A DNA stretch of 64,000 nt from Micromonospora sp. CP22 (GTDB lineage: Bacteria; Actinomycetota; Actinomycetes; Mycobacteriales; Micromonosporaceae), in the NCBI RefSeq assembly GCF_009712475.1, contig NZ_VCJO01000002.1, positions 496,001-560,000 on the forward strand, given 5' to 3'. Made by a program: the position numbers and the translations under genes. Positions within the stretch are counted from its first letter, which is position 1. Each line of letters opens with the position of its first letter. The notes under the pieces are model-generated. The model did not search any database, had not been told where the DNA came from, and saw only the letters and a program-made list of their open reading frames with translations. Shown piece by piece: positions 1 to 64,000 of the stretch.

Positions 1-69
1 GGCTACGCCGCCACCGTGGTCGTGCCGGTCCCGGACCGCTTCCACCGCCTCTACCGGTTGATGGCCTGA
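1..69 (+). CDS. C-terminal end of a gene entering from the left
   Basis: Frame 1 is open from the first base to a TGA at 67-69 and encodes the last 22 residues of a protein ending in RLYRLMA. The codons are G/C-ending as in real genes here. The 5' part lies outside the window and the fragment has no diagnostic motif, so no function is given. It converges on the VOC gene that follows. Confidence 0.5.
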   Translation, partial: GYAATVVVPVPDRFHRLYRLMA

Positions 70-73
70 GCCG

Positions 74-463
74 TCAGACCTTCCACGGGTCGTAGGAGCC
101 GAACCCCCACACGTATCCCTCGATGTCGGCGCACGAGTAGGCCCGACCGCCGTGCGGCTGGTCGGTCGGCTCGTCGACGATGCGGGCACCGGCGGCGACG
201 GCCCGCGCCGCGTGCGCGTCGACGTCGTCGACGATCACGTAGACGCCGCCCGGCCGGTTCTGGTCGGCGTCCAGGGGTGCCGCGTCGTCACCGACAGAGT
301 CGATCATCAGCATGCCGGGGCCGTAGGTCAGTTCGGCGTGCGCCACCTTCCTCGGCCCCGCGTCGATCACCAGGCGGCGTTCGAATCCGAACGCCTCCAC
401 CAGCCAGTCGATCGCCTTCGGCGCGTCGTGGTAGGCCAGGACGTGGATGACTGTCGAGGACAT
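74..463 (-). CDS. VOC family protein (glyoxalase/bleomycin-resistance fold)
   Basis: A 129-residue protein with the repeated beta-alpha-beta-beta-beta pattern of the vicinal oxygen chelate superfamily. The second module carries the typical VDDVDAHAARAVAAGA and C-terminal GYVWGFGSYDPW segments. The ATG at 463 is chosen because AAAGGAG lies 5-10 bases upstream; a longer open frame to 772 only overlaps the permease. Substrate is not predictable: members include glyoxalases, dioxygenases and drug-binding resistance proteins. It lies 44 bases after the last gene of an ABC exporter on the same strand and is probably co-transcribed with it. It resembles the VOC gene at 3183-3581. Confidence 0.85.
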   Translation of the reverse strand: MSSTVIHVLAYHDAPKAIDWLVEAFGFERRLVIDAGPRKVAHAELTYGPGMLMIDSVGDDAAPLDADQNRPGGVYVIVDDVDAHAARAVAAGARIVDEPTDQPHGGRAYSCADIEGYVWGFGSYDPWKV

Positions 464-507
464 TCTCTTCTCCTTTGGTTTCGCCGCGCCGTTGGTTTCG
501 CCGCGAC

Positions 508-1293
508 TCAGCGGCGGAGCAACCGCGCCGTCCGGCGACCGGCCACGCCGACCGCCACCAGCGCGAGCACGAGCAGGTAGCCGATGCTGATTACGGTGTT
601 CCACCCCGGCGTGCCGACGGTGACGCCACGCAGAAGTTCGATGCCGTGATAGAGCGGGGTGCAGGCCACCAGGGCCTCCAGCACCGCCGGGTAGGTGCTC
701 ACCGGCACGTACGCGCCGGAGAAGAGCAACAGCGCGATCTGGGCCAGCGTCACGTAGTCGAAGTGCTGCCAACTCTTCATGTAGGTGGCCAGGGCGAGCC
801 CGACCGCGCCGAAGGTCACTCCCACCAGCACCGCGGCCGGCAGCGCCACCAGGGCCCGCAGCGGTGTGGTCACCCCGAGGGCGGTCATCACCACCAGGAA
901 CGCCGTGCTGTAGAGGGTGCCCCGGATGGTCGCCCAGCCCAGCTCACCCCAGGCGACCTCCACCGGCCGCAGCGGGGTGTTGAGTGCCGCCTCGTAGAGC
1001 CGGGCGTACTTGGCCTTGGTGAAGAAGTTCGTGGTGGCCTCGGCGACGGCGCCGTTCATCGCCGAGGCGGCAAGCATCGCCGGGGCGATGAACGTCAGGT
1101 AGGAGACCGAACGGTCACCGAGCGGCACGGTCGACACGAGGGAGCCGACACCCCACCCGAGTGCGACGAAGTAGAGCAGCGGCTCGACGAACGCCGAGGC
1201 GACCAGGAGCCAGTAGCCCTTCTTGGTGTGCAGCACCCGGACGTTGCGTCCGGTCACCGCGGCGGATCGAGCCAGGATCGCGGTCGACAGCAT
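508..1293 (-). CDS. ABC-2 type exporter permease, second subunit
   Basis: A 261-residue integral membrane protein with about six hydrophobic segments and the ABC2 permease pattern seen in daunorubicin DrrB-type exporters, including a conserved PLYHGIELLRG segment before the last helix. The start overlaps the stop of the preceding permease (TGATG at 1295-1291); a GTG at 1296 is an alternative. Together with the permease at 1293-2069 and the ATPase at 2070-3005 it would form a small-molecule or lipid exporter in the cytoplasmic membrane. Substrate unknown. Confidence 0.85.
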   Translation of the reverse strand: MLSTAILARSAAVTGRNVRVLHTKKGYWLLVASAFVEPLLYFVALGWGVGSLVSTVPLGDRSVSYLTFIAPAMLAASAMNGAVAEATTNFFTKAKYARLYEAALNTPLRPVEVAWGELGWATIRGTLYSTAFLVVMTALGVTTPLRALVALPAAVLVGVTFGAVGLALATYMKSWQHFDYVTLAQIALLLFSGAYVPVSTYPAVLEALVACTPLYHGIELLRGVTVGTPGWNTVISIGYLLVLALVAVGVAGRRTARLLRR

Positions 1294-2069
1294 CACGCCC
1301 CCAGACGTTCGGCGAACTGACGCCGGGCCAGCAGCAGGCCGCCGACCGCCCAGATCAGCAGGTAGCCCACGTGCGCCGGCACCGGCCAGGCGGTCTCGGT
1401 GGCCGCGGTCGCGGCCCGTGCCAGCTCGACTCCGTGCCACAACGGCGTTGCGAAGATCAACGGCTGCAACACCCCGGGTATCTCGGAGACCGGGAAGAAG
1501 ATCCCCGCGAACAGCATCATGGGCAGCAACACGAACCGGTTGACCATGGCCATCACCCCGGGGTCCTCGGCGGTGGCGGAGAACGCGCACATCGGGGCCG
1601 CCGTCGCCAGACCGACCAGGAGGCCGACCAGCGGGGCCAGCAACGCGCCCCACGACGAGACCGTGCCGAACACGACCATCACCACGAGGAAGGACACCGT
1701 CGCCACGAGCACCCGCAGCGCGGCGTACGCCAGATGACCCACCACCAGGTCGGACGGTCCGGGCGGGGCCGCCGCGATGACGTGGTACATCCGCTGCCAC
1801 CGGAAGTTGTTCATCACCGGGGTGGCCGAGTCCATCATGGCCACCTGCATCGCCGTGTGGGCCAGCAGACCGGGCGCGACGAACTCGGCGTACGGCACTC
1901 CGAGCACCGGAGTACGGTCGACGTACTCGCCGAGGACCACGCCGAGACCCAGCAGGAAGAGCACCGGGGTGAGGAACGAGCTGGCCAACGTGCCGCGCCA
2001 GGTCTGCCGGTAGCACGCCACGTGGTACTCGAAGACCGCCCGGCCACGGGTCAGGGCGCTGGTCGCCAT
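1293..2069 (-). CDS. ABC-2 type exporter permease, first subunit
   Basis: A 258-residue membrane protein of the ABC2 permease family (DrrB/NodJ-like), with about six membrane segments and the TPLWHGVELARA segment that is paralogous to TPLYHGIELLRG in the downstream permease. ATG at 2069 directly abuts the stop of the ATPase gene with no spacer, so the three genes are translationally linked. Two different permeases suggest a heterodimeric channel. It presumably exports a hydrophobic compound; the flanking VOC genes are compatible with a resistance role, but that is inference. Confidence 0.85.
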   Translation of the reverse strand: MATSALTRGRAVFEYHVACYRQTWRGTLASSFLTPVLFLLGLGVVLGEYVDRTPVLGVPYAEFVAPGLLAHTAMQVAMMDSATPVMNNFRWQRMYHVIAAAPPGPSDLVVGHLAYAALRVLVATVSFLVVMVVFGTVSSWGALLAPLVGLLVGLATAAPMCAFSATAEDPGVMAMVNRFVLLPMMLFAGIFFPVSEIPGVLQPLIFATPLWHGVELARAATAATETAWPVPAHVGYLLIWAVGGLLLARRQFAERLGA

Positions 2070-3005
2070 CTACGCCTCCACCAGGGTGCGACCGGTCAGT
2101 TTGAGGAAGACGTCCTCAAGGCTGGCCCGCCGGACCAACACCCCGGTCGGGGCGACACCACGGGCGTAGACGGCCGGCACGGTGGCGTCACCGTCGTCGA
2201 CGTAGAGCAGGATGCGGTCGGGCAGCACCTCGACCCGCTGGCCGACGTCGGTCAGCTTGTCGGCGTGGGCGTCGAGGTCGTCGCTGCCGAAACGAAGCTC
2301 GACCACCTCCCGTGGGGCGTGCTCCGTCACCAACGCCGCCGGTGCCCCCTCGGCCACGATCCGGCCCTCGTCGATGACGATCACCCGGTCGCACAGCTGC
2401 TCGGCCTCGTCGAGGTAGTGGGTCGTCAGCAGCAGCGTCACGCCGCGTCGCTTCAGCCGGAACAGCCGTTCCCACAGCAGGTGCCGGGCCTGCGGGTCCA
2501 GACCGCTGGTCGGCTCGTCCAGCATCAGCAGCTCGGGGTCGTTGACCAACGCACGCGCGATCGCCAGTCGGCGGCGCATGCCGCCGGAGAGCTGGTCCAT
2601 CCGGCTGTCGGCCCGGTCGGCGAGCTGCATGAATTCGAGCTGCGCGTCCGCCCGCTGGCGTGCCTCCGAGCGCGAGTAGCCGAAGTAGCGCGCGTAGGTG
2701 ACCAGGTTGTCCCGAACCGACAGGTCCATGTCGAGGCTGTCCTCCTGGGGACAAACCCCCAGGCGTTCCCGGATGGCCGGTCCGTCACGACGTGGATCGA
2801 GCCCGAGGACGGTCAACTCGCCATCGGTGATGTCGGTGACGCAGCCGATCATCCGCATGGTGGACGACTTGCCGGCACCGTTGGGCCCGAGGATGCCCAC
2901 GGCCTCGCCGCGGGCGACATCGAGATCGATACCGGCCACGGCAACCCGGTCGCCGTAACGTTTCACGAGTCCACGGGATCTGACCAGAGATGACTCGATG
3001 CTCAT
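2070..3005 (-). CDS. ABC exporter ATP-binding protein, DrrA/NodI type
   Basis: A 311-residue nucleotide-binding subunit. Walker A is GPNGAGKSS at residues 40-48, followed by the Q-loop (CPQEDSLD), signature LSGGMRRRL, Walker B LLMLDEPTSGLD and the H-loop TTHYLDEAEQL. The roughly 80-residue C-terminal extension is usual for the daunorubicin-resistance type. It energises the two ABC-2 permeases encoded immediately downstream. ATG at 3005; the gene diverges from the VOC gene at 3183, with a 177-base intergenic region that should hold both promoters. Confidence 0.93.
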   Translation of the reverse strand: MSIESSLVRSRGLVKRYGDRVAVAGIDLDVARGEAVGILGPNGAGKSSTMRMIGCVTDITDGELTVLGLDPRRDGPAIRERLGVCPQEDSLDMDLSVRDNLVTYARYFGYSRSEARQRADAQLEFMQLADRADSRMDQLSGGMRRRLAIARALVNDPELLMLDEPTSGLDPQARHLLWERLFRLKRRGVTLLLTTHYLDEAEQLCDRVIVIDEGRIVAEGAPAALVTEHAPREVVELRFGSDDLDAHADKLTDVGQRVEVLPDRILLYVDDGDATVPAVYARGVAPTGVLVRRASLEDVFLKLTGRTLVEA

Positions 3006-3182
3006 GCGTCCATGCTCAACCGGGACCGGTACCGGCGGTCAAGGTGAACGTTCGACTGCGCAGCCGAGGCAGTCGAACGGCCCGGCGGCGTCGGCCCGCG
3101 TTCGGCAGCGACGCTTGCGGCCTTCCCGGTGGCCGGCCGTACGGTGACGGCCTGCTACTGCCCCGACTGGGAAGGACCGACC

Positions 3183-3581
3183 ATGCCGGACACGATCGTA
3201 CGCGGCCGGATCATGTTGATGATGTACGACGACATCGCGGCCGCCCATGACTACCTGGTCGAGGTCTTCGGACTGGAGGCCGGTGTGGTGATCCGGGACG
3301 ACCAGGGCCGCGTCGATCACGGTGAGGTGACCGCCGGCGACGGTGTCATCTGGCTGCACCCGGTGCAGGAGGACATGAAGCTCGCCCCGCCCAGCTCCGT
3401 CGGCGCGGCCACCGCGAGCATGGCCATCCTCGTCGACGACGTCGACGCCCACTTCCGGCACGCCCGCGAGAAGGGTGCCGCGATCGAACACGAGCCGGTC
3501 GACCAGGAGTACGGCTACCGCGAGTACAGCGCGCGGGACCCGGAGGGCCACCTCTGGTCGTTCATGAAAGCTCTCTCCTGA
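3183..3581 (+). CDS. VOC family protein (glyoxalase/bleomycin-resistance fold)
   Basis: A 132-residue vicinal-oxygen-chelate protein with IMLMMYDDIAAAHDYLVEVFG at the N-terminal module and a C-terminal module with LVDDVDAHFRHAREKGA and DPEGHLWSFMKA. These align with the VOC protein at 74-463 (VDDVDAH and EGxxWxF in both), so the two are paralogous. ATG at 3183 is favoured by GAAGGA at 3171-3176; an upstream start at 3129 lacks a ribosome site. It is divergent from the DrrA-type ATPase. Function could be drug binding or sequestration, or a metabolic lyase/dioxygenase. Confidence 0.82.
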   Translation: MPDTIVRGRIMLMMYDDIAAAHDYLVEVFGLEAGVVIRDDQGRVDHGEVTAGDGVIWLHPVQEDMKLAPPSSVGAATASMAILVDDVDAHFRHAREKGAAIEHEPVDQEYGYREYSARDPEGHLWSFMKALS

Positions 3582-3600
3582 CGTAGGAGAACCAACGGAC

Positions 3601-3651
3601 CGGGCCGCCGGTGACGAGGTGTTCGAAGAACCTCGCCCACCGGTCGGCCCG
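3601..3651. terminator. Long imperfect hairpin between convergent genes
   Basis: Three stem blocks nest: 3601-3607 with 3645-3651, 3608-3613 with 3638-3643, and 3615-3620 with 3630-3635, around a loop at 3621-3629, with only small bulges. It lies between the stop of the VOC gene (3581) and the stop of the convergent acyl-CoA dehydrogenase (3694), which is where a bidirectional terminator is expected. There is no clear T-tract. Confidence 0.6.
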
Positions 3652-3693
3652 TACCGCTTGAGCGCCGAGGTCCCGACGCTCCCCCGCTGTCGC

Positions 3694-4722
3694 TCAGCGC
3701 GCCTCACCCGCGAACACGACATCGGCGATCGCGGCCAGCGACTCCTTCGACCCGCCGGTCGACAGGGCCCGGCGATACCACCAGTGCACCGGGAACTCCC
3801 AGGTGACTCCCATCGCACCGAACACCCCAACGGCCGCCTCGCAGGTCAGCACCGCTGCCCGGCGGGCGGCCACGACCGCGCTGGCGGTGGCGTCCGCCGG
3901 TCCCCCCGCCGGTCCGTCGTGGGCCGCAGCGGCCCGCCAGACCAGTGACCGCGCCAGTTCGACATCGGCGTAGCACTCCGCCAACCGGTGACTCACCGCC
4001 TGGTAGGAGCCGATCGGCCGACCGAACTGGGTACGGACCTTGGCGTGCTCCACGGCGAACTCCAGCGCCCGCTCAGCCACCCCGACCGCCTCGGCGGCGA
4101 GCAGCACGGCCGCCCGATCCCGGATCCGCGCCAGCAAACCGGCGGCGTCGGGCGGACCGGCCAGCAGCCGCGCCCGCGTACCGTCGAAGGTGAGATCGCT
4201 GACCACCCGCAACGGATCGATGCCCTCGGCCGGGGCACAGACCGGGCCGGTCGGGCCAGCCGGCACGGCGAACAGCGCCACCTCGCCGTCGGCGACGGCG
4301 ACGACGACGAACTCGGTCGCCGGGGCGGCGTCGACAGCCGACGCCACGCCGTCGATCCGCCAGCCACCGGAGTCCCGGCTCGCGGCCGGCACCGTCGCAC
4401 CGCCGCCCTGACCGTCCACCATGGTCGCCGGTCCGGGCGGTGACTCACCCGCCGCGTGATACGCCGGCAGCGCCAGCCCGACCGTCGTCCACCAGGGCAC
4501 CGGCAGCAGCGCGTACCCGAGTTCCCCGGCCAGCAGGGTCAGCTCCACCGCCGACAGCTCGGGATCCACCCACCCCTGCCGGATCAACTCGGGCCAGGTG
4601 CCGCTGGCCCACCCGCCGTTGTCGGCCAGTACGGCGACGGTCGCGGGCGAACAGGCCGCACGTAGGAACCGGCGCGCCGCCTCCCGCAGGTCGAGCTGAT
4701 CGCGGGTGAGAGTCAGATCCAC
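3694..4722 (-). CDS. Acyl-CoA dehydrogenase family protein lacking the catalytic Glu
   Basis: A 342-residue acyl-CoA dehydrogenase fold protein: N-terminal helical domain, central beta domain, and C-terminal FAD-binding helices with VRTQFGRPIGSYQAVSHRLAE. At the position where active enzymes carry (Y/I)EGGTSE the sequence reads STGGSKESLA, so the catalytic glutamate is missing. GTG start at 4722. It follows the acyl-CoA dehydrogenase at 4799-5935 by 76 bases on the same strand. Such unequal pairs in actinobacteria (for example the FadE pairs of steroid side-chain catabolism) form alpha2beta2 enzymes, and this would be the non-catalytic, FAD-partner subunit. Confidence 0.85.
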   Translation of the reverse strand: MDLTLTRDQLDLREAARRFLRAACSPATVAVLADNGGWASGTWPELIRQGWVDPELSAVELTLLAGELGYALLPVPWWTTVGLALPAYHAAGESPPGPATMVDGQGGGATVPAASRDSGGWRIDGVASAVDAAPATEFVVVAVADGEVALFAVPAGPTGPVCAPAEGIDPLRVVSDLTFDGTRARLLAGPPDAAGLLARIRDRAAVLLAAEAVGVAERALEFAVEHAKVRTQFGRPIGSYQAVSHRLAECYADVELARSLVWRAAAAHDGPAGGPADATASAVVAARRAAVLTCEAAVGVFGAMGVTWEFPVHWWYRRALSTGGSKESLAAIADVVFAGEAR

Positions 4723-4798
4723 CAGTCCACCTCCGGCTCCTCGTTGCCTGTCGGGCTTAGCTCCTGTGTCGAAGCCGGCCAGGGACTTCCACCAGGCC

Positions 4799-5935
4799 CT
4801 ACCGCGACCGGGGCAGGCCGAGCACCCGCTCGGCCACGATGCCGCGCAGGATCTCGGAGGTGCCTCCCTCGATCGTCGACGTCCGGCTGCACAGCAGTTC
4901 CCGCTCCCAGTGGGCCCGCCAGGGCGACCGTGGTGCGGCCACCTCGAAGCCGAGGGCGCACACCCGCTGGTCCACCTCGGACCAACGGAGTTTCAGCACC
5001 GTCGCCTCGGGAGCCGGATCGCCGCCCTGCGCGGAGGCCACCGCCCGGTGCGCGGTGCACCGCAGCGCCTCCACCTCCACGTACAGGGCCGCCACCTGCT
5101 CGCGGACCGAACGGTCCCGGTCGACACCGGCCGCCACCACGGTCCGCCGCAGCCGGTCGAACTGCACGGCCAGCCGGGCGACGAGGGTCACGGCGAGGGT
5201 GCCGCGCTCGTGGGCGAGGGTGGTCATGGCCACCCGCCAGCCGCCGTCCACCGGGCCGACCGCCGCCGACTCGGGCACCGCCACGTCGGTGAGGGTGATC
5301 CGGCTGAAGGCGGCGTCACCGGAGATCCGACGCAACGGCTGGACCGTCACGCCCGGCGTCGACATGTCGACGAGGAAACAGGTCAGGCCGTCGTGTCGAC
5401 CCGCCGACCCGCTGGTACGGGCCAGCAACATGCAGGCATCGGCGCTGTCGGCGTACGAGGACCAGACCTTCTCCCCGGTGATGCGGTAGCCGCCGTCCGG
5501 AGCCGGGATCGCCCGGGTGCGGATGGCGGCGAGGTCCGAGCCGGCCTCCGGTTCCGAGAAGCCCTGGCAGAACAGGGTGTCGCCACGGAGGATCCCCGGC
5601 AGGTAGGTGTCGCGCTGGGCGGCCGTGCCGTGGCGGATCACCGTCGGCCCCACCATGTTGAGTCCGACGAGATTGGCGTGGTCGGGTGCACCGGCTCGGG
5701 CCGACTCCGCGACGAAGATCTCCTGGATGGCCGGTGGTGCGCCACGACCGCCGTACGCGACCGGCCAGGCCAGCCCGGCGTACCCGCCTGCCCAGAGCGT
5801 CCGGTTCCACGCGCGTAGTTGCTCCGGGGTCCATCGGCGGGTGCCCACCTCCGGCGCGGGCGGCAGGTGTTCACGCAGCCAGACCAGCAGGTTCTTCCGG
5901 AACTCCGCCTCCTGCTCGTCATCGTGCAGCCGCAT
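4799..5935 (-). CDS. Acyl-CoA dehydrogenase, catalytic subunit of a probable pair
   Basis: A 378-residue acyl-CoA dehydrogenase. It has FCQGFSEPEAGSDLA (FAD/substrate-binding signature), ITGEKVWSSYADSADACMLLART, and C-terminal STIEGGTSEILRGIVAERVLG in which the Glu of IEGGT is the expected catalytic base. It would oxidise an acyl-CoA to the 2-enoyl-CoA, passing electrons to ETF. ATG at 5935. With the catalytically defective partner at 3694-4722 it probably makes a heteromeric dehydrogenase for a bulky or unusual acyl-CoA; substrate unknown. Confidence 0.9.
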   Translation of the reverse strand: MRLHDDEQEAEFRKNLLVWLREHLPPAPEVGTRRWTPEQLRAWNRTLWAGGYAGLAWPVAYGGRGAPPAIQEIFVAESARAGAPDHANLVGLNMVGPTVIRHGTAAQRDTYLPGILRGDTLFCQGFSEPEAGSDLAAIRTRAIPAPDGGYRITGEKVWSSYADSADACMLLARTSGSAGRHDGLTCFLVDMSTPGVTVQPLRRISGDAAFSRITLTDVAVPESAAVGPVDGGWRVAMTTLAHERGTLAVTLVARLAVQFDRLRRTVVAAGVDRDRSVREQVAALYVEVEALRCTAHRAVASAQGGDPAPEATVLKLRWSEVDQRVCALGFEVAAPRSPWRAHWERELLCSRTSTIEGGTSEILRGIVAERVLGLPRSR

Positions 5936-6010
5936 GGCGGCCGATGCTAGGCGACACTGTGCGTGTGCGGGAATCCGTGCGTACGAACGGTTCCGGCCAC
6001 CTCGTCGGGG

Positions 6011-7822
6011 TCAGCCGCTGCGGTAGCCGGCCGCCTGGATCGCGTACAGCTCGGCGTACCGGCCGCCAGCGGCCATCAACTCCTCGTGGCTGCCCACCTC
6101 CGCCACCCGGGCCCCGTTGAGCACCACGATCACGTCGGCCATCCGGGCGGTGGAGAACCGGTGCGAGACGAGGACGGTGACCCGTCCGGTTCCGGTGTCG
6201 CTGCGCGCGCCGGCCGCGTACCGTTCGAACAGGGCGTGCTCGGTCTCCGCGTCCAGCGCCGCAGTCGGCTCGTCGAGCACCAGCAGCAACGGTTGGTCCC
6301 GCATGAACCCACGCGCCAGCGCGACCTTCTGCCACTGTCCGAAGGAGACTTCGACGCCGTCCGGCCATTCCTTACCCAACTGGGTGTCCAGGCCCCGGGG
6401 CAGCGCGGCGACCACCTCGTCGGCACCGGCCCGCGCCACCGCGCCGACGATCGCGGGCTCCTGCTCGACCCGGGGCAGGTCACCCACGCCGATCGCCTGC
6501 CCGGCGCGCAGCTCGAAACGGTAGAAGTCCTGGTACGCACCGGCCAGCCGGGTACGCCAGGACTCCGCCGAGATGGTGTCGAGGTCACGGCCGTCGACCA
6601 GGATGCGGCCGCTGGTCGGCGAGTAGAACTTCGACAACAGCTTGATCAGGGTGCTCTTGCCGGCACCGTTCTCGCCGACCAACGCCACCACGGACCCGGC
6701 CGGCAGCGTCAACGTCACGTCTTCGAGCGCCAGCCGGTCGCTGTTGGGGTAGGCGAACGAGACGTTCTCCAGTCGGATCCCGTCGACGAGGCGATCGGGA
6801 GCGGGAGCCTCGGCATCCCGGTCGAAGGACGCCACGTAGTCCTCCAGCCAGCTGAGCCGACGGGCACCGTCGATCCACATGCCGCGCAGGAAGCCGATCT
6901 CCCCCACCGTCGCGCTGACGTACGCGGACAGCCGGGCACCGGCAGCCAGCACCAACAGCACATCGCCCGCCGGTGCCCGCAGCACCTCCGCGACGTAGGC
7001 GATGGCGCCCACGTAGCCCAGCCCGAACACGATCCAGGCGAACGAGTGCCACACCGCCGACCTGTTCCGGGGGCGGGCGACAATCGCGTACCACCTGTCC
7101 CAGGCCGCGCGGCGCTCCCGGCTCAGCCGTGGGCCGACGCCGCTGACCCGTACCTCCTTGGCCGGCCCGGCGGTGGTCGCGGTGACGTAGAGGTGCCGGG
7201 CCAGCCGCCCGGCGGCGGCGGCCTGCTCGTGGGCGGCCTGCTCGACAGCCGGACGCCAGCCGGCCATGGCCAGGGTCGGAACGGCGAACACCGCCAGCAG
7301 GATCAACACCGGGCTGATCGAGGCGAGCAGCGCGAGGGTGATGACCAGCCGCAGGATCCAGCCCAGCGTGGTGAACACCGACAGGTACATGTGGTCGAGC
7401 ACGAAGACCTGGTCCCGCAGCACGGCCAGCCGGTCGAGGTAGTCCGGCCGTTCGTGGTGGGCGATGGTGGACACCCGGGCCTGTAGCCGGGCGACGTGCG
7501 ACTCCAGCTCGATCGTCACCCGATCGCGGAACCGGCGCTGTACCCGAGCCGAGATCACCGACAGGAACCAGGTCAGCGCCGCGGACGCACCCAGACCGAT
7601 CAGCGCCGCGTAGATCCATCGCCGGTCACCCGTCTGCACACCGTCGCTGAGCAGCTTCAGCCAGAGCGCGAACAGCGCATCCGGTACCGCCGCCAGCAGC
7701 GCGATCCCCAGCGCGGCGAGCATCAACCGGGGCTCGTGGCGTAGACCGAACCGGCACACCCGCCACATCGACCGCAACGGCGGCGGCAGTGGGACCTCCC
7801 GCTCAGGCGAGGACATCGTCAC
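6011..7822 (-). CDS. ABC exporter, fused membrane and ATPase domains, degenerate signature
   Basis: A 603-residue type IV ABC exporter half. Transmembrane segments fill residues 35-330; the nucleotide-binding domain has Walker A GENGAGKST at 383-391, Walker B LLLVLDEPTAALD at about 511-523 and SHRFST for the H-loop. The C-loop, normally LSGGQ, reads VSFGQWQK at 492-499. The GTG at 7822 (or ATG at 7816) lies inside the 3' end of the upstream ABC gene, an overlap of up to 20 bases that implies a heterodimer. Substrate unknown; this arrangement is common for peptide or lipid exporters. Confidence 0.9.
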   Translation of the reverse strand: MTMSSPEREVPLPPPLRSMWRVCRFGLRHEPRLMLAALGIALLAAVPDALFALWLKLLSDGVQTGDRRWIYAALIGLGASAALTWFLSVISARVQRRFRDRVTIELESHVARLQARVSTIAHHERPDYLDRLAVLRDQVFVLDHMYLSVFTTLGWILRLVITLALLASISPVLILLAVFAVPTLAMAGWRPAVEQAAHEQAAAAGRLARHLYVTATTAGPAKEVRVSGVGPRLSRERRAAWDRWYAIVARPRNRSAVWHSFAWIVFGLGYVGAIAYVAEVLRAPAGDVLLVLAAGARLSAYVSATVGEIGFLRGMWIDGARRLSWLEDYVASFDRDAEAPAPDRLVDGIRLENVSFAYPNSDRLALEDVTLTLPAGSVVALVGENGAGKSTLIKLLSKFYSPTSGRILVDGRDLDTISAESWRTRLAGAYQDFYRFELRAGQAIGVGDLPRVEQEPAIVGAVARAGADEVVAALPRGLDTQLGKEWPDGVEVSFGQWQKVALARGFMRDQPLLLVLDEPTAALDAETEHALFERYAAGARSDTGTGRVTVLVSHRFSTARMADVIVVLNGARVAEVGSHEELMAAGGRYAELYAIQAAGYRSG

Positions 7823-9755
7823 CGGCCTCCTGCGGGTCGTCGAAACGCTGGGCCTGTAGGTCGAACATGGTGCGGTACCGCCCGTTCGCCCGCATCAACT
7901 CGTCGTGGCTGCCCGCCTCGACCACCGCGCCGTCCTCGACCACGCAGATCAGGTCGGCCATCCGGACGGTGGAGAACCGATGGGAGATCAGCACGGTGGT
8001 ACAGCCCCGGGTCTCGGCCAGCACCCGCGAGAAGATCTCCAACTCGCCGCGGGCGTCGAGCTGCGCGGTCGGCTCGTCGAGCAGCACCACCCCGGCACCA
8101 CCACGGACCGCGACCAACGTACGGGCCAACGCGACGCGCTGCCACTGGCCACCGGAGAGGTCGATGCCACCCGGATAGCCCTTGGCCAACACGGTGTCGA
8201 GGTCGGCCAGGCCATGTGCCCCGGCTGCGGCCAACGCCGCCGACACGGCACTGTCCGGCGCACCGGTCGGCGCGACGTTGTCGCGGAGCGGCCACTCGAA
8301 CCGGATGTAGTCCTGGAACACCGCCGAGATGTGCTCGCGCCACTGCCTGACGTCGAACTGTCGGATGTCGACGCCGTCGTACTCGATGCTGCCCTCGTCA
8401 GGGTCGTAGAGGCGGCAGATCAGCTTCGCCAGTGTCGTCTTGCCGGCGCCGTTACGGCCGACGATCGCCACCGACGAGCCGGCCGGCACCGTCAGGTCCA
8501 GCGAGCGCAGCACCGGCGTGTCGGTGCCCGGATAGCTGAAGGTCACGCCGCGCAGCCGCAACTCTCCGCTGCCCGAAACGGGCTGCGGGGTCAGCGAACC
8601 AGGCGGGCCCGGTAGCGCACCGGCGGCCATCATCGGCGCGTGTAGCCGCAGCACGGCGGCGACCGGGGCGGCAGCCGAGTCGAGCGACCAGTTGAGCCCA
8701 CCGAACGCGATCGCGACCGCCCCGATCGCCGCCTGGGCGAACGTCACCGCCGCGCCGAGCGCGAGCCCGCCCCCGACCAGGTCCCGGCCGATCGCGCCGA
8801 ACACGATCAGGTTGCCTGCCAACACGACGGCCAGGCTCGCCAACACCGACCGCTCGCGCAGCCGGGTGGCCTCGAACTGAAGTTCGTGCAATCTGCGACG
8901 ACGCAGTACGAACCGATTCAGCACCCAGTCGGCCAGCCCGAAGAGGCGGATCTCCTTGGCCGGGGCGGGATCAACGGCCAACCGGTAGTGGTATTCCGCC
9001 TCCTGCTGCGCTCGCCGCACCACATCGGTGTTGCGGTCCCGCCAGACCCCACTCTCCCGCAGCAGCCAGTGCGTGGCCAACCAGCAACCGGCCAGGATCG
9101 GTGGCGCCCACCAGGCGTAGCCGAAGAGCACCAACGCACAGGCGACACCGCTGACGAAGGAGACGATGCCGTCGGCGATGAACCCCATCGCCAGCCGCAG
9201 CGGCGGCGCGCTCTGGCCGAGATCGAAGTCCCGGGCTGCCGCCTGGTCGGCGGCCAACTCCGGGCTCTCCAGGTGCCCGAGGCCAGGCGGCTCAAGGCAG
9301 TAGTCGGTCAGCCGGTCGTAGAGCCAGGCGGCGGTCTGGTCACCGAGGTTACGGCTCAGCGCCATGTGGATCGGGCCGAGCACCTGCATGCCCAGGAAGA
9401 TCACGCCGGTGACGACCAGCGGAGCGGTGAGCGGCGCGCCGTCGTCGATCGCCCCGATCAGCCACCCCATCACCACCGCGAAGCCCGCCGGGAGCGCGCC
9501 ACGCAGCAGCACGATCGCCCACCACAGCCCGGCGAGCCCCGGCCGCGCCCGGAACGTCGTGGCGAAGAACTGCCACTCCTGCCGCTGGCGCAGCCGGCCC
9601 ACGTTCTGCTGTGCGGGGAGGGTCACGATGGCGATGATGCCACCGATCACCCCCGCCGTCAGGCAGCGCCGGGCGTATGAACGGCGACCGCGACGACTCG
9701 TACGGCTTGCCGCCGCCCCTGCGACACCTGTACCCAGATAAGCCGGAGCAGGCAT
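7803..9755 (-). CDS. ABC exporter, fused membrane and ATPase domains
   Basis: About 650 residues: N-terminal membrane domain, then a nucleotide-binding domain with GRNGAGKTT, canonical LSGGQWQRVALART and VVLLDEPTAQLD. It overlaps the next ABC gene and is its likely heterodimer partner. The start is uncertain: the open frame runs to 9827, past the start of the divergent regulator. ATG at 9755 is the last plausible ATG, but codon bias upstream of about 9650 does not support this frame, so a GTG near 9635 or 9615 that just precedes LPAQQNVG may be the real start. Divergent from the LuxR-type regulator at 9771. Confidence 0.85.
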   Translation of the reverse strand: MPAPAYLGTGVAGAAASRTSRRGRRSYARRCLTAGVIGGIIAIVTLPAQQNVGRLRQRQEWQFFATTFRARPGLAGLWWAIVLLRGALPAGFAVVMGWLIGAIDDGAPLTAPLVVTGVIFLGMQVLGPIHMALSRNLGDQTAAWLYDRLTDYCLEPPGLGHLESPELAADQAAARDFDLGQSAPPLRLAMGFIADGIVSFVSGVACALVLFGYAWWAPPILAGCWLATHWLLRESGVWRDRNTDVVRRAQQEAEYHYRLAVDPAPAKEIRLFGLADWVLNRFVLRRRRLHELQFEATRLRERSVLASLAVVLAGNLIVFGAIGRDLVGGGLALGAAVTFAQAAIGAVAIAFGGLNWSLDSAAAPVAAVLRLHAPMMAAGALPGPPGSLTPQPVSGSGELRLRGVTFSYPGTDTPVLRSLDLTVPAGSSVAIVGRNGAGKTTLAKLICRLYDPDEGSIEYDGVDIRQFDVRQWREHISAVFQDYIRFEWPLRDNVAPTGAPDSAVSAALAAAGAHGLADLDTVLAKGYPGGIDLSGGQWQRVALARTLVAVRGGAGVVLLDEPTAQLDARGELEIFSRVLAETRGCTTVLISHRFSTVRMADLICVVEDGAVVEAGSHDELMRANGRYRTMFDLQAQRFDDPQEAGDDVLA

Positions 9756-9770
9756 CGAGGCAGGTGATAC

Positions 9771-10391
9771 GTGATCCGAACCGATCTGCTCGTCCGCTCT
9801 CCCATCTACACCATCGGTCTCGTCCACACGCTCGCCGCCGCCGGAGTCGAGGTCGTGGGCGTACGTCGCTCACCCGCCGAGGAACCGGCCGGTTCAGCCG
9901 AGGCCGCCATCGTCGACCTCGACGGGCTTCCGGTCTCCGACGGCGTCGGCGCGATCGCCGACGCCGCCCGGCGGCTACGCGTACTCGTGCTCGACGGCGG
10001 CCCGGCCGACGACCGCACGGCCTACCTACGCGCCGGTGCCCTCGGGGTGGTCGACCGGCACGCGCCGGCCGACCAGATCGTCGACGCGGTACGCACCCTC
10101 GGTGGGACGGACCACGTCGACGACTCCCCGCCCGGCCGCGCACTGTCCGAACGGGAGAGTCAGGTGCTGACGCAGATCTCGCACGGCCTGACCCACTGGC
10201 AGATCGCGACCCGGCTCGGCCTCAGCCCGAACACCGTCGACACGTACGTCAAACGCATCCGCGCCAAGCTCGGCGTGAGCAACAAGGCCGAACTCACCCG
10301 GGCCGCGCTGCTCGGCCGGTTCCACCCGTCGGTGACCTGGGCTGGCTCGGCGGCACGTGATGTCGCCGCCGAGCCGCCACAGTTCGCCTAG
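9771..10391 (+). CDS. LuxR/NarL-type response regulator with degenerate receiver
   Basis: A 206-residue protein with an N-terminal receiver-like domain (residues 1-115) and a C-terminal LuxR helix-turn-helix: LSERESQVLTQISHGLTHWQ, then IATRLGLSPNTVDTYVKRIRAKLG. The receiver has VDLDG near residue 50 where the phosphoacceptor Asp would be, but the acidic pocket is not clear and no sensor kinase is adjacent, so it may be phosphorylation-independent. GTG at 9771; an in-frame stop at 9765 sets the limit. It is divergent from the ABC pair and is the obvious candidate regulator of it. Confidence 0.85.
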   Translation: MIRTDLLVRSPIYTIGLVHTLAAAGVEVVGVRRSPAEEPAGSAEAAIVDLDGLPVSDGVGAIADAARRLRVLVLDGGPADDRTAYLRAGALGVVDRHAPADQIVDAVRTLGGTDHVDDSPPGRALSERESQVLTQISHGLTHWQIATRLGLSPNTVDTYVKRIRAKLGVSNKAELTRAALLGRFHPSVTWAGSAARDVAAEPPQFA

Positions 10392-11575
10392 CCGGCCAGC
10401 ACCGCCCGCTCGGGGCTCCGCGCGACGAGTCGCAGCAGCGGTAGGGCGATGAGCAGCGCGACTGCGACCAAAGTGGAGCTGACCCACACCGGGCCGAGGT
10501 CGCCGGAATCGGCGCCGAGAGCCGCTGCGGCCAGGACAGGCCCGCCGGCAGCACCGATGTTGAGCGCCGCAGTCGCATACGAACCACCCATGGTGGGTGC
10601 GCCGGCCGCCTCGTACAGCACCCTGGCGATCAGGGTGCTGCCCAGCGCGAACGACAGCGCACCCTGCACGAACACCAGCGGCAGAAGCGCCATCGGCCGA
10701 GCGGCCAGGCTCGCCATCGCGACCCAGCCGAGCAACAGCGCCGGGCCACCGACTGCGATCACGATCCCGGGACGCCGATCGGAGAACCGCCCCGCGACGG
10801 TGACACCGACGAAGGAACCGACCCCGAAGAGCACCAGGGCGACCGACACCCACAGTTCGCCCAGCCCGGCGGTGTCGGTCACAATCGGCGCCAGGAAGGT
10901 GAACGTGGCGAAGGTCGCGGCGTTGACCAGGGCACCGAGCAGCATGACCAGGGCCAGCCTCGGCCTGGTGAGTTGGGCGACCTCCTCCCACAGTGACGAG
11001 GTGGGCACACCGTCCAGATCGGTCCCACCGACGCGGGCGGGGATGCCCTTCACGACGCCGAGGGCAGCGGGCAGACAGAGCAGTGCGATCGCCCAGAAGG
11101 TCGCCCGCCAGCCGAGCATCGCGCCGAGCAGCGCGCCGCCGGGTACTCCGGCGATGGTGGCCACCGTCGTACCCGAGAGCAACACCGCCAGGGCGCGCCC
11201 TTTCTGATCAGCCGCGACGAGCGTCGCGGCCGTGGTCAGGGCCACCGCCAGGAAGCCCGCGTTGGCCAGTGCCGCGATCACGCGGCTGACCAGCAGCACC
11301 GCGAAACTCGTCGTGAGAGCGCCCGCGACATGGGCCACGGCGAAGACCAGCACGAAGGTCAACAGGCTGGCCCGGGCAGGCCAGCGACGCGCCAGCAACG
11401 CCATCAACGGCGCGCCGACAACCATGCCGACGGCGAACGCCGAGGTCAGAAGCCCAGCAGCCCCGACCGACACGTCGAGGCTCGCGGCGATGTCCGGCAC
11501 CAGGCCGGCGAGCATGAACTCCGAGGTACCCATGGCGAAGACCGCCACGGCAAGCAGGTAGAGCGGAAGAGGCAT
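10388..11575 (-). CDS. MFS efflux transporter, Cmx/CmlR chloramphenicol family
   Basis: A 395-residue, 12-helix major facilitator. The N-terminus MPLPLYLLAVAVFAMGTSEF and the LTSAFAVGMVVGAPLM segment are characteristic of the actinobacterial chloramphenicol exporters Cmx and CmlR. ATG at 11575 is preceded by CGGAG. The stop overlaps the stop of the convergent regulator (CTAG at 10388-10391), leaving no room for a separate terminator. A leader of roughly 190 bases with a hairpin lies upstream (see 11663-11684). It probably exports phenicols or related hydrophobic drugs; actual specificity cannot be read from sequence. Confidence 0.88.
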   Translation of the reverse strand: MPLPLYLLAVAVFAMGTSEFMLAGLVPDIAASLDVSVGAAGLLTSAFAVGMVVGAPLMALLARRWPARASLLTFVLVFAVAHVAGALTTSFAVLLVSRVIAALANAGFLAVALTTAATLVAADQKGRALAVLLSGTTVATIAGVPGGALLGAMLGWRATFWAIALLCLPAALGVVKGIPARVGGTDLDGVPTSSLWEEVAQLTRPRLALVMLLGALVNAATFATFTFLAPIVTDTAGLGELWVSVALVLFGVGSFVGVTVAGRFSDRRPGIVIAVGGPALLLGWVAMASLAARPMALLPLVFVQGALSFALGSTLIARVLYEAAGAPTMGGSYATAALNIGAAGGPVLAAAALGADSGDLGPVWVSSTLVAVALLIALPLLRLVARSPERAVLAG

Positions 11576-11662
11576 CGACAACTCCGAGGTGAGCGAGAGG
11601 AAGGGAAGGCGTCTCGTCACCGCGGCCAGCGCCCCAACAGGCGTACGCGCGCATGCGCATGC

Positions 11663-11684
11663 CCCAGCAGCGCAGACTGCTGGG
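11663..11684 (-). promoter_or_regulatory. Leader hairpin and short ORF upstream of the MFS efflux gene
   Basis: An inverted repeat with 8-base arms (11663-11670 and 11677-11684) and a 6-base loop lies in the untranslated leader of the Cmx-type gene. Just downstream on the minus strand an ATG at 11660 opens a reading frame beginning MRMRAYACWGAG that overlaps the efflux gene start in another frame. Phenicol-resistance genes are often controlled by leader-peptide attenuation; here that is only a possibility. Confidence 0.35.
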
Positions 11685-11818
11685 CAGCGACCTAGGAACT
11701 CAGTGGTTCAGGGGGCTGACGGCGTGACCGAAAGCCCCCACCTTGGATGCCTCAGGGCTCGACATGACGCAAACACTACTCAAACCCGTCGCCCCTCAGG
11801 CAACCTGATTTTCCGACC

Positions 11819-12178
11819 TCAGCCATCCCACAGCCCAGCGCGACGCTGGGGCGACAGAGCCTGAACCGACCGACCGCCACAGCCGACCCGATGTCCGGGA
11901 GTGAGTCTTCCGACAGGACTCTCAAATTCGGCGGCTCGCCGTCGGCGTGTAGAGCGTGCGGAATCGCTTCCCGGTTGGGCTTGCGCGGTCAGGGCGTCCA
12001 CGAACGCCGCGAAGACGTCCGGGTCGATGGTGTACTCGTCCCGTCGGATGCCGGGTCCGACGCCTGACGGGCGCCCAGCGATCAGCACCATCGCTGCGGT
12101 CATGCGGGCGAACAGTTGCGCGACTGTGCTGGACGGATTCCACAACACAAGATCGCCGACCTGGAAATACTGACTCAC
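11819..12178 (-). CDS. DUF6086-like small protein
   Basis: A 119-residue protein whose first 70 residues (VSQYFQVGDLVLWNPSSTVA, RMTAAMVLIAGRPSGVGPGI, DPDVFAAFVDALTAQ) match my recollection of the DUF6086 family found in Streptomyces and relatives; function unknown. The C-terminal third is Arg-rich and poorly conserved-looking. GTG at 12178 is chosen since it gives the family N-terminus; the frame continues to a TTG at 12193. It sits next to the 3' side of tRNA-Ala, a typical place for laterally gained genes. Confidence 0.6.
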   Translation of the reverse strand: MSQYFQVGDLVLWNPSSTVAQLFARMTAAMVLIAGRPSGVGPGIRRDEYTIDPDVFAAFVDALTAQAQPGSDSARSTRRRRAAEFESPVGRLTPGHRVGCGGRSVQALSPQRRAGLWDG

Positions 12179-12261
12179 CGCGTCATGACCCAAGGCCGAA
12201 CATCTGAAGCACGCTCGAGGCCGCGTTTTTGGGTTGAGTTGTGCCGGATCTGTGCCAAATG

Positions 12262-12293
12262 ATCAATGGCCAGCGTTTCCGCTGGCCATTGAT
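12262..12293 (-). terminator. Terminator hairpin 3' of tRNA-Ala
   Basis: Perfect 14-base inverted repeat (12262-12275 with 12280-12293) around the 4-base loop TTTC, starting 8 bases after the discriminator base of the minus-strand tRNA. This is well placed to end the tRNA transcript. No T-run follows on the minus strand, which is common in high-GC actinomycetes. Confidence 0.75.
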
Positions 12294-12301
12294 GGTGTGG
12301 G

Positions 12302-12375
12302 TGGAGCTGAGGGGATTTGAACCCCTGACCCCCTCGATGCGAACGAGGTGCGCTACCGGTCTGCGCCACAGCCCC
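12302..12375 (-). tRNA. tRNA-Ala (anticodon CGC)
   Basis: Read on the minus strand, a 74-base cloverleaf begins GGGGCTG and its 3' acceptor arm is CAGCTCC with discriminator A; the seven acceptor pairs include one G-T. The anticodon stem is CCTCG/CGAGG with loop TTCGCAT, giving anticodon CGC for the alanine codon GCG. The T arm is GGGGT-TCAAATC-CCC-like. CCA is not encoded. The gene lies between the 3' end of sepX and the DUF6086/MFS region. Confidence 0.93.
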
Positions 12376-12504
12376 TCCGCCGGTCGACCGGCGTCGGTCC
12401 CACCCGGCTGTCACCGGGCGGGCCGGCGACAAGGCTAACAGGTCGAGCGCTCCCGCCGCGAACCACCCCGCCACCCCGGCTCCACAAGATCCGCGCAGTT
12501 TCCC

Positions 12505-12545
12505 GGAAACTGCTGCCTCAAGCTCGGCCTGAGGCAGCAGTTTCC
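12505..12545 (-). terminator. Strong hairpin downstream of sepX, with an overlapping second palindrome
   Basis: A perfect 16-base inverted repeat (12505-12520 with 12530-12545) around a 9-base loop lies between the stop of the minus-strand sepX gene (12632) and tRNA-Ala, and probably terminates the galU-glp-sepX transcript. The left arm also pairs with 12495-12503 in a separate palindrome (12495-12513), so two alternative structures compete. Confidence 0.65.
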
Positions 12546-12556
12546 CCGAAGTTGTC

Positions 12557-12596
12557 GCCTCCCCACGCCTCCCCACGCCTCCCCACGCCTCCCCAC
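12557..12596. repeat. Four tandem copies of a 10-base unit
   Basis: The decamer GCCTCCCCAC is repeated four times without mismatch between the sepX stop and the hairpin at 12505-12545. The rest of the 12376-12631 gap shows no credible gene. The repeat may be a replication-slippage tract. Confidence 0.85.
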
Positions 12597-12631
12597 GCCT
12601 CGGCGCGCGGCGCGCGCCGAGGGGGCGGGGA

Positions 12632-13534
12632 TTAGGCGGAGTGGGAGCCGGGGCCGGTTTCGTAGGGGCGACCGCGTAGGCCACCGGCCCGGCGGTAGGA
12701 CACCGAGCCGCCGTTGGCGGCCTGCGGCAGGTCGGCCGGGCGGTCCAGGCCCATCGCGTTGCGCCGGACGGATTCTCGCTGGGCGGCCAGGCGGCGCTGC
12801 GCCTCCCGGCGGGCGGCGGCCCGGCGGGCCTGTTCCCGGCGTACCTCGGCCTGACGAGCCGCCAGCCAGGCGGCCTCGCGGGCCCGGGCCCGGCGTCGGC
12901 GGCGGTCGGCGACCGCACGGGCACGCAGGTGTACGACGTACACGATCAGCAGGGTGGCGGTGACCGCGAAACTGATCCAGAATCCTGGGCCGACGACCAG
13001 CACACCGACCAGCTCGACGGCGTTGAGCAGCACCAGCGCGGCGAGCACCCGGCGGCGGCGGTAGATGGCGGGGGTGTGGTGGTGCCGCCGGTCGGGCCGA
13101 CGTCGGGGTCGACCCCCTCCTGCCGGTACGGCACGTAACCGGCTCGGCCGACCGGAGCGGCGCGGAACAGCGCGATCACCGGCCGCGCCCCGAGTGGTTC
13201 CGTCAGCGGGACGCGTGGATGATTGGCCGTCGTCAGCTGAGCGACGGGGCTGAGGAGGAACCGCGCGGCGCAGGGCGGGCGGTCCGGAGACCGGAGCGGC
13301 GAGGCCACCGGAGCTAGGGCTCTCACTGAGGGTGATCACCAGGGCACGGGAGGGGTTGATCGGTCGCCGACCGGGGACAGTGCGACGGCGTCGGCGGCGC
13401 TGGAGCACCCGCGCCGTCGACTGCGCCCGCTCCGCCACCAGCCGCTCGGCGGCGTCGTACCGGCGAACCAGCGCCGGAGCGAGGGCGAGCAGCCCGGCGG
13501 CGGCGAGGACGGCGAGGAGCACCGAGGTCGGCAC
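12632..13534 (-). CDS. sepX: Divisome membrane protein SepX/GlpR
   Basis: A 300-residue protein with an N-terminal membrane anchor (VPTSVLLAVLAAAGLLALAP), the basic segment RVLQRRRRRRTVPGRRPINP, a long disordered linker, a pair of hydrophobic segments near residues 185-230, and an Arg/Ala-rich coiled tail. This architecture is that of SepX of Streptomyces, called GlpR in Corynebacterium, the membrane partner of the gephyrin-like Glp in cell division. GTG at 13534 is chosen since GGGAGG lies 6-7 bases upstream. It is the last gene of the galU-glp-rimJ-sepX set, which matches the known linkage with glp. Confidence 0.88.
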   Translation of the reverse strand: MPTSVLLAVLAAAGLLALAPALVRRYDAAERLVAERAQSTARVLQRRRRRRTVPGRRPINPSRALVITLSESPSSGGLAAPVSGPPALRRAVPPQPRRSADDGQSSTRPADGTTRGAAGDRAVPRRSGRPSRLRAVPAGGGRPRRRPDRRHHHTPAIYRRRRVLAALVLLNAVELVGVLVVGPGFWISFAVTATLLIVYVVHLRARAVADRRRRRARAREAAWLAARQAEVRREQARRAAARREAQRRLAAQRESVRRNAMGLDRPADLPQAANGGSVSYRRAGGLRGRPYETGPGSHSA

Positions 13535-13719
13535 CCTCACCCCTCCCGTCACCAGAGATTCGGAGCAGACGCCGACCGCCGCAGGATCTTCCACCGATCG
13601 GCGTCGGCGACGTGAATCATGCGGGGCGGGCAGCGCCTGCCGCAGCTTGCAGTTACCTGAGGTTACGGGTCACCATCGCCGGAACCGCCGCGCCGCGCCG
13701 ATCCCGCACGTGGGACGAC

Positions 13720-14358
13720 TCACGGGGTACGGGCGCGCAGCCGGTGCCAGCGGGCCAGCAGGCCGCCCTCGGCCGCGATCTCCTCGCTGGTCATCGCGTA
13801 GCCGATGTGGTCGCGCCAGGCACCGTCGATGTGCATGTAGCGCGCGTGGTACGCCTCCTCGCGGAAGCCCAGCTTCTCCACCACCCGGCGGGACGGCACG
13901 TTCTCGGGGCGGATGTTCACCTCGATCCGGTGCAGCCCGCCCGGGCCGAAGGCGTGGTCGACCACCAGGGCCAACGCGGTCGGGATGACACCCCGGCCGG
14001 CGACCCGCCGGTCCACCCAGTAGCCGACGTAGCCGGAGCAGAAGGCCCGCCGCACGATGTTGCCCACGTTGATGTGGCCGACCAGCCGTTCTTCCCCGTC
14101 CTCGTACAGGCAGACCGCGAACGGCATCCCCTCACCGGTACGCCCGGAGCGTCGCTGGTCGCGATAGACCCACCGGAAGGTGGCCGGGGAGTTCAGGTCG
14201 TCCCAGTCACCGGGTGCCGACGATTCCCAGGGGGCCAGCCACTCCCGGTTGGCTCGGCGCACCTGCGACCAGGCCGTCGCGTCCGACCGCCGGTACGGAC
14301 GCAGCAGCACCGGGCCGTCGGAGAGCATCGCCGGCCAGCCAGGCGCTCGTCGGAACAC
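13720..14358 (-). CDS. GNAT acetyltransferase, RimJ/RimL type
   Basis: A 212-residue N-acetyltransferase with the RimJ pattern: early GPVLLRPYRRSDA, a central GYWVDRRVAGRGVIPTALAL acetyl-CoA-binding segment and HRIEVNIRPENVPSRRVVEKLGF. It would acetylate a protein N-terminus (ribosomal S5-like) or a small amine. GTG at 14358 has GGAGG about 5 bases upstream. It sits 27 bases after glp and before sepX in one transcription unit, a position conserved in actinobacteria as far as I recall. Confidence 0.9.
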   Translation of the reverse strand: MFRRAPGWPAMLSDGPVLLRPYRRSDATAWSQVRRANREWLAPWESSAPGDWDDLNSPATFRWVYRDQRRSGRTGEGMPFAVCLYEDGEERLVGHINVGNIVRRAFCSGYVGYWVDRRVAGRGVIPTALALVVDHAFGPGGLHRIEVNIRPENVPSRRVVEKLGFREEAYHARYMHIDGAWRDHIGYAMTSEEIAAEGGLLARWHRLRARTP

Positions 14359-14385
14359 CGAACCTCCACTCCCGAGCGTCGCCGG

Positions 14386-15699
14386 TTACCGGCGGCGGTC
14401 CAGCAGCAACACGTCGACGGTGGAGCCGGCGGCGGCAGCGGTCACCCGCTCGCCGAGGACGAGAAGACCGTTCGCCTCTGCCAGGCCGGAAAGCGTGAAC
14501 GGACCGCCGTTGAGCGGTTGGACAGTGTAACCCCCGCCCCGCCGCTCGGCGACGTGCGCGGGCCGGAACTCGCGCAGTCCGGCCGGCGAGGAGACGGTTT
14601 CCAGCAGGTGCGCCCGTACGCTGGGACGGAACACCGGCTCCGCGCCGGCCAGCAGGTTGATCGCCGGCCGGGCCAGCACCTCGAAGCCGATCATCGCGGC
14701 CCCCGGGTCGCCGGGCAGGCAGACCACCGGCACCTCCTCGGCGCCGACGGTGCCGAAGCCGAGGGCGGTACCCGGATAGAGCGCCACGTCGGTGAAGGTG
14801 ACCGGGCCGGCGCGGTTGCCCTCCCGACGCGACAGGATCCGGCGGACCATGTCGCCCGGCCCGGTGCCGGTGCCGCCGGTAGTGATGATCAGGTCGGCGC
14901 GCAGGGTCTGGTCCTCCAGCAGCCCGCGCAGCCCCTCAGGGTCGTCGTCACAGATACCCACCCGGTACGCCAACGCTCCCGCCTCCGCCGCCGCGGCCGT
15001 CAGGGCGTGCGAGTTGGCGTCCACGACCTGGCCCGGTTGGCTGCCCCGACCCACGTCGACCAGTTCGTCTCCGGTGGCCACGATCACCACCCGGGGGCTC
15101 GGGCGCACCACCACGTGCCCGATGCCGGTGGCGGCGAGCACCGCCACCAGCGCGGGCGAGACGTAGGTGCCGGAGCGGGCGAGCAGCGCACCGGCCGCCA
15201 CCTCCTCCCCCGTCCGGCGGACCCCGTACCCCCGCTTCGGGACCCGGAAGATCTCCACTGCCGCCATGCCCTGATCGGTCCACTCGACCGGGACGACCAC
15301 GTCCGCGCCGATCGGCAGTGGCGCGCCGGCCGCCACCGAGAAACACGAGCCCGGGGTGAGGCGGACCGGCCGCCAGCTCGCCGCACCGAGGTCACCGACG
15401 ACGTTGAGTCGTACGGTGCGTCCGCCTGGCCGACTGGACTGGGCCGGGACGTACCCCGCGCCCCGGCCCCCACCCGCGATGTCCTCCCAGCGCGCCGCGT
15501 ACCCGTCCACGGCCGCCTGGTCGAAGGCCGGGAACGAGTGCGGGGCGACCACGTCCTCGGCGAGGACGTTGCCGTACGCCTGGGTGAGGTCGAGGTCGAG
15601 CGGAGGCAGCGCGCGCAACCTGCGCAGCACGCTGCCCAGGTAGTCGGCGAGCGGCGTCAACCCGTTTTCGGCCGCCTCGGCGTCGGCCGTCGTGGTCAT
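14386..15699 (-). CDS. glp: Gephyrin-like Glp / MoeA family protein
   Basis: A 437-residue MoeA-fold protein with the molybdopterin-binding domain signature ITTGGTGTGPGD and the C-terminal beta-barrel domain. MoeA inserts molybdate into adenylylated molybdopterin; the sepX/glpR-linked paralogue Glp instead acts with GlpR at the division septum in actinobacteria. Linkage to sepX and galU rather than to other moa/moe genes favours Glp. ATG at 15699 overlaps the galU stop by four bases (ATGA), so the two are coupled. It could retain molybdotransferase activity. Confidence 0.9.
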   Translation of the reverse strand: MTTTADAEAAENGLTPLADYLGSVLRRLRALPPLDLDLTQAYGNVLAEDVVAPHSFPAFDQAAVDGYAARWEDIAGGGRGAGYVPAQSSRPGGRTVRLNVVGDLGAASWRPVRLTPGSCFSVAAGAPLPIGADVVVPVEWTDQGMAAVEIFRVPKRGYGVRRTGEEVAAGALLARSGTYVSPALVAVLAATGIGHVVVRPSPRVVIVATGDELVDVGRGSQPGQVVDANSHALTAAAAEAGALAYRVGICDDDPEGLRGLLEDQTLRADLIITTGGTGTGPGDMVRRILSRREGNRAGPVTFTDVALYPGTALGFGTVGAEEVPVVCLPGDPGAAMIGFEVLARPAINLLAGAEPVFRPSVRAHLLETVSSPAGLREFRPAHVAERRGGGYTVQPLNGGPFTLSGLAEANGLLVLGERVTAAAAGSTVDVLLLDRRR

Positions 15700-16649
15700 G
15701 TATTCGGACCGCCCGACGCGTCGGAGTTGACGAACTCGACCAGCCACTTGCGGAACTCGCTGCCCAGATCCTCACGGTCGGCGGCGATCTGGACCACGGT
15801 CTGGAGGTAGCCCAGCGGCATCCCGGTGTCGTAGCGGGTGCCTCGGTAGACGATCGCGTGCACCGGTGTGCCCTCGGTACGCAGGATCTCCATCGCGTCG
15901 GTCAACTGGATCTCGCCGCCGCTGCCGGGCTTCGTCCGGCGGATGGCGTCGAAGATCTTGCCGGGCAGGACGTACCGGCCGAGCACGGCGAGGTTGCTCG
16001 GCGCCTCCTCCGGTTGCGGCTTCTCCACCATGCCTGTCACCTTCACGACCTCGCCGATGTCGGCCAGCTCGGACTCGGCCGGCTCGACGGAGGCGATCCC
16101 GTACCGCTTCGTCTCCGCCGGGTCGACCTCGAAGAAGGCGAGCACCACCCCACCCGTACGCGCCTGGAGTTCCAGCATGGCCGGCAGCAGCGGCTCGCTG
16201 GGTTTGACGAACTCGTCGCCGAGCAGCACCGCGAAGGGCTCGTCGCCCACGTGGGACTCGGCGTACCCGACGGCGTGCCCGAGACCCAGTTGCTCCGGCT
16301 GGCGGCAGGTGTAGATGGACGCCAGTTCCTCGGTCCGCTTGACGGCGGCGAGCAGGTCGGGCTTCTCCGCGAGTCGTTCCTCCAGGTCGGGGCGACGGTC
16401 GAAGTGGTCCACCATCGATGTCTTGCCCCGGCCGGTGATCAGCAGCACGTCGTTGATGCCGGCCTGTGCGGCTTCCTCGACGATGTACTGCAACACCGGC
16501 CGATCGACGACCGGCAGCAGTTCCTTGGGGACGGCCTTGGTGGCAGGCAGGAACCTGGTGGCCAGGCCGGCTGCCGGGATGACGGCTTTGACGGCACGGG
16601 GACGGCCGGTGACTGCGGCCGCTGAGGGGTTCGCTGAGTGCTCCGACAT
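15696..16649 (-). CDS. galU: UTP--glucose-1-phosphate uridylyltransferase
   Basis: A 317-residue enzyme making UDP-glucose for cell-wall polysaccharides and trehalose. The nucleotidyltransferase signature VIPAAGLATRFLPATKAVPK is at residues 23-42, followed by the sugar-nucleotide motifs KELLPVVDRPVLQYIVEEA and LGLGHAVGYAE, as in bacterial GalU. ATG at 16649 is 9 bases after the stop of the diguanylate cyclase gene and there is no clear ribosome site, suggesting coupling. The gene overlaps glp downstream. Confidence 0.96.
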   Translation of the reverse strand: MSEHSANPSAAAVTGRPRAVKAVIPAAGLATRFLPATKAVPKELLPVVDRPVLQYIVEEAAQAGINDVLLITGRGKTSMVDHFDRRPDLEERLAEKPDLLAAVKRTEELASIYTCRQPEQLGLGHAVGYAESHVGDEPFAVLLGDEFVKPSEPLLPAMLELQARTGGVVLAFFEVDPAETKRYGIASVEPAESELADIGEVVKVTGMVEKPQPEEAPSNLAVLGRYVLPGKIFDAIRRTKPGSGGEIQLTDAMEILRTEGTPVHAIVYRGTRYDTGMPLGYLQTVVQIAADREDLGSEFRKWLVEFVNSDASGGPNT

Positions 16650-16658
16650 GTCGCGAGA

Positions 16659-18920
16659 CTATCGGCCATCGGCATGTCTCGGCGGGTGAGGACCAGAAGA
16701 CGCGCCGCCCGTCGGACCGGTTCTGCCGGTGCCGGTGGTACCCGCCACGGCAGTCGGGTCGCCGCTGTGCTGGACGGCGTCGGAGCCGGCCGGCAGGTCG
16801 CCGGTGTCCGGCGTGTCGGGACCGGCCGGTACGTCGAGGCCGGCCCGAGGCAGCCCGTCGGCGGGGCTATGGGCCACCACCGACACCGGCACCTCCCGGG
16901 TCGGTGACGACTCCCGAGGCATCGCCAACCGCCAGGTGTCCCGGGTCGCGGCTTTCGCGGCGTAGAGCGCCTCGTCGGCCGCCGCCAACACCTGCGGTCC
17001 GGTGTCGGCGTGGTCGGGAAAGACGGCGATGCCGATGGAGACGGTCACCTGGATCGGCTCCCGGGCACCGGCGTGCCCCACCACCGTCACCGGGGTGTCC
17101 CGCACGGCCGAGCCGAGCCGCTCGGCGACGGTGGCCGCGCCTCGGGCGTCGGTTTCCGGCAGCAGCACCACGAACTCCTCCCCGCCGCGACGGAAGGCCA
17201 GATCCACCTCCCGGATCTCGCCGCGTATCCGCCGGGCGAACTCGGCCAGCACGGTGTCCCCGGCCGCGTGCCCGTACGTGTCGTTGACCGTCTTGAAGCG
17301 GTCCAGGTCGAGGGCGAGGACGCTGACCATCCGGCCGAACCGGCTGGCCCGTTCCACCTCCCGGCGCAGCGACTCGCGGAGGTACCGGTAGTTCCACAGC
17401 CCGGTCAGCGGGTCGGTCAGCGACAGCCGCTGCGCTTCCTCGTGCACCCGCACGTTGTGCACGGCGACCGCCGCGTGCCGGGCGAAGGTGCGCAGGGTGG
17501 CCAGGTCGTCGTCGTCGAACTCCTCCCCGCCGAGGCGGTCGTAGAGGGCCAGCACGCCGAGCACCACCTCCGCCGGGCGGCCGGCCGCCGGGGTCGCGCC
17601 CGGCGCGTCGGCTCCGGCGACGTCGGGGGCGGCGAAGGGCACCGCGATGTACGTCCGGCAGGGTGGCTCGTCCGAGGAGGAGCCCGTCGGTTCCGCCCGG
17701 CCCCGGCGCGGCTGGCCGGTCGCCGCGACCGCGCCGACCACCCCACAGCCCAGCGGCACCCGCAGTGGCGCGGTGCCGGGCCACCGGTCGTCAAGCCCTT
17801 CGCTGCACCGGGCGACGAGCTGCTCACCCTGCTCGGTGAGGAGCACGGCCCCCGCCCGCGCCCCGGTCGCGGCGAGCGCGCTGTGCAGGATCAGCCGCAG
17901 GATCCGGGGCAGGTCGTGGGTGCTGGCCAGCGTGTCGCCGAGCACCGCGAGGTGGCCGCGCAACTGGTCCCGGCTGCTGGTCAACGCCGCCAGGTAGCCG
18001 CCGGTCTCGCGGGTCATCCGGTTGAAGGCGACAGCCAACCGACCGATCTCGTCGCCGCTGCGTACCGGTACCCGGACGGTGAGGTCGCCGGTGGCGACGC
18101 GATCGGCCGCGACGGCCAGTTCCACCAGTGGCCGGGTGGTCACCCGGGCCAGTCGCCAGGCCACGGCCACGCCCAACAGGGCGGCCAGCAGCACCACGCC
18201 GACCAGCACCGCGTGCAGGCCGGGTGGCTGGTCGCTGGGTACGGAGAGCACCAGCGGCAGCGGCTGCCCGGCAGCGGGGCCGGCTCGGCGCACGTACCGC
18301 CCGTCGATGGTGCCGGTGACGCGCTCGTCGCGCAGTGACGCGGCGGCAGCCAGCACCGCGTCCCGACCGTTGCCGGATTCGGTGGTGTGGGCCACCTGGA
18401 CGGGCATCGCCCCGTCGAGCAGGGTCACCGCGACCCCGGTCACCGCGGCGAGTCGCGCGACGAAGGCGGGGTCGACCGGCTGAGCGGCGGCGACGGTACC
18501 CAGCGCCGAGCCGGCCGCGTCGCGCAACTGCACCCGCACCACCAGGGCGCTGACCGACGCGCCGGGTGGCTCCGGCGTCGCGCAGTCCCGCCAGGGCGGC
18601 GGGGGTGGGTTCGGGGTGGTGTAACTGACCCGACCGGTCGCGTCGGTGACGAGCACCGCGGTGGCCAGGCCCCGGCTGACCACCTGCGCGGCGGTTCCGG
18701 CGTGGTCGGCGGTGACGGCGACCGCGTCGGCGGCGGCCCGCAGTTGCTGGCAGAGCGCGTCGACCGAGGTACGCACGGCGGTGGCGGCCACCGCCAACCG
18801 CTCGGTGGCGCGGCTGCGGTCGACCGCCGCTACGGTGGAGGCGACGAAGACGGCACCGAGCAGGACCGGGCCGAACGCCACCGCCAGGAAGGCTGCGGTC
18901 AACCGCCCGCGTAGCGTCAA
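16659..18920 (-). CDS. Membrane diguanylate cyclase, HAMP-GAF-GGDEF
   Basis: A 753-residue sensor enzyme producing c-di-GMP from GTP. Transmembrane helices at about 8-32 and 235-258 enclose a periplasmic sensor region; HAMP 259-310, GAF about 335-490, GGDEF about 498-665. The active-site loop is GGEEF at 579-583 and an inhibitory I-site RxxD (R570, D573) sits exactly five residues before it, so both catalysis and product inhibition look intact. A low-complexity tail follows. The TTG at 18920 is preferred since it follows a GGGGGGAAGGGG ribosome site; the frame upstream overlaps the divergent gene. It heads the galU-glp-rimJ-sepX run with only a 9-base gap. Confidence 0.92.
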   Translation of the reverse strand: MTLRGRLTAAFLAVAFGPVLLGAVFVASTVAAVDRSRATERLAVAATAVRTSVDALCQQLRAAADAVAVTADHAGTAAQVVSRGLATAVLVTDATGRVSYTTPNPPPPPWRDCATPEPPGASVSALVVRVQLRDAAGSALGTVAAAQPVDPAFVARLAAVTGVAVTLLDGAMPVQVAHTTESGNGRDAVLAAAASLRDERVTGTIDGRYVRRAGPAAGQPLPLVLSVPSDQPPGLHAVLVGVVLLAALLGVAVAWRLARVTTRPLVELAVAADRVATGDLTVRVPVRSGDEIGRLAVAFNRMTRETGGYLAALTSSRDQLRGHLAVLGDTLASTHDLPRILRLILHSALAATGARAGAVLLTEQGEQLVARCSEGLDDRWPGTAPLRVPLGCGVVGAVAATGQPRRGRAEPTGSSSDEPPCRTYIAVPFAAPDVAGADAPGATPAAGRPAEVVLGVLALYDRLGGEEFDDDDLATLRTFARHAAVAVHNVRVHEEAQRLSLTDPLTGLWNYRYLRESLRREVERASRFGRMVSVLALDLDRFKTVNDTYGHAAGDTVLAEFARRIRGEIREVDLAFRRGGEEFVVLLPETDARGAATVAERLGSAVRDTPVTVVGHAGAREPIQVTVSIGIAVFPDHADTGPQVLAAADEALYAAKAATRDTWRLAMPRESSPTREVPVSVVAHSPADGLPRAGLDVPAGPDTPDTGDLPAGSDAVQHSGDPTAVAGTTGTGRTGPTGGASSGPHPPRHADGR

Positions 18921-19038
18921 CGCTTCCCCTTCCCCCCGGAAGTTGCGCGACCGTCGCTTGCGATGCTGACACAGAGCGACGGCTAGACAAACGTTGCGTG
19001 AGGAGTGTTGCGTGCCGGAATTTGCGGAAGGAGCGGAA

Positions 19039-19668
19039 GTGACGCATGACGCGAAGCAGACCGCTCGGATCAGGCTGCTCGCGAACCGCCGCGCCCGCAC
19101 CGAGGCCGAGCGCGCCACCGCCGCAGCGCGGGTCCAGGCCGAGCTGTCCTCCCTGGTCCGCCGGCTGCGGCCGGGGCGGCTGGCCGCGTACGTCCCGGTC
19201 GGCGGGGAACCGGGTGGCCCGGACCTGCCGGCGGTGCTCGCCGCCGCGCTGCCCCCCGGTGCGGACCTACTGCTGCCGGTGCTCCGCGATGATCTCGACC
19301 TGGACTGGGCCGCGTGGGACGGGCCGCAGGCGATGGTCGCCGCCGGACGCGGCATCCGCGAGCCGGTCGGGCCCCGGCTGGGGGTGACCGCAGTGGCCAC
19401 CGCCGAGCTGGTGGTGGTGCCGGCGCTGGCGGTGGACCGCCGGGGCATCCGCCTGGGACGCGGCGGCGGTTCGTACGATCGGGCCCTGGCACGGGTGACG
19501 GCGACCGCGCTCACGGTGGTGCCGCTGCACGACGGCGAGCTGCTGGAGGAGTTGCCCGCCGAGCCGCACGACCGGCCGGTGCGTGCGGTGGTCACCCCGG
19601 AGCACGGGCTGACGGCCATCTCGGGTGTCGTGCCACACACTTCCGCTGGACGAACCGGGGGGCGATGA
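19039..19668 (+). CDS. 5-formyltetrahydrofolate cyclo-ligase
   Basis: A 209-residue enzyme that converts 5-formyl-THF to 5,10-methenyl-THF with ATP. The family signature GRGGGSYDRAL is present near residue 150, and the N-terminal helix begins with K and R residues typical of the ATP site. GTG at 19039 has AAGGAG at 19028-19033; an upstream in-frame GTG at 19012 is less well placed. It is divergent from the diguanylate cyclase and lies just before the CIRCE operator of the fmdB-like gene. Confidence 0.9.
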   Translation: MTHDAKQTARIRLLANRRARTEAERATAAARVQAELSSLVRRLRPGRLAAYVPVGGEPGGPDLPAVLAAALPPGADLLLPVLRDDLDLDWAAWDGPQAMVAAGRGIREPVGPRLGVTAVATAELVVVPALAVDRRGIRLGRGGGSYDRALARVTATALTVVPLHDGELLEELPAEPHDRPVRAVVTPEHGLTAISGVVPHTSAGRTGGR

Positions 19669-19675
19669 CGCACCA

Positions 19676-19702
19676 TTGGCACTCGAATACGTCGAGTGCC
19701 AA
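19676..19702. promoter_or_regulatory. CIRCE operator (HrcA site) upstream of the fmdB-like gene
   Basis: TTGGCACTC at 19676-19684, a 9-base spacer, and GAGTGCCAA at 19694-19702 form a perfect inverted repeat that differs from the canonical CIRCE (TTAGCACTC-N9-GAGTGCTAA) only by symmetrical changes. Extended pairing reaches 19675-19703. It lies 27 bases before the GTG of the FmdB-type gene, where HrcA would block transcription until heat shock. Confidence 0.85.
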
Positions 19703-19729
19703 TCGGCCGTGTCAGATCCGGAGGAGAAC

Positions 19730-20110
19730 GTGCCCACGTACCAGTACGCCTGCACCGCGTGCGGTCATCAGCTCGAGGCGGTGCAGTCCTTCTCTGACGA
19801 GCCGCTGACCGACTGCCCGGCGTGCGAGGGACGACTGCGCAAGCTGTTCAACTCGGTCGGCATCGTCTTCAAGGGCTCGGGCTTCTACCGCACCGACTCC
19901 CGCTCCTCCGGCTCGGACACCGTGGCCAGCGGTTCGAACGGCAAGTCGGAATCCTCGACCTCAAGCTCGACCGGGTCGAACTCGTCGTCGACCAGCTCCA
20001 CCTCGTCCGCCTCCGCCTCGTCCGGTTCCGGCAGCGGGTCGTCCGGGGGCTCGTCGGGAGGGTCCTCCGGCGGCACGAGCAAGGCGTCGGCCACGGCCAG
20101 CTCCTCCTGA
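19730..20110 (+). CDS. FmdB-type zinc-ribbon protein with Ser/Gly-rich tail
   Basis: A 126-residue protein. Residues 1-45 form the FmdB/CxxC zinc ribbon: PTYQYACTACGHQLEAVQSF and DCPACEGRLRKLFNSVGIVF, with cysteine pairs CTAC and CPAC, followed by the conserved FKGSGFYRTDSR. The remaining half is almost only Ser, Gly, Thr and Ala. The family was named from methanogen formamidase clusters, but its role in actinobacteria is unknown. GTG at 19730 follows GGAGGAGAA. A CIRCE site upstream suggests it belongs to the heat-shock regulon. Confidence 0.9.
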   Translation: MPTYQYACTACGHQLEAVQSFSDEPLTDCPACEGRLRKLFNSVGIVFKGSGFYRTDSRSSGSDTVASGSNGKSESSTSSSTGSNSSSTSSTSSASASSGSGSGSSGGSSGGSSGGTSKASATASSS

Positions 20111-20166
20111 CCTGATCGTCGCAGCGAGGTCGCTCTCCGACCGGCTCAGGATCGCTCGGCGGGTGC

Positions 20167-20334
20167 TCACTCCCAATGTGGCGGGCGCTCGCCGAGCAAC
20201 CAGTCGTCGTTGCCGCCGGCCCGCTCACCCCAGCCGTGGTCGGTGTCGTCGGCGGTCTGCTCCGGCAGCACCACGAAGTCGTCGGTCAGCTCGACCGTGC
20301 GATCGTCATCCCTCGGGCCATGCGGTTCGCTCAC
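20167..20334 (-). CDS. Small conserved acidic protein
   Basis: A 55-residue protein, VSEPHGPRDDDRTVELTDDFVVLPEQTADDTDHGWGER and so on, ending in PPHWE. I recognise this as a short actinobacterial hypothetical family with a TELTDDFVVLPEQTxDDTD core, but no function is known to me. GTG at 20334 follows CCGCTC with a weak ribosome site; the open frame extends to 20403 without support. It is convergent with the fmdB-like gene and acidic throughout, with no membrane segment. Confidence 0.75.
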   Translation of the reverse strand: MSEPHGPRDDDRTVELTDDFVVLPEQTADDTDHGWGERAGGNDDWLLGERPPHWE

Positions 20335-20462
20335 GAGCGGCAAGACTAACGCAGCCGTCAGCCCTCGGAGTCCGAGCGACGTCCCGGGGCCGCACCTGAC
20401 CATGACCGGTTCGGGCGCGGCCTGACAGCGTGGCGACGGGGTGGTTGGTAGCGTCGGACGGC

Positions 20463-20828
20463 GTGACGACCCCCCGACCCGGCCTGGACCCAGACGATCC
20501 GTGGCGGCGGCCCGAGTCCGCCAGCGGGTCGCCCGCCGACCCGTCGGTGCAGGGCACCCCGGCCGACGTCAGTCAGCCCACGTCCCCGGGTCGGTCCGCA
20601 CCCGACGGCGGGTATACCGGCCCGCCACCCACCACCGCACCGCCACCGGGCTGGCGGCCCCCGGTGCACCTGCGACCGGCACCACCGCGCCAGTTACCGG
20701 CCCAGGACATGATCGACCTGGACGCGCAGGAACAACGGGCGCAGCGGGTCACCTGGACCGTCGGTGCGATCGCCGGTGCCGTCCTGGTGGTGCTGACCTG
20801 TCTGCTCTGCACCCGGCTGCTGTTCTGA
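20463..20828 (+). CDS. Pro-rich protein with a C-terminal membrane anchor
   Basis: A 121-residue protein with a Pro/Gly/Ser-rich cytoplasmic part (residues 1-85) and one C-terminal hydrophobic helix (WTVGAIAGAVLVVLTCLLC) close to the end, like a tail-anchored protein. GTG at 20463 is the likely start and may be leaderless; an upstream ATG-like start at 20430 is possible. Function unknown. It is convergent with the DUF2231 gene. Confidence 0.6.
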   Translation: MTTPRPGLDPDDPWRRPESASGSPADPSVQGTPADVSQPTSPGRSAPDGGYTGPPPTTAPPPGWRPPVHLRPAPPRQLPAQDMIDLDAQEQRAQRVTWTVGAIAGAVLVVLTCLLCTRLLF

Positions 20829-20849
20829 ACGGTCGACCCGGCGGTCGGT

Positions 20850-21335
20850 CTATTCGAAGGTGTTGCCCCACACCATCTCGGCACCGGAGTGCCCGGTGAG
20901 CCAGACGTAGACGAGGGCAGCCACGCCCAACCCCACCGCCGCGACGGAGAGCACCACGGGCACCCAGCCGGGCAGCTTCGGCACCCGGGAGTGACCGCTG
21001 TTGGCGACCAGCAACAGGATGACCACCAGGCCGAGCGCCAGCGTGATGCGGAACAGCATCTCGCCGTGCGCCGCATGATCGGTGATCTTGTCGAGAATCT
21101 CGCCGGAGAAGCCCCGCTCGATCTGCCGGGCCTCCAGCGCCTCACCGGACCTCGCCGCGACCCACGCGGTGATCGGGGTGACCACCGCCAGCGCCGCCAC
21201 CGCCCAGTCCAGCCGGGCCCGGAACCGGGGCAGCACGATGTACGCGACAGCGAGCAGCACCAGCAGCGGCACGAGGACGACGACCGCGTGGACGACCAGC
21301 ACGTGTAGGGGCAGGCCCAGCGCCTTCTCGAACAT
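20850..21335 (-). CDS. DUF2231 membrane protein
   Basis: A 161-residue protein with four hydrophobic helices and the DUF2231 pattern: an early LPLHVLVVHAVVVLVPLLVL helix, a middle DHAAHGEMLFRITL segment with His residues, and a final LVYVWLTGHSGAEMVW. Related domains occur in haem-linked membrane proteins, so haem or redox involvement is possible but unproven. ATG at 21335 has GGAGG 6 bases upstream, preferred over the GTG at 21341. Confidence 0.85.
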   Translation of the reverse strand: MFEKALGLPLHVLVVHAVVVLVPLLVLLAVAYIVLPRFRARLDWAVAALAVVTPITAWVAARSGEALEARQIERGFSGEILDKITDHAAHGEMLFRITLALGLVVILLLVANSGHSRVPKLPGWVPVVLSVAAVGLGVAALVYVWLTGHSGAEMVWGNTFE

Positions 21336-21460
21336 CGGCACCTCCGAAGGTGATCGTGAATGTCAGCGTACGGGCCAAAGTTTGATCGCCCAACGCCCTG
21401 CTGCTCCACACGCAGACCGCAGCGGGCCGGTTCACTGAGCCGGCGTGGCACCCTTGACGG

Positions 21461-22327
21461 GTGGATACCGTCGACGTCGGCCTGTTCGGTCCCGGTTCGG
21501 TCACCTGGAAGCTGCACCAGGAACCGATCCTGTTCGTCGCCGGGCTGCGGTCGCTCTACCTGCAGGCGTTGCACCCCCGGGCCATGGCCGGTGTGGCGCA
21601 GAACAGCAACTACCGTCAGGACGCCTGGGGGCGCCTGATCCGCACCGCCGAGTACGTGGGGACCACCGTCTACGGCACCACCGCCGAGGCGGAGCGGGCC
21701 GGAGAGCGGCTACGCCGATTGCACGCCCGGATGACCGCTGTCGATCCGGAGACCGGCACCCGATTCCGGATCGACGAGCCGGCCCTGCTTCGCTGGGTCC
21801 ACGTCACCGAGGTGGAGTCGTTCCTCGACACGGCGCGGCGGGCCGGTGTACCGCTGGACGCCGACGAGATCGATCGCTACTACACCGAACAGCGGCGGAC
21901 CGCCGCCCTCGTCGGGCTGGACCCGGAGACCGTTCCCGGCACCGCCGCCGAGGTCGCCGACTACTACCGGCGGATCCGACCCGAGTTGCGGATGACCCGG
22001 GAGGCCGCCGAGACCGCCCTGTTCCTGACCGCCCCGCCCCTGCCGTGGAAGCTCAGCCTGCCGGCGCGGATCGGGCTGAACCTCGGCCCGCCCCGGTGGG
22101 CGTACCTGGGCATCGCCGGCACCGCGCTCGCCCTGCTGCCGTCCTGGGCGCGGCGGCTCTACGGCGGGCTGGGTCTGCCCACCACCGCGCTGTCGGCCGA
22201 CGTGACGGTACGTGCGTTGCGGCTCGCCCTCACCGCCCTGCCGCGCGACTGGCGGGAAGGCCCCATGCAGCGCGCTGCCAAGGAACGCGCGGCCCGGCTG
22301 ACCTCGACCGCCGCCACCACCGGCTGA
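21461..22327 (+). CDS. MpaB/latex-clearing-type oxygenase (DUF2236)
   Basis: A 288-residue protein with the DUF2236/MpaB pattern: FGPGSVTWKLHQEP, the LQALHPRAMAGVAQNSNYRQ region, and WVHVTEVESFL. The family includes b-type haem rubber oxygenase Lcp and fungal MpaB; histidines in LHP and WVH are candidates for haem or metal contact. GTG at 21461. In actinobacteria the usual substrate is unknown. It is divergent from DUF2231, itself a possible redox membrane protein. Confidence 0.88.
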   Translation: MDTVDVGLFGPGSVTWKLHQEPILFVAGLRSLYLQALHPRAMAGVAQNSNYRQDAWGRLIRTAEYVGTTVYGTTAEAERAGERLRRLHARMTAVDPETGTRFRIDEPALLRWVHVTEVESFLDTARRAGVPLDADEIDRYYTEQRRTAALVGLDPETVPGTAAEVADYYRRIRPELRMTREAAETALFLTAPPLPWKLSLPARIGLNLGPPRWAYLGIAGTALALLPSWARRLYGGLGLPTTALSADVTVRALRLALTALPRDWREGPMQRAAKERAARLTSTAATTG

Positions 22328-22334
22328 CGGTCGG

Positions 22335-23270
22335 TCAGTCCCGCTCCGCGGACGGCTCGGCGAATCGTTCCACCGCGGCCCACGGATCCTTGCCCGGCAG
22401 CGCGGAACCGGCCGGGCAGTCGCGCCGATAGTCGCACCAGGAGCAGAGCGCGCCGGGGTTGGTCGGAAAGGCGTCGTCCGGATCGGCACCGTCGGCGACC
22501 GAACGTTCGGCGGCCATGATGTCGCGGGCGGTCTCCTCGGCGCGGGTCACCTGCCGCGCCAGCGACTCGGCGGTGTGCTCGTGCGCCGCCACGGTGCCGC
22601 TCGGCAGGTGGTGCAACTCGACCCGGCGGCACGGCCGCCGGAACACCCGCTCGGCCGCGTACGCGTACAGCGCCAGCGCCTGCGACCCGCGCGCGTCGTC
22701 GCTGTCGAGCCCGCTGCGGCCGGTCTTGTAGTCGACGATGATTAGCTCGGGCCCTTGCTGACCGGGCCGGGAGTCGATCCGGTCGGCGCGGCCGTTGAAG
22801 GCCAACACTCCGGTCTTCACCGCGACCACCCGTTCCACCCCGATCGGCTCGTCGGCCGGATCCAACCCGCCCACGTACGCCTCCAGCCAGCCGAGGGCCC
22901 GCCGGTAGGCCGCGCGCTCCTGCTCGTCGTCGCGGTAGCCCTCCCGCACCCAGGTGCCCTTGAGCAGGGCGGCCAGCGCCTCCGGGCGACGCCGGTCGGC
23001 GGGCAGCGCGAACCAGTTCTTCAACGCGGTGTGCACGCTGGCGCCGAGCGAGTTGTGCGCCCAGGGCGGGCCCTTCGGCGGTGCCGGACGGTCGACGTAG
23101 GAGTAGCGGTAGCGCCGGGGACAGTCGGCGTACGCACCGAGGCGACTCGGGGTGCAGACGAACAGGCGCTCCGGCATTCCTTCGAAGCCGAGCTGCTCGG
23201 GCTGCGCGTCGCGGGGCCGGGGCGGGCGGCCACCGGCGGCGGGTCGTCCGGCTGGGGAGGCTCGTCGCAC
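22335..23270 (-). CDS. RecB-like PD-(D/E)XK nuclease with iron-sulfur cysteines
   Basis: A 311-residue stand-alone nuclease. It has GRADRID and ELIIVDYKTG, the DxxKTG catalytic core of the RecB/AddB nuclease family. A cysteine in SRLGAYADCPRRYRYSY and three in ALCSWCDYRRDC form the AddB-type 4Fe-4S clasp. It should process DNA ends in repair, possibly with a separate helicase. GTG at 23270. The gene is convergent with the MpaB-type gene, leaving only 7 bases between stops. Confidence 0.88.
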   Translation of the reverse strand: MRRASPAGRPAAGGRPPRPRDAQPEQLGFEGMPERLFVCTPSRLGAYADCPRRYRYSYVDRPAPPKGPPWAHNSLGASVHTALKNWFALPADRRRPEALAALLKGTWVREGYRDDEQERAAYRRALGWLEAYVGGLDPADEPIGVERVVAVKTGVLAFNGRADRIDSRPGQQGPELIIVDYKTGRSGLDSDDARGSQALALYAYAAERVFRRPCRRVELHHLPSGTVAAHEHTAESLARQVTRAEETARDIMAAERSVADGADPDDAFPTNPGALCSWCDYRRDCPAGSALPGKDPWAAVERFAEPSAERD

Positions 23271-23313
23271 GACCTGATCCTGCCATCCACCCCCGACAGA
23301 CCAGACGAGCCGG

Positions 23314-23928
23314 TCAGCCGCCGCCGTTGTACTGCGTCACGAACGCCGCGATCGCGTCCGCGATGAGCTGTACGGCGATCGCCGCCAGCAGCAGACCGGC
23401 GATCCGGGTGAGCACCTCGATCCCACCCGGACGCAGGACCTTCACGATGCCTCCGGAGAACCGCAGCACGATCCAGACGGTGAGCATCACCGCGACGATC
23501 GCGGCGGCGATGGCGGAGAAGTCGGTCGGCCCGTCGGCCCGCTGGACGAAGAGCATCGTCGCCACGATCGCGCCGGGCCCGGCCAGCAACGGGGTACCCA
23601 GCGGCACCAGGGCGATGTTGGCGGTGGCCTGTTTGGTCGGGTCGTCGGTCTTGCCGGTGAGCAGTTCCAGCGCCACCAGGATCAGCAGCAGCCCACCGGC
23701 CGCCTGCAACGCCGGCAGGTCGACGTGCAGGTAGGCGAGCAGCGTCTGACCCGCCACCGCGAAGATCACGATGACCCCGAGCGCCAGCGCGACGGCCTGC
23801 CAGGCGGCTCGGTGCCGCTCCCGCGCCGACAACGGGCCGGTCAACGCCAGGAAGATCGGCATCATGCCGGGCGGGTCGACGATCACCAACAGGGTCACGA
23901 AGACCTCGCCGAACAGCTTGAGATCCAC
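23314..23928 (-). CDS. MarC family integral membrane protein
   Basis: A 204-residue, six-helix protein with the MarC/YhgN signature VDPPGMMPIFLALTG near residue 17 and PLLAGPGAIVATMLF. The family was once linked to multiple antibiotic resistance in Escherichia coli but has no proven transport function. GTG at 23928. It lies 40 bases downstream of the PHP phosphatase gene on the same strand and 44 bases before the nuclease gene, so the three may be one unit. Confidence 0.93.
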   Translation of the reverse strand: MDLKLFGEVFVTLLVIVDPPGMMPIFLALTGPLSARERHRAAWQAVALALGVIVIFAVAGQTLLAYLHVDLPALQAAGGLLLILVALELLTGKTDDPTKQATANIALVPLGTPLLAGPGAIVATMLFVQRADGPTDFSAIAAAIVAVMLTVWIVLRFSGGIVKVLRPGGIEVLTRIAGLLLAAIAVQLIADAIAAFVTQYNGGG

Positions 23929-23968
23929 CCGGTCACCGTAGCCGCGGCCGTCGGCGTCGAGCGCCAGG

Positions 23969-24829
23969 TCAGCCCGAAGCGACCTCGGTCACCCCGGAGG
24001 AGGCGGCCACGATCCGCTCGTACGCCTCGACGCTGGTGGTGAAGGCACCCAGCCGTACCGTCTTGTGACTGCCGTGGAAGTCCGACGAGCCGGTCACCAG
24101 CAGGCCCAGCTCGGCGGCGAGGCCACGCACGTGGGCGCGTTCGGCGGGCGAATGGTCCTCGTGATCGGCCTCCAGGCCGACCAGGCCCGCTGCGGCCAGC
24201 TCGGCGATCAGCTCGTCCGGCACGGTCCGACCGCGACGGCTGGCCCGGGGGTGAGCGAACACCGCCACACCTCCGGCCGCCCGGATCAGCCGTACGGCCC
24301 GGAACACGTCGATGTCGTCCTTGGGTAGCCGGTACCGCTTCCCCAGCCAGTCCGGCCCGAACGCCTCGGTGGTGGTGGCGACCAGACCGGCCCGGATGAG
24401 CGCCTGGGCGATGTGCGGTCGGCCCACCGTCGCGTCGCCGGCCAGCGCCAGGATCTGGGTCCAGTCCACATCGATGCCGTCGGCACGCAGCAGGTCCACG
24501 ATCCGTTCTCCCCGGGCCAGCCGCGAGGCCCGCAACCGGGTCAGCTCGGCGACCAGTTCCGGATGCTCCGGATCGAAGAGGTACGCCAGCATGTGCAGCG
24601 ACACCGGAGGCTGCTCACCGTCCCAACGGCAGGAGAGTTCCGCGCCACGGACCAGCCGCAGCCCGGACGGCAGCGCACGCAGCGCGGGCTCCCAGCCGTC
24701 GGTGGTGTCGTGGTCGGTGATCGCGACGACGTCCAGCCCCGCTGCGGCGGCGGCGCGGACCAGCTCGGCCGGGTCGAGAGTGCCGTCGCTGGCCGTGGAG
24801 TGCGTGTGCAGGTCGATGCGGGTACTCAT
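23969..24829 (-). CDS. PHP-domain phosphoesterase, YciV/RnaAM type
   Basis: A 286-residue PHP-fold metal-dependent phosphatase with the four metal motifs: DLHTHSTASDG, ITDHDT, the GRPHIAQALI segment and FAHPR, with SSDFHGS near the C-terminus. The E. coli relative trims 5' ends of RNA and hydrolyses 3',5'-nucleoside bisphosphates. ATG at 24829. It is followed by marC; the membrane protein at 24854 is its close upstream neighbour on the same strand (24 bases). Confidence 0.9.
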   Translation of the reverse strand: MSTRIDLHTHSTASDGTLDPAELVRAAAAAGLDVVAITDHDTTDGWEPALRALPSGLRLVRGAELSCRWDGEQPPVSLHMLAYLFDPEHPELVAELTRLRASRLARGERIVDLLRADGIDVDWTQILALAGDATVGRPHIAQALIRAGLVATTTEAFGPDWLGKRYRLPKDDIDVFRAVRLIRAAGGVAVFAHPRASRRGRTVPDELIAELAAAGLVGLEADHEDHSPAERAHVRGLAAELGLLVTGSSDFHGSHKTVRLGAFTTSVEAYERIVAASSGVTEVASG

Positions 24830-24853
24830 CGTCCGCTGCCACCCGGTGCCCGG

Positions 24854-26065
24854 TCAGCCACCGCTCACCACCACCGGCGACGCGCCGTCCGGGAGGCCGG
24901 GCAGGGCGGTCGGTGCGGCACGACGGCCCTCGGTCACCTGGTCGACGGCGACCCGCACCAGCCGACCGTCGGCGTCGGCGTAGTGGGCCGTGTCGGGCGT
25001 ACTCCAGACCACGGTGCCGGTCATCGCCGGCCCGGCCGGTCGCACCCCGGAGGCGTCGAGCTTCGCCAGGTCCACCAGCAGCGCCGACTCCTCACCCGCC
25101 GACGGCCCGTTGACCAGCAACCAGCGCCCGTCCGGTGACACCGCGCCGGGGCCGTCGCCGGGCAGCTGCGGCCCGCATTCCGGCGTGGCGGGTGCGAGAT
25201 CCCGGGCCGGGTCGAGCAGCGTCAGGCAAGTGCCGGTGCCGGTACCGGTGCCTGGGATGACCGTAGCGACCAACCGGCCGTCGGGCAGCGCACCGAAGAT
25301 GTGGGTGCTGGCCCGGTCACCGCCCGGACCCAGGGTCCCGGGTCGCGGTGGCCACAGCACGTGCCCGGGACGGTCGGGCGCGAGCCTGACCAGCACGGCA
25401 TCGCCGACGAACCGCACCGGCACCGCCTCGGCCGGTGCCTCGGCCCGCACGACGGTGTCCAGTTCGCCGTTGACGATCTTCGCTGCGGCCAGCACCGTGC
25501 CCTGTTTCCAGGCGACCTGTCGCCCCTGCGGGTCCAGCACGATCTCGTCGGCACCGGCCAGGAGCGCCTGCGCGGCACCGTCCCCGGCGACCGCCCACAG
25601 TGAGCGTCCGGCCAGGGTCGGCACGCCGACGGCCAGCCAACCACGGCCGTCGGTGAGTCGATGCGCCCGTTCCACCTCGCCGGTGCCGAGCAGCGGCACC
25701 CGGCGGCCCTGTGCGGTGGCGATCAACCCGTCGATCAGCAGGTCCACCTCGGCGATCGGAGTCGTGGTGGCCGGCTCGGGCGGCGGGATGGGCCGCTCGA
25801 CGAGCAGTGGTTGGTCCGGGTCGCTGATCACCACCGTGCCGCCCGTCGGCGGTCGATCGTCGCGCAGTTGCAGGCCGACCGCGCTGACCGCCATGACCGT
25901 CGCCACGGCGAGACCCATGCCGGTCAACGTACGGCGACGTTGGATGCGGTTGGCACGTCGGATCGCCACCCCCGCCGGGTCAGCGGTCACCGGACGCGGC
26001 AGGTCCGCCCGCTGGGACAGCAGCTCCCTGAGGGCGTCCTCCAACTCCTTGGATGGCACGTCCAT
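24854..26065 (-). CDS. Membrane-anchored extracytoplasmic protein next to a sigma factor (putative anti-sigma)
   Basis: A 403-residue protein: 45 cytoplasmic residues, one membrane helix (TLTGMGLAVATVMAVSAVGL) at about 47-66, and a large outer domain with beta-propeller-like repeats. No HxxxCxxC zinc motif is present, so it is not a classical ZAS anti-sigma factor. It follows the SigE-family sigma gene by 50 bases, and CDSs at this place often encode the sigma-factor regulator or sensor. ATG at 26065 gives the family-like N-terminus DVPSKELEDALRELL; the frame upstream overlaps the sigma gene. Confidence 0.7.
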   Translation of the reverse strand: MDVPSKELEDALRELLSQRADLPRPVTADPAGVAIRRANRIQRRRTLTGMGLAVATVMAVSAVGLQLRDDRPPTGGTVVISDPDQPLLVERPIPPPEPATTTPIAEVDLLIDGLIATAQGRRVPLLGTGEVERAHRLTDGRGWLAVGVPTLAGRSLWAVAGDGAAQALLAGADEIVLDPQGRQVAWKQGTVLAAAKIVNGELDTVVRAEAPAEAVPVRFVGDAVLVRLAPDRPGHVLWPPRPGTLGPGGDRASTHIFGALPDGRLVATVIPGTGTGTGTCLTLLDPARDLAPATPECGPQLPGDGPGAVSPDGRWLLVNGPSAGEESALLVDLAKLDASGVRPAGPAMTGTVVWSTPDTAHYADADGRLVRVAVDQVTEGRRAAPTALPGLPDGASPVVVSGG

Positions 26066-26115
26066 TGAACGATCCGGGGACCAGCTCTGGTTGTCATGAG
26101 CTGGGGGTTTCCGGT

Positions 26116-26955
26116 TCACCGCCGCTCTCCGACCAGCGCGCTGTCCGGCTGCGCCACCGATCCCGTCGCGTCGTCCCGCCCGCCGCTCTGGGCCGGGGTC
26201 GGCTCGCCGAGCCCGGAGGGCATGGCCGGGGTCGGCTCGCCGAGCCCAGAGGGCATGTCGCGGGCGGCCGTCACCTGGCCGGAGCCGGTCTCCCTGGGCG
26301 GGACGACCCCGCCGCTGGGCGTCCGGTCCGCCCGTTGCCGAGTCACCTTCCCGCGCCGAGCGCCTCCCTCCGGCTGCGGACGCCCGCCGCTGGACCGCTC
26401 CGGCCTTCCGGCAGGCGGCTGCTCGGGTGACTGCGCGCCGTCGGCGCGCAGGCCGAGGGCACCCTCCGAGCCGATGCGTCGACGCAGCGTGGCCAGCGCC
26501 CGGGAGGTCTGACTCTTCACGGTGCCGGGTGAGATCTCCAGCAGGGCGGCGGTCTGCGCCTCCGACATGTCCTCGTAGAAACGCAGCACCAGCACCGCAC
26601 GCTGCCGGGCGGGCAGCGCCCGCAGGTGCCGCCAGAGCACGTCCCGGTCCAGCTGCTGGTCGATCTCGTCGACGGCGGCGTGTTCGGGCAGCACCTCGGT
26701 CGGACGTTCGCCGTGCCAGCGACGCCGCCACCAACTGGTCGAGGTGTTGACCATGACACGTCGGGCGTACGGCTCGATCGCCTCGATCCCGCCCAACCGC
26801 TTCCACGCCAGGTACGTCTTGGTCAGCGCGGTCTGGACAAGATCCTCCGCGGTGCCCCAGTCTCCGGTGAGCAGGTAAGCGGTGCGCAGCAGGGCGCCAG
26901 AGCGGGCCGCGACGAAGTCGCGGAACTCCTCCTCCAGCGGATCACTGCTGGCCAC
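26116..26955 (-). CDS. SigE-family RNA polymerase sigma factor with repetitive C-terminal tail
   Basis: A 279-residue ECF-like sigma factor. Region 2 is at residues 10-80 (LLRTAYLLTGDWGTAEDLVQ), region 4 at 105-160 (ALPARQRAVLVLRFYEDMSE then TVKSQTSRALATLRRR). The core ends near 165; about 110 residues of Pro/Gly/Arg-rich tail follow, including MPSGLGEPTPA twice in tandem, coded by a 33-base repeat. Most SigE-family members are about 170 residues, so the tail is unusual. ATG at 26955. Confidence 0.9.
   Translation of the reverse strand: MASSDPLEEEFRDFVAARSGALLRTAYLLTGDWGTAEDLVQTALTKTYLAWKRLGGIEAIEPYARRVMVNTSTSWWRRRWHGERPTEVLPEHAAVDEIDQQLDRDVLWRHLRALPARQRAVLVLRFYEDMSEAQTAALLEISPGTVKSQTSRALATLRRRIGSEGALGLRADGAQSPEQPPAGRPERSSGGRPQPEGGARRGKVTRQRADRTPSGGVVPPRETGSGQVTAARDMPSGLGEPTPAMPSGLGEPTPAQSGGRDDATGSVAQPDSALVGERR
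26191..26256 (-). repeat. Tandem 33-base repeat inside the sigma factor tail
   Basis: Two copies, 26191-26223 and 26224-26256, differ at one base and encode MPSGLGEPTPA twice in frame. The unit length is a multiple of three, so copy-number change would alter tail length without a frameshift. Confidence 0.9.
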
Positions 26956-27055
26956 ACACCACCTCCGTGCCTGTTCCCGCCGCAGCCTGCCACAGCGTGA
27001 CCAGCGGGTCGAGGACGAAAGGTGCGCAATACCTCCGATGTTCGGTCAAAAACCG

Positions 27056-27922
27056 TCAGGCCCCGTCGTCGGCCTTGGCCTCGTCCTGTTCCTTGCCCAA
27101 CCGGGCCTCGACCGCCTGCGGCTCGTACATCTCCTCGACGACGCGTAGATAGAGCTCGTTGGGGTTGGGCAGGTTCTTGACCTCGCGGAGCGCCTGCTCC
27201 TGGCCAGCGGACTCCAGCACGAAGGTGCCGTAGTTGAGCGCCCGCCCCGCCGGGGTCTGCTCGTACTTCATGTCGGTCACCCGGACCAGCGGCATCATGG
27301 CCACCCGGCGGGTGATGATGCCGTTGACCACCATGACCCGTTTGTTGGTCAGGATGAACCGGTCGTACCACCAGTCGGCGACCCGCCACGCCACCCAGCC
27401 CATCACCGCGAACCAGAGCAGCACCGCGATGGTGGTGAGTGCACCGACGTCCTGCCCGGCGAGGAAGCCGGAGAGGTAGCCGAGCACGAAGGTGGCGGCG
27501 ACGCCGACGATGATCGGCGTGGCGAGGTGGATCCAGTGCCGCTTCCACTCGCCCCGATACCGCTCGGTCGGGAAGAGATATCTGGCGACCAGCGAGCTGG
27601 GTTCGTCCTCCAGCGGCAGCACCCGGCGAGGGGTGGCACCACTGGCGTCGGCACGCAGACCGGCCAGCTCCTCCTCGGAGATCTCCGGCGGCTGATAACC
27701 GGCCTCCGGATCGCGCACCCACGCCCGGCCCTCGCCGGCATACCCCGGGCCGTCGCCGTAGCCGGCGTCGTCGGAGAAGGCCGGACCGTCGGAGAGGCGG
27801 GCACCGGAGCCGTAGCCCGGTCCGTCGTCGGGGTCGATCCGGGGAATCGGCTCCGTGTCGTGTTCCCGGCGGGCCCAGTCAGGGTCGTCGGGATCGAAGG
27901 GTGGGCCGGAGGGGCTTCCCAT
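27056..27922 (-). CDS. Bacterial PH-domain membrane protein
   Basis: A 288-residue protein. Residues 1-75 are acidic and Asp/Gly/Pro-rich, then two membrane helices (about 135-155 and 160-180), then a bPH2-type domain with DRFILTNKRVMVVNGIITRR and MPLVRVTDMKYEQT. Such proteins are membrane-associated scaffolds of unknown role in actinobacteria. ATG at 27922. It follows a 52-residue membrane peptide gene (27929-28087) by six bases, so the two are co-transcribed. Confidence 0.85.
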   Translation of the reverse strand: MGSPSGPPFDPDDPDWARREHDTEPIPRIDPDDGPGYGSGARLSDGPAFSDDAGYGDGPGYAGEGRAWVRDPEAGYQPPEISEEELAGLRADASGATPRRVLPLEDEPSSLVARYLFPTERYRGEWKRHWIHLATPIIVGVAATFVLGYLSGFLAGQDVGALTTIAVLLWFAVMGWVAWRVADWWYDRFILTNKRVMVVNGIITRRVAMMPLVRVTDMKYEQTPAGRALNYGTFVLESAGQEQALREVKNLPNPNELYLRVVEEMYEPQAVEARLGKEQDEAKADDGA

Positions 27923-27928
27923 CGGCGG

Positions 27929-28087
27929 CTAAGCGACCAGTGAGGTGAAGAAGTCGCCGAAGCCCTGGGCGATGTCCATGATGCCGCCACCCAGCGACTT
28001 GAACACATCCGCCGCGGAATTGGGCCGATAGGCGACGAAAAAGATCAAGAATGCGATTCCGGCCCAGGTGAGGACCTTCTTGACCAT
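27929..28087 (-). CDS. Small membrane protein, 52 residues
   Basis: ATG at 28087, stop TAG at 27929-27931. The product starts MVKKVLTWAGIAFLIFFVAY and then YRPNSAADVFKSLGGGIMDI, ending FGDFFTSLVA: one membrane helix followed by an amphipathic C-terminal segment. GAGAGGA lies about 9 bases upstream. A similar short protein next to PH-domain genes occurs in other actinobacteria as far as I recall. It is six bases before the PH-domain gene and probably works with it. Confidence 0.75.
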   Translation of the reverse strand: MVKKVLTWAGIAFLIFFVAYRPNSAADVFKSLGGGIMDIAQGFGDFFTSLVA

Positions 28088-28203
28088 GGCGGGCCATCCT
28101 CTCGCGCGGCGCCGGGTCCCATAACCGCAGCGGCACCCAGAGTATCAGCGTGGTGTCTTACCGTGAATATCTGCGTCCGTTCTCCGACATTCCGGGAGAC
28201 TTG

Positions 28204-28899
28204 TCAAGCCTTCCCGTGCAGGTACGGAGATGGGGCGCCGTACACGAGTTCGGGTGGCGTCCACTCGACCAGGTCGTGCAGTAGCACGTCCTCCGCGAGC
28301 AGATGCCCCGCACTCGCCGGCCAGGCTATCGCATAGAGCCACATTCCCAGAGCCTCGCCGGCGTACGCGCTTCGATCCGACAGTGAGTTCACCAACCACA
28401 GTGGAGTAGGGTGACCGGCCACTCTGATCCCGGCTCGTCCGACATGGCCGGGATGTCCCGGACCCGGATCGGCCAACGCCTCGGCCAGCTCCGGTCCAGC
28501 GTCCGGGCCGGACACTCCGGCGTATCGCGCGCCCAGGCCGACTCCGGGTTCCTCGGCCACGAAGATGAGATCCGCCGGTCCACCACCCAGCGGCGCGGGC
28601 CCGGCGCAGGCGACCGCCGTGGCCCGCACGCCGAGTCGATCGTCGCCCGCCCACGCCACGCCGGTCGCGGTCCAACCCGGAGGCAGCGGCCACGGGCACC
28701 ACAGCGGAACCGTCGGCTGCGCCGGACGGGCGGCGGTCTGGATGAGATCGACCACGCTGGCCACGATCTCCGCCCCGATGCGCTCCGGCACGTGCAGCGG
28801 AGCGACCGGCCCGCAGTCGGGGCAGCGAGATTCGGCGTGCATCAGGTCCGGGGATCGGACCGACCCACCACATCTCGGACAACTCACCGCAACCGTCAC
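28204..28899 (-). CDS. DUF6758-like zinc-finger protein
   Basis: A 231-residue protein with an N-terminal CPRC and CPDC pair (a zinc ribbon, residues 7-30) followed by a domain with WCPWPLPPGWTATGVAWAGDD that I associate with the DUF6758 family of actinobacteria. Function unknown. GTG at 28899 is chosen; a GTG at 28887 is also possible. It precedes a small membrane/PH-domain pair on the same strand but is separated by 116 bases with an AT-richer stretch. Confidence 0.7.
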   Translation of the reverse strand: MTVAVSCPRCGGSVRSPDLMHAESRCPDCGPVAPLHVPERIGAEIVASVVDLIQTAARPAQPTVPLWCPWPLPPGWTATGVAWAGDDRLGVRATAVACAGPAPLGGGPADLIFVAEEPGVGLGARYAGVSGPDAGPELAEALADPGPGHPGHVGRAGIRVAGHPTPLWLVNSLSDRSAYAGEALGMWLYAIAWPASAGHLLAEDVLLHDLVEWTPPELVYGAPSPYLHGKA

Positions 28900-28982
28900 C
28901 ACTCCACCGTCACCCCGTGGCCGCCCCGCGTCAAGCCGAGCCGCCCCATTCACCCGCCCGGCCCCACCACCGGCAGGGTGGG

Positions 28983-29612
28983 TCAGGTGGGAGGCGGTCC
29001 GGCGTGGGCCCGGATCCAGGCGTGCATGGCGATTCCGCTCGCCACCCCCGCGTTGATCGAGCAGGTCGAGCCGTACTGGGCGATGGAGAAGATCTGGTCG
29101 CACGCGGCGTGGGCGGCCTCGGACAGCCCTGGCCCCTCCTGCCCGAACAGCAGGACGCACCGTCGTGGCAACGTCGCGGTCTCCAGGGGCCGACAGCCGG
29201 GCAGGTTGTCGATGCCGACCAGCGGCAGGTTGTCCTCCGCCGCCCAGGCGACCAACTGGTCGATCGTCTCGTGGTGGCGTACGTGCTGGTAGCGGTCGGT
29301 GACCATGGCACCGCGCCGGTTCCAGCGCCGCCGACCCACGATGTGCACCTCGGCCGCGAGGAACGCGTTGGCGTTGCGGACCACCGTGCCGATGTTGAGG
29401 TCGTGCTGCCAGTTCTCGATCGCCACGTGGAAGTCGTGCCGCCGCCGGTCCAGGTCGGCGACGATCGCCTCGCGCCGCCAATAGCGGTAGCGGTCGACCA
29501 CGTTGCGCCGGTCCCCGGTGGCGAGCAGCTCCGGGTCGTAGCGGGGATCCGTCGGCGGTTCCCCGGGCCACGGCCCCACGCCGACTTCGAGCTGCTCACC
29601 GGTCACGGTCAC
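28983..29612 (-). CDS. TrmH/SpoU-family RNA 2'-O-methyltransferase
   Basis: A 209-residue SPOUT methyltransferase. Motif 1 is NIGTVVRNANAFLAAEVHIVG, motif 2 VLLFGQEGPGLSE, motif 3 QYGSTCSINAGVASGIAMHA, which together form the trefoil-knot SAM site. It methylates tRNA or rRNA ribose. The start is uncertain: GTG at 29612 and 29606 are both usable. It lies 83 bases upstream of the DUF6758 gene, same strand. Confidence 0.9.
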   Translation of the reverse strand: MTVTGEQLEVGVGPWPGEPPTDPRYDPELLATGDRRNVVDRYRYWRREAIVADLDRRRHDFHVAIENWQHDLNIGTVVRNANAFLAAEVHIVGRRRWNRRGAMVTDRYQHVRHHETIDQLVAWAAEDNLPLVGIDNLPGCRPLETATLPRRCVLLFGQEGPGLSEAAHAACDQIFSIAQYGSTCSINAGVASGIAMHAWIRAHAGPPPT

Positions 29613-29714
29613 GCAGGTTACGCCCCGCCGCCCGTACCGCCTCCGTGGCCCGCCACCGGTCCGGCCACGCCCGCTCGACCCCACGGGCGGCGTCCCGGCC
29701 GGGCCGACGAGCGG

Positions 29715-30182
29715 TCAGCGCAGCGCGAGCGCGCCGCCGAGCCGGTCGAGCAGGCGGCGGTCGGCGGGAGCCAGCGCACCGCCGGGCATGGTCGAGGAGG
29801 CGGTACGACAGACCCGGGCGGCCACCGACTGCACCCACTGCCGATAGGCCGCCGAGTCGGCGGGATCGGCGTGGCGATCGAGCACCCGGACGACGGCCCG
29901 GCAGGCGGCGAGCACGTCCACCAGGTCGGTGAGTTGGATCACGGTCGGGGCCGCGCCGTCGTGCCGGGCGTAGATCGCGGCCACCACCGCCCGGACCAGA
30001 TCGCTGTCGAAGGCCCGCCCGGCCGCCACCGCGTCCAACCCGGCCAGGCCGGCCGCCACGCTCCGGTGCGGGCGTCCGGGGTCGGGCTGGGCAGCCGCCA
30101 CGATCACCCGCCCGGGCAGGCTCGTGAGCAGGTCCCACTCCGTGGCGGAATAGGCGGTGGCGGTGGTGATTCGCTCGCTCAT
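29715..30182 (-). CDS. Conserved hypothetical protein, alpha-helical
   Basis: A 155-residue protein of mainly helical character with no membrane segment and no recognised motif. ATG at 30182. Codon bias is strongly that of a coding gene and it is flanked by non-overlapping genes on the same strand. I do not recognise a family; segments TEWDLLTSLPGRVIVAAAQP and DVLAACRAVVRVLD are the most ordered parts. It may be co-transcribed with the TrmH-type gene (102-base gap). Confidence 0.6.
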   Translation of the reverse strand: MSERITTATAYSATEWDLLTSLPGRVIVAAAQPDPGRPHRSVAAGLAGLDAVAAGRAFDSDLVRAVVAAIYARHDGAAPTVIQLTDLVDVLAACRAVVRVLDRHADPADSAAYRQWVQSVAARVCRTASSTMPGGALAPADRRLLDRLGGALALR

Positions 30183-30315
30183 GGCGGGACCTCCGGCGCC
30201 AGCATATGCGCCCGGAACCGGGACCGAACCCCTCCGGTGGGAACCCGCCCCGGCGCGCCTCGCGCGACCGTACGGGCGGCGTTCGATCAGGCGAACCGGG
30301 CGCCGCCGGTACGGG

Positions 30316-30831
30316 TCAGCGGGGCTCGGGGAAGCTGGGCCGCTCGGGGTCGACGCCGTCCGGGACGGCTGCCGCCGCGTACTCCCGTTTGGGGACCATC
30401 ACCTTGCGCCGGAAGACACACACCAGGGTGCCGTCCTGGTTGTAGCCGCGCGTCTCCACGGCGACCACGCCCCGATCCGGCTTGGAGGCGGACTCCCGCT
30501 TGTCCAGCACGGTCGTCTCGCCGTAGATCGTGTCGCCGTGGAAGGTGGGTGCGACGTGCCGCAGAGACTCGATCTCCAGGTTCGCGATGGCCTTGCCGCT
30601 GACGTCCGGCACCGACATCCCGAGCAGGAGCGAGTAGATGTAGTTGCCGACCACGACGTTGCGCTTGAACTGGCTCGCCGTCTCGGCGTAGTGCGCATCC
30701 ATGTGCAGCGGATGGTGATTCATGGTCAGCAGGCAGAAGAGGTGGTCGTCGTACTCGGTGACCGTCTTGCCCGGCCAGTGCCGGTAGACCGCGCCGACCT
30801 CGAACTCCTCGTAGTAGCGGCCGAACTGCAT
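30316..30831 (-). CDS. MaoC-type hydratase, likely mesaconyl-CoA hydratase
   Basis: A 171-residue single hot-dog hydratase with the MaoC/hydratase-2 motif DDHLFCLLTMNHHPLHMDAH; D and H in this segment are the usual catalytic pair. Length and the adjacent CoA-ester lyase and acyl-CoA dehydrogenase genes at 37-41 kb fit beta-methylmalyl-CoA dehydratase (Mch) of the ethylmalonyl-CoA pathway. ATG at 30831. Alternatively a general enoyl-CoA hydratase of fatty-acid type. Confidence 0.8.
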   Translation of the reverse strand: MQFGRYYEEFEVGAVYRHWPGKTVTEYDDHLFCLLTMNHHPLHMDAHYAETASQFKRNVVVGNYIYSLLLGMSVPDVSGKAIANLEIESLRHVAPTFHGDTIYGETTVLDKRESASKPDRGVVAVETRGYNQDGTLVCVFRRKVMVPKREYAAAAVPDGVDPERPSFPEPR

Positions 30832-31445
30832 CCTGGTCCCCTTCGACGGGAGGCGACGGAGTTCGGCACAGCATGCCTTATCGAAGGTTAAGGCGTGTCG
30901 CGGGGCGGGGCGGCGGCCGAAAAGTCACACCGCCGCAGGGCCGGCGGGTCGGCTGTTCAGCAGGTGGGCGAGCGATCGGGTGCGCTCCCGGCGTGGGTGA
31001 AACCGAGGCCGGACGCAATGAGCGGCGGGGCCCTCCCCGGCACCCGCCGCCCACGCTCTGATGCCTCAAGATTCTGCCGTACGCCCGTCCGGCAGCACAG
31101 AGACCGAGGTCACATTTACCTTTTTGTTACATCACTCTGGGTAAGCGATCATCGGCCCCTAAGCGATCTCCGCAGGTCGAATCCTCGCTAGTCAGTGCCG
31201 AAATTCTTGCGTAGTACCGGGTCAAGCCGTTGATCTCATTGGAAACGCTCCCATTACGGGCGGTTACGCAAATGCGACATGCATGTGCGACATGCGAACG
31301 CCTTGGGAGACCGACGACGGTCGATGCGGACAAACGCCCCACGGGGCACCGCGACCAGGGTTACGGTGGCAGCACGCCGGGAATGCGATGAGGTACGCCC
31401 GAGTTCCACCAGACATAGCTGTTCCGCGTGATCGGAGAGACTCAC
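30832..31445. other. 614-base intergenic region with an AT-richer segment and short repeats
   Basis: No credible gene on either strand: the open frames here lack codon bias and ribosome sites. The segment 31110-31300 is distinctly AT-richer than its surroundings (for example TTTACCTTTTTGTTACATC). A 10-base direct repeat TGCGACATGC occurs at 31273-31282 and 31286-31295, and ACATGCATGT at 31277-31286 is a perfect palindrome across the first copy, a possible regulator site. It lies between the divergent MaoC gene and thioredoxin, so it should hold both promoters. Confidence 0.6.
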
Positions 31446-31808
31446 ATGGCAACCGTCGAGCTGACCACGGCTAACTTCGACCAGGTGACCGAGGCCAACG
31501 GCATCGTGCTGGTGGACTTCTGGGCAGACTGGTGCGGCCCCTGCAAGCGGTTCGCTCCGGTCTACGAGCGATCGTCCGACAAGCACGCGGACATCACCTT
31601 CGGCAAGGTCGACACCGAGGCGCAGCAGGAACTCGCCGCCAAGTTCGACATCCGGTCCATCCCGACGATCATGGCCATCCGCGACGGGGTGATCGTCTTC
31701 GCTCAGCCCGGCGCGCTGCCGGAGTCGGCGCTGGAGAACCTCATCGAGCAGGTCCGGGCGCTCGACATGGACGACGTACGCAAGAAGCTCGCCGAGCACA
31801 AGCACTGA
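31446..31808 (+). CDS. trxA: Thioredoxin
   Basis: A 120-residue thioredoxin with VDFWADWCGPCKRFAPVYE (active site WCGPC, Cys about 30-33), the cis-Pro in SIPTIMAIRDG, and a short C-terminal extension of about 12 residues. It reduces disulfides in the cytoplasm with thioredoxin reductase. ATG at 31446 with GGAGAG upstream. A terminator hairpin follows at 31816-31849, so it is monocistronic. The upstream 614-base region is long for a single promoter. Confidence 0.95.
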   Translation: MATVELTTANFDQVTEANGIVLVDFWADWCGPCKRFAPVYERSSDKHADITFGKVDTEAQQELAAKFDIRSIPTIMAIRDGVIVFAQPGALPESALENLIEQVRALDMDDVRKKLAEHKH

Positions 31809-31815
31809 CCCACAT

Positions 31816-31849
31816 ACGACGGCCGGCCCGATCGGGGCCCGGCCGTCGT
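31816..31849 (+). terminator. Terminator hairpin after thioredoxin
   Basis: An almost perfect inverted repeat (ACGACGGCCGG and its complement) with a 4-base GATC loop and one bulged base starts 8 bases after the thioredoxin stop. No T-tract. Confidence 0.7.
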
Positions 31850-31931
31850 GGTGTCGGGGCCGTCACAGCTAGGACACGGCCCGCCAGTCGGCACGTTCCG
31901 GCGAACTGCCGTGCCGTATCTTCAGCACGCG

Positions 31932-32372
31932 ATGGATGCGTTGACGAGCCGTGGCCGCACGGTCCGGGTGGCGGTGACGGCCCTCGGCCTCGCAGTCCTG
32001 CTGGCCGGCACGGTCTGGGGCGCGGACGACCACTTCCCGTTCGGCCCGTTCCGGATGTACTCCACCTCCGATCCGGCCGACGCCGACGCCCCGGACACCC
32101 GGGTGGAAGGGGTCGACCGCAACGGCAACCTCGTCGACCTCGGCGAGCGGGCGACCGGCATCCGCCGGGCCGAGATCGAAGGCCAGCAGAGCCGGTACGT
32201 CGCCGACCCGAGCCGGTTACGCGAGGTCGCCGAGGCGTACGGCCGGCGGCATCCCGACGCACCGGAACTGACCGAGGTCCGGATCGTGATCCGGTGGCAT
32301 GACATCACCGACCGTCGACCCACCGGCCGCTGGGTCGACGAAACCGTCGTCAGCTGGCAGGTCACCCGATGA
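31932..32372 (+). CDS. Predicted membrane-anchored or secreted protein upstream of HTTM gene
   Basis: A 146-residue protein with one N-terminal hydrophobic helix (VRVAVTALGLAVLLAGTVWG) followed by an outer domain starting DDHFPFGPFRMYSTSDPAD. ATG at 31932; the frame upstream is longer but unsupported. Its stop overlaps the start of the HTTM-type gene (ATGA at 32369-32372), so the two are translated together and probably interact. Family not recognised. Confidence 0.8.
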   Translation: MDALTSRGRTVRVAVTALGLAVLLAGTVWGADDHFPFGPFRMYSTSDPADADAPDTRVEGVDRNGNLVDLGERATGIRRAEIEGQQSRYVADPSRLREVAEAYGRRHPDAPELTEVRIVIRWHDITDRRPTGRWVDETVVSWQVTR

Positions 32373-33298
32373 CCCGCTGGCTCACCGAGGCGGTGCCACG
32401 CGGTCGGGTCGCCGCGTTCCGCACGCTGGTCTACCTCTTCGTCGCCGCCGACCTGGTCGTCTTCACCCCCTGGGTACGCGACCGCGTCGACGTGCCCGGC
32501 AACCTCTACCAACCACTCTTCATCGGACGCGTCCTGCCGCTGCCCACCCCCACCTCGGCGTGGGTGAGCGTGATCTTCTGGGCCCTGCTGTCGCTGGCCC
32601 TGCTCGCCGCCACCGGACGGGCCCACCGACTGCTCGGCTGGACGGTCTTCGCGCTCTACTTCGAGTGGATGATCATCGCGATGAGCTACGGCAAGGTCGA
32701 CCACGACCGGTTCGCCCTGCTCGTCGCGCTGGCCGTGCTACCCACCGCCGGCCGGGCAAGACACGGTGACCAGACCAGGACCGAAGCGGGCGGCTGGGCC
32801 CTGCGGGTCACCCAGATCTCGGTGATCTGCACCTACTTCCTCGCCGCCTGGGCGAAGTTCCGCTTCGGCGGCCTGGATTGGGCGACCGGCTCGGTACTCG
32901 CCAAGGCGATCATCCGGCGGGGCACCGACCTGGCCGACCTGATCGCGCAGGTCCCTCACCTGCTGCTCGTCGCCCAGTTCGGCATCCTCGCCTTCGAACT
33001 GCTCAGCCCAGTGGTCTTCGTACTGCCCGAGCGCTGGCGGCTCGCCACGGTCGCGTTCTTCTACTCGTTCCACCTGGTGACGATCGCGACCATCACCATC
33101 TCGTTCGCACCACACCTGGTCGCCATGACCAGCTTCCTGCCGCTGGAGAAGGTCCGCCCGGTGGTCGCCCTGCGACGCCTACTGGCCCGCAGGTCGGCGC
33201 GGAGCGACCTCGCCCCGGAGCCACCGGCGGGCGCCCGCACCCCGGCGGACACCCGGGACGGTGACGACACCCCGGCGCCGGACCCGGCACCGTCCTGA
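32369..33298 (+). CDS. HTTM-type (vitamin K carboxylase-like) membrane protein
   Basis: A 309-residue protein with about seven membrane segments and the pattern of the HTTM / vitamin-K-dependent gamma-carboxylase-like family: FRTLVYLFVAADLVVFTPWV near the N-terminus, AAWAKFRFGGLDWATGSVLA in the middle, and WRLATVAFFYSFHLVTIATI near the end. It is translationally coupled to the preceding gene and convergent with a DCC (DUF393) thiol oxidoreductase, a partner often linked to HTTM domains. Substrate unknown. The C-terminal 40 residues are Pro/Asp-rich. Confidence 0.75.
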   Translation: MTRWLTEAVPRGRVAAFRTLVYLFVAADLVVFTPWVRDRVDVPGNLYQPLFIGRVLPLPTPTSAWVSVIFWALLSLALLAATGRAHRLLGWTVFALYFEWMIIAMSYGKVDHDRFALLVALAVLPTAGRARHGDQTRTEAGGWALRVTQISVICTYFLAAWAKFRFGGLDWATGSVLAKAIIRRGTDLADLIAQVPHLLLVAQFGILAFELLSPVVFVLPERWRLATVAFFYSFHLVTIATITISFAPHLVAMTSFLPLEKVRPVVALRRLLARRSARSDLAPEPPAGARTPADTRDGDDTPAPDPAPS

Positions 33299-33369
33299 CC
33301 GGAGGGGGCAGGCCGCCCGGTCGGCGGGCCGGTTCGCCCCGTACCGGGTGTCGCGGCGGATGGCGGTGG

Positions 33370-33768
33370 TCAGCCGCCGGAGGAGCCGTAGAGGCGGTTC
33401 CGGGTCTCCTGGGGCAGTGAGCAGGCGGCCGTGCCGCCGGGCATCCGGTGCCGGTTGCGGGCCACCAGGCGGTAGACCGGCCAGGCGGCGGCGCGTACCG
33501 GCGGGAACCGTAGCCCGGCTCCGGCGATCCGCCACCCCCGGCCACTGCTGGCGAGCAGCGCGGCGATGGCGTCCGGACCGGCGGCCCGGCTGCCGTCGGC
33601 GCCGACCCACTGCACCGCCTCCTCGCACTGCGCCTCGGTCAGCCCGAGCTGGTCGAGGTCGGCGAACTGCCAGGGCACCACCCGGGCGGCGGTCGGGATA
33701 CGACGCTCGATGAACTCCGCGCAGCGGGTGCAGAAGGCGCAGTCCCCGTCGTAGACGAAGGTCGACAT
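33370..33768 (-). CDS. DCC family thiol-disulfide oxidoreductase (DUF393)
   Basis: A 132-residue protein. It begins MSTFVYDGDCAFCTRCAEFI, in which YDGDCAFC is the DxxCxxC motif defining the DUF393/DCC family, and it has a VYRLVARNRHRMPGG segment near the end. ATG at 33768 gives the family N-terminus. It is convergent with the HTTM-type gene. The two families occur fused or adjacent in many bacteria as I recall, suggesting a membrane redox function. Confidence 0.88.
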   Translation of the reverse strand: MSTFVYDGDCAFCTRCAEFIERRIPTAARVVPWQFADLDQLGLTEAQCEEAVQWVGADGSRAAGPDAIAALLASSGRGWRIAGAGLRFPPVRAAAWPVYRLVARNRHRMPGGTAACSLPQETRNRLYGSSGG

Positions 33769-33834
33769 GCCTCCATCCTCCCCCCGCAGCAGGCGATCCA
33801 CACTCGGGTGTCCGGCGAGTCACTTGCACCCGAC

Positions 33835-33850
33835 TAGAACGTGTGTTCGG
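33835..33850. promoter_or_regulatory. LexA-like SOS box upstream of the radical SAM gene
   Basis: TAGAACGTGTGTTCGG at 33835-33850 holds a perfect GAAC-N4-GTTC dyad (33837-33848). Actinobacterial SOS boxes read TCGAAC-N4-GTTCGA, so each half has one mismatch. It ends 9 bases before the ATG at 33860, suggesting repression of a near-leaderless promoter by LexA. Confidence 0.65.
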
Positions 33851-33859
33851 ATACTGGTC

Positions 33860-35920
33860 ATGCGCTGGGAGAACCTCGCCGCTCCCCCGGTCGAGGGAGT
33901 TCCCACCCGGGCAGCGCCAGCGACGCCACCCCTGCCGCTGGCGCTGCCCGAGGCGATCGTCCGCACCTTCGACACCCCCGACTTCGCCGGCATGACCTTC
34001 TACGAGGTGCACGCCAAGTCGATCCTCAACAAGGTCCCCGGCACCTCCCGCGTCCCGTTCGAGTGGACCGTCAACCCGTACCGGGGATGCAGTCACGCAT
34101 GTTCGTACTGCCTGTCCGGGGACACTCCGATCCTGATGGCCGACGGAGGCATCAGAGCGATACGCGATCTGGAGGTGGGCGACCGCATCTATGGGACCGA
34201 ACGGCGGGGTGCCTACCGCCGCTACGTGGTGACCACCGTTCTGGCCAAGTGGTCGACGATGAAGCCGGCCTACCGGCTCACGCTCGAGGACGGCACGACA
34301 TTTGTCGCGAGTGGCGATCACCGCTTCCTGACCGAACGGGGCTGGAAGCACGTCACGGGCGCCATGCACGGCGATGGCCAGCGCCCCTACCTGACCACGA
34401 ACAACCGCCTGATCGGCACAGGGCGATTCGCAGCCGGGCCGAAGGAGAACGACGCCTACCGAAAGGGCTATCTCAGCGGCATGATCCGCGGGGACGGCAA
34501 CCTCGGCACCTACGTCGACCCGTACGGCGTCGTGCACAGGTTCCGGCTCACGCTGGCCGACGAGGAAGCGCTGCATCGCACCCAGCGCTATCTGCGCGCG
34601 TTCGGAGTTGAGACGACACGGTCCTGCTTCACACCGGCCAGTTCACATCGCCGGGCGATGAAAACCATCCGTTCCTCCAGTGAGGCGGACCTGAACGCCA
34701 TCCGGAGGCTCATCGCGTGGCCCGCGCAGCCCGACGACGACTGGTACCGAGGTTTCCTCGCCGGCATCTTCGACGCCGAAGGAAGTTGTAGCCGGGGGAT
34801 CCTCCGGATCTCCAATGCCGACGACGCCATCCTGACCCAGACAGCGGACGCGTTACGTCACTTCGACCTCTCCGCCATACTCGAGGGTTCCGGGCGGGCC
34901 AACCGGGTCCGCACCCTGAGGGTGACGGGTGGCCTCGCGGTACGTCTGCGGTTTTTCCACCTGACCGATCCCGCCATCACCCGCAAACGTTCGATCGAGG
35001 GGGCTGCGGTGAAGTGCCGGGCCAGGCTGCGGGTCACCGAGATCGAATCTCTCGGCCTGGACCTTCCGCTGTGGGACATCACCACGGGCACCGGTGACTT
35101 CATCGCCGACGGGGTGGTGAGCCACAACTGCTTTGCCCGAAATACTCACACCTACCTCGACTTCGACGCGGGGGCGGACTTCGACAGCCGGGTGGTCGTC
35201 AAGGTCAACGCGGGTGAGCTGCTGCGCCGTGAGCTGGCCGCACCGCGCTGGCGCGGCGCGCACGTGGCGATGGGCACGAACGTCGACTGCTACCAGCGGG
35301 CCGAAGGGCGCTACCGGCTCATGCCGCCGATCATCGAGGCGCTGCGCGACTTCGCGAATCCGTTCTCCATCCTGACCAAGGGCACCCTGATCCTGCGTGA
35401 CCTGCCGCTGCTGCGGCAGGCGGCCGAGGCCGCTCGGGTGGGCGTCTCCTTCTCGGTCGGGTTCGTCGACGAGCGACTGTGGCGCTCGGTCGAGCCCGGC
35501 ACGCCGAGCCCACGCCGCCGGCTCGACGCGGTACGCCGGTTCGCCGACGCCGGCTTCGAGGTGGGCGTACTGATGGCGCCGATCCTGCCCGGCCTCTCCG
35601 ACTCGGACGAGTCGATCGAGGCCACCGTGGCGGCGATCGCCGCGGCGGGCGCGGCCAGCGTGACGCCGCTTGCGCTACACCTGCGTCCCGGCGCTCGCGA
35701 GTGGTACGCGCGATGGCTCGGGCGGGAGCACCCCCATCTGGTTCCGCGCTACCGGGAGCTGTTCCGGGCGGGCGCGTACGCGCCGCAGTCCTACCAACGG
35801 GAGCTGACCGCCCGGGTCCGCATCGCCGCCCGCCGTCACGGGCTGATCCGGGCCGAGGCCGGCGAACACCGTGCCGCGCCGCAGCCAGCACCAGCACCGG
35901 AGCAGCTGAGCCTGCTCTGA
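33860..35920 (+). CDS. Intein-containing radical SAM protein, Rv2578c/SplB type
   Basis: A 686-residue precursor. Residues 1-83 and 424-686 form a radical SAM protein related to spore photoproduct lyase and mycobacterial Rv2578c, with GMTFYEVHAKSILNKVPG, then the cluster motif GCSHACSY plus CFARNTHTYLDFD. Residues 84-423 are a 340-residue intein (see 34109-35128). After splicing, the CxxxCxxC that binds the 4Fe-4S cluster is restored in a 346-residue enzyme that would cleave SAM to act on DNA or an unknown substrate. ATG at 33860, about 9 bases after an SOS box. The open frame extends upstream to 33767 without support. Confidence 0.93.
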   Translation: MRWENLAAPPVEGVPTRAAPATPPLPLALPEAIVRTFDTPDFAGMTFYEVHAKSILNKVPGTSRVPFEWTVNPYRGCSHACSYCLSGDTPILMADGGIRAIRDLEVGDRIYGTERRGAYRRYVVTTVLAKWSTMKPAYRLTLEDGTTFVASGDHRFLTERGWKHVTGAMHGDGQRPYLTTNNRLIGTGRFAAGPKENDAYRKGYLSGMIRGDGNLGTYVDPYGVVHRFRLTLADEEALHRTQRYLRAFGVETTRSCFTPASSHRRAMKTIRSSSEADLNAIRRLIAWPAQPDDDWYRGFLAGIFDAEGSCSRGILRISNADDAILTQTADALRHFDLSAILEGSGRANRVRTLRVTGGLAVRLRFFHLTDPAITRKRSIEGAAVKCRARLRVTEIESLGLDLPLWDITTGTGDFIADGVVSHNCFARNTHTYLDFDAGADFDSRVVVKVNAGELLRRELAAPRWRGAHVAMGTNVDCYQRAEGRYRLMPPIIEALRDFANPFSILTKGTLILRDLPLLRQAAEAARVGVSFSVGFVDERLWRSVEPGTPSPRRRLDAVRRFADAGFEVGVLMAPILPGLSDSDESIEATVAAIAAAGAASVTPLALHLRPGAREWYARWLGREHPHLVPRYRELFRAGAYAPQSYQRELTARVRIAARRHGLIRAEAGEHRAAPQPAPAPEQLSLL
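34109..35128 (+). mobile_element. Intein with LAGLIDADG homing endonuclease
   Basis: Coding for residues 84-423 of the radical SAM precursor. It begins with Cys (CLSGDTPILMADGGIRAIRDL, N-terminal splicing block A), has block B-like GTTFVASGDHRFL, two DOD endonuclease motifs (YLSGMIRGDGNL at about 204 and FLAGIFDAEGSC at about 299), and ends VVSHN before Cys+1 of CFARN. The insertion falls between the Tyr and third Cys of the cluster motif. Third-position G/C bias appears weaker in the endonuclease part than in the exteins, consistent with horizontal origin. Confidence 0.95.
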
Positions 35921-36003
35921 ACAGGGCGGGGCGGGGGAGGCTGAGCGTTGTCGAAAGGGTCGATCGGGGGCAGCCTGGACAGCGACGCGGCTACAGTCGT
36001 CGG

Positions 36004-36411
36004 ATGCGTGCCGCCAAGCAGATCCTCGCCGACGCCGCCGTGATCGCCGTCGTCGGTGCGTCCCGCGATCCGTTCAAGGCTGCTCACCGCGTACCGCTGG
36101 AGATGCAGCGGCATGGCTGGCGCATCATTCCGGTCAACCCGACCGCCGACAAACTCTTCGGCGAGCCGGTCTACCGGTCCCTGGCCGACATCCCGCACCC
36201 GGTCGACCTGGTCGACGTGTTCCGGCCGGCCCACGACGCCGTGGAAGTGGTGCGGCAGGCGGTGGCGATCGGTGCCCCGGCGGTGTGGTTGCAGCTCGGC
36301 ATCGTCTCGGCGCAGGCTCGGCAGATCGCCGAGGAGGCCGGGATCGACTACGTCGAGGACCGCTGCCTGATCGTGGAGCGGGCCAGGGCCGGGCTGACCC
36401 GGCGGAGCTGA
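36004..36411 (+). CDS. CoA-binding protein, YccU type
   Basis: A 135-residue Rossmann-fold CoA-binding domain protein with IAVVGASRDPFKAAHRVPLE, IIPVNPTADKLFG and DVFRPAHDAVEVVRQAVAIG followed by WLQLGIVSAQARQIAEEAG. These are the motifs of YccU-like proteins related to the succinyl-CoA synthetase alpha N-terminus. Function unknown. ATG at 36004; the upstream open frame is a shadow of the radical SAM gene. Confidence 0.92.
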   Translation: MRAAKQILADAAVIAVVGASRDPFKAAHRVPLEMQRHGWRIIPVNPTADKLFGEPVYRSLADIPHPVDLVDVFRPAHDAVEVVRQAVAIGAPAVWLQLGIVSAQARQIAEEAGIDYVEDRCLIVERARAGLTRRS

Positions 36412-36453
36412 ATACCAGTCGACCCGGGCGGCGATCAGCGGCATCCTGTGCGG

Positions 36454-36999
36454 ATGCCCACGTCGTGCCAGACCCTCCTCCGGTGGCAGTTCGACCTGAC
36501 CTGGTCGCTGTTCGAGTACCACCTCGAACAGCTCGAACCGGCGGACTTCGGCTGGGCACCGGCCGGGCACCACTGGACCATGCACCGGGATGCCGCGGGT
36601 CGGTGGACGCCGGACTGGGCGGACAGCGAACCCGACCCGGTCCCGGTACCCACGATCGCGTGGCTCACCTGGCACCTCGGGTGGTGGTGGACTGCGGCGA
36701 TCGACCACCTGCGTGGCCGCCCGATCCCGCAGCGGGCGGATGTCGGCTGGCCCGGGCCGGGTGACGAGACCGTGGCGTGGCTGCGCGACCTGCGTACGCG
36801 ATGGCTGGCCGTGCTCGACAACCTGACCGACGGCGATCTCGACGCCGCGGCCACGTTCCCGTGGCCGGCGGAGAGCGGGCACACCGTCCGACACCTGCTG
36901 GGCTGGGTCAACGCCGAGCTGATGAAGAACGTGGCCGAGATCGGTCAGCTCCGGCTGATGCGTACGGCGCAGGCCGTCGGCTCCGGCCCCGAGCGTTAA
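36454..36999 (+). CDS. DinB-superfamily protein
   Basis: A 181-residue four-helix protein with TLLRWQFDLTWSLFEYHLEQL, the WHLGWWW segment and HTVRHLLGWVNAELMKNVAE; the histidines are spaced as in the DinB/YfiT-like metal-binding family, which includes thiol transferases and glutathione- or mycothiol-dependent enzymes. ATG at 36454, or GTG at 36448. The last codons overlap the start of an interspersed repeat. Confidence 0.8.
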   Translation: MPTSCQTLLRWQFDLTWSLFEYHLEQLEPADFGWAPAGHHWTMHRDAAGRWTPDWADSEPDPVPVPTIAWLTWHLGWWWTAAIDHLRGRPIPQRADVGWPGPGDETVAWLRDLRTRWLAVLDNLTDGDLDAAATFPWPAESGHTVRHLLGWVNAELMKNVAEIGQLRLMRTAQAVGSGPER

Positions 37000-37050
37000 T
37001 AGGGGGCCCCTGCTCTACCGGAGGCGTTAATAAGGTGCCCTTCCTTACCG
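36993..37050. repeat. Two copies of a GCGTTAAT-type intergenic repeat
   Basis: Unit 1 (36993-37020) and unit 2 (37024-37050) share GCGTTAATA, a central G-run followed by CCC, and the end TACCG. I recall that GTTAATAAGG-GGCCC units are spread through Micromonospora genomes. Unit 1 begins inside the last codons of the DinB gene and includes its TAA stop. Confidence 0.75.
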
Positions 37051-37051
37051 C

Positions 37052-38248
37052 TCAGAGCTTGTAGTGGCGGAGCAGGCCGCGGGAGATGATCGTCTTCTGG
37101 ATCTCCGAGGTGCCCTCGCCGATGAGCAGGAACGGGGCCTCCCGCATCAGCCGCTCGATCTCGTACTCCTTGGAGTAGCCGTAGCCGCCGTGGATGCGGA
37201 ACGCCTCCTGGACGACCTCGGCGCAGTACTCCGAGGCGAGCAGTTTCGCCATCCCGGCCTCGACGTCGTTGCGCTGCCCGGCATCCTTGAGCCGGGCAGC
37301 GTTGACCATCAGGGCGTGCGCGGCCTCGATCTTCGTACCCATCTCGGCCAGCTTGAAGGCGATGGCCTGGTGCTTCGCGAGCGGCTGGCCGAAGGTCCGG
37401 CGCTGCTGGGCGTAGCCGACGGCCAGTTCGAAGGCCCGGATGGAGATGCCGCAGGCGCGGGCGGCGACGTTGACCCGGCCGACCTCGATGCCGTCCATCA
37501 TCTGGTAGAAGCCCCGGCCCACCTGGTCGGCCCCGCCGAGGACGGCGCTGTCGTCGACGGTGACGCCGTCGAGCACCATCTCGGTGGTCTCGACGCCCTT
37601 GTAGCCCATCTTGTCGATCTTGCCGGGGATGGTCAGGCCCGGAGCGGTCTCGCCGAAGCCGGGTTCCTTCTCCAGCAGGAAGGTGCTCATGTTGCCGTAG
37701 ACCGAGTCGGCGCCGGTCTCGGTCCGCACCAGGGTGGCCACCACCGACGAGTACGCGCCGTTGGTCAGCCACATCTTCTGCCCGTTGATGACGAAGCGGT
37801 CGCCGTCGCGGACGGCCTTCGACTTGATCGCCGAGACGTCGGAGCCGCATTCCGGTTCGGACATCGAGAAGGCGCCGCGCACCTCGCCGGTGGCCATCTT
37901 CGGCAGCAGCCGCGCCCGCTGTTCGGCGGAGCCGTGCTGGGAGATCAGGTACGCCACGATGAAGTGCGTGTTGACGATGCCGGAGATCGACATCCAGCCT
38001 CGGGAGAGTTCCTCCACCACCAGCGCGTAGGTCAGCAGGGACTCGCCGAGACCGCCGTGTTCCTCGGCGATGGTGAGGCCGAACAGGCCCATCTCCTTCA
38101 TCCCGTCGAGGATGTCGGCCGGGTACTCGTCGGCGTGCTCCAGGCGCTGCGCGTGCGGGATGATCTCCTTGTTGACGAACTCCCGGACGGTTTCCAGGAT
38201 CGACCGCTGCTCGTCGGTCAGGCCGGGCGTCTGGGCGAGTCGAGCCAT
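37052..38248 (-). CDS. Acyl-CoA dehydrogenase, possible methylsuccinyl-CoA dehydrogenase
   Basis: A 398-residue dehydrogenase with FSMSEPECGSDVSAIKSKAV, MWLTNGAYSSVVATLVRTE, RRTFGQPLAKHQAIAFKLAE and C-terminal FLLIGEGTSEIQKTII, where the Glu of GEGTSE is the likely catalytic base. It differs from the paired dehydrogenases at 3.7-5.9 kb in being complete alone. Position near MaoC hydratase and CoA-ester lyase genes fits methylsuccinyl-CoA dehydrogenase, but isobutyryl- or short-chain acyl-CoA dehydrogenase is possible. ATG at 38248; a TTAC-N6-GTAA dyad lies 25 bases upstream. Confidence 0.88.
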   Translation of the reverse strand: MARLAQTPGLTDEQRSILETVREFVNKEIIPHAQRLEHADEYPADILDGMKEMGLFGLTIAEEHGGLGESLLTYALVVEELSRGWMSISGIVNTHFIVAYLISQHGSAEQRARLLPKMATGEVRGAFSMSEPECGSDVSAIKSKAVRDGDRFVINGQKMWLTNGAYSSVVATLVRTETGADSVYGNMSTFLLEKEPGFGETAPGLTIPGKIDKMGYKGVETTEMVLDGVTVDDSAVLGGADQVGRGFYQMMDGIEVGRVNVAARACGISIRAFELAVGYAQQRRTFGQPLAKHQAIAFKLAEMGTKIEAAHALMVNAARLKDAGQRNDVEAGMAKLLASEYCAEVVQEAFRIHGGYGYSKEYEIERLMREAPFLLIGEGTSEIQKTIISRGLLRHYKL

Positions 38249-38272
38249 CTCAGCCTCCGGGGAATCGGCACC

Positions 38273-38286
38273 TTACTCATTGGTAA
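38273..38286. promoter_or_regulatory. Candidate operator TTAC-N6-GTAA upstream of acyl-CoA dehydrogenase
   Basis: TTAC at 38273-38276 and GTAA at 38283-38286 form a short dyad in an AT-richer patch 25 bases before the start codon. TetR-family regulators of acyl-CoA metabolism bind dyads of this size, but the match is weak evidence. Confidence 0.3.
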
Positions 38287-38452
38287 CTAAACGCTCGATC
38301 AGTATCGGTCGCCCGGCCGGAGCGGCCAAGGTGACCAGTACCCACAACCGCTGTGAAAAGGTTCACCGCGACGGGTAGCGTCCCGCAATGAGGGCCCGCC
38401 CAACCCGAGCCGGGCGGGCCAGGGAACCGGACGGCGGGACGGAGGAGAGAGC

Positions 38453-38935
38453 GTGGGCCAACCACCGGAACCAGAACAGCCACCGTCGCCCTACGAGCCA
38501 CCCCCGGGCGGAGGGCAGCCGCAGTACGGCCAACCGTACGGACAGCAGCCGGGCGAGCCCGAACAGCCGGCGTACGGGCAGCCGTCGTACGAACACCCGG
38601 GCCAACCGCCGCACGGCCAGCAGTGGGGCCAACAACCGCCGTACGCCCCACAGACCCCCTACGGGCAGTACGGACCGCCCACCGGACAGGGCGGCGGACG
38701 CGGCACCAACGTCCTGGCCGTCCTGTCGCTGGTCTTCGCCTTCGTCTTCGCCCCCGCCGGCATCGCCCTCGGGCACCTGGCCAAGCGGCAGCTGCGCACC
38801 AGCGGCGAGGACGGCGAGCAACTCGCCACCTGGGGCCTGATCCTCAGCTACGTCTTCACCGGCCTCATCCTGCTGGCCTGCTGCGGCTGGCTGGCCCTGG
38901 TGATCTGGGCCGGCTCCGACAGCGCCAACACCTAG
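38453..38935 (+). CDS. DUF4190 membrane protein with Pro/Gln-rich N-terminus
   Basis: A 160-residue protein. Residues 1-80 are a disordered Pro/Gln/Tyr-rich segment with GQPxYGQP-type repeats; the C-terminal half has two membrane helices with NVLAVLSLVFAFVFAPAGIA and the DUF4190 motif GHLAKRQLRTSGEDGEQLA. GTG at 38453. A paralogue is at 39970-40506, on the other side of the SDR gene. Confidence 0.87.
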   Translation: MGQPPEPEQPPSPYEPPPGGGQPQYGQPYGQQPGEPEQPAYGQPSYEHPGQPPHGQQWGQQPPYAPQTPYGQYGPPTGQGGGRGTNVLAVLSLVFAFVFAPAGIALGHLAKRQLRTSGEDGEQLATWGLILSYVFTGLILLACCGWLALVIWAGSDSANT

Positions 38936-38943
38936 CCGGCCGC

Positions 38944-39699
38944 TCAGCGGAACTGCGCCTCCCGGACACTGTTGCCGCCGTCCACCACCAGCATCTGCCC
39001 GGTGATGTACGACGCGGCCGGTGAGCAGAGGAACGTGATCGCGGCGGCGACCTCGTCCGGAGTGCCGGGGCGACCCACCGGCGTACCAAGACCCTGCTTG
39101 ATCTCGGCCACGGTCGACGCCGCGGTGTAGATGGTGCCCGGGGCCACCGCGTTGACCGTCACCCCGTCGGCGATCATCTCCATGGCCAGCGCCCGGGTCA
39201 GGCCCACCACACCGGCCTTGGCCGCCGCGTACGCCGCCTCGGTGGGCAGCGCGTTGACCGGTCCGGCGGTGGCCGCCAGGTTGACGATCCGGCCCCAACC
39301 ACGCTCGGCCATCCCGCCGATGAAGGCCCGGCTGCACAGGAAGGCGGTGGTCAGGTTCCGGTCGATCTCGCCCTGCCACTCGTCGTAGCTGAGCTGAGCG
39401 ACCGGGCGCAGCACCTCCGGGCTGGCCCGGCTGGCCAGGCCGGCGTTGTTGACCAGCACCTCGACATCGCCGAGCTGCTCGGTGACGGCATCGGCCAGGG
39501 CGCCCACCTCGGACTCGTCGGTGAGGTCGGCGACGAAACCGGTCACCCCGAGTTCACCGGCCCGTTCGTGGATGCGCCGGGTCGTCGACACGATCGCCAC
39601 CCGGGCACCCAGGTCGGACAGTCGGCGTGCGGTGGCGTACCCGATGCCGTCCGGGCTGCCCGCCCCCGTCACCAGGGCCACCTTGCCGTCCAGCCGCAT
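38944..39699 (-). CDS. Short-chain dehydrogenase/reductase, FabG-like
   Basis: A 251-residue SDR with [20 protein letters not shown] (NAD(P)-binding), NNAG, the catalytic AYAAAKAG (YxxxK) and [17 protein letters not shown]. It resembles FabG 3-oxoacyl-ACP reductases. ATG at 39699 is chosen, with GTG at 39705 as alternative; the open frame continues 50 codons upstream with poorer support. It is convergent with one DUF4190 gene and divergent from the other. Confidence 0.9.
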
Positions 39700-39969
39700 C
39701 GTCACCGGTTCCGGCAGTGCCGCCGGCGCGTCCTGCTCTCCGGGCTCCGGTGTCGCGACGGAGCGTGTCCGCCGGACCATGCCGGGCCGGCTGACGTCCC
39801 GTCGTGGTCTGCTGCCGGAACGGTCCGCCGCCCGCGCGTCAATCCCCATGCCGAGATCCTGCCCTCACCGTCGCCGTCGGGCAACGCGCACCCGGTGCCG
39901 GGCGCGTCGCGAAGTGCGGGGCGTGACTACCCTGACGGCGCCACAACCTCACGACGGAGGAGAAGCCCG

Positions 39970-40506
39970 ATGACGCAACCCCCGCCGGCGGGCTGGCCCG
40001 ACCCCGCATCGACAGGCCAGCCGTCCGGCCCGCCCGCCGACCCGACACTGCCGGCCACTCCGCAACCACAGGTCCCATCGCAGCCGTCCGGATACGACCC
40101 GTACCAGCCCAGCGCCGACCCGTACCAGCCCGGTGCCGACCCGTACGCCGGTCTGAAGTCCGATCAGGCTGCCGCCGCGCCGTACCCGCCCGTCGGTTAC
40201 CCGCCCGCCCAGCCGCACGGCTACCCGCCGGTCCCACCCGGATACGGCTACCCGCAGCCGAAGACGAACGCCATGGCGATCGCCGCCCTGGTGCTCGCGC
40301 TGCTCGGGGTCAGCTCGTGCATCACCGCGCCGATCGGCGCCATCATGGGTCATGCGGCCATGCGCCAGATCCGGGAGACCGGTGAGGGCGGCGAGGGCAT
40401 GGCCAAGGCCGCCATCATCGTCGGTTGGATCCTCACCGGCCTGGTCACGCTGGCGATCATTGCCTACGCCATCGCCATCGCCATCGCCATCGGGGCCAAC
40501 AACTGA
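39970..40506 (+). CDS. DUF4190 membrane protein with Pro/Tyr-rich N-terminus
   Basis: A 178-residue protein built like its paralogue at 38453-38935: residues 1-105 are Pro/Gln/Tyr-rich (repeats of DPYQPSA type), then two membrane helices with the DUF4190 motif GHAAMRQIRETGEGGEGMAK. It ends with AIAIAIAIGANN, coded by four exact copies of a GCCATC hexamer (40468-40491). ATG at 39970 with GGAGGAGAA upstream. Confidence 0.87.
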   Translation: MTQPPPAGWPDPASTGQPSGPPADPTLPATPQPQVPSQPSGYDPYQPSADPYQPGADPYAGLKSDQAAAAPYPPVGYPPAQPHGYPPVPPGYGYPQPKTNAMAIAALVLALLGVSSCITAPIGAIMGHAAMRQIRETGEGGEGMAKAAIIVGWILTGLVTLAIIAYAIAIAIAIGANN

Positions 40507-40513
40507 CCCGCGC

Positions 40514-40543
40514 CGCCCGCCCCGATCGAGGTCGGGGCGGGCG
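40514..40543. terminator. Bidirectional terminator hairpin
   Basis: A perfect 12-base inverted repeat (40514-40525 with 40532-40543) around a 6-base loop, between the stops of the convergent DUF4190 and CoA-ester lyase genes. Confidence 0.75.
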
Positions 40544-40560
40544 CGGGAACAGCGGTGGGG

Positions 40561-41517
40561 CTACTCGGCCGGTGGGGTGAACGTCGAGGTACGCGTCATG
40601 CCGGCCGCTCGCCCCTTGGCGGCGATCACGAGCGCCATCTTGCGGGACGCCTCGTCGATCATCTCGTCGCCGAGCATGACCGCACCCAGCCGGCCGCCCG
40701 CCTCGGAGGTGTAGTGCTGGTACGCGTCGAGGATCAGCTCGGCGTGGTCGTAGTCGGCCTGGGCGGGCGAGTACACCTCGTTCGCGGCGTCGATCTGGCC
40801 CGGGTGCAGCACCCACTTGCCGTCGAAGCCGAGCGCCGCGGACCGCTTCGCCACCTCACGGAACCCGTCGGTGTCCCGGATCTGTAGGAACGGGCCGTCG
40901 ATGGCCTGCTTGTCGTGCATCCGGGCGGCCATCAGGATGCGCATCAGGATGTAGTGGTACGGGTCGCCCGGGTAGTCGGGGATGAGGGCACCGACCGCCA
41001 ACGACTTCATGTTGATCGAGGCCATGAAGTCGGCCGGGCCGAAGATGATCGTCTCGACACGTGGCGACGCGGCGGCGATGGCGTCGACGTTGACCAGCCC
41101 GGCGGCGTTCTCGATCTGCGCCTCGATGCCGATCCGGCCGACCTCCAGACCGAGGGTCATCTCCAACTGGGTGAGGGTCATGTCCAGCCACTGCACCTGC
41201 GCCGCGTTCTGCACCTTCGGCAGCATCACGCAGTCGAGGTTGGCGCCCGCGCCCTCCACCACGTCGATGACGTCCCGGTAGGTCCATGCGGTGGTGAGGT
41301 CGTTGACCCGGACGACCCGGGTCTTGCCCGCCCAGTCACCCTCGTTGAGCGCCGCCACGATGTTCTTGCGGGCGTCCGGCTTGGCCAGCGGGGCGACCGC
41401 GTCCTCCAGATCGAGGAAGACCTGGTCGGCCGGAAGTCCCTGAGCCTTACCGAGCATCTTGACGCTCGACCCGGGCACGGCCAGACAGGACCGGCGGGGA
41501 CGCCCAACAACGGCCAT
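40561..41517 (-). CDS. HpcH/HpaI-family CoA-ester lyase, likely malyl-CoA lyase
   Basis: A 318-residue TIM-barrel lyase with SCLAVPGSSVKMLGKAQGLP, FLDLEDAVAPLAKPDAR, RVNDLTTAWTYRD, and the metal-binding EAQIENAAGLVNVDAIA. This matches the citrate-lyase-beta-like malyl-/beta-methylmalyl-CoA lyases (Mcl) that cleave to glyoxylate plus acetyl- or propionyl-CoA. ATG at 41517 with GGAAGGAG upstream. Together with the MaoC and acyl-CoA dehydrogenase genes it suggests the ethylmalonyl-CoA pathway. Confidence 0.88.
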   Translation of the reverse strand: MAVVGRPRRSCLAVPGSSVKMLGKAQGLPADQVFLDLEDAVAPLAKPDARKNIVAALNEGDWAGKTRVVRVNDLTTAWTYRDVIDVVEGAGANLDCVMLPKVQNAAQVQWLDMTLTQLEMTLGLEVGRIGIEAQIENAAGLVNVDAIAAASPRVETIIFGPADFMASINMKSLAVGALIPDYPGDPYHYILMRILMAARMHDKQAIDGPFLQIRDTDGFREVAKRSAALGFDGKWVLHPGQIDAANEVYSPAQADYDHAELILDAYQHYTSEAGGRLGAVMLGDEMIDEASRKMALVIAAKGRAAGMTRTSTFTPPAE

Positions 41518-41581
41518 CGACGGTGCTCCTTCCGGGTACGGCCGCTGCGCCGCCCCTGACTTAACGATCCCAAAGGTGATT

Positions 41582-41591
41582 GTGACGTCAC
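41582..41591. promoter_or_regulatory. GTGACGTCAC palindrome in a divergent promoter region
   Basis: A perfect 10-base palindrome lies in the 88-base gap between the divergent CoA-ester lyase (start 41517) and SDR (start 41606). It resembles the half-sites of CRP-type operators. A single short palindrome is weak evidence. Confidence 0.3.
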
Positions 41592-41605
41592 GGTAACCTC
41601 GTCGC

Positions 41606-42451
41606 GTGACCCCGGTGAATGGACCTGTGGAAGATGTCACTGGCCGCCGTCTGATCGTGATCACCGGAGCGAGTTCCGGCATCGGGTTGGCCGCCGCCTG
41701 CCACCTCTCCCGCCGGGGTGACCAGGTCGTCCTGGTCGGGCGCGACCCGGCCAGACTACGGGCCGCCGCCGACGAGGTACGCGAGACCTCCGGAGAGCGA
41801 CCCGAGGTGTTCCGCGCCGACTTCGCCGTCCTCGACGACGTCCGGCGGTTGGCCGAGCGGCTGCGCGCCGCGTACGACCAGATCGACGTGCTGGCCAACA
41901 ACGCGGGCGCCATCGCGCTCCAGCCGGTCACCACCGTCGACGGTTTCGAACTGTCCATCCAGGCCAACCACCTGGCGCCCTTCCTGCTCACCAACCTGCT
42001 CGTCGACCGGGTACGGCGGACGGTGGTGACCGCCTCCGGCGCGCACCGCAGCGGCGCCCTCGACCCGGACGACCTCAACGCGCCGTTGCGCCGTTACCGG
42101 GCACTGACCGCGTACGGCACCAGCAAGCAGGCGAACATCCTGTTCACCGCCGAGGCGGCCCGGAGGTGGCCGCAGCTCGACTCGTACTGTTTCCATCCCG
42201 GGGTGGTGCGGACCCGTTTCGGCAACGACAGTCGGCTGGTCGCCCTGGGCATGCGCCTGCTGCCGTTCCGCACCCCGGTCAAGGGGGCGCAGACGTTGGT
42301 GTGGCTGACCAACCAGGAGCGAACCCGGCTGAACAGCGGCGGTTACTACTTCGACTGCCGACCACGTCGCCCGTGGCCGAAAGCGGCCGATCCGCAACTC
42401 GCGGCACGGCTCTGGGCAGCCAGCGCCGCTGCCGTCGGTGTCCCGGCCTGA
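41606..42451 (+). CDS. Short-chain dehydrogenase/reductase, retinol-dehydrogenase-like
   Basis: A 281-residue SDR with IVITGASSGIGLAAACHLSR, NNAGAIALQ and TAYGTSKQANILFTAEA (YxxxK present), followed by the HPGVVRTRFG loop typical of the retinol dehydrogenase/WW-domain oxidoreductase subgroup. Substrate unknown. GTG at 41606; a later GTG at 41627 is also possible. Divergent from the CoA-ester lyase. Confidence 0.9.
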   Translation: MTPVNGPVEDVTGRRLIVITGASSGIGLAAACHLSRRGDQVVLVGRDPARLRAAADEVRETSGERPEVFRADFAVLDDVRRLAERLRAAYDQIDVLANNAGAIALQPVTTVDGFELSIQANHLAPFLLTNLLVDRVRRTVVTASGAHRSGALDPDDLNAPLRRYRALTAYGTSKQANILFTAEAARRWPQLDSYCFHPGVVRTRFGNDSRLVALGMRLLPFRTPVKGAQTLVWLTNQERTRLNSGGYYFDCRPRRPWPKAADPQLAARLWAASAAAVGVPA

Positions 42452-42541
42452 CGGGTCGTCCCGCGCCTGCGAGGCCGGTGAGAAGGTCAGTGAGGAGAAA
42501 CCGGATCGCCACGGTCGGTCGGCGTTGCGATACTGCGCGCC

Positions 42542-43255
42542 ATGACCGGCAGCGAAGACGCCGTCCTGCGGGTACTCGGCAAGGACGAGGAACTGACCAA
42601 CCGGCTGGACGCGGAGTTGACCGCCTTCAACCAGCAGGCCACCGGCGCCGCCGACGAGGCGGAGCTGTCCGTCCGGGTGACCGACGCCGACGGTGAACTC
42701 GTCGCCGGGTTGACCGGATGGAGCTGGGGCACCTGCGCCGGGATCAACATGGTCTGGGTCCGGGCGGACCGTCGCGGCCGAGGCTGGGGTGGCCGGTTGC
42801 TGGCGGCGGCCGAGCGGGAGGCCCGCCGTCGTGGCTGCACCGAGATCTCGGTCGCCTCCTTCTCGTTCCAGGCCCCGGGCTTCTACCGTCGGCACGGCTA
42901 CCTCGACACCGGCCGTCGGGAGGGCATCCCGGGCGGCCACGTCGACCACCAGTTCTGGAAGTCGTTGGTCACCGACACCGCCTCGGCGGTGCGCCTGGTC
43001 GCGTTGGTGGAGCTGCCCGACGTGGCGGCCGGGCGGCACTACGAGGACTCGGTGCTCGCCCTGCTGCCCCGCCACGGTGGTCGGCTGGAACGGCGACTGC
43101 GAACCGGCGACGGGCGTACCGAGGTGCACGTGATCCGGTTCGACACCCGGGCCGGCTACGCGGGCTACCTGGCCGATCCGGAGCGGATCGCGCTGCGGGC
43201 GGGCCTGGGCGAGGCCGCGCCGCAGACCCGGGTGCTGGAGGTGCACGAGGTGTGA
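42542..43255 (+). CDS. GNAT acetyltransferase fused to a DUF1330-like domain
   Basis: A 237-residue protein. Residues 1-145 are a GNAT domain with VWVRADRRGRGWGGRLLAAA as the acetyl-CoA loop and SFQAPGFYRRHGY near its end. Residues 150-237 (VRLVALVELPDVAAGRHYED, then EVHVIRFDTRAGYAGYLADP) resemble the ferredoxin-like DUF1330 fold. The fusion is unusual to me. ATG at 42542. Confidence 0.8.
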   Translation: MTGSEDAVLRVLGKDEELTNRLDAELTAFNQQATGAADEAELSVRVTDADGELVAGLTGWSWGTCAGINMVWVRADRRGRGWGGRLLAAAEREARRRGCTEISVASFSFQAPGFYRRHGYLDTGRREGIPGGHVDHQFWKSLVTDTASAVRLVALVELPDVAAGRHYEDSVLALLPRHGGRLERRLRTGDGRTEVHVIRFDTRAGYAGYLADPERIALRAGLGEAAPQTRVLEVHEV

Positions 43256-43269
43256 CGCTCGCGGGGGTG

Positions 43270-44232
43270 TCAGTCGCGGACCGGCGCGGCGTCCGCCGGC
43301 ACTGCGGTGGTGACCCGTGCCGTACGCCGAGCCGTGCGGGCGCTGGACAACACCACCACGGCGACGCCGACCAGCAGCAGCGCCAGGCCGGGCAGGGTCA
43401 CCGGGTCGGGCAACTGGCCCAGCCACGCCCAGCCGATCAACGCCGCGCCGGGCGCCTCCAGCAGGATCAGCACGCTGACCGTGGTGGCGGAGACCCGCCG
43501 CAGGGCGTAGCTGAACATCGAGTGGCCGAGCAACTGCGCCCCGCCGACCAGGGCGAGCACCGCCAGCCAGGTGCCGGTGTCGAAGCCACGCAACGGCACC
43601 CCGCCGACCAGGCAGACCACCAACAGGATCAGCCCGCACACCCCGTAGCAGATGGTGGTGTAGGTGGCGTTGCTGACGGTGACCCGGGCGCGTTCCCCCA
43701 GCGCGGTGTACACCGCCGCGAACAGGCCACCGGCCAGCGCCAGTAGGTCCCCGGTGAAGGCCTGGCCGGAAACCGTGAAGTCGGCCCCGGTCGCCAGCAC
43801 CGCCCCGACCACCGCCACCCCGATACCGGCCCAGACACCCGTCGGTAGCCGACGGCCCTGGGCACGGGCGATCAGGCCCTGCCAGACCGGTTGGGTGGCC
43901 ACCAGCGCCGTCGCCGCCGCCACCGAGGTGAGCTTCGTGCTCGGCATCCAGGCGGCGAAGTGGGCCGCCAACGCCGCCCCCGCCAGGACGCAGAACATGC
44001 CCTCGCGACGGCCGACGCGGCTGGTCAGGGAGCGGAACTCGGACCGGCGACGGGTCAGCGCGAACGGGCTGAGCACGGCCACCGCCAGCACGTTGCGCCA
44101 GAACGCGACCGCCAGGGCCGGTGCGGCGGCGAAGGCGATCAGCGGCGCGGATGACGACACGGCGAAGACGGCCACGGCCAGGGCCGCGCCGGTCATCAGG
44201 TCGAACGGCGGACGATGGGGTTCGGGGACCAC
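43270..44232 (-). CDS. EamA/DMT-family transporter
   Basis: A protein of about 320 residues with ten hydrophobic helices in two EamA repeats, e.g. ATQPVWQGLIARAQGRRLPT and the second repeat VLILLEAPGAALIGWAWLGQ. These carriers export amino acids or metabolites. Start uncertain: GTG at 44232, TTG at 44241 or ATG at 44196 are all possible. It is convergent with the GNAT gene and divergent from the HAD gene. Confidence 0.87.
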   Translation of the reverse strand: MVPEPHRPPFDLMTGAALAVAVFAVSSSAPLIAFAAAPALAVAFWRNVLAVAVLSPFALTRRRSEFRSLTSRVGRREGMFCVLAGAALAAHFAAWMPSTKLTSVAAATALVATQPVWQGLIARAQGRRLPTGVWAGIGVAVVGAVLATGADFTVSGQAFTGDLLALAGGLFAAVYTALGERARVTVSNATYTTICYGVCGLILLVVCLVGGVPLRGFDTGTWLAVLALVGGAQLLGHSMFSYALRRVSATTVSVLILLEAPGAALIGWAWLGQLPDPVTLPGLALLLVGVAVVVLSSARTARRTARVTTAVPADAAPVRD

Positions 44233-44345
44233 GAGGTGCAATCTTCACATGTCGCCGGGGCGGCACTGACCGTCAACGTTCGGTTACGATCAGGCGCGTC
44301 CTCCCCCGGGACTCCCCCCCTCATCCGCCGGAAGGCAGTTTCCCC

Positions 44346-45056
44346 ATGCCCAGGTTCCGCGCGGTGCTGTTCGACTTCTTCGGCACGTTGACCGGTCCGG
44401 TCCAGCGTGGCGCGGGCCACCTCAGCATCGCCGAGCTACTCGGCTGTCCACCGGACATCTTTCTCAAGGTGCTGGACAGCAGCTTCTACGACCGCGCCAG
44501 TGGGCGCTTCGGCAGCGTCGAGGCGTCCCTGCGCTGGGTGTGCGCGCAGGTCGGCGTACACCCTCCGGCGACGGCGTTGCGAGCCGCCGCCGCTGCCCGT
44601 CACCAGGCCATCCGCGCGGAGACCCGGCTACGGGACGAGGCCGTGCCGACCCTGCGGGCGCTGCGGCGTCGAGGGGTGCGGACCGGCGTGATCAGTGACT
44701 GTACGCACGAGTTGCCGCTCCTCCTGCCGGAGTTGGCGGTCGCCCGGCTGCTCGACGTCCAGGTGTTCTCCGTCCAGGTGGGGCGGTGCAAGCCGGACAC
44801 CGCCCTCTACCTGGACGCCTGCGCGCGGCTCGGCCTGTCACCGCAGGACTGCCTCTACGTGGGTGACGGCGGCAGCCAGGAGCTGACCGGCGCGCAGCGG
44901 ACCGGCATGAGCGCTGCCCGGCTGGCCGCACCCGACCTCGTCGACCACCTGGTGTTCAACCTCGACGTCGAGTGGGTCGGCCGGACGCTGGCGTCCCTGA
45001 GCGAGGTGGTCGACCTGGTCGACGGGGTACCCAGCCCGGTGGGTGCGCTGCGGTAG
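44346..45056 (+). CDS. HAD-superfamily hydrolase
   Basis: A 236-residue HAD phosphatase with motif I DFFGTLTGP (nucleophile Asp near residue 10), motif II VISDCTHELP, motif III Lys in VGRCKPDTALY and motif IV YVGDGGSQELTGA. Cap type C1. Substrate unknown. ATG at 44346; the upstream open frame is a shadow of the EamA gene. Confidence 0.92.
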   Translation: MPRFRAVLFDFFGTLTGPVQRGAGHLSIAELLGCPPDIFLKVLDSSFYDRASGRFGSVEASLRWVCAQVGVHPPATALRAAAAARHQAIRAETRLRDEAVPTLRALRRRGVRTGVISDCTHELPLLLPELAVARLLDVQVFSVQVGRCKPDTALYLDACARLGLSPQDCLYVGDGGSQELTGAQRTGMSAARLAAPDLVDHLVFNLDVEWVGRTLASLSEVVDLVDGVPSPVGALR

Positions 45057-45079
45057 CCGCGCCCGACGGCCACGGCGGG

Positions 45080-45586
45080 TCAGCGACGGCGGACGCGGTG
45101 CAGCCGGAACGGCCGACGGGTGGCCCGCGCGGCCGGCGTCGGCCGGGGTGGCTCGGCCAGCGAGTCGGCCGGCAGGTCGGCACCGCGCACCGACTCACCG
45201 GCCGGTGCGAGCCGCACCAGGGCACAGCCGTCGGCCGCCCAACGGGCGACGAGTTCAGCGGTCGGTCCGGGCGCGTTCAGTCGCTTGGCCCCCACCAGCG
45301 GGGCGAGCGTCTCCCACTGCTCCGTGCCCGGGGCCACCCGGCTGACCCGTGCCGGCCAGGTGATGATCCGGCCACCGTGGTCGCCGCGGAGTGTCACCTG
45401 GGCCTCGTCGGCCTCGGCCAACCCCGGCGCGGACTGCTCGCCGGGGCCGCTGACCACGAACAGCGCCGCTTCCAGGGGTACGCACCACAGGGCCAGCGGC
45501 GGACGGTCGCCCACCGCGACCCAGGCCACTGAAGCCTTCTTCATCGCCTCGTCGACCAGCGGGTGGTTCTCGCGTTCGTCGGTCAC
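45080..45586 (-). CDS. Conserved hypothetical protein, split-barrel-like
   Basis: A 168-residue protein starting MTDERENHPLVDEAMKKASV, with ALWCVPLEAALFVVSGPGEQ and VTLRGDHGGRIITWPARVSR. The beta-rich pattern recalls pyridoxamine-phosphate-oxidase-like FMN split barrels, which I cannot confirm. The C-terminal 20 residues are Arg-rich. GTG at 45586. It lies upstream of PhzF on the opposite side of a 40-base gap, same strand, so it may follow phzF in one transcript. Confidence 0.65.
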   Translation of the reverse strand: MTDERENHPLVDEAMKKASVAWVAVGDRPPLALWCVPLEAALFVVSGPGEQSAPGLAEADEAQVTLRGDHGGRIITWPARVSRVAPGTEQWETLAPLVGAKRLNAPGPTAELVARWAADGCALVRLAPAGESVRGADLPADSLAEPPRPTPAARATRRPFRLHRVRRR

Positions 45587-45626
45587 CGCGGCATCCTCTC
45601 GTATCCGGGCTGGTCCACGTCGGTGC

Positions 45627-46496
45627 TCAGCCGACGAACGGCGGGACGAGGATCTCTCCCCGCGCCACCGGCATCACCTGACCTGCGACGCTCGTGCCCA
45701 CCGCCATCCCACCGGCTGCGGTCACCGTGCAGGCCAGCGAGGACGGCCGGCCCATCTCGACGCCCTGCCGGACGGTGTACGACGATCGTCCCTCGCCCGG
45801 CAACAGGCCGCTGGCGACCAGCCACACGCCGAGGCCGAGCGCGGCCGACCCGGTCGCCGGATCCTCGGGCACGCCGAGACCGGGGACGAAGACCCGGGCG
45901 TACGCGGTTTGGGTGGCGGCGTTCCAGGAGAAGACGCTGACATGCTCGATGCCGTACCGTCCTGCCGCGACCGGGTTCACCTGTGCCCGGGCGAGGGCGT
46001 CGGGGCGTACCGGCAGGAACGGGAACTCCAGACCGCAGCCGGCGACCCGGGGTGCCGGGCCGAGATGGTCCTCGGCGCCGAGCCCGGCCATCTCCAGCAG
46101 CGGCTCCGGCTCCAGTTCCGGCCCGAGGGTGGGGCTGCCGCCGGTCAGCGTGGCGGAACCGTCGCCGACCTCGATCGGCAGCACCCCGGCACCGCACTCC
46201 TGAGTGACCTGCCCCACCGGGAACAGGCCCCGGCGAGCGGCGGTGACCGCGGCGCCGACGCTGGGGTGCCCGGCGAACGGCAGCTCGTCGACCGGCGTGA
46301 AGATCCGGGCCCGGTAGGTGGCCCCGGCCTGGGTGGCGGGCAGTACGAAGACCGTCTCCGAGAGGTTGAACTCGCGCGCCAGAGCCTGCATCTGGTCGGT
46401 GGCCAGTCCTTCGGCGCCGAAGACCACCGCGAGCGGGTTCCCGGCGTACGGACGGTCGGTGAAGACGTCCACGATCTCGTAAGCCAAGGTCGACAT
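45627..46496 (-). CDS. PhzF-family isomerase
   Basis: A 289-residue PhzF fold protein with EIVDVFTDRPYAGNPLAVVF, the catalytic-Glu segment EFNLSETVFVLP, IFTPVDELPFAGHPSVGAA and the second-half VPEDPATGSAALGLGVWL. Family members isomerise trans-2,3-dihydro-3-hydroxyanthranilate in phenazine synthesis, but most, like YddE, have unknown substrates, and no phenazine genes are nearby. ATG at 46496. Confidence 0.93.
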   Translation of the reverse strand: MSTLAYEIVDVFTDRPYAGNPLAVVFGAEGLATDQMQALAREFNLSETVFVLPATQAGATYRARIFTPVDELPFAGHPSVGAAVTAARRGLFPVGQVTQECGAGVLPIEVGDGSATLTGGSPTLGPELEPEPLLEMAGLGAEDHLGPAPRVAGCGLEFPFLPVRPDALARAQVNPVAAGRYGIEHVSVFSWNAATQTAYARVFVPGLGVPEDPATGSAALGLGVWLVASGLLPGEGRSSYTVRQGVEMGRPSSLACTVTAAGGMAVGTSVAGQVMPVARGEILVPPFVG

Positions 46497-46676
46497 GTTG
46501 ATAGACACTAGGCCCTCGAAGCGTCCATCGGGGCCACTGGCCGGCAGTGCCGATCCTGTGCCGTGGCGGGCCGGGTCACCGGCCGACGCCATCACGCTCC
46601 CCCGCCGGCCCAGCCCTGGCCGGAGGCTCGCCACGACTCGGGCCGGTGCGCCGACCTACCCCCTAGGCTGGTGCTC

Positions 46677-47987
46677 GTGAGCACGCCGTCCCGGGTCTAC
46701 ATCGCCCGCCTCGCCGGAGTCGCCGTCTTCGACCCCAACGGTGACCAGGTCGGCCGGGTACGCGACGCGGTGGCCCGGCTGCGCGCGAGCCAACGACCGC
46801 CCGAGGTGGTGGGGCTGGTCGCGGAGATGCCGATGCGCCGCCGGATCTTCCTCTCCATCAACCGGATCACCTCGATCGACGCTGACGCGATCGTGCTGGG
46901 CAGCGGCACGTTGAACCTGCGCCGGTTCGAGAAACGCCCGAACGAGTTGCTCGTCCTCCAGGAGCTGCTGGACCGGCGGGTGCAGATCGCCCCGGAGGGC
47001 CGTACCGCGTCAGTGGTCGACGTGGCGATGGAGTGCAGTCGCACCGGCGAGTGGTCGCTGACCCGGGTGGCGGTACGCGAACAGACCGGCCGACTGGCGC
47101 GCCGGGGTCACCTGCGCCAGGTCGAGTGGAACCAGGTAGGCGGGCTCAGCGGGGTGGCGGAGACCCGGGGCACCGCCAACCTGCTGGCCGTGCTGGAGGA
47201 ACTGCGTCCGGCCGACCTGGCCAACGCGCTCCAGGACCTGCCCGACGCCCGGCGCAACGAGGTCGCGGCGGCCTTGGACGACCAGCGGCTCGCCGACGTG
47301 CTCAGCGAGCTGCCCGAGCACGACCAGGTGGAGATCCTCGCCGCGCTGGACCGCGAGCGGGCCGCCGACATCCTGGAGGAGATGGAGCCGGACGACGCCG
47401 CCGACCTGCTCGGTGAGCTGTCGCCGCCGGAGCAGGACGTGCTGCTCGACCTGATGGAGCCGGACGAGGCCGATTCGGTGCGGCAGCTGCTGAAGTACAC
47501 GCCGGGTACGGCGGGCAGCGTGATGACTTCCGAACCGGTCATCCTGCCCCCGGACGCGACGGTGGCCGAGGCGTTGGCCCGGATCCGGGAGCCGCAACTC
47601 TCCCCGGCGGTGGCCGCGCAGGTGTTCGTGGCCCGGGCACCGATGGCCACCCCCACCGGCCGCTATCTGGGCATGGTGCACTTCCAGCGGCTGCTTCGCG
47701 AGCCACCGGCCGATCTGCTCGGTGGTGTGGTGGTCAACGACATCGACCCGCTGAGCCCGACCACCCCGCTGCCGGAGATCACCCGTCGGATGGCCACCTA
47801 CGATCTGGTGGCCATGCCGGTGATCGACCGGAACAACCGGCTGGTGGGCGCGGTCACCGTCGACGACGTGCTGGATCATTCGCTGCCACGGGACTGGCGG
47901 GACCGCAACGCGGTGATGAGTGGCCACCACAACGGGGCGACGACGTCGACCGCTCCGGACCCGGCGATGGACGGTGACCATGACTGA
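46677..47987 (+). CDS. MgtE N-terminal and CBS-domain protein
   Basis: A 436-residue cytoplasmic protein: an N-terminal PRC-barrel-like segment (residues 1-150), the superhelical MgtE_N domain (LRPADLANALQDLPDARRNE, AADILEEMEPDDAADLLGEL), and two CBS domains (GSVMTSEPVI, MPVIDRNNRLVGAVTVDDVL). It lacks the membrane domain of MgtE magnesium channels. GTG at 46677. The DUF1003 gene starts 8 bases before its stop, so they are coupled; the mycobacterial pair Rv1232c/Rv1234 is analogous. Confidence 0.88.
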   Translation: MSTPSRVYIARLAGVAVFDPNGDQVGRVRDAVARLRASQRPPEVVGLVAEMPMRRRIFLSINRITSIDADAIVLGSGTLNLRRFEKRPNELLVLQELLDRRVQIAPEGRTASVVDVAMECSRTGEWSLTRVAVREQTGRLARRGHLRQVEWNQVGGLSGVAETRGTANLLAVLEELRPADLANALQDLPDARRNEVAAALDDQRLADVLSELPEHDQVEILAALDRERAADILEEMEPDDAADLLGELSPPEQDVLLDLMEPDEADSVRQLLKYTPGTAGSVMTSEPVILPPDATVAEALARIREPQLSPAVAAQVFVARAPMATPTGRYLGMVHFQRLLREPPADLLGGVVVNDIDPLSPTTPLPEITRRMATYDLVAMPVIDRNNRLVGAVTVDDVLDHSLPRDWRDRNAVMSGHHNGATTSTAPDPAMDGDHD

Positions 47988-48606
47988 GCAACGGCGCGCG
48001 GAACGGTTGGACCTGCCACGGGAGCCGCGAGGTCTGAAGCTGCCCCGGGTGGATCAGGAGACGTTCGGACGCTGGGCCGAGGGCATCGCCCGTGGCATGG
48101 GTACGGCGAACTTCATCGTCTACATGACGCTGGTGATCACCGCCTGGTTCCTCTGGAACACCCTCGCTCCGGCGGGCCTGCGCTTCGACCCGTACACCTT
48201 CACCTTCCTCACCCTGGTGCTCTCCATCCAGGCGTCCTACGCCGCGCCGCTGATCCTGCTGGCGCAGAACCGCCAGGCCGACCGCGACCGGGTGGCGTTG
48301 GACGAGGATCGCCGCCGGGCCACCATGCAGAAGGCGGACACCGAGTACCTGGCCCGGGAGATCGCCGCGTTGCGGATCGCGCTGGGCGAGGTGGCCACCC
48401 GGGACTTCGTCCGCTCCGAGTTGTCCCGGCTGGCCGAGGAGTTGGACGAGGCGGCGCAGCGGCGACAGCGGCTGGAGCGTCGGCACCGGGACGATCCGGT
48501 CCGCACCGGCGGTGACGGGTTGGACGAGCCCCGCGACGAGCTGGACGGCGACTCCCCGGGTGACGGTCGTCACGACACCGCCTCGACCCGTCGGCCGGAG
48601 AGCTGA
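47980..48606 (+). CDS. DUF1003 membrane protein
   Basis: A 208-residue protein with two membrane helices (TANFIVYMTLVITAWFLWNT, FLTLVLSIQASYAAPLILLA) and the DUF1003 signature QNRQADRDRVALDEDRR, followed by a coiled-coil and an acidic tail. ATG at 47980 overlaps the MgtE_N/CBS gene by 8 bases; a GTG at 47974 is an alternative. Together they probably sense or transport magnesium or related ions, as inferred from MgtE homology. Confidence 0.9.
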   Translation: MTEQRRAERLDLPREPRGLKLPRVDQETFGRWAEGIARGMGTANFIVYMTLVITAWFLWNTLAPAGLRFDPYTFTFLTLVLSIQASYAAPLILLAQNRQADRDRVALDEDRRRATMQKADTEYLAREIAALRIALGEVATRDFVRSELSRLAEELDEAAQRRQRLERRHRDDPVRTGGDGLDEPRDELDGDSPGDGRHDTASTRRPES

Positions 48607-48671
48607 TCGACTCGCTCACACCGCTGTGACCGGCACCGGTGGCGGTTCACCGCCGACGTAGCATTGCGGGC

Positions 48672-49820
48672 ATGTCAGCTCCCGTCAGCACCGTCAACGA
48701 CGCCGTCATGGCCGCCCTGGCCACCGTCAACGACCCGGAGATCCGCCGGCCGATCACCGAACTCGGCATGGTGCGCTCCGCCGAGGTCGGTGAGGACGGT
48801 GTGGTCCGGGTCGAGTTGCTGCTGACCGTCGCCGGCTGCCCGCTGAAGGACAAGCTCCGCTCGGACATCACCGCCGCCGTTGGCGCGGTGCCCGGGGTCA
48901 GCGGCGTGGAGATCGAGTTCGGGGTGATGAGCACCGAGCAGCGCCAGCAACTCCAGGCGAAGCTGCGCGGTGGGGGTGCGACCGCGGAGCCGGTGATCCC
49001 GTTCGCCCAGCCCGGCTCCCGCACCCGGGTGTACGCGGTGGCCAGCGGCAAGGGCGGGGTCGGCAAGTCCAGCGTGACGGTCAACCTGGCGGCGGCGCTG
49101 GCTGCGCGGGGCCTGTCGGTCGGCGTGGTGGACGCGGACATCTACGGACACTCCGTGCCCCGGATGCTCGGTGCGGACGGCCGCCCCACCCGGGTCGAGG
49201 ACATGATCATGCCGCCGCAGTCGCACGGCGTGAAGGTCATCTCGATCGGGATGTTCACCGACGGCAACGCCGCCGTGGTGTGGCGCGGCCCGATGCTGCA
49301 CCGCGCGTTGCAGCAGTTCCTCGCCGACGTCTACTGGGGCGACCTGGACGTCCTCCTGCTCGACCTGCCCCCGGGCACCGGTGACGTGGCGATCTCCCTG
49401 GCCCAGTTGCTGCCGAACGCCGAGATCCTGGTGGTCACCACCCCCCAGGCAGCCGCCGCCGAGGTGGCCGAGCGGGCCGGCGCGATCGCCCTGCAAACCC
49501 ACCAGCGGGTGGTCGGCGTGATCGAGAACATGTCGTGGCTGGAGCTGCCGGACGGCTCCCGGATGGAGATCTTCGGCGCCGGTGGTGGTCAGACCGTGGC
49601 GGACTCGCTGACGCAGGCGATCGGCGCACAGGTGCCGATGCTGGGCCAGGTGCCGCTGGACACCCGGGTCCGGGAGGCGGGCGACGAGGGCAACCCGATC
49701 GTGCTCGCCGCGCCGGACTCCCCGGCGGCGAAGGCGCTGGGTCAGGTGGCCGACCGGCTCGCGCTGCGCCGCGAGTCGCTGCTCGGCAAGCCGCTGGGCC
49801 TCAAGCCCGCCGGGCGCTGA
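48672..49820 (+). CDS. mrp: Mrp/NBP35-family Fe-S cluster carrier ATPase
   Basis: A 382-residue P-loop protein. Residues 1-95 form the DUF59/MIP18-like domain (DPEIRRPITELGMV, VAGCPLKD); then the deviant Walker A SGKGGVGKSSVTVNLA and VVDADIYGHSVPRML, LLLDLPPGTGDVAISLAQ. Some members carry a CxxC for cluster binding; none is seen here at the usual C-terminal place. ATG at 48672. Its neighbour tatB is convergent. Confidence 0.93.
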   Translation: MSAPVSTVNDAVMAALATVNDPEIRRPITELGMVRSAEVGEDGVVRVELLLTVAGCPLKDKLRSDITAAVGAVPGVSGVEIEFGVMSTEQRQQLQAKLRGGGATAEPVIPFAQPGSRTRVYAVASGKGGVGKSSVTVNLAAALAARGLSVGVVDADIYGHSVPRMLGADGRPTRVEDMIMPPQSHGVKVISIGMFTDGNAAVVWRGPMLHRALQQFLADVYWGDLDVLLLDLPPGTGDVAISLAQLLPNAEILVVTTPQAAAAEVAERAGAIALQTHQRVVGVIENMSWLELPDGSRMEIFGAGGGQTVADSLTQAIGAQVPMLGQVPLDTRVREAGDEGNPIVLAAPDSPAAKALGQVADRLALRRESLLGKPLGLKPAGR

Positions 49821-49874
49821 GCCGGGCGGTCACCGCGACAACCTGGCCACCTCGGCCGTTGATGCGGCCGGGTG

Positions 49875-50288
49875 TCAGGTGACGTCGTCGTAGTTGGGCG
49901 TACGGGGGGCCGGGGCTGAGGTGCTCGCCGGGGCCGGAGCGGGTCGGCGGGGGTCCGCCGCCGTGGCGACGTCCTTGAGTTCCTGGTGCACGCCGGTGAC
50001 GTCGGCCTTCAGACCGTCGTAGACGCCCTGAAGCGGCTTCCGGATCGCCTGCTCGTCCTCCTCGCTGAGCAGGTGCTTGCGGATGAACGCCTTGGGGTGC
50101 AGGTCCTCCAACTGGATGTCGGTGCCCAGTTCCTTGCTCAGGTCGGTGGTGGCACTGCGGGCCATGTTGCGCAGGTTGCGCACCATCCGGAGCCCGTCAC
50201 TGATCACCACCGGCAGCCGGTCGCCGAAGATCAGCAGCGCCAGCATCAGCAGCGCGCCGACCTCCCACACGTTCAGGTTCTCGAACAC
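49875..50288 (-). CDS. tatB: Twin-arginine translocase subunit TatB
   Basis: A 137-residue protein with one N-terminal membrane helix (MFENLNVWEVGALLMLALLI) followed by the short GDRLP hinge and a long amphipathic helix (ISDGLRMVRNLRNMARSATT), as in TatB. It would bind folded Tat substrates with TatC. GTG at 50288. It lies 72 bases after htrA on the same strand, the order found near mrp in mycobacteria. Confidence 0.9.
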   Translation of the reverse strand: MFENLNVWEVGALLMLALLIFGDRLPVVISDGLRMVRNLRNMARSATTDLSKELGTDIQLEDLHPKAFIRKHLLSEEDEQAIRKPLQGVYDGLKADVTGVHQELKDVATAADPRRPAPAPASTSAPAPRTPNYDDVT

Positions 50289-50360
50289 CTCGGTCCCCTT
50301 CCCCCGGCTACCGCAGCCAGAGTACGCAGGTAGGTGCCGTTGTCAGAAGAGGGTGGGAAG

Positions 50361-51680
50361 TCACTTCGCATCCGCCGCGAGGGTGACCGAGGCGTTCTGC
50401 CGGCTCGAACCCCGGCGGTACTCGACGGTGACCACCGATCCGGGGGCGTACTTGCGGACCAGGGCGATCAGGTCGGTCGGCTCGGTCATCGGGCGGCCGT
50501 TGAGCTTCAGGATCACGTCACCGGCGCGTAGGCCCGCACCGGCTGCCGGCCCGGACGGCTCGACCGCCGCGAGGCGCACCCCACTGCCGTTGGTACCCGA
50601 GCCGGGCCCGCCGACCTGGGCGCCGATCACCGTGCGGCGGGCCTTCCCGGTGCCGATGATGTCCTGGGTGATCCGTTTCGCCTGGTTGATCGGGATGGCG
50701 AAGGCGAGGCCGATGTTGCCGGCCTCCTGGCCGTCGGCGACCAGCGACTTGATCGTGGAGTTGACACCGATGACCCGACCGGCCGCGTCGACCAACGGGC
50801 CGCCGGAGTTGCCGTGGTTGACCGCCGCGTCGGTCTGGATGGCGGCGTAGTAGCGCGTCGGGCCGCCGGGCTCGCCCGCGTGCATCGTCCGGTCCAGCGC
50901 GCTGACGATGCCCGCGGTCACCGTGTTCGCCAGCGACAGCGGCGAGCCCATCGCCAGCACCGGATCGCCCACGGCCAGGGCGTCGGAGTCGCCGAACTCG
51001 ACCGGACGCAGCCCGGTGCGGGAGACCTTGATCACCGCGATGTCGGACTCGGCGTCCTGACCGACCACGGTCGCGGAGGCCGAGCTGCCGTCGTTGAAGA
51101 TCACCGACGCCTTTCCGGTGCCGCCGGCCACCACGTGATCGTTCGTGATCACGTGCCCGTCGGCGCTGGCGATGAAGCCCGAGCCCTCACTGGTGCCGCC
51201 CAGGCCCGCCACCCGGACGGTGACCACGCTGGGCAGTACCCGTTCGGCGACACCGGCCAGCGACTCCGGCGGGCGCTGGGCGAGCGTCGGCGCGGTTCCG
51301 GGGGCTGCCCCGAGCACCGCCCCACCGGCACCACCGCGAAGCGCGAACGCGTAGCCGAGCGCACCGCCGAGTGCGCCCGCGAGCAGGGCGGTCACCAGCG
51401 GAATGACCAGAAGCTGCTGGAGCCTGGGCCGGCCGACCGCGTCGGGGTCGGTGACCGGTTCCGGCTCGCTGCCGGCCACCGGGGCGGCGGGCAGCACCAC
51501 CGCCGCCGGTGCGTGCGGATCCCGCCACGGATCGGCGAGCGCGTCGGACCACCACGGCGACGGCGGTTGGCCACCGTCGCGTGGTGTCGCCGGCACACCG
51601 GCTGGCGGATGCCCCGCCATCGGCTGCCCGGCCGGTGCTCCGCCCACGCCGGGCTGGCGCCAGTCCCAGCCGTCGGTCAC
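50361..51680 (-). CDS. htrA: HtrA-like membrane serine protease with PDZ domain
   Basis: A 439-residue protease. A Pro/Gly-rich cytoplasmic stretch (1-88), one membrane helix (about 90-115), the trypsin-like domain with triad His182 (ITNDHVV), Asp213 (ESDIAVIKV) and Ser292 (GNSGGPL), and a C-terminal PDZ (SGPAAGAGLRAGDVILKLNG). It degrades or repairs misfolded extracytoplasmic proteins. GTG at 51680 with GGGAGGC 7 bases upstream. Divergent from the O-methyltransferase; no sigma/anti-sigma pair lies between. Confidence 0.95.
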   Translation of the reverse strand: MTDGWDWRQPGVGGAPAGQPMAGHPPAGVPATPRDGGQPPSPWWSDALADPWRDPHAPAAVVLPAAPVAGSEPEPVTDPDAVGRPRLQQLLVIPLVTALLAGALGGALGYAFALRGGAGGAVLGAAPGTAPTLAQRPPESLAGVAERVLPSVVTVRVAGLGGTSEGSGFIASADGHVITNDHVVAGGTGKASVIFNDGSSASATVVGQDAESDIAVIKVSRTGLRPVEFGDSDALAVGDPVLAMGSPLSLANTVTAGIVSALDRTMHAGEPGGPTRYYAAIQTDAAVNHGNSGGPLVDAAGRVIGVNSTIKSLVADGQEAGNIGLAFAIPINQAKRITQDIIGTGKARRTVIGAQVGGPGSGTNGSGVRLAAVEPSGPAAGAGLRAGDVILKLNGRPMTEPTDLIALVRKYAPGSVVTVEYRRGSSRQNASVTLAADAK

Positions 51681-51873
51681 TCGGTGCCTCCCACTCCCGT
51701 CCCCGGTATCCACGCGATCCACGTCCGGCACGCCGGGTACGGGCGACGGATACCGCTTCCAGGATTGCACGGATGCGCCCAACGGGGTCAGCGGTTGTCA
51801 CTCCGGGTGGATGCCCCGCTGCGTTGCAAGCGCGCCGCCTTTAGAGTCACAGTGCCCATCCGCCCTGCGCATC

Positions 51874-52548
51874 ATGCTCGTCGCCCGGAGGTGTCCCATC
51901 GCCACGGTCGCCGGTTCCGGCAGTTCGACGAACCCGGCCCTACAGTTCGCCGAGTCGTACGTCACCGAGGACCTCGTCCTGCGGACCGCGCGCAGCCTCG
52001 CCCACGAGGTCGGCCTGACTGCCGTCACGCCGGGCGCGGGCGCTGCCCTGCGCCTGCTCGCCGCCGCCGGTCACGCCCGCGCGGTGGTCGAGATCGGCAC
52101 CGGCACCGGCGTCAGCGGGGTGTGGCTGCTGCGCGGCATGCGGGCCGACGGGGTGCTCACCACCATCGACGTCGAGGTGGAGCATCAGCGCATCGCCCGG
52201 CGCATCTTCACCGAGGCCGGCTTCGTGTCCGGCCGCACCCGGATCATCACCGGCCGGGCGCTGGACGTGCTGCCCCGGCTCGCCGACGGCGCGTACGACC
52301 TGGTCTTCGTCGACGCCGAGGTGACCGGCTTCACCGCCTACGTGGACGCGGCGCTGCGGCTGCTGCGGCCGGGAGGGGTGCTGGTGCTCAACGGAGCGCT
52401 GGCCGCCGGTCGGATCGGCGATCCGGCCGCCCGGGACGCGGAGACGGTGACGGTACGCGAGACGGTGAAGGCCATCCGCGAGTCGGAGCACTGGATTCCG
52501 GCCCTGCTGCCGGTCGGTCACGGGCTGCTGGCCGCGGTGCGCTGCTGA
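51874..52548 (+). CDS. Class I SAM-dependent O-methyltransferase
   Basis: A 224-residue (or shorter) catechol-O-methyltransferase-like protein with VEIGTGTGVSGVWLLRGM, a DVEVEHQRIARRIF strand, and YDLVFVDAEVTGFTAYVDAA. It corresponds to Rv1220c. The start is open: ATG at 51874 is in frame, but the best ribosome site (CGGAGG at 51886-51891) is 6 bases before an in-frame ATC at 51898. A 193-base gap separates it from divergent htrA. Confidence 0.85.
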   Translation: MLVARRCPIATVAGSGSSTNPALQFAESYVTEDLVLRTARSLAHEVGLTAVTPGAGAALRLLAAAGHARAVVEIGTGTGVSGVWLLRGMRADGVLTTIDVEVEHQRIARRIFTEAGFVSGRTRIITGRALDVLPRLADGAYDLVFVDAEVTGFTAYVDAALRLLRPGGVLVLNGALAAGRIGDPAARDAETVTVRETVKAIRESEHWIPALLPVGHGLLAAVRC

Positions 52549-52558
52549 GCAGCGGCCC

Positions 52559-52603
52559 GCCACGCCGACCCCACGCCTGCACAGCGGCCGGGGTCGGCGT
52601 GGC
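52559..52603. terminator. Bidirectional terminator hairpin
   Basis: Perfect 14-base inverted repeat (52559-52572 with 52590-52603) between the convergent stops of the O-methyltransferase (52548) and pepA (52613), with a 17-base loop. Confidence 0.7.
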
Positions 52604-52612
52604 GGTCGAGGG

Positions 52613-54079
52613 TCAGTCCAGCGTCGCCAGCCACCGCAGCAGGCCGCGTACGCCCCAACCGGTCGCGCCCTTGGTCAGCTCCGCGTCGTCGCGTTCGCAC
52701 CAGGAGGGCGCGGACATGTCGATGTGCAGCCAACGCTCACCCAGCTCGCCGGTGAACTCGCGCAGGTAGAGCGCGGCCAGCACGGAGCCGCCGCCCTGCG
52801 TCGGCGCGCTGTGCAGGTCGGCCAGATCGCTGCCGAGGTGCTCGACGTAGTCGTTGGGCAGCGGCATCCGCCAGGCCGACTCACCGGCCGCCCTGATCGC
52901 CGTCAGCAGGTCTTCGGCAAGCTGGTCGTTGTCGCTGTAGAGGGCACCGGTGCGGGTGCCCAGGGCCACCGCGTTGGCACCGGTCAGGGTGGCCAGGTCG
53001 ATCAGGAGGTCGGGCTTGATCTCCCGCACCGCGTACGCCAGCGCGTCGGCGAGGACTAGTCGACCCTCGGCGTCGGAGTTGGTCGTCTCGCTGGTCATCC
53101 CGCCGTAGTGTCGGACGATGTCGCCGGGCCGGAACGCGGCCCCGCTGACCATGTTCTCGGCCAGCGGCGCGAGCGTGGTCACCCGGACCGGCAGCCGCAG
53201 CGACGCCGCGCCGAGGGTGGCCGCCACGACGGCGGCGGCACCGGCCATGTCCTTGCGCATCAGCTTCATCGCCGGCACGGGCTTGATCGAGATGCCGCCG
53301 GTGTCGAAGGTGATGCCCTTGCCCACCAGGGCCACGTGGGTGTCCGCCTGCGGGGGGTTCCAGTCCAGCTCGATCAGGCGCGGACCGCTGGCCGATCCGC
53401 CACCGACGGCGAGGATGCCACCGAAGCCCTCGGCGGCCAGCTGCTCCGGCTCGCGGACCCGCAACGTCAGCCCGGGCAGGTCGGCCACGGCCTCGGCGAC
53501 CTGCTCCACGAACCACTGCGGGTTCTTCACCGAGGAGGGCATGTTGGTGAGGTCACGGGCCAGCCGGGTCATCCGGGCGGTGGTCTGGGCCACCGTGACG
53601 GCCTGCTCGTACGCCTCCGGGTCGGCGACGGCCAGGTCGACGTCGGTCAGCGCGGGGGCGTCGGGATCCGCGCCCAGCCGAAACCGGTACGACCCCAGCA
53701 GCAGCCCCTCGACCAGACCTCGAACCGCGTCCGACGCGATCCCCTCCGGCAGGGAAAGTGTGACATGAGTCTCATCTTTGACCGCGCGCACCAGTGCCGC
53801 GCCGCCCCGGCGCCAGGCCGCCTCGTCCGCGTCGCCGATCCCGAGCAGCAGCAGCCGGCGTGGAGTACCTCCGGGCCGCCACTGCGTGTGTAGGTCACCG
53901 GCCCGACCCGCGAACCGGGTCACCGGGATCAGCGCGGCCACCTCGTCGACGATCCCGTCGGGTGGGGTCACCCCGGTCGGTACGGGCTCGGCCGACGCGT
54001 CGTCGGCGACGCCGGGCCGTACGGGCAGGACCAGGGTGTCGAGCCGTTCCGGCTCGGCGGTCAGACGGATGGCGAGCAC
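52613..54079 (-). CDS. pepA: Leucyl aminopeptidase, M17 family
   Basis: A 488-residue zinc/manganese aminopeptidase. The C-terminal catalytic domain has the metal-binding VGKGITFDTGGISIKP (Lys and Asp), MRKDMAGAAAV, and the M17 signature NSDAEGRLVLADALAY. The N-terminal domain is typical in length. ATG at 54079. It removes N-terminal residues from peptides in the cytoplasm. Preceded by the terminator of the DUF3117 gene. Confidence 0.95.
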   Translation of the reverse strand: MLAIRLTAEPERLDTLVLPVRPGVADDASAEPVPTGVTPPDGIVDEVAALIPVTRFAGRAGDLHTQWRPGGTPRRLLLLGIGDADEAAWRRGGAALVRAVKDETHVTLSLPEGIASDAVRGLVEGLLLGSYRFRLGADPDAPALTDVDLAVADPEAYEQAVTVAQTTARMTRLARDLTNMPSSVKNPQWFVEQVAEAVADLPGLTLRVREPEQLAAEGFGGILAVGGGSASGPRLIELDWNPPQADTHVALVGKGITFDTGGISIKPVPAMKLMRKDMAGAAAVVAATLGAASLRLPVRVTTLAPLAENMVSGAAFRPGDIVRHYGGMTSETTNSDAEGRLVLADALAYAVREIKPDLLIDLATLTGANAVALGTRTGALYSDNDQLAEDLLTAIRAAGESAWRMPLPNDYVEHLGSDLADLHSAPTQGGGSVLAALYLREFTGELGERWLHIDMSAPSWCERDDAELTKGATGWGVRGLLRWLATLD

Positions 54080-54137
54080 GCGGAGCCGTACCTCCAGAAG
54101 ACGGACGCGCGGTCGATCAGCCGCGCGAGGGTGTGAC

Positions 54138-54174
54138 GGCTCTGAGCCACCGGTGAAACCGGTGGCTCAGAGCC
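54138..54174 (-). terminator. Strong hairpin after the DUF3117 gene
   Basis: Perfect 17-base inverted repeat (54138-54154 with 54158-54174) with a GAA loop, in the 225-base gap between the DUF3117 stop (54305) and the pepA start (54079), both on the minus strand. It ends transcripts of DUF3117 before pepA. Confidence 0.8.
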
Positions 54175-54304
54175 AGGGACCAGACGAACCGTCCGCGGCG
54201 GCGAGCGTCGCCGACGAACCCGGCCGCACGTGGACCGACCGGCAGTAGGACTGGCGGGGTTGCGGCGGGCTACCTCGCTCCCACCGCCCTATTGCCGGTC
54301 GGTC

Positions 54305-54472
54305 TCAGCCAGCAGCCGCCTTCAGCGCCTCACCGAGAGCGGTCGCCTCGTCGGGAGTCATCTCGACGACGAGCCGGCCACCGCCCTCCAGCGGGACCCG
54401 CATGACGATGCCCCGGCCCTCCTTGGTGACTTCCAGCGGACCGTCGCCCGTCCGCGGCTTCATCGCCGCCAT
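54305..54472 (-). CDS. DUF3117 small protein
   Basis: A 55-residue protein beginning MAAMKPRTGDGPLEVTKEGR and continuing GIVMRVPLEGGGRLVVEMTPDE. This is the nearly invariant DUF3117 sequence (mycobacterial Rv1211), of unknown function. ATG at 54472 with GAGGGGAGA upstream. The longer open frame to 54868 overlaps the divergent PaaX-type gene and is not supported. Confidence 0.95.
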   Translation of the reverse strand: MAAMKPRTGDGPLEVTKEGRGIVMRVPLEGGGRLVVEMTPDEATALGEALKAAAG

Positions 54473-54665
54473 GTTGTCTCCCCTCAGACCTACACCAGGG
54501 TCGGTGGGTTGCCCCACAGCCACTTCGCCATGACCACCCGCCGCAACTTGCACGTGGGTGTCGACCGACGATTTTCCCTGATGAACACCGCCGGACCCAA
54601 ACCGAAGCAGCATTGATGTAACAGCATCTAGCTTATCCTTAGATGGCCTGTCACAATGTGCGGTC

Positions 54666-55490
54666 ATGCAGGCACGGTCGGCACTCTTCGACCTGTACGG
54701 CGACCACCTCCGACCACGGGGTGGCCGCGCACCCGTTGCCGCGCTGGTCAAGCTGCTGGCACCGCTCGGGATCGCACCACCGGCCGTACGCACGGCGGTG
54801 TCCCGGATGGTCCGCCAGGGCTGGCTCGAACCGGTCAGGCTGACCTCCGGTCCGGGATATTCGATCACGCCGAAGGCGGCCCGCCGGCTGGACGAGGCCG
54901 CCTCGCGGATCTACCGCACCGGCCGGGTCACCTGGGACGGGCGCTTCGACCTGCTGGTGCTGGACGGGCCGGGGGCCCGGCGGGACCGCCAGCGACTCGC
55001 CGCCAACCTGCGCTACCTCGGCTACGGCACGCTGGACGAGCAGACCTGGGTGGCCACCCGCCCGGCCGAGGACGTCGACCTGCTGCTCAGCGAGGCGGGC
55101 GTACGCTTCGAGCGGTTCAGTGCCGCGCACGCCGCCGGGACGCCGGGCGCGATGGGTCTGGTCCGCCGGGCCTGGGACCTGGCCGAGATCGGCCGAGCGT
55201 ACGAGGAGTTCGTCGCGGAGCAGCGCACGCTGCTGACCGGCGTCACGGCCCGCAGCGGCGACGAGGAGGCGTACGCGGCCCGGTTCCGGCTGGTGCACGC
55301 ATGGCGTACGTTCCTCTTCCGGGATCCGCAGCTGCCACCGGCACTGCTGCCCGAACGCTGGCCCGGTATCGCCGCGGCCAGCTTCTTCGACCGCCACGCG
55401 GCCCGGCTCCGACCGGCCGCCGACCGGTACGTCGAGCAGTGCCTCGACGGTGGACACCGGATAGCCCGACAGAAGGGTCGCCAGACGTGA
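54666..55490 (+). CDS. PaaX-family transcriptional regulator
   Basis: A 274-residue regulator with a winged helix at residues 1-75 (ARSALFDLYGDHLRPRGGRA, APPAVRTAVSRMVRQGWLE), a middle Cas2-like domain (DGRFDLLVLDGPGARRDRQR) and a C-terminal helical domain. PaaX members repress phenylacetate catabolism until phenylacetyl-CoA is present. ATG at 54666. Its stop overlaps the start of the downstream PaaG-like isomerase (GTGA), so both are co-translated. Confidence 0.9.
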   Translation: MQARSALFDLYGDHLRPRGGRAPVAALVKLLAPLGIAPPAVRTAVSRMVRQGWLEPVRLTSGPGYSITPKAARRLDEAASRIYRTGRVTWDGRFDLLVLDGPGARRDRQRLAANLRYLGYGTLDEQTWVATRPAEDVDLLLSEAGVRFERFSAAHAAGTPGAMGLVRRAWDLAEIGRAYEEFVAEQRTLLTGVTARSGDEEAYAARFRLVHAWRTFLFRDPQLPPALLPERWPGIAAASFFDRHAARLRPAADRYVEQCLDGGHRIARQKGRQT

Positions 55491-56278
55491 CCGAGCCGCT
55501 GCTCGTCGACCGCACCGACGCGGTCGTCACCCTCACCATGAACCGCCCGAAGGCGATGAACTCGCTCGACGTGGCGCTCAAGGAGGCGCTGCGGGACACC
55601 CTCGCCGAGCTGGAGTCCGACCGCAGCTGCCGGGCGGTGGTGCTGGCCGGGGCGGGTGGGTCGTTCTGCGCCGGTCAGGATCTGCGGGAGCACGTCAACA
55701 CCCTCCAGGCCAGCGACAGCAACCCGCTGGACACGGTCCGGGCGCACTACAACCCGATCGCCGCCCGGCTGGCCAGCCTGCCCAAGCCGGTGGTGGCGGC
55801 GGTCCGGGGCATGGCCGCCGGGGCGGGCGCCTCCCTGGCCTTCCTGGCCGACATCCGCATCGGCGGGCCCTCCACCAGCTTCCTGATGGCCTTCGCCAAG
55901 GTGGGGCTGGCCGCTGACACCGGCGCCTCGTGGACCCTGCCCCGGCTCGTCGGCCACGCCAAGGCCGTCGAGCTGCTGATGCTGGCCGAGCCGGTACGCG
56001 CCGAGGAGGCGTGCCGGTTGGGGCTGCTGAACCGGATGCTGGACGACGACGAGCAGGTGCTGCCCGCCGCGCAGGAACTGGCCGCCCGGCTCGCCGCCGG
56101 TCCGACCGTCGCCTACGGGGCGATCAAGCGTCAGCTCTCCGTCGCCGACGCCGGCACCCTGGCCGACGCGCTGGCCGCCGAGGCGCAGGCGCAGGCCATC
56201 TGCGGCGCTACCGCGGACCACCGCGCGGCCACCATGGCCTTCGTCGACAAGCAGAAGCCGGTCTTCGAAGGCCGGTGA
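55487..56278 (+). CDS. Enoyl-CoA hydratase/isomerase, PaaG-like
   Basis: A 263-residue crotonase with VTLTMNRPKAMNSLDVALKE, the oxyanion loop SFCAGQDLREH, MAAGAGASLAFLADIRI and AFAKVGLAADTGASWTLPRL. The Asp of AADTG matches the catalytic Asp of PaaG, the 1,2-epoxyphenylacetyl-CoA isomerase, rather than the Glu of hydratases. Preceded and overlapped by a PaaX-type regulator, which supports a phenylacetate- or aryl-acyl-CoA role, though other paa genes are absent. GTG at 55487. Confidence 0.87.
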   Translation: MTEPLLVDRTDAVVTLTMNRPKAMNSLDVALKEALRDTLAELESDRSCRAVVLAGAGGSFCAGQDLREHVNTLQASDSNPLDTVRAHYNPIAARLASLPKPVVAAVRGMAAGAGASLAFLADIRIGGPSTSFLMAFAKVGLAADTGASWTLPRLVGHAKAVELLMLAEPVRAEEACRLGLLNRMLDDDEQVLPAAQELAARLAAGPTVAYGAIKRQLSVADAGTLADALAAEAQAQAICGATADHRAATMAFVDKQKPVFEGR

Positions 56279-56290
56279 ACCGTCGGCCGG

Positions 56291-56914
56291 TCAGTCGTCC
56301 TCTTCCGGGTCCTGGTTCGCCTCCGCGCCGAGCACGAACGCCTGCATGGCCAACTCGTCGCCGGAGGGTGAGACGAAGGCGGGCAGTTCCCGAGGACCGA
56401 GTTCCTGCACGTACGCCCAGAACAGCCGGACCGCCTCGCCCGGCGAGTCGGCCTCGATCGGCAGGTCCAGGCTGACCAGCCAGGTCCGGCGCTGCGGCGG
56501 CGGGCCGAGCCGGTCGACCAGCTCACGGAAGGTGGCCGCGTCGAGGGCGGTGACCGGCCCGCTGAGGACCAGCGCATCGGCCGGGACCGGCTCGTCGAAG
56601 GCCCGCCGGGTGTACGCGACGACCAGTTCGCCGGGCGCCAGGTCGGACTGCGGATCGTCCGGGTCCTCCGGGCGCCGGTCGGACGGGCCGGCGACCCGAC
56701 CCACCGCCACCAGCCGGGGCGGCTCGTCGGCCAGCACCGCGACCTGGTCACCGAGGCGGGGCCGGATGGCCTCGTCCAGCCCGGTCAGTTCGAGTGTGTC
56801 GTGATGGACGAGCCGTTCGGCGTCGTACCGTCCGGCGGGCAGGAGCACGGCCCAGGTGCCCGTGCTGTCGGCCTGGCTCGCCCCGTTCACCCGGTGTGCG
56901 GTGTCGGTCGTCAT
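56291..56914 (-). CDS. Conserved hypothetical protein
   Basis: A 207-residue protein with no membrane segment and no cysteine. The N-terminal 95 residues have an ASCH/PUA-like look (AVLLPAGRYDAERLVHHDTL, GELVVAYTRRAFDEPVPADA), the rest is helical. ATG at 56914. Codon bias is convincing. It is convergent with the PaaG-like gene (13 bases between stops) and lies close upstream of tagA on the same strand. Confidence 0.65.
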   Translation of the reverse strand: MTTDTAHRVNGASQADSTGTWAVLLPAGRYDAERLVHHDTLELTGLDEAIRPRLGDQVAVLADEPPRLVAVGRVAGPSDRRPEDPDDPQSDLAPGELVVAYTRRAFDEPVPADALVLSGPVTALDAATFRELVDRLGPPPQRRTWLVSLDLPIEADSPGEAVRLFWAYVQELGPRELPAFVSPSGDELAMQAFVLGAEANQDPEEDD

Positions 56915-56921
56915 GCCCTCA

Positions 56922-57509
56922 TCACATCACGCCCGTCGTGGACGTCACGACGTGGCAGCCCGCTAGATGGTCGTCGACCATCCCGGTGGCCTGCATCAGC
57001 GCGTACGCCGTGGTCGGGCCGACGAACCGGAAGCCGCGCTTCTTGAGCGCCTTGGCCATGGCCGTGGAGGCGTCGGTCAACGCCGGCACGTCGGCCCCGG
57101 AGTTCGGCCGGGCCCGGCCGGGCGGCGGCGCGAAGGACCAGAGCAGCGCCGACAACCCCTCGGGCAGTACCCGCGCCGCGCGGGCGTTCGCGATCGCAGC
57201 TTCGATCTTGGCCCGGTTCCGGACGATGCCGGCGTCGGCGAGCAACCTGGTCACGTCGGCCTCGCCGTAGCCGGCCACCGTGTCGATGTGGAAGTCGTCG
57301 AAGGCCGCCCGGAAGGCCGGTCGCTTGCGCAGGATCGTCAGCCAGGACAACCCGGACTGGAACGCCTCCAGCGTCATCCGTTCGTAGAGGGCGTCGTCGC
57401 CGTGCACCGGGCGCCCCCACTCGGTGTCGTGGTAGACCGCGTAGTCGGCGGTGCTGGCTCCCCACCCACACCGGGCCAGACCGTCGGCACCGATCACCAG
57501 TTCAGTCAC
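56922..57509 (-). CDS. tag: DNA-3-methyladenine glycosylase I
   Basis: A 195-residue Tag enzyme. It has RCGWGASTADYAVYHDTEWG with the first zinc Cys and His, LTLEAFQSGLSWLTILRKRP, and a C-terminal AGCHV zinc pair. It excises 3-methyladenine in base excision repair. GTG at 57509. In mycobacteria tagA is near folP2, gpgS and DUF3117, the order partly kept here. Confidence 0.95.
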   Translation of the reverse strand: MTELVIGADGLARCGWGASTADYAVYHDTEWGRPVHGDDALYERMTLEAFQSGLSWLTILRKRPAFRAAFDDFHIDTVAGYGEADVTRLLADAGIVRNRAKIEAAIANARAARVLPEGLSALLWSFAPPPGRARPNSGADVPALTDASTAMAKALKKRGFRFVGPTTAYALMQATGMVDDHLAGCHVVTSTTGVM

Positions 57510-57538
57510 GCGACCAGGCTAGTGCCGGGGCGGGACAG

Positions 57539-58036
57539 TCAGGGCAGGTGTCCCTGCTCGACCTGGCGGGCGAAACGACGCAGCGCCCGGGTGAGGCTCA
57601 TCTTGGAGCCGGGCCAGAGCACCGGCCAGGCCACCCGCCCGGCCGGGCCACCCGGCAGGTGGAACCACTCGTGCCAGACCACCTGGGTGCGCCCGCTCTC
57701 CAGCGGGGTGCACCGCAGCGCACCGGGCCCGCGCAGCAGCGTGCCGCAGTGCACCACGCCGATCTCGTACGGCGCGTCCACCCGGACCACCCGCATGGTG
57801 TCCCGCAGCACCGCCGGGCCGAGCGAGGTGACCGCCTCGACCAGGCTCCCCTCGCCGCCGTCGCCCTCCACCACCCGGACGGTGGTGAACGGAATCCACT
57901 CGGACTGCCGTTCCCAGGCCAGCAGGGCGGCGAAGACCTTCTCGGCCGGCGCGTCGACGATCACGGTGGCGGTGACCTCACCGGCACCCGGTCGGGCCGC
58001 CTCGCGAAGATCGTCTGCGCCGTCCGGGTTGCTCAC
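57539..58036 (-). CDS. SRPBCC (START-like) family protein
   Basis: A 165-residue START/polyketide-cyclase-like fold: VTATVIVDAPAEKVFAALLA, WIPFTTVRVVEGDGGEGSLV, VVWHEWFHLPGG, and a C-terminal helix. It probably binds a hydrophobic ligand or lipid; function unknown. Its GTG at 58036 overlaps the DivIVA-like gene stop by four bases, so the pair is coupled. Confidence 0.87.
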   Translation of the reverse strand: MSNPDGADDLREAARPGAGEVTATVIVDAPAEKVFAALLAWERQSEWIPFTTVRVVEGDGGEGSLVEAVTSLGPAVLRDTMRVVRVDAPYEIGVVHCGTLLRGPGALRCTPLESGRTQVVWHEWFHLPGGPAGRVAWPVLWPGSKMSLTRALRRFARQVEQGHLP

Positions 58037-58701
58037 GTCGACTCCGACCGGACCACCGATTCGCGGTCGTTGTTCGCCGGTGCGTCGCTGGTGGTCGGCT
58101 GCCCGTCGGTGGTCGGGTCAGCGGCAGCGTCGGCCGACTGCCCGTTCGACACCGGCTTCCCGTCCGCCGCCGACTGCTCGGCGGCCGGCCGGACGTAGCG
58201 GTCGGTCGGCTCGGTCGCCGTGGCCTCCGCCTCCGTCGCCGACGCGGCACCCGAACCCGGGTTGGAGACCCCGTCGGGGTCGACCGTCACCGAAAGGTCG
58301 ATCACCGGCGCGTCCTGCGACGCCGCCTCCGCCTCGGTCGGGTTGGCCGCCTGCTCACGGGCTCGGCGAAGCGCGTCCGCGTCGGCGGTCCGCCCGTCTC
58401 GCAACGCCGTCACCTCCGCCTCCAGCACCCCGATCAGCTCGGCCTTGTAGCCGATGTCGTACGCCGCCCGGCGCATCGCCTGATCCACCTGGGCCATCCG
58501 GTACCCACGCAGGGCGATGTCGAAGCGCACCTCGCCCACGTCCGACTCGCGCAACGGACGGTCGCCGGGCAACGGCACCGCCCGCCCGTCCGCCTCGGCC
58601 GGGGTCAGGCCGGGATCCCGACCGGTCACCAACACCGTCACGCCGAACACGACCGCCGCGACGGTGACCGCCACGACCAGCAGGAGCAGAAGCTGATCCA
58701 T
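58033..58701 (-). CDS. DivIVA-domain membrane protein
   Basis: A 222-residue protein with one N-terminal membrane helix (LLLLLVVAVTVAAVVFGVTV), then a DivIVA-like motif VRFDIALRGYRMAQVDQAMRR and a coiled-coil, followed by an Ala/Thr/Glu-rich tail. It resembles mycobacterial Rv1209 near folP2. ATG at 58701; the longer open frame to 59550 is a shadow of folP. It may act in pole or septum organisation, by inference from the domain. Confidence 0.9.
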   Translation of the reverse strand: MDQLLLLLVVAVTVAAVVFGVTVLVTGRDPGLTPAEADGRAVPLPGDRPLRESDVGEVRFDIALRGYRMAQVDQAMRRAAYDIGYKAELIGVLEAEVTALRDGRTADADALRRAREQAANPTEAEAASQDAPVIDLSVTVDPDGVSNPGSGAASATEAEATATEPTDRYVRPAAEQSAADGKPVSNGQSADAAADPTTDGQPTTSDAPANNDRESVVRSEST

Positions 58702-58843
58702 GCACTGATCGTGGCACGCCGAAGGGAACGGGGCGACCCCACCCGGCGCGCCGTACCGGACAAGGCACCAGGGCGACGACCGGATAGCGTCATCGTGACG
58801 CCGACGTGATCGGCCGACGGCGTACGGCGATGTGGGAGGTGGC

Positions 58844-59713
58844 GTGGCCGGGGTGCTGCGGCTCGGGGCTCGGCGGTTCGGCCCCGGCGACCTGGTGGTG
58901 ATGGCGATCGTCAATCGCACCCCGGACTCGTTCTTCGACCGGGGCGCGACCTTCGCGGCCGACAGCGCGCTGCGGGCGGTGGAACGGGCGGTGCAGGAGG
59001 GCGCGGACATCGTCGACATCGGCGGGGTGAAGGCCGGGCCGGGCGCCGAGGTCGACGTCGCCGAGGAGATCCGTCGCACGGTGGGCACCATCGCCGCCGT
59101 ACGCGAGGCGTTCCCCGAGGTCGTCATCTCGATCGACACCTGGCGCGCCGAGGTGGCGGTGGAGGCCGTGGCGGCCGGCGCGGACCTGCTCAACGACACC
59201 TGGTCGGGGGCGGATCCGGCGCTGGCCCAGGTGGCGGCGCGGACCGGGGTCGGGCTGGTCTGCTCACACGCGGGCGGACTCGCCCCGCGCACCAGGCCGC
59301 ACCGGGCGGCCTTCGACGACGTGGTGGCGGACGTGGTCACGACGGTGACCGGGCTCGCCGAACGCGCGGTGTCCCTGGGTGTACGCCCCGACGGGATCCT
59401 CATCGACCCGGCACACGACTTCGGCAAGAACACCCGGCACTCGCTGGAGATCACCCGACGGTTGGGCGAGCTGGTCGGGACCGGCTGGCCGGTGCTGGTG
59501 GCCCTGTCGAACAAGGACTTCGTCGGCGAGACGCTGGACCTGCCGGTCACCGAGCGGCTGGAGGGGACGCTCGCCGCGACGGCGGTGTCCGCGTGGTTGG
59601 GCGCCCGGGTCTTCCGCGCCCATCAGGTCCGCCCGACCCGCCGGCTGCTGGACATGGTCGCGGCCATCCGGGGTGACCGCCCACCGACGCTCAGCCGACG
59701 CGGCCTCGCCTGA
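58844..59713 (+). CDS. Dihydropteroate synthase homologue FolP2-type
   Basis: A 289-residue DHPS fold with LVVMAIVNRTPDSFFDRGAT, ADIVDIGGVKAGPG, ISIDTWRAEVAVEA and DPAHDFGKNTRHSLEI. The NRTPDSF and GGVKAGPG variants match the mycobacterial FolP2 group, which is reported not to work as a normal dihydropteroate synthase, rather than FolP1. GTG at 58844 with GGGAGG upstream. Neighbours DivIVA-like and tag support the FolP2 assignment; gpgS, next to folP2 in mycobacteria, is not here. Confidence 0.85.
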   Translation: MAGVLRLGARRFGPGDLVVMAIVNRTPDSFFDRGATFAADSALRAVERAVQEGADIVDIGGVKAGPGAEVDVAEEIRRTVGTIAAVREAFPEVVISIDTWRAEVAVEAVAAGADLLNDTWSGADPALAQVAARTGVGLVCSHAGGLAPRTRPHRAAFDDVVADVVTTVTGLAERAVSLGVRPDGILIDPAHDFGKNTRHSLEITRRLGELVGTGWPVLVALSNKDFVGETLDLPVTERLEGTLAATAVSAWLGARVFRAHQVRPTRRLLDMVAAIRGDRPPTLSRRGLA

Positions 59714-59716
59714 TGC

Positions 59717-59759
59717 GGGCCGCTGCGGCCCCGCCTGAGCTGTGGGGTCGGCGCGGCCC
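59717..59759. terminator. Imperfect hairpin between folP and nuoA
   Basis: GGGCCGC and CCCC blocks at 59717-59732 pair with GGGG and GCGGCCC at 59744-59759, with an internal mismatch, between the convergent stops of folP2 and nuoA. Confidence 0.5.
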
Positions 59760-59775
59760 AGGCTTAGCTGCGGGT

Positions 59776-60153
59776 TCAGGTCCAGCGAAGGATGTTGCGC
59801 CGCCAGGCGTAGGCCAGGCCGAGCGCGAGCACACCCACGAAGATCGCCATCTCCACCACGGTGACCAGCCCGAACCCGGGCCGGTCGAAGACCACCGCCC
59901 AGGGGAAGAGGAACACCGCCTCGACCGCGAACAGCACGTAGAGGTAGGCGTAGACGTAGTAACGAATCTGCATCTGCGCCCAGTCGCCACCCACCGGGTC
60001 GAGCCCGCACTCGTAGCTGGCGCGCTTGCCGGGCGGATCGGCCGGGCGGGCGGGGCGCAGCACCCGGTTGGCCGTGAACGCCACGACGAGGAAGAGCACG
60101 CCGGCGAGGAGCAGGAGCCCGAGCGTCGCGTACGAGCCCAGGTAACCGGTCAC
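59776..60153 (-). CDS. nuoA: NADH-quinone oxidoreductase subunit A, orphan copy
   Basis: A 125-residue protein with three membrane helices and the NuoA/ND3 motif PADPPGKRASYECGLDPVGG followed by QIRYYVYAYLYVLFAVEAVF. GTG at 60153. No other nuo gene is on either side: it is flanked by folP2 (convergent) and korA (divergent). I recall that Streptomyces has a second partial nuo cluster next to korAB; this could be a remnant of that arrangement. A full nuo operon should exist elsewhere. Confidence 0.93.
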   Translation of the reverse strand: MTGYLGSYATLGLLLLAGVLFLVVAFTANRVLRPARPADPPGKRASYECGLDPVGGDWAQMQIRYYVYAYLYVLFAVEAVFLFPWAVVFDRPGFGLVTVVEMAIFVGVLALGLAYAWRRNILRWT

Positions 60154-60425
60154 GGTAGATCAGCCTACCGTCCCGTGTCGGACTGTTCCGTACCAGACGA
60201 CCGGTCCCGGACCGATGACCGACCGGGTTGATACGTACGGTGATATGGATTACGGCGGCCCCGGCGAAACACCGCAAGTGACCACATAAACCCTCACTTT
60301 TCGATCCCAGTCGGCGGACCTCCGGGCCGGGCGGGACCGTGATTAGACGTAGGCTCTCGGTGAGGAAAGGACAACGGGCCGGACGTTAGCGGACGGCCGG
60401 TACAACGGCGCGTCAAGGAGGTCTC

Positions 60426-60503
60426 GTGGCCGGGCAAGGCGAGGTCACCATCCAGTTCAGCCGGCCGCGCCACGGCGCGCGACGAAGCGAGGTGCGGCCG
60501 TGA
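60426..60503 (+). CDS. Short leader ORF coupled to korA
   Basis: A 25-codon ORF starts at GTG 60426, 4 bases after AAGGAGG (60415-60421), the best ribosome site in the region, and ends at TGA 60501-60503, overlapping the korA GTG (GTGAG). The product would be VAGQGEVTIQFSRPRHGARR and then SEVRP. korA has its own weaker GAGG site. The peptide shows no repeated regulatory codons, so it may serve translational coupling only, or be chance. Confidence 0.45.
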   Translation: MAGQGEVTIQFSRPRHGARRSEVRP

Positions 60504-62347
60504 GCAAGCAGATCCGCCAGTTGGAACGGGTGGTCATCCGGTTCGCCGGCGATTCCGGCGACGGCATGCAGTTGACCGGAGACCGATTCACCTCCGAGAC
60601 CGCGCAACTGGGCAATGACATTTCCACGCTGCCCAACTTCCCCGCCGAGATCCGCGCGCCCGCCGGCACCCTGCCGGGCGTGTCGAGCTTCCAGGTGCAT
60701 TTCGCCGACTACGACATCCTCACCCCCGGCGACGCGCCGAACGTGTTGGTCGCGATGAACCCGGCGGCGCTCAAGGCGAATCTCGTGGACCTGCCCCGGG
60801 GCGCCGACATCATCGTCAACACCGACGAGTTCACCAAGCGCAACCTGGCCAAGGTCGGCTACGCGAGCAACCCGCTCGACGACGACACGCTCGCCGGGTA
60901 CGCGGTGCACCCGGTCGCGCTGACCTCCATGACGATCGGTGCGCTGGCCGACCTGGACGTGTCCAAGAAAGACGCCGAGCGCGCCAAGAACATGTTCGCC
61001 CTCGGCCTGCTGAGCTGGATGTACTCCCGGCCGTACGAGTCGACGCTGCGGTTCCTGGAGCGCAAGTTCGCCAAGCGGCCCGAGCTGGTCGCGGCGAACG
61101 TCGCCGCGTTCAAGGCCGGTTGGAACTTCGGCGAGACCACCGAGGACTTCGCCGTCCGCTACGAGGTGAAACCGGCCAAGATGCCGCCGGGGACCTACCG
61201 CAACATCACCGGCAACGCCGCGCTGTCGCTCGGCATCGTCGCCGCCGGTGTCCGCTCCGGCCTCCCGGTCTTCCTCGGCGCGTACCCGATCACGCCGGCC
61301 TCGGACATCCTGCACGAGCTGAGCAAGCACAAGCGGTTCGGTGTCACCACCATGCAGGCCGAGGACGAGATCGCCGCGATCGGCGCGGCGCTGGGTGCCT
61401 CGTACGGTGGCGCGCTCGGCGTGACCACCACCAGCGGCCCGGGCGTGGCGCTCAAGGGTGAGACCATCTCCCTCGCGGTGGCGTTGGAGCTGCCGCTGGT
61501 GATCGTGGACGTGCAGCGGGCCGGGCCGTCGACCGGCATGCCGACCAAGACCGAACAGGCCGACCTGAACATGGCGCTGTTCGGCCGGCACGGCGAGGCG
61601 CCGGTGGCGGTGATCGCGCCGAAGTCACCGTCCGACTGCTTCTACGCGGCGCTGGAGGCGGCGCGGATCGCGCTGACCTACCGCACCCCGGTCATCCTGC
61701 TGTCGGACAACTACGTCGCCAACGGCTCCGAGCCGTGGCTGCTGCCCGAGGTGGATTCCCTGCCGGATCTGCGGGTCGAGTTCGCCACCGCGCCCAACAG
61801 CGAGGACGGCACCACCTTCCTGCCGTACCTGCGCGATCCGCAGACCCTGGCCCGGCCGTGGGCCGTGCCCGGCACCCCGGGCCTGGAACACCGCATCGGT
61901 GGGCTGGAGAAGGCCGACAAGACCGGTGACATCTCCTACGACCCGGCGAACCACGACTACATGGTGCGTACCCGGGCGGCCCGGATCGAGACCATCCCGG
62001 TGCCGGACGTGGAGGTGGAGGACCCGGACGGCGACGCCCGGGTGCTGGTGCTCGGCTGGGGCTCGACGTACGGCCCGATCGGTGCCGCCTGCCGCGCCCT
62101 GCGCCAGCGCGGCCTGTCGATCGCGCAGGCACACCTGCGGCACCTGGCCCCGATGCCGGCCAACCTCGGCACGGTGCTGCGCTCCTACGACCGGGTGGTC
62201 ATCCCCGAGATGAACCTCGGCCAGCTCGCACACGTGATCCGGGCCCGCTACCTGGTCGACGCCATCGGCTACAACCAGGTCCGTGGCCTGCCGTTCACCG
62301 CCACCGAGCTGGAGACGACGCTGGAAGAGGTCCTGAAGAATGTCTGA
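60500..62347 (+). CDS. korA: 2-oxoacid:ferredoxin oxidoreductase, alpha subunit
   Basis: A 615-residue fused gamma-alpha subunit: N-terminal gamma domain (RFAGDSGDGMQLTGDRFTSE), then GAYPITPASDILHELSKHKR, MQAEDEIAAIGAALGASYGG and VTTTSGPGVALKGE. With KorB it oxidises 2-oxoglutarate (or another 2-oxoacid) to the acyl-CoA with ferredoxin as electron acceptor, an oxygen-tolerant route used by mycobacteria and Streptomyces in the TCA cycle. GTG at 60500; overlaps a leader ORF. korB overlaps its stop by 8 bases. Confidence 0.94.
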   Translation: MSKQIRQLERVVIRFAGDSGDGMQLTGDRFTSETAQLGNDISTLPNFPAEIRAPAGTLPGVSSFQVHFADYDILTPGDAPNVLVAMNPAALKANLVDLPRGADIIVNTDEFTKRNLAKVGYASNPLDDDTLAGYAVHPVALTSMTIGALADLDVSKKDAERAKNMFALGLLSWMYSRPYESTLRFLERKFAKRPELVAANVAAFKAGWNFGETTEDFAVRYEVKPAKMPPGTYRNITGNAALSLGIVAAGVRSGLPVFLGAYPITPASDILHELSKHKRFGVTTMQAEDEIAAIGAALGASYGGALGVTTTSGPGVALKGETISLAVALELPLVIVDVQRAGPSTGMPTKTEQADLNMALFGRHGEAPVAVIAPKSPSDCFYAALEAARIALTYRTPVILLSDNYVANGSEPWLLPEVDSLPDLRVEFATAPNSEDGTTFLPYLRDPQTLARPWAVPGTPGLEHRIGGLEKADKTGDISYDPANHDYMVRTRAARIETIPVPDVEVEDPDGDARVLVLGWGSTYGPIGAACRALRQRGLSIAQAHLRHLAPMPANLGTVLRSYDRVVIPEMNLGQLAHVIRARYLVDAIGYNQVRGLPFTATELETTLEEVLKNV

Positions 62348-63377
62348 GCCCGTCGCCCTCAAGCTCACCGCCAAGGACTTCAAGTCCGACCAGGAGGTGC
62401 GCTGGTGCCCCGGCTGCGGCGACTACGCGATCCTCGCCGCCGTCCAGCAGTTCATGCCGGAGCTGAACATCCCCCGGGAGAACATCGTCTTCGTCTCCGG
62501 GATCGGCTGCTCGTCGCGCTTCCCGTACTACATGAACACCTACGGGATGCACTCCATCCACGGGCGGGCACCGGCGATCGCCACCGGTCTGTCGGTCTCC
62601 CGGCCGGACCTGTCGGTGTGGGTGGTGACCGGTGACGGCGACGCCCTCTCCATCGGCGGCAACCACCTGATCCACGCGCTGCGCCGCAACGTCAACCTCA
62701 AGATCCTGCTGTTCAACAACCGGATCTACGGGCTGACCAAGGGGCAGTACTCCCCCACCTCGGAAGTCGGCAAGATCACCAAGTCGACGCCGGTCGGTTC
62801 GGCCGACGCGCCGTTCAACCCGCTGTCGTTGGCGCTCGGCGCGGAGGCGACCTTCGTCGGCCGGACCATCGACTCCGACCGTAAGCACCTGCAATCGGTG
62901 CTGCGCGCCGCAGCCGAGCACTCGGGGTCCGCGTTCGTGGAGATCTACCAGAACTGCAACATCTTCAACGACGGGGCGTTCGAGCAGCTCAAGGAGCCAG
63001 GCACCCGCGACGATCACCTGATCCGGCTGGAACACGGCCAGCCGATCACGTTCGGCAAGGACGGGCAGTTCTGCGTCGTACACCCGCCCGGCGGCTTCGG
63101 TCTGGAGGTACGCGACACCGCGTCGACCCCGGCTGAGGAGATCGTCGTGCACGACGCCACGGTCGACGACCCGGCGTACGCGTTCGCCTTGTCCCGGCTG
63201 CCCGGCTTCGACCTGCGCAACACCCCGATCGGTGTGTTCCGCTCGGTGCACCGGCCGTCCTACGACAGCGTGGTGCAGGGTCAGGTGGCCGAGGCACAGG
63301 CGAGCGTCACCGACACCCCGGAGCAGCAGCTGGCCGGGCTGTTGGGCAGCGGCGACACCTGGACGATCGTCGGCTGA
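62340..63377 (+). CDS. korB: 2-oxoacid:ferredoxin oxidoreductase, beta subunit
   Basis: A 345-residue TPP-binding subunit with WCPGCGDYAILAAVQQFMPE, SGIGCSSRFPYYMNTYGMHS and the TPP/Mg motif VVTGDGDALSIGGNHLIHAL ... FNNRIYGLTKGQYSPTS. A C-terminal Fe-S domain as in short KorB is absent. ATG at 62340 overlaps korA. Its partner ferredoxin is not encoded nearby. Confidence 0.95.
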   Translation: MSEPVALKLTAKDFKSDQEVRWCPGCGDYAILAAVQQFMPELNIPRENIVFVSGIGCSSRFPYYMNTYGMHSIHGRAPAIATGLSVSRPDLSVWVVTGDGDALSIGGNHLIHALRRNVNLKILLFNNRIYGLTKGQYSPTSEVGKITKSTPVGSADAPFNPLSLALGAEATFVGRTIDSDRKHLQSVLRAAAEHSGSAFVEIYQNCNIFNDGAFEQLKEPGTRDDHLIRLEHGQPITFGKDGQFCVVHPPGGFGLEVRDTASTPAEEIVVHDATVDDPAYAFALSRLPGFDLRNTPIGVFRSVHRPSYDSVVQGQVAEAQASVTDTPEQQLAGLLGSGDTWTIVG

Positions 63378-63455
63378 CCGGGCCTGACCCCACCGACCGG
63401 GTCGTTCCCGCTGGGGGCGGCCCGGTCGGCGTCCGGAAGCCTCGCCGACCGCCGA

Positions 63456-64000
63456 TCAGGGCAGGGTGTTCGCGGTGGGTCGGTCGTCGCGGACGTGCAC
63501 CAGCATGTCCCCGGTCTCGATGACCGCTCCGGCCCGGTCCGCCAGGGTGACCACCTTGCCCCGCCGGACCAGCGCGATCACCAGCGTGTCCAGTTCGCGG
63601 GGCGACCTGCCGACCTCGCTGCGTTCCGCGGACCGCATGGCCAGCGCCATGCCCTGACCCGGGGTGAGCAGGTCCTCCACCACGTCGATCAGCGGTGGCG
63701 CCGACGTCGACAGGCCCAGCAGTCGGCCTGCGGTCGCCGACGAGACGATCACGTGGTGCGCGCCGCTCTGCTTGAGCAGCGGAGCGTTCTCCGCCTCCCG
63801 GGCCGCCGCGATGATCCGCACCTGACCGGCGGTGAGCTGGCGTACGGTCAATGCCACCAGCACCGCCGCGTCGTCGCTGTCGGTCGCGATGATCACCGCC
63901 TTGGCGGTGCGTACGTGGGCCTGGTTGAGCACGGAGGATCGGGTCGCCGACCCCTCGATGGCGACCAGCCCGTTCGACGTGGCCTGACGCAACGCCGGGC
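63456..64000 (-). CDS. TrkA/RCK-type ion-channel regulator, partial
   Basis: The window ends inside this gene; the C-terminal 181 residues are visible. They form the second half of an RCK/TrkA_N domain (GLVAIEGSATRSSVLNQAHV, AVIIATDSDDAAVLVALTVR, IIAAAREAENAPLLKQSGAH) and a TrkA_C domain (DTLVIALVRRGKVVTLADRA). It binds NAD or nucleotides and controls potassium uptake or a channel. Whether the missing N-terminus has a channel pore cannot be seen. Confidence 0.85.
   Translation of the reverse strand, partial: PALRQATSNGLVAIEGSATRSSVLNQAHVRTAKAVIIATDSDDAAVLVALTVRQLTAGQVRIIAAAREAENAPLLKQSGAHHVIVSSATAGRLLGLSTSAPPLIDVVEDLLTPGQGMALAMRSAERSEVGRSPRELDTLVIALVRRGKVVTLADRAGAVIETGDMLVHVRDDRPTANTLP

Follow-up and report, generated by a model that had tools for sequence, protein, structure and literature searches.

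A diguanylate cyclase gene of long standing beside galU, and a predicted leaderless galU promoter at its stop codon, in Micromonospora sp. CP22

The locus described here lies in a 64-kb stretch of DNA from Micromonospora sp. CP22; this whole stretch is the window referred to below. It comprises a diguanylate cyclase (DGC) gene, galU and the genes that follow it, and a gene for 5-formyltetrahydrofolate cyclo-ligase (FCL), with the following features.

12632..13540, minus strand: sepX/glpR, above the cut-off of the NCBIfam model SepX_GlpR_4 (NF050101).
13720..14358, minus strand: rimJ-like acetyltransferase gene, profile match under the NCBIfam cut-off.
14386..15699, minus strand: glp (MoeA-like), profile match, with an ATGA overlap with galU.
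15696..16649, minus strand: galU, ATG at 16649, predicted to be leaderless (profile match, promoter comparison).
16656..16661, minus strand: TAGTCT, predicted -10 box of galU, whose TAG (16661-16659) doubles as the stop codon of the DGC gene.
16659..18920, minus strand: DGC gene, encoding a transmembrane segment (TM), dCache-like sensor, TM, HAMP, GAF, GGDEF and a disordered tail.
16662..16709, minus strand: last 16 DGC codons, family consensus GGASSGPxxPRQxRGR, here GGASSGPHPPRHADGR (alignment, pN/pS).
18213..18839, minus strand: extracytoplasmic sensor domain, dCache-like, residues 28-236, with Cys57/Cys113 (AlphaFold model, Foldseek, alignment).
18959..18974, minus strand: CTGTGTCAGCATCGCA, upstream of the DGC gene, a putative part of its own promoter.
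19012..19668, plus strand: FCL gene, divergent, with a GTG start and AGGAG upstream.

The sepX/glpR product scores 183.8 bits with SepX_GlpR_4 against a cut-off of 110 and is assigned to SepX/GlpR. The names of GalU (299 with TIGR01099, cut-off 326.8) and of the RimJ-like protein (84.3 with NF008072, cut-off 190) combine the best model with context. The glp product scores 413.3 with Glp_gephyrin, below the cut-off of 475, yet this is its best model, followed by MoeA_actino (296.8), and it can be called Glp by model rank and context only. The gene order given in the earlier note holds: the DGC stop codon ends nine bases before the galU ATG, galU and glp share ATGA, and rimJ (below its curated cut-off) and sepX lie downstream.

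The DGC is a protein of 753 amino acids whose TTG start is preceded by GGGGAAG. Its HAMP, GAF and GGDEF domains all exceed their Pfam cut-offs, and the GGDEF domain scores 151.1 bits with PF00990 (cut-off 23.8) and 166.8 bits with TIGR00254 (cut-off 37.4). It carries RGGEEF and, five residues before GGEEF, the I-site REVD, in agreement with the earlier description of a complete HAMP-GAF-GGDEF enzyme with intact GGEEF and I-site. The GGEEF signature, the metal-binding Asp and the I-site RxxD, identified by sequence and alignment, place it among GGDEF proteins. Among 27 aligned DGC orthologues, D538, D540, N546, D547, G580, E581 and E582 are invariant, as are I-site residues R570 and D573; the other two GGEEF residues, G579 and F583, are almost so. 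The top Foldseek match is the diguanylate cyclase DcsBis (PDB 4zmu); the structure model of the whole DGC reaches a pTM of only 0.43. The enzyme is apparently intact and, judging from sequence and model, probably makes c-di-GMP. GGEEL or SGEEF replaces GGEEF in four GGDEFs found upstream of galU (L144, L145, L152 and L158), and no GAF is detectable in three DGCs of the family (L076, L088 and L093).

The N-terminal extracytoplasmic sensor, which the earlier note did not describe, is modeled with a pLDDT of 94.0. Foldseek matches it to the sensor domains of LuxQ, CtaA and PctA, which we take to be of the dCache type; of 12 matches at E<=0.001, nine have a TM-score by query length of 0.52 to 0.59 and three of 0.36 to 0.42. 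No Pfam Cache model matches the window DGC (0 families), and among the 27 orthologues dCache_1 is found in 2 (best E 0.0082) and CHASE4 in 1, so that we call the modeled domain dCache-like by fold and do not class it as a dCache member. Cys57 and Cys113 are both present in 26 of the 27 orthologues and are both missing from the remaining one (L117); this covarying pair probably holds the sensor by a disulfide.

For comparison, 58 of 60 stretches from the Micromonosporaceae were counted, with a 101-base piece (L094) and the second galU of one genome (L101, genome G039) left out, together with 60 stretches from the class that were hand-picked from search matches rather than drawn at random. Some galU copies in the class set have no Glp or FCL nearby (L110, L137, L147, L162 and L163), and some contigs start 1 to 2 kb before galU (e.g., L116 and L143). 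Contig ends cut the DGC in L050, L053 and L082, and the DGC of L064 contains Ns. The glp gene of L084 is short, at about 600 bases. BLAST detected no SepX in 8 of the 58 family loci, and the profile search none in 6 of the 58.

Leaderless genes of Actinobacteria are described as having a TANNNT box some 12 bp upstream of where translation starts (available portions of PMC3160421 and PMC3898074). TANNNT lies 6 to 7 nt before the galU start in 56/58 family loci and 57/60 class loci, whether or not a DGC is present; the background is 0.5% per start codon. The same box occurs at 0/58 (family) and 1/49 (class) glp starts, 0/58 and 0/53 rimJ starts, and 0/53 and 0/11 DGC starts; it is also found at some class FCL (9/51) and SepX (6/30) starts and is not unique to galU. 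These counts use the profile positions of galU starts, the sequence expression for galU having failed in 7/58 family loci and 1/60 class loci. The class loci missing the box (L137, L162 and L163) are galU copies away from the galU-glp locus, and the two family loci missing it (L053 and L078) have TAGTCT before an ATG further upstream. The DGC-free locus L074 has TAATCT at the equivalent spot. No Shine-Dalgarno sequence precedes galU in the window or the boxed family galU starts that were scored, and seven boxed class starts were flagged only since TAAGGT itself contains AAGG. Very probably, therefore, galU is served by a leaderless promoter of its own, immediately before its start.

The TAGTCT at the junction was absent from the earlier note. 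In 38 of 57 family loci, in the window and in four class loci, the DGC stop codon is also the TAG of a TAGnnT box in front of galU. Family DGCs stop with TAG in 40/57 cases, versus 7/58 for GalU, 3/58 for Glp, 8/58 for RimJ and 8/54 for FCL; in the class, TAG ends 6 of 15 DGCs, not a majority. A stop codon shared with the -10 box of the next gene, with two long frames, occurs once in the window. Because the box supplies the stop, the constant gap of 9 to 10 bp points to a promoter constraint. Where a stop codon doubles as part of a -10 box, the length of the gap can be fixed by that overlap, so a short constant gap alone is not operon evidence, a caution for other loci, and the 9-bp gap here is poor evidence of an operon.

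The earlier note placed the DGC at the head of an operon and proposed its co-expression with the genes downstream. That galU-glp-rimJ-sepX mRNA comes mainly from the DGC promoter is consistent with the common strand, the 9-bp gap and a junction free of terminators (the scan gave one terminator-like site, inside glp, versus 1.6 expected). Against this model, the leaderless-type -10 box is conserved across the class, including 43 of 46 loci without any GGDEF upstream of galU, and it stays put where the DGC stops elsewhere and the gap ranges from -35 (L064, where the sequence holds Ns) to 279 nt. We consider the single operon unlikely. The arrangement on which the proposal was built stands, but co-expression is weakened by the note's own test for a promoter or terminator at the junction, applied here by comparison and sequence scan rather than by RNA-seq: it yielded a conserved promoter-like element and no terminator. 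No sigma-70 promoter-like site was found there by a scan that requires both hexamers, -35 included, and is blind to promoters with only a -10 box; Rfam at gathering scores gave only tRNA. Because the junction has no terminator, the DGC transcript may run through into galU as well.

Upstream of the box, the last DGC codons form part of a conserved 60-bp block. An interpretation of this block as wholly promoter was dropped in favor of a peptide plus the -10 box after a codon test and a comparison with loci whose DGC stops early. The block might instead be the operator of a galU regulator, with the C-terminal peptide an accidental translation: its edge is sharp (pairwise identity of 0.89 to 0.91 from -60 to -1 versus 0.38 to 0.44 beyond, 29 loci), and in L046, from a genome of the same genus, it is kept (0.83 similar to the consensus) where the DGC stops 96 bases earlier. 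What makes an operator improbable is that third codon positions vary more (0.843 versus 0.957 and 0.963 for the first and second) and that pN/pS, as a descriptive value, is lowest in the DGC frame (0.67 over 16 codons and 0.54 over 8 codons versus 1.07 to 2.19 out of frame). Moreover, outside the -10 box the mean block similarity is 0.41 in 19 early-stopping family loci versus 0.77 in 36 ending in the box, and the block is lost in the DGC-free L074 (0.40) and averages 0.32 in the class. The peptide, degenerate in the window species, is apparently conserved at the protein level. At the other end of the gene, AGCAT upstream of the DGC is identical in 16/16 aligned sequences, and the exact 16-mer at 18959..18974 is present in 8 of the 16, window included; a promoter of the DGC itself would probably lie in this FCL-DGC gap.

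Of 58 Micromonosporaceae loci, from 43 of 44 sampled genera, 57 have a DGC immediately upstream of galU; outside the family this holds for 13/60 class loci, in 11/32 other families. One clade (support 0.916) holds 71 of the 72 GGDEFs found upstream of galU and is separate from the 14 paralogues of the CP22 genome; the exception, in L109, is another gene, at a distance of 3.1 kb. This tree left out L053 and, of 89 GGDEFs in named-taxon survey loci, included the best 25; among the matches listed in that survey, 2 of 80 loci, both Micromonospora, match the DGC over its full length and 78 match partially. GGDEF distances track those of GalU, Glp and RimJ combined (Mantel r of 0.89, 67 loci, L050, L053, L064, L109 and L113 excluded), a value reached in 0 of 999 permutations. 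Judged by these comparisons, the DGC is a long-standing resident at galU and was probably inherited by descent. Transfer into several families, or repeated arrival at this site, rather than descent and loss, would fit the patchy distribution in the class: by parsimony it takes 11 changes on a tree of 106 tips whose deep nodes are weak and whose root state is undecided. All of 200 label shuffles needed more changes (29.5 on average, 24 at the least), and GGDEF distances follow the neighboring genes even in 13 non-family loci (L145 included, L113 not; r of 0.68, reached in 0 of 999 permutations), making such arrivals quite unlikely. The suggestion in the earlier note of a lineage-specific insertion did not survive comparison of gene order, the same order being present in other families: a recent insertion in the Micromonospora lineage would account for the DGC-free site in 20 of 32 other families, among them all three loci of the one other same-order family in the matches found, but with one clade at the site in 57/58 family loci and 11 further families it is refuted at the genus and family levels and barely credible.

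Inheritance by descent and a separate galU promoter combine into a model that we hold to be likely, in which an old membrane-bound sensor DGC sits between the divergent FCL gene and galU. Its disulfide-held dCache-like domain would probably sense an extracytoplasmic ligand, and the signal would pass through HAMP and GAF to c-di-GMP synthesis with I-site feedback, as conserved residues and fold suggest. The DGC would be expressed from its own start and ribosome-binding site, probably with its own promoter, and galU-glp-rimJ(-sepX) would be transcribed mainly from the leaderless promoter directly before galU. In two thirds of family loci the -10 box (TAGTCT or similar) would serve as the DGC stop, and the gap there would not reflect translational coupling. 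A further, rather doubtful reading is that DGC transcription and translation ending inside the galU promoter tune galU-glp-sepX by interference and not by co-expression, while the conserved PRQxRGR peptide tethers the cyclase to a partner protein, possibly one in the divisome, and so connects c-di-GMP with division in Micromonosporaceae. With a c-di-GMP enzyme retained for so long at galU-glp-sepX, the question whether c-di-GMP is tied to cell division in actinobacteria is open to direct test.

In the main texts of the open-licence papers searched we found no report of a leaderless galU or of the DGC at galU, and the available part of PMC6448022 yielded nothing on galU. GalU and a PAS-GGDEF locus in Proteus/Enterobacter cellulose operons, as named in the accessible part of PMC7112194, were set aside as a different system. 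The words GGDEF, c-di-GMP and diguanylate are absent from the main text of PMC10522489, as distinct from its figures, which draw gene surroundings.

The accessible portions of PMC10522489 and PMC8748795 describe glp and glpR/sepX as a divisome locus in which the two lie close together, with conserved surroundings reported in the former. The window resembles that locus in the closeness of glp and sepX/glpR and differs from it in having a DGC in front of galU. The galU box is like that of the leaderless actinobacterial genes, as far as the excerpts cited above describe them, in position and sequence; unlike theirs, its TAG also ends the preceding gene in most family loci. The DGC shares the GGDEF fold, GGEEF, I-site, HAMP and GAF with cyclases that combine a membrane sensor with HAMP and GAF, DcsBis being among its matches, and departs from them in two respects: its extracytoplasmic sensor is dCache-like and has a conserved pair of cysteines, and most family loci encode the C-terminal peptide on a disordered tail.

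Judged from sequence, the locus holds an ordinary diguanylate cyclase gene (DGC) whose position is unexpectedly old and stable. The earlier note's account of a DGC ahead of galU across a 9-base junction was borne out, with the domains, the coordinates and the ATGA overlap of galU and glp all seen. On the minus strand of the window the order is DGC, galU, glp, a rimJ-like gene and SepX/GlpR, and 9 bases separate the DGC stop from galU.

Features of the locus in the window
12632-13540, minus strand, SepX/GlpR gene
13720-14358, minus strand, rimJ-like gene
14386-15699, minus strand, glp
15696-16649, minus strand, galU
16659-18920, minus strand, DGC
18959-18974, minus strand, CTGTGTCAGCATCGCA in the divergent gap between FCL and DGC, candidate DGC promoter or operator
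from 19012, plus strand, 5-formyltetrahydrofolate cyclo-ligase (FCL) gene, divergent from DGC

The FCL gene most likely starts at the GTG at 19012 (+), which is preceded by AGGAG, has surroundings conserved between genera and replaces a downstream start first assumed. Across 16 aligned sequences, the AGCAT of the candidate promoter or operator is identical, and the exact 16-mer occurs in 8. A tRNA-Ala (CGC) gene lies downstream of sepX at 12300-12375 (-).

Within the Micromonosporaceae, GalU was found in 148/150 sampled genomes; 60 galU stretches were taken and 58 counted, covering 43 of the 44 sampled genera. In 57 of these 58 loci a GGDEF gene immediately precedes GalU, with Glp and RimJ after it (GAF is not detectable in the DGCs of L076, L088 and L093), and all 57 have the divergent FCL gene upstream except L050, L053 and L082, which are cut by contig ends. 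The single exception, L074 (genome G025), has no DGC between FCL and galU; it keeps the galU -10 box (TAATCT; the box is a leaderless-type TANNNT hexamer 6 to 7 nt before the start codon), and the 60 bp before galU that are conserved elsewhere are largely gone. Three further family loci deserve mention. In L084 only about 600 bases separate galU from rimJ, so that glp is short or broken; L101 (genome G039) is a divergent additional copy of galU (57% identity) that has no locus genes beside it; and the SepX match of L102 is on the strand opposite to galU, unlike in other family loci having such a match.

Among other Actinomycetes, GalU was found in 158/197 genomes, and 60 stretches from 32 other families were picked. 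In 13 of them, representing 11 families, the DGC immediately precedes galU (in one, L113, GGDEF alone was recognised); in L145 it lies 4.6 kb upstream. It is absent from the remaining 46, which include L109, whose upstream GGDEF is a different gene, and five galU copies away from the locus. In a tree that combined the galU-upstream GGDEFs with this genome's 14 paralogues and 25 further GGDEFs (the best 25 of 89), one clade with support 0.916 holds 71/72 galU-upstream GGDEFs. Distances between GGDEFs follow those of GalU+Glp+RimJ, with r of 0.89 (67 loci), 0.84 within the family and 0.68 for 13 non-family loci (a set with L145 but not L113). The note's interpretation is supported in part: the gene order and the DGC at the locus stand, and the suggestion that the DGC is a lineage-specific insertion is refuted by its distribution in both samples and by the single clade. 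The simplest reading is that the DGC is an old resident of the galU locus, lost several times; some transfer between lineages may also have occurred, since the 106-tip tree on which gains and losses were counted has weak deep nodes and an undecided root state.

The HAMP, GAF and GGDEF domains of the DGC pass the Pfam cut-offs, RGGEEF and the I-site are present, and the gene accounts for one of 15 GGDEF matches in the genome. Its likely start is the TTG at 18920 (753 aa), which fits the (M/V)TLRxRL with which orthologues commonly begin; a 1007-aa open frame was rejected, as it extends upstream into the FCL gene. The sensor (residues 28-236) was modelled with a pLDDT of 94.0, and the sensor domains of LuxQ, CtaA and PctA match the model; Pfam Cache models gave no call on the sensor of the window protein. 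Of 27 orthologues, 26 have both Cys57 and Cys113 and one lacks both, and this joint presence or absence suggests a disulfide. Residues 682-753 are predicted to be disordered. From the fold and the conserved residues, HAMP and GAF would relay a ligand change at the sensor to the GGDEF dimer, and the product would feed back at the I-site. Gene neighbourhood is what points to a possible functional connection with Glp and SepX.

Over the 60 bases that precede galU, 29 loci from the same and neighbouring genera have pairwise identities of 0.89-0.91, falling to 0.38-0.44 farther upstream. This block codes for the last 16 DGC residues (family consensus GGASSGPxxPRQxRGR), which follow a linker of variable length. 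As a descriptive comparison, pN/pS for these codons is 0.67 in frame against 1.07 and 2.19 in shifted frames; when only the nearest genera are taken, the tail has 0.42 in frame and 2.06 and 2.42 in the shifted frames. Mean similarity of the block to the consensus is 0.77 in 36 family loci whose DGC ends in the box and 0.41 in 19 whose DGC stops early, where the block is mostly lost, the -10 excepted; it is 0.40 in L074. Because in-frame pN/pS is lowest, and the early-stopping loci and L074 have largely lost the block and kept the -10, conservation seems to reflect mainly the peptide in the block and the promoter in the box. This reading calls for caution, since the DGC end is degenerate in the window (PRHADGR), early-stopping members dispense with the peptide, and L046, of the same genus, still has a block DNA similarity of 0.83 although its DGC already stops 96 bases before galU. 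The tail of the L046 DGC differs, which may be due to a recent frameshift or to misassembly.

At the DGC-galU junction, GATAGTCTCGCGACATG (minus strand), 6 bases lie between the end of TAGTCT and the galU ATG. The TAG of the box is the DGC stop in 38/57 family loci, the window and 4 class loci (43/73 genes examined). TAG ends 40/57 family DGCs and 6/15 class-locus DGCs; the family frequencies for GalU, Glp, RimJ and FCL are 7/58, 3/58, 8/58 and 8/54. In loci with the DGC stop at another position, the gap varies between -35 and 279 nt, with the box in place. Where the gap is constant, it is thus best read as set by the predicted promoter, and translational coupling is not needed. Among long frames in the 64-kb window (at least 200 and 150 codons), the DGC and galU are the only pair whose junction has a stop codon inside such a box. 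The same search of 118 neighbour loci returned 49 sites at galU and 8 elsewhere, although separate examination assigns one of these 8 (L096) to galU as well. The overlap of stop codon and predicted promoter is unusual but explicable.

One identical procedure was used to count boxes before every gene (background 0.5% per start codon, 1.1% per ATG). The box precedes galU in 56/58 family and 57/60 class loci; the three class exceptions are galU copies that lie outside this locus. Of the 46 loci without any GGDEF upstream, 43 have the box. Family and class counts are 0/58 and 1/49 for glp, 0/58 and 0/53 for rimJ, 0/53 and 0/11 for the DGC, 1/55 and 9/51 for FCL, and 1/52 and 6/30 for SepX. We infer that galU at this locus has its own predicted leaderless promoter throughout the class. 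In M. tuberculosis, 73% of primary start sites are reported to have a TANNNT centred 7-12 bp upstream, with no conserved -35 (PMC3898074). In Actinoplanes, TAnnnT is reported upstream of 98% of examined start sites; a -35 motif, and leaderless starts in 14% of genes, are also reported there (PMC7682106). For leaderless genes of Actinobacteria, a TANNNT is reported to lie about 12 bp upstream of the start codon (PMC3160421), and the TAGTCT of galU matches this box in both place and form.
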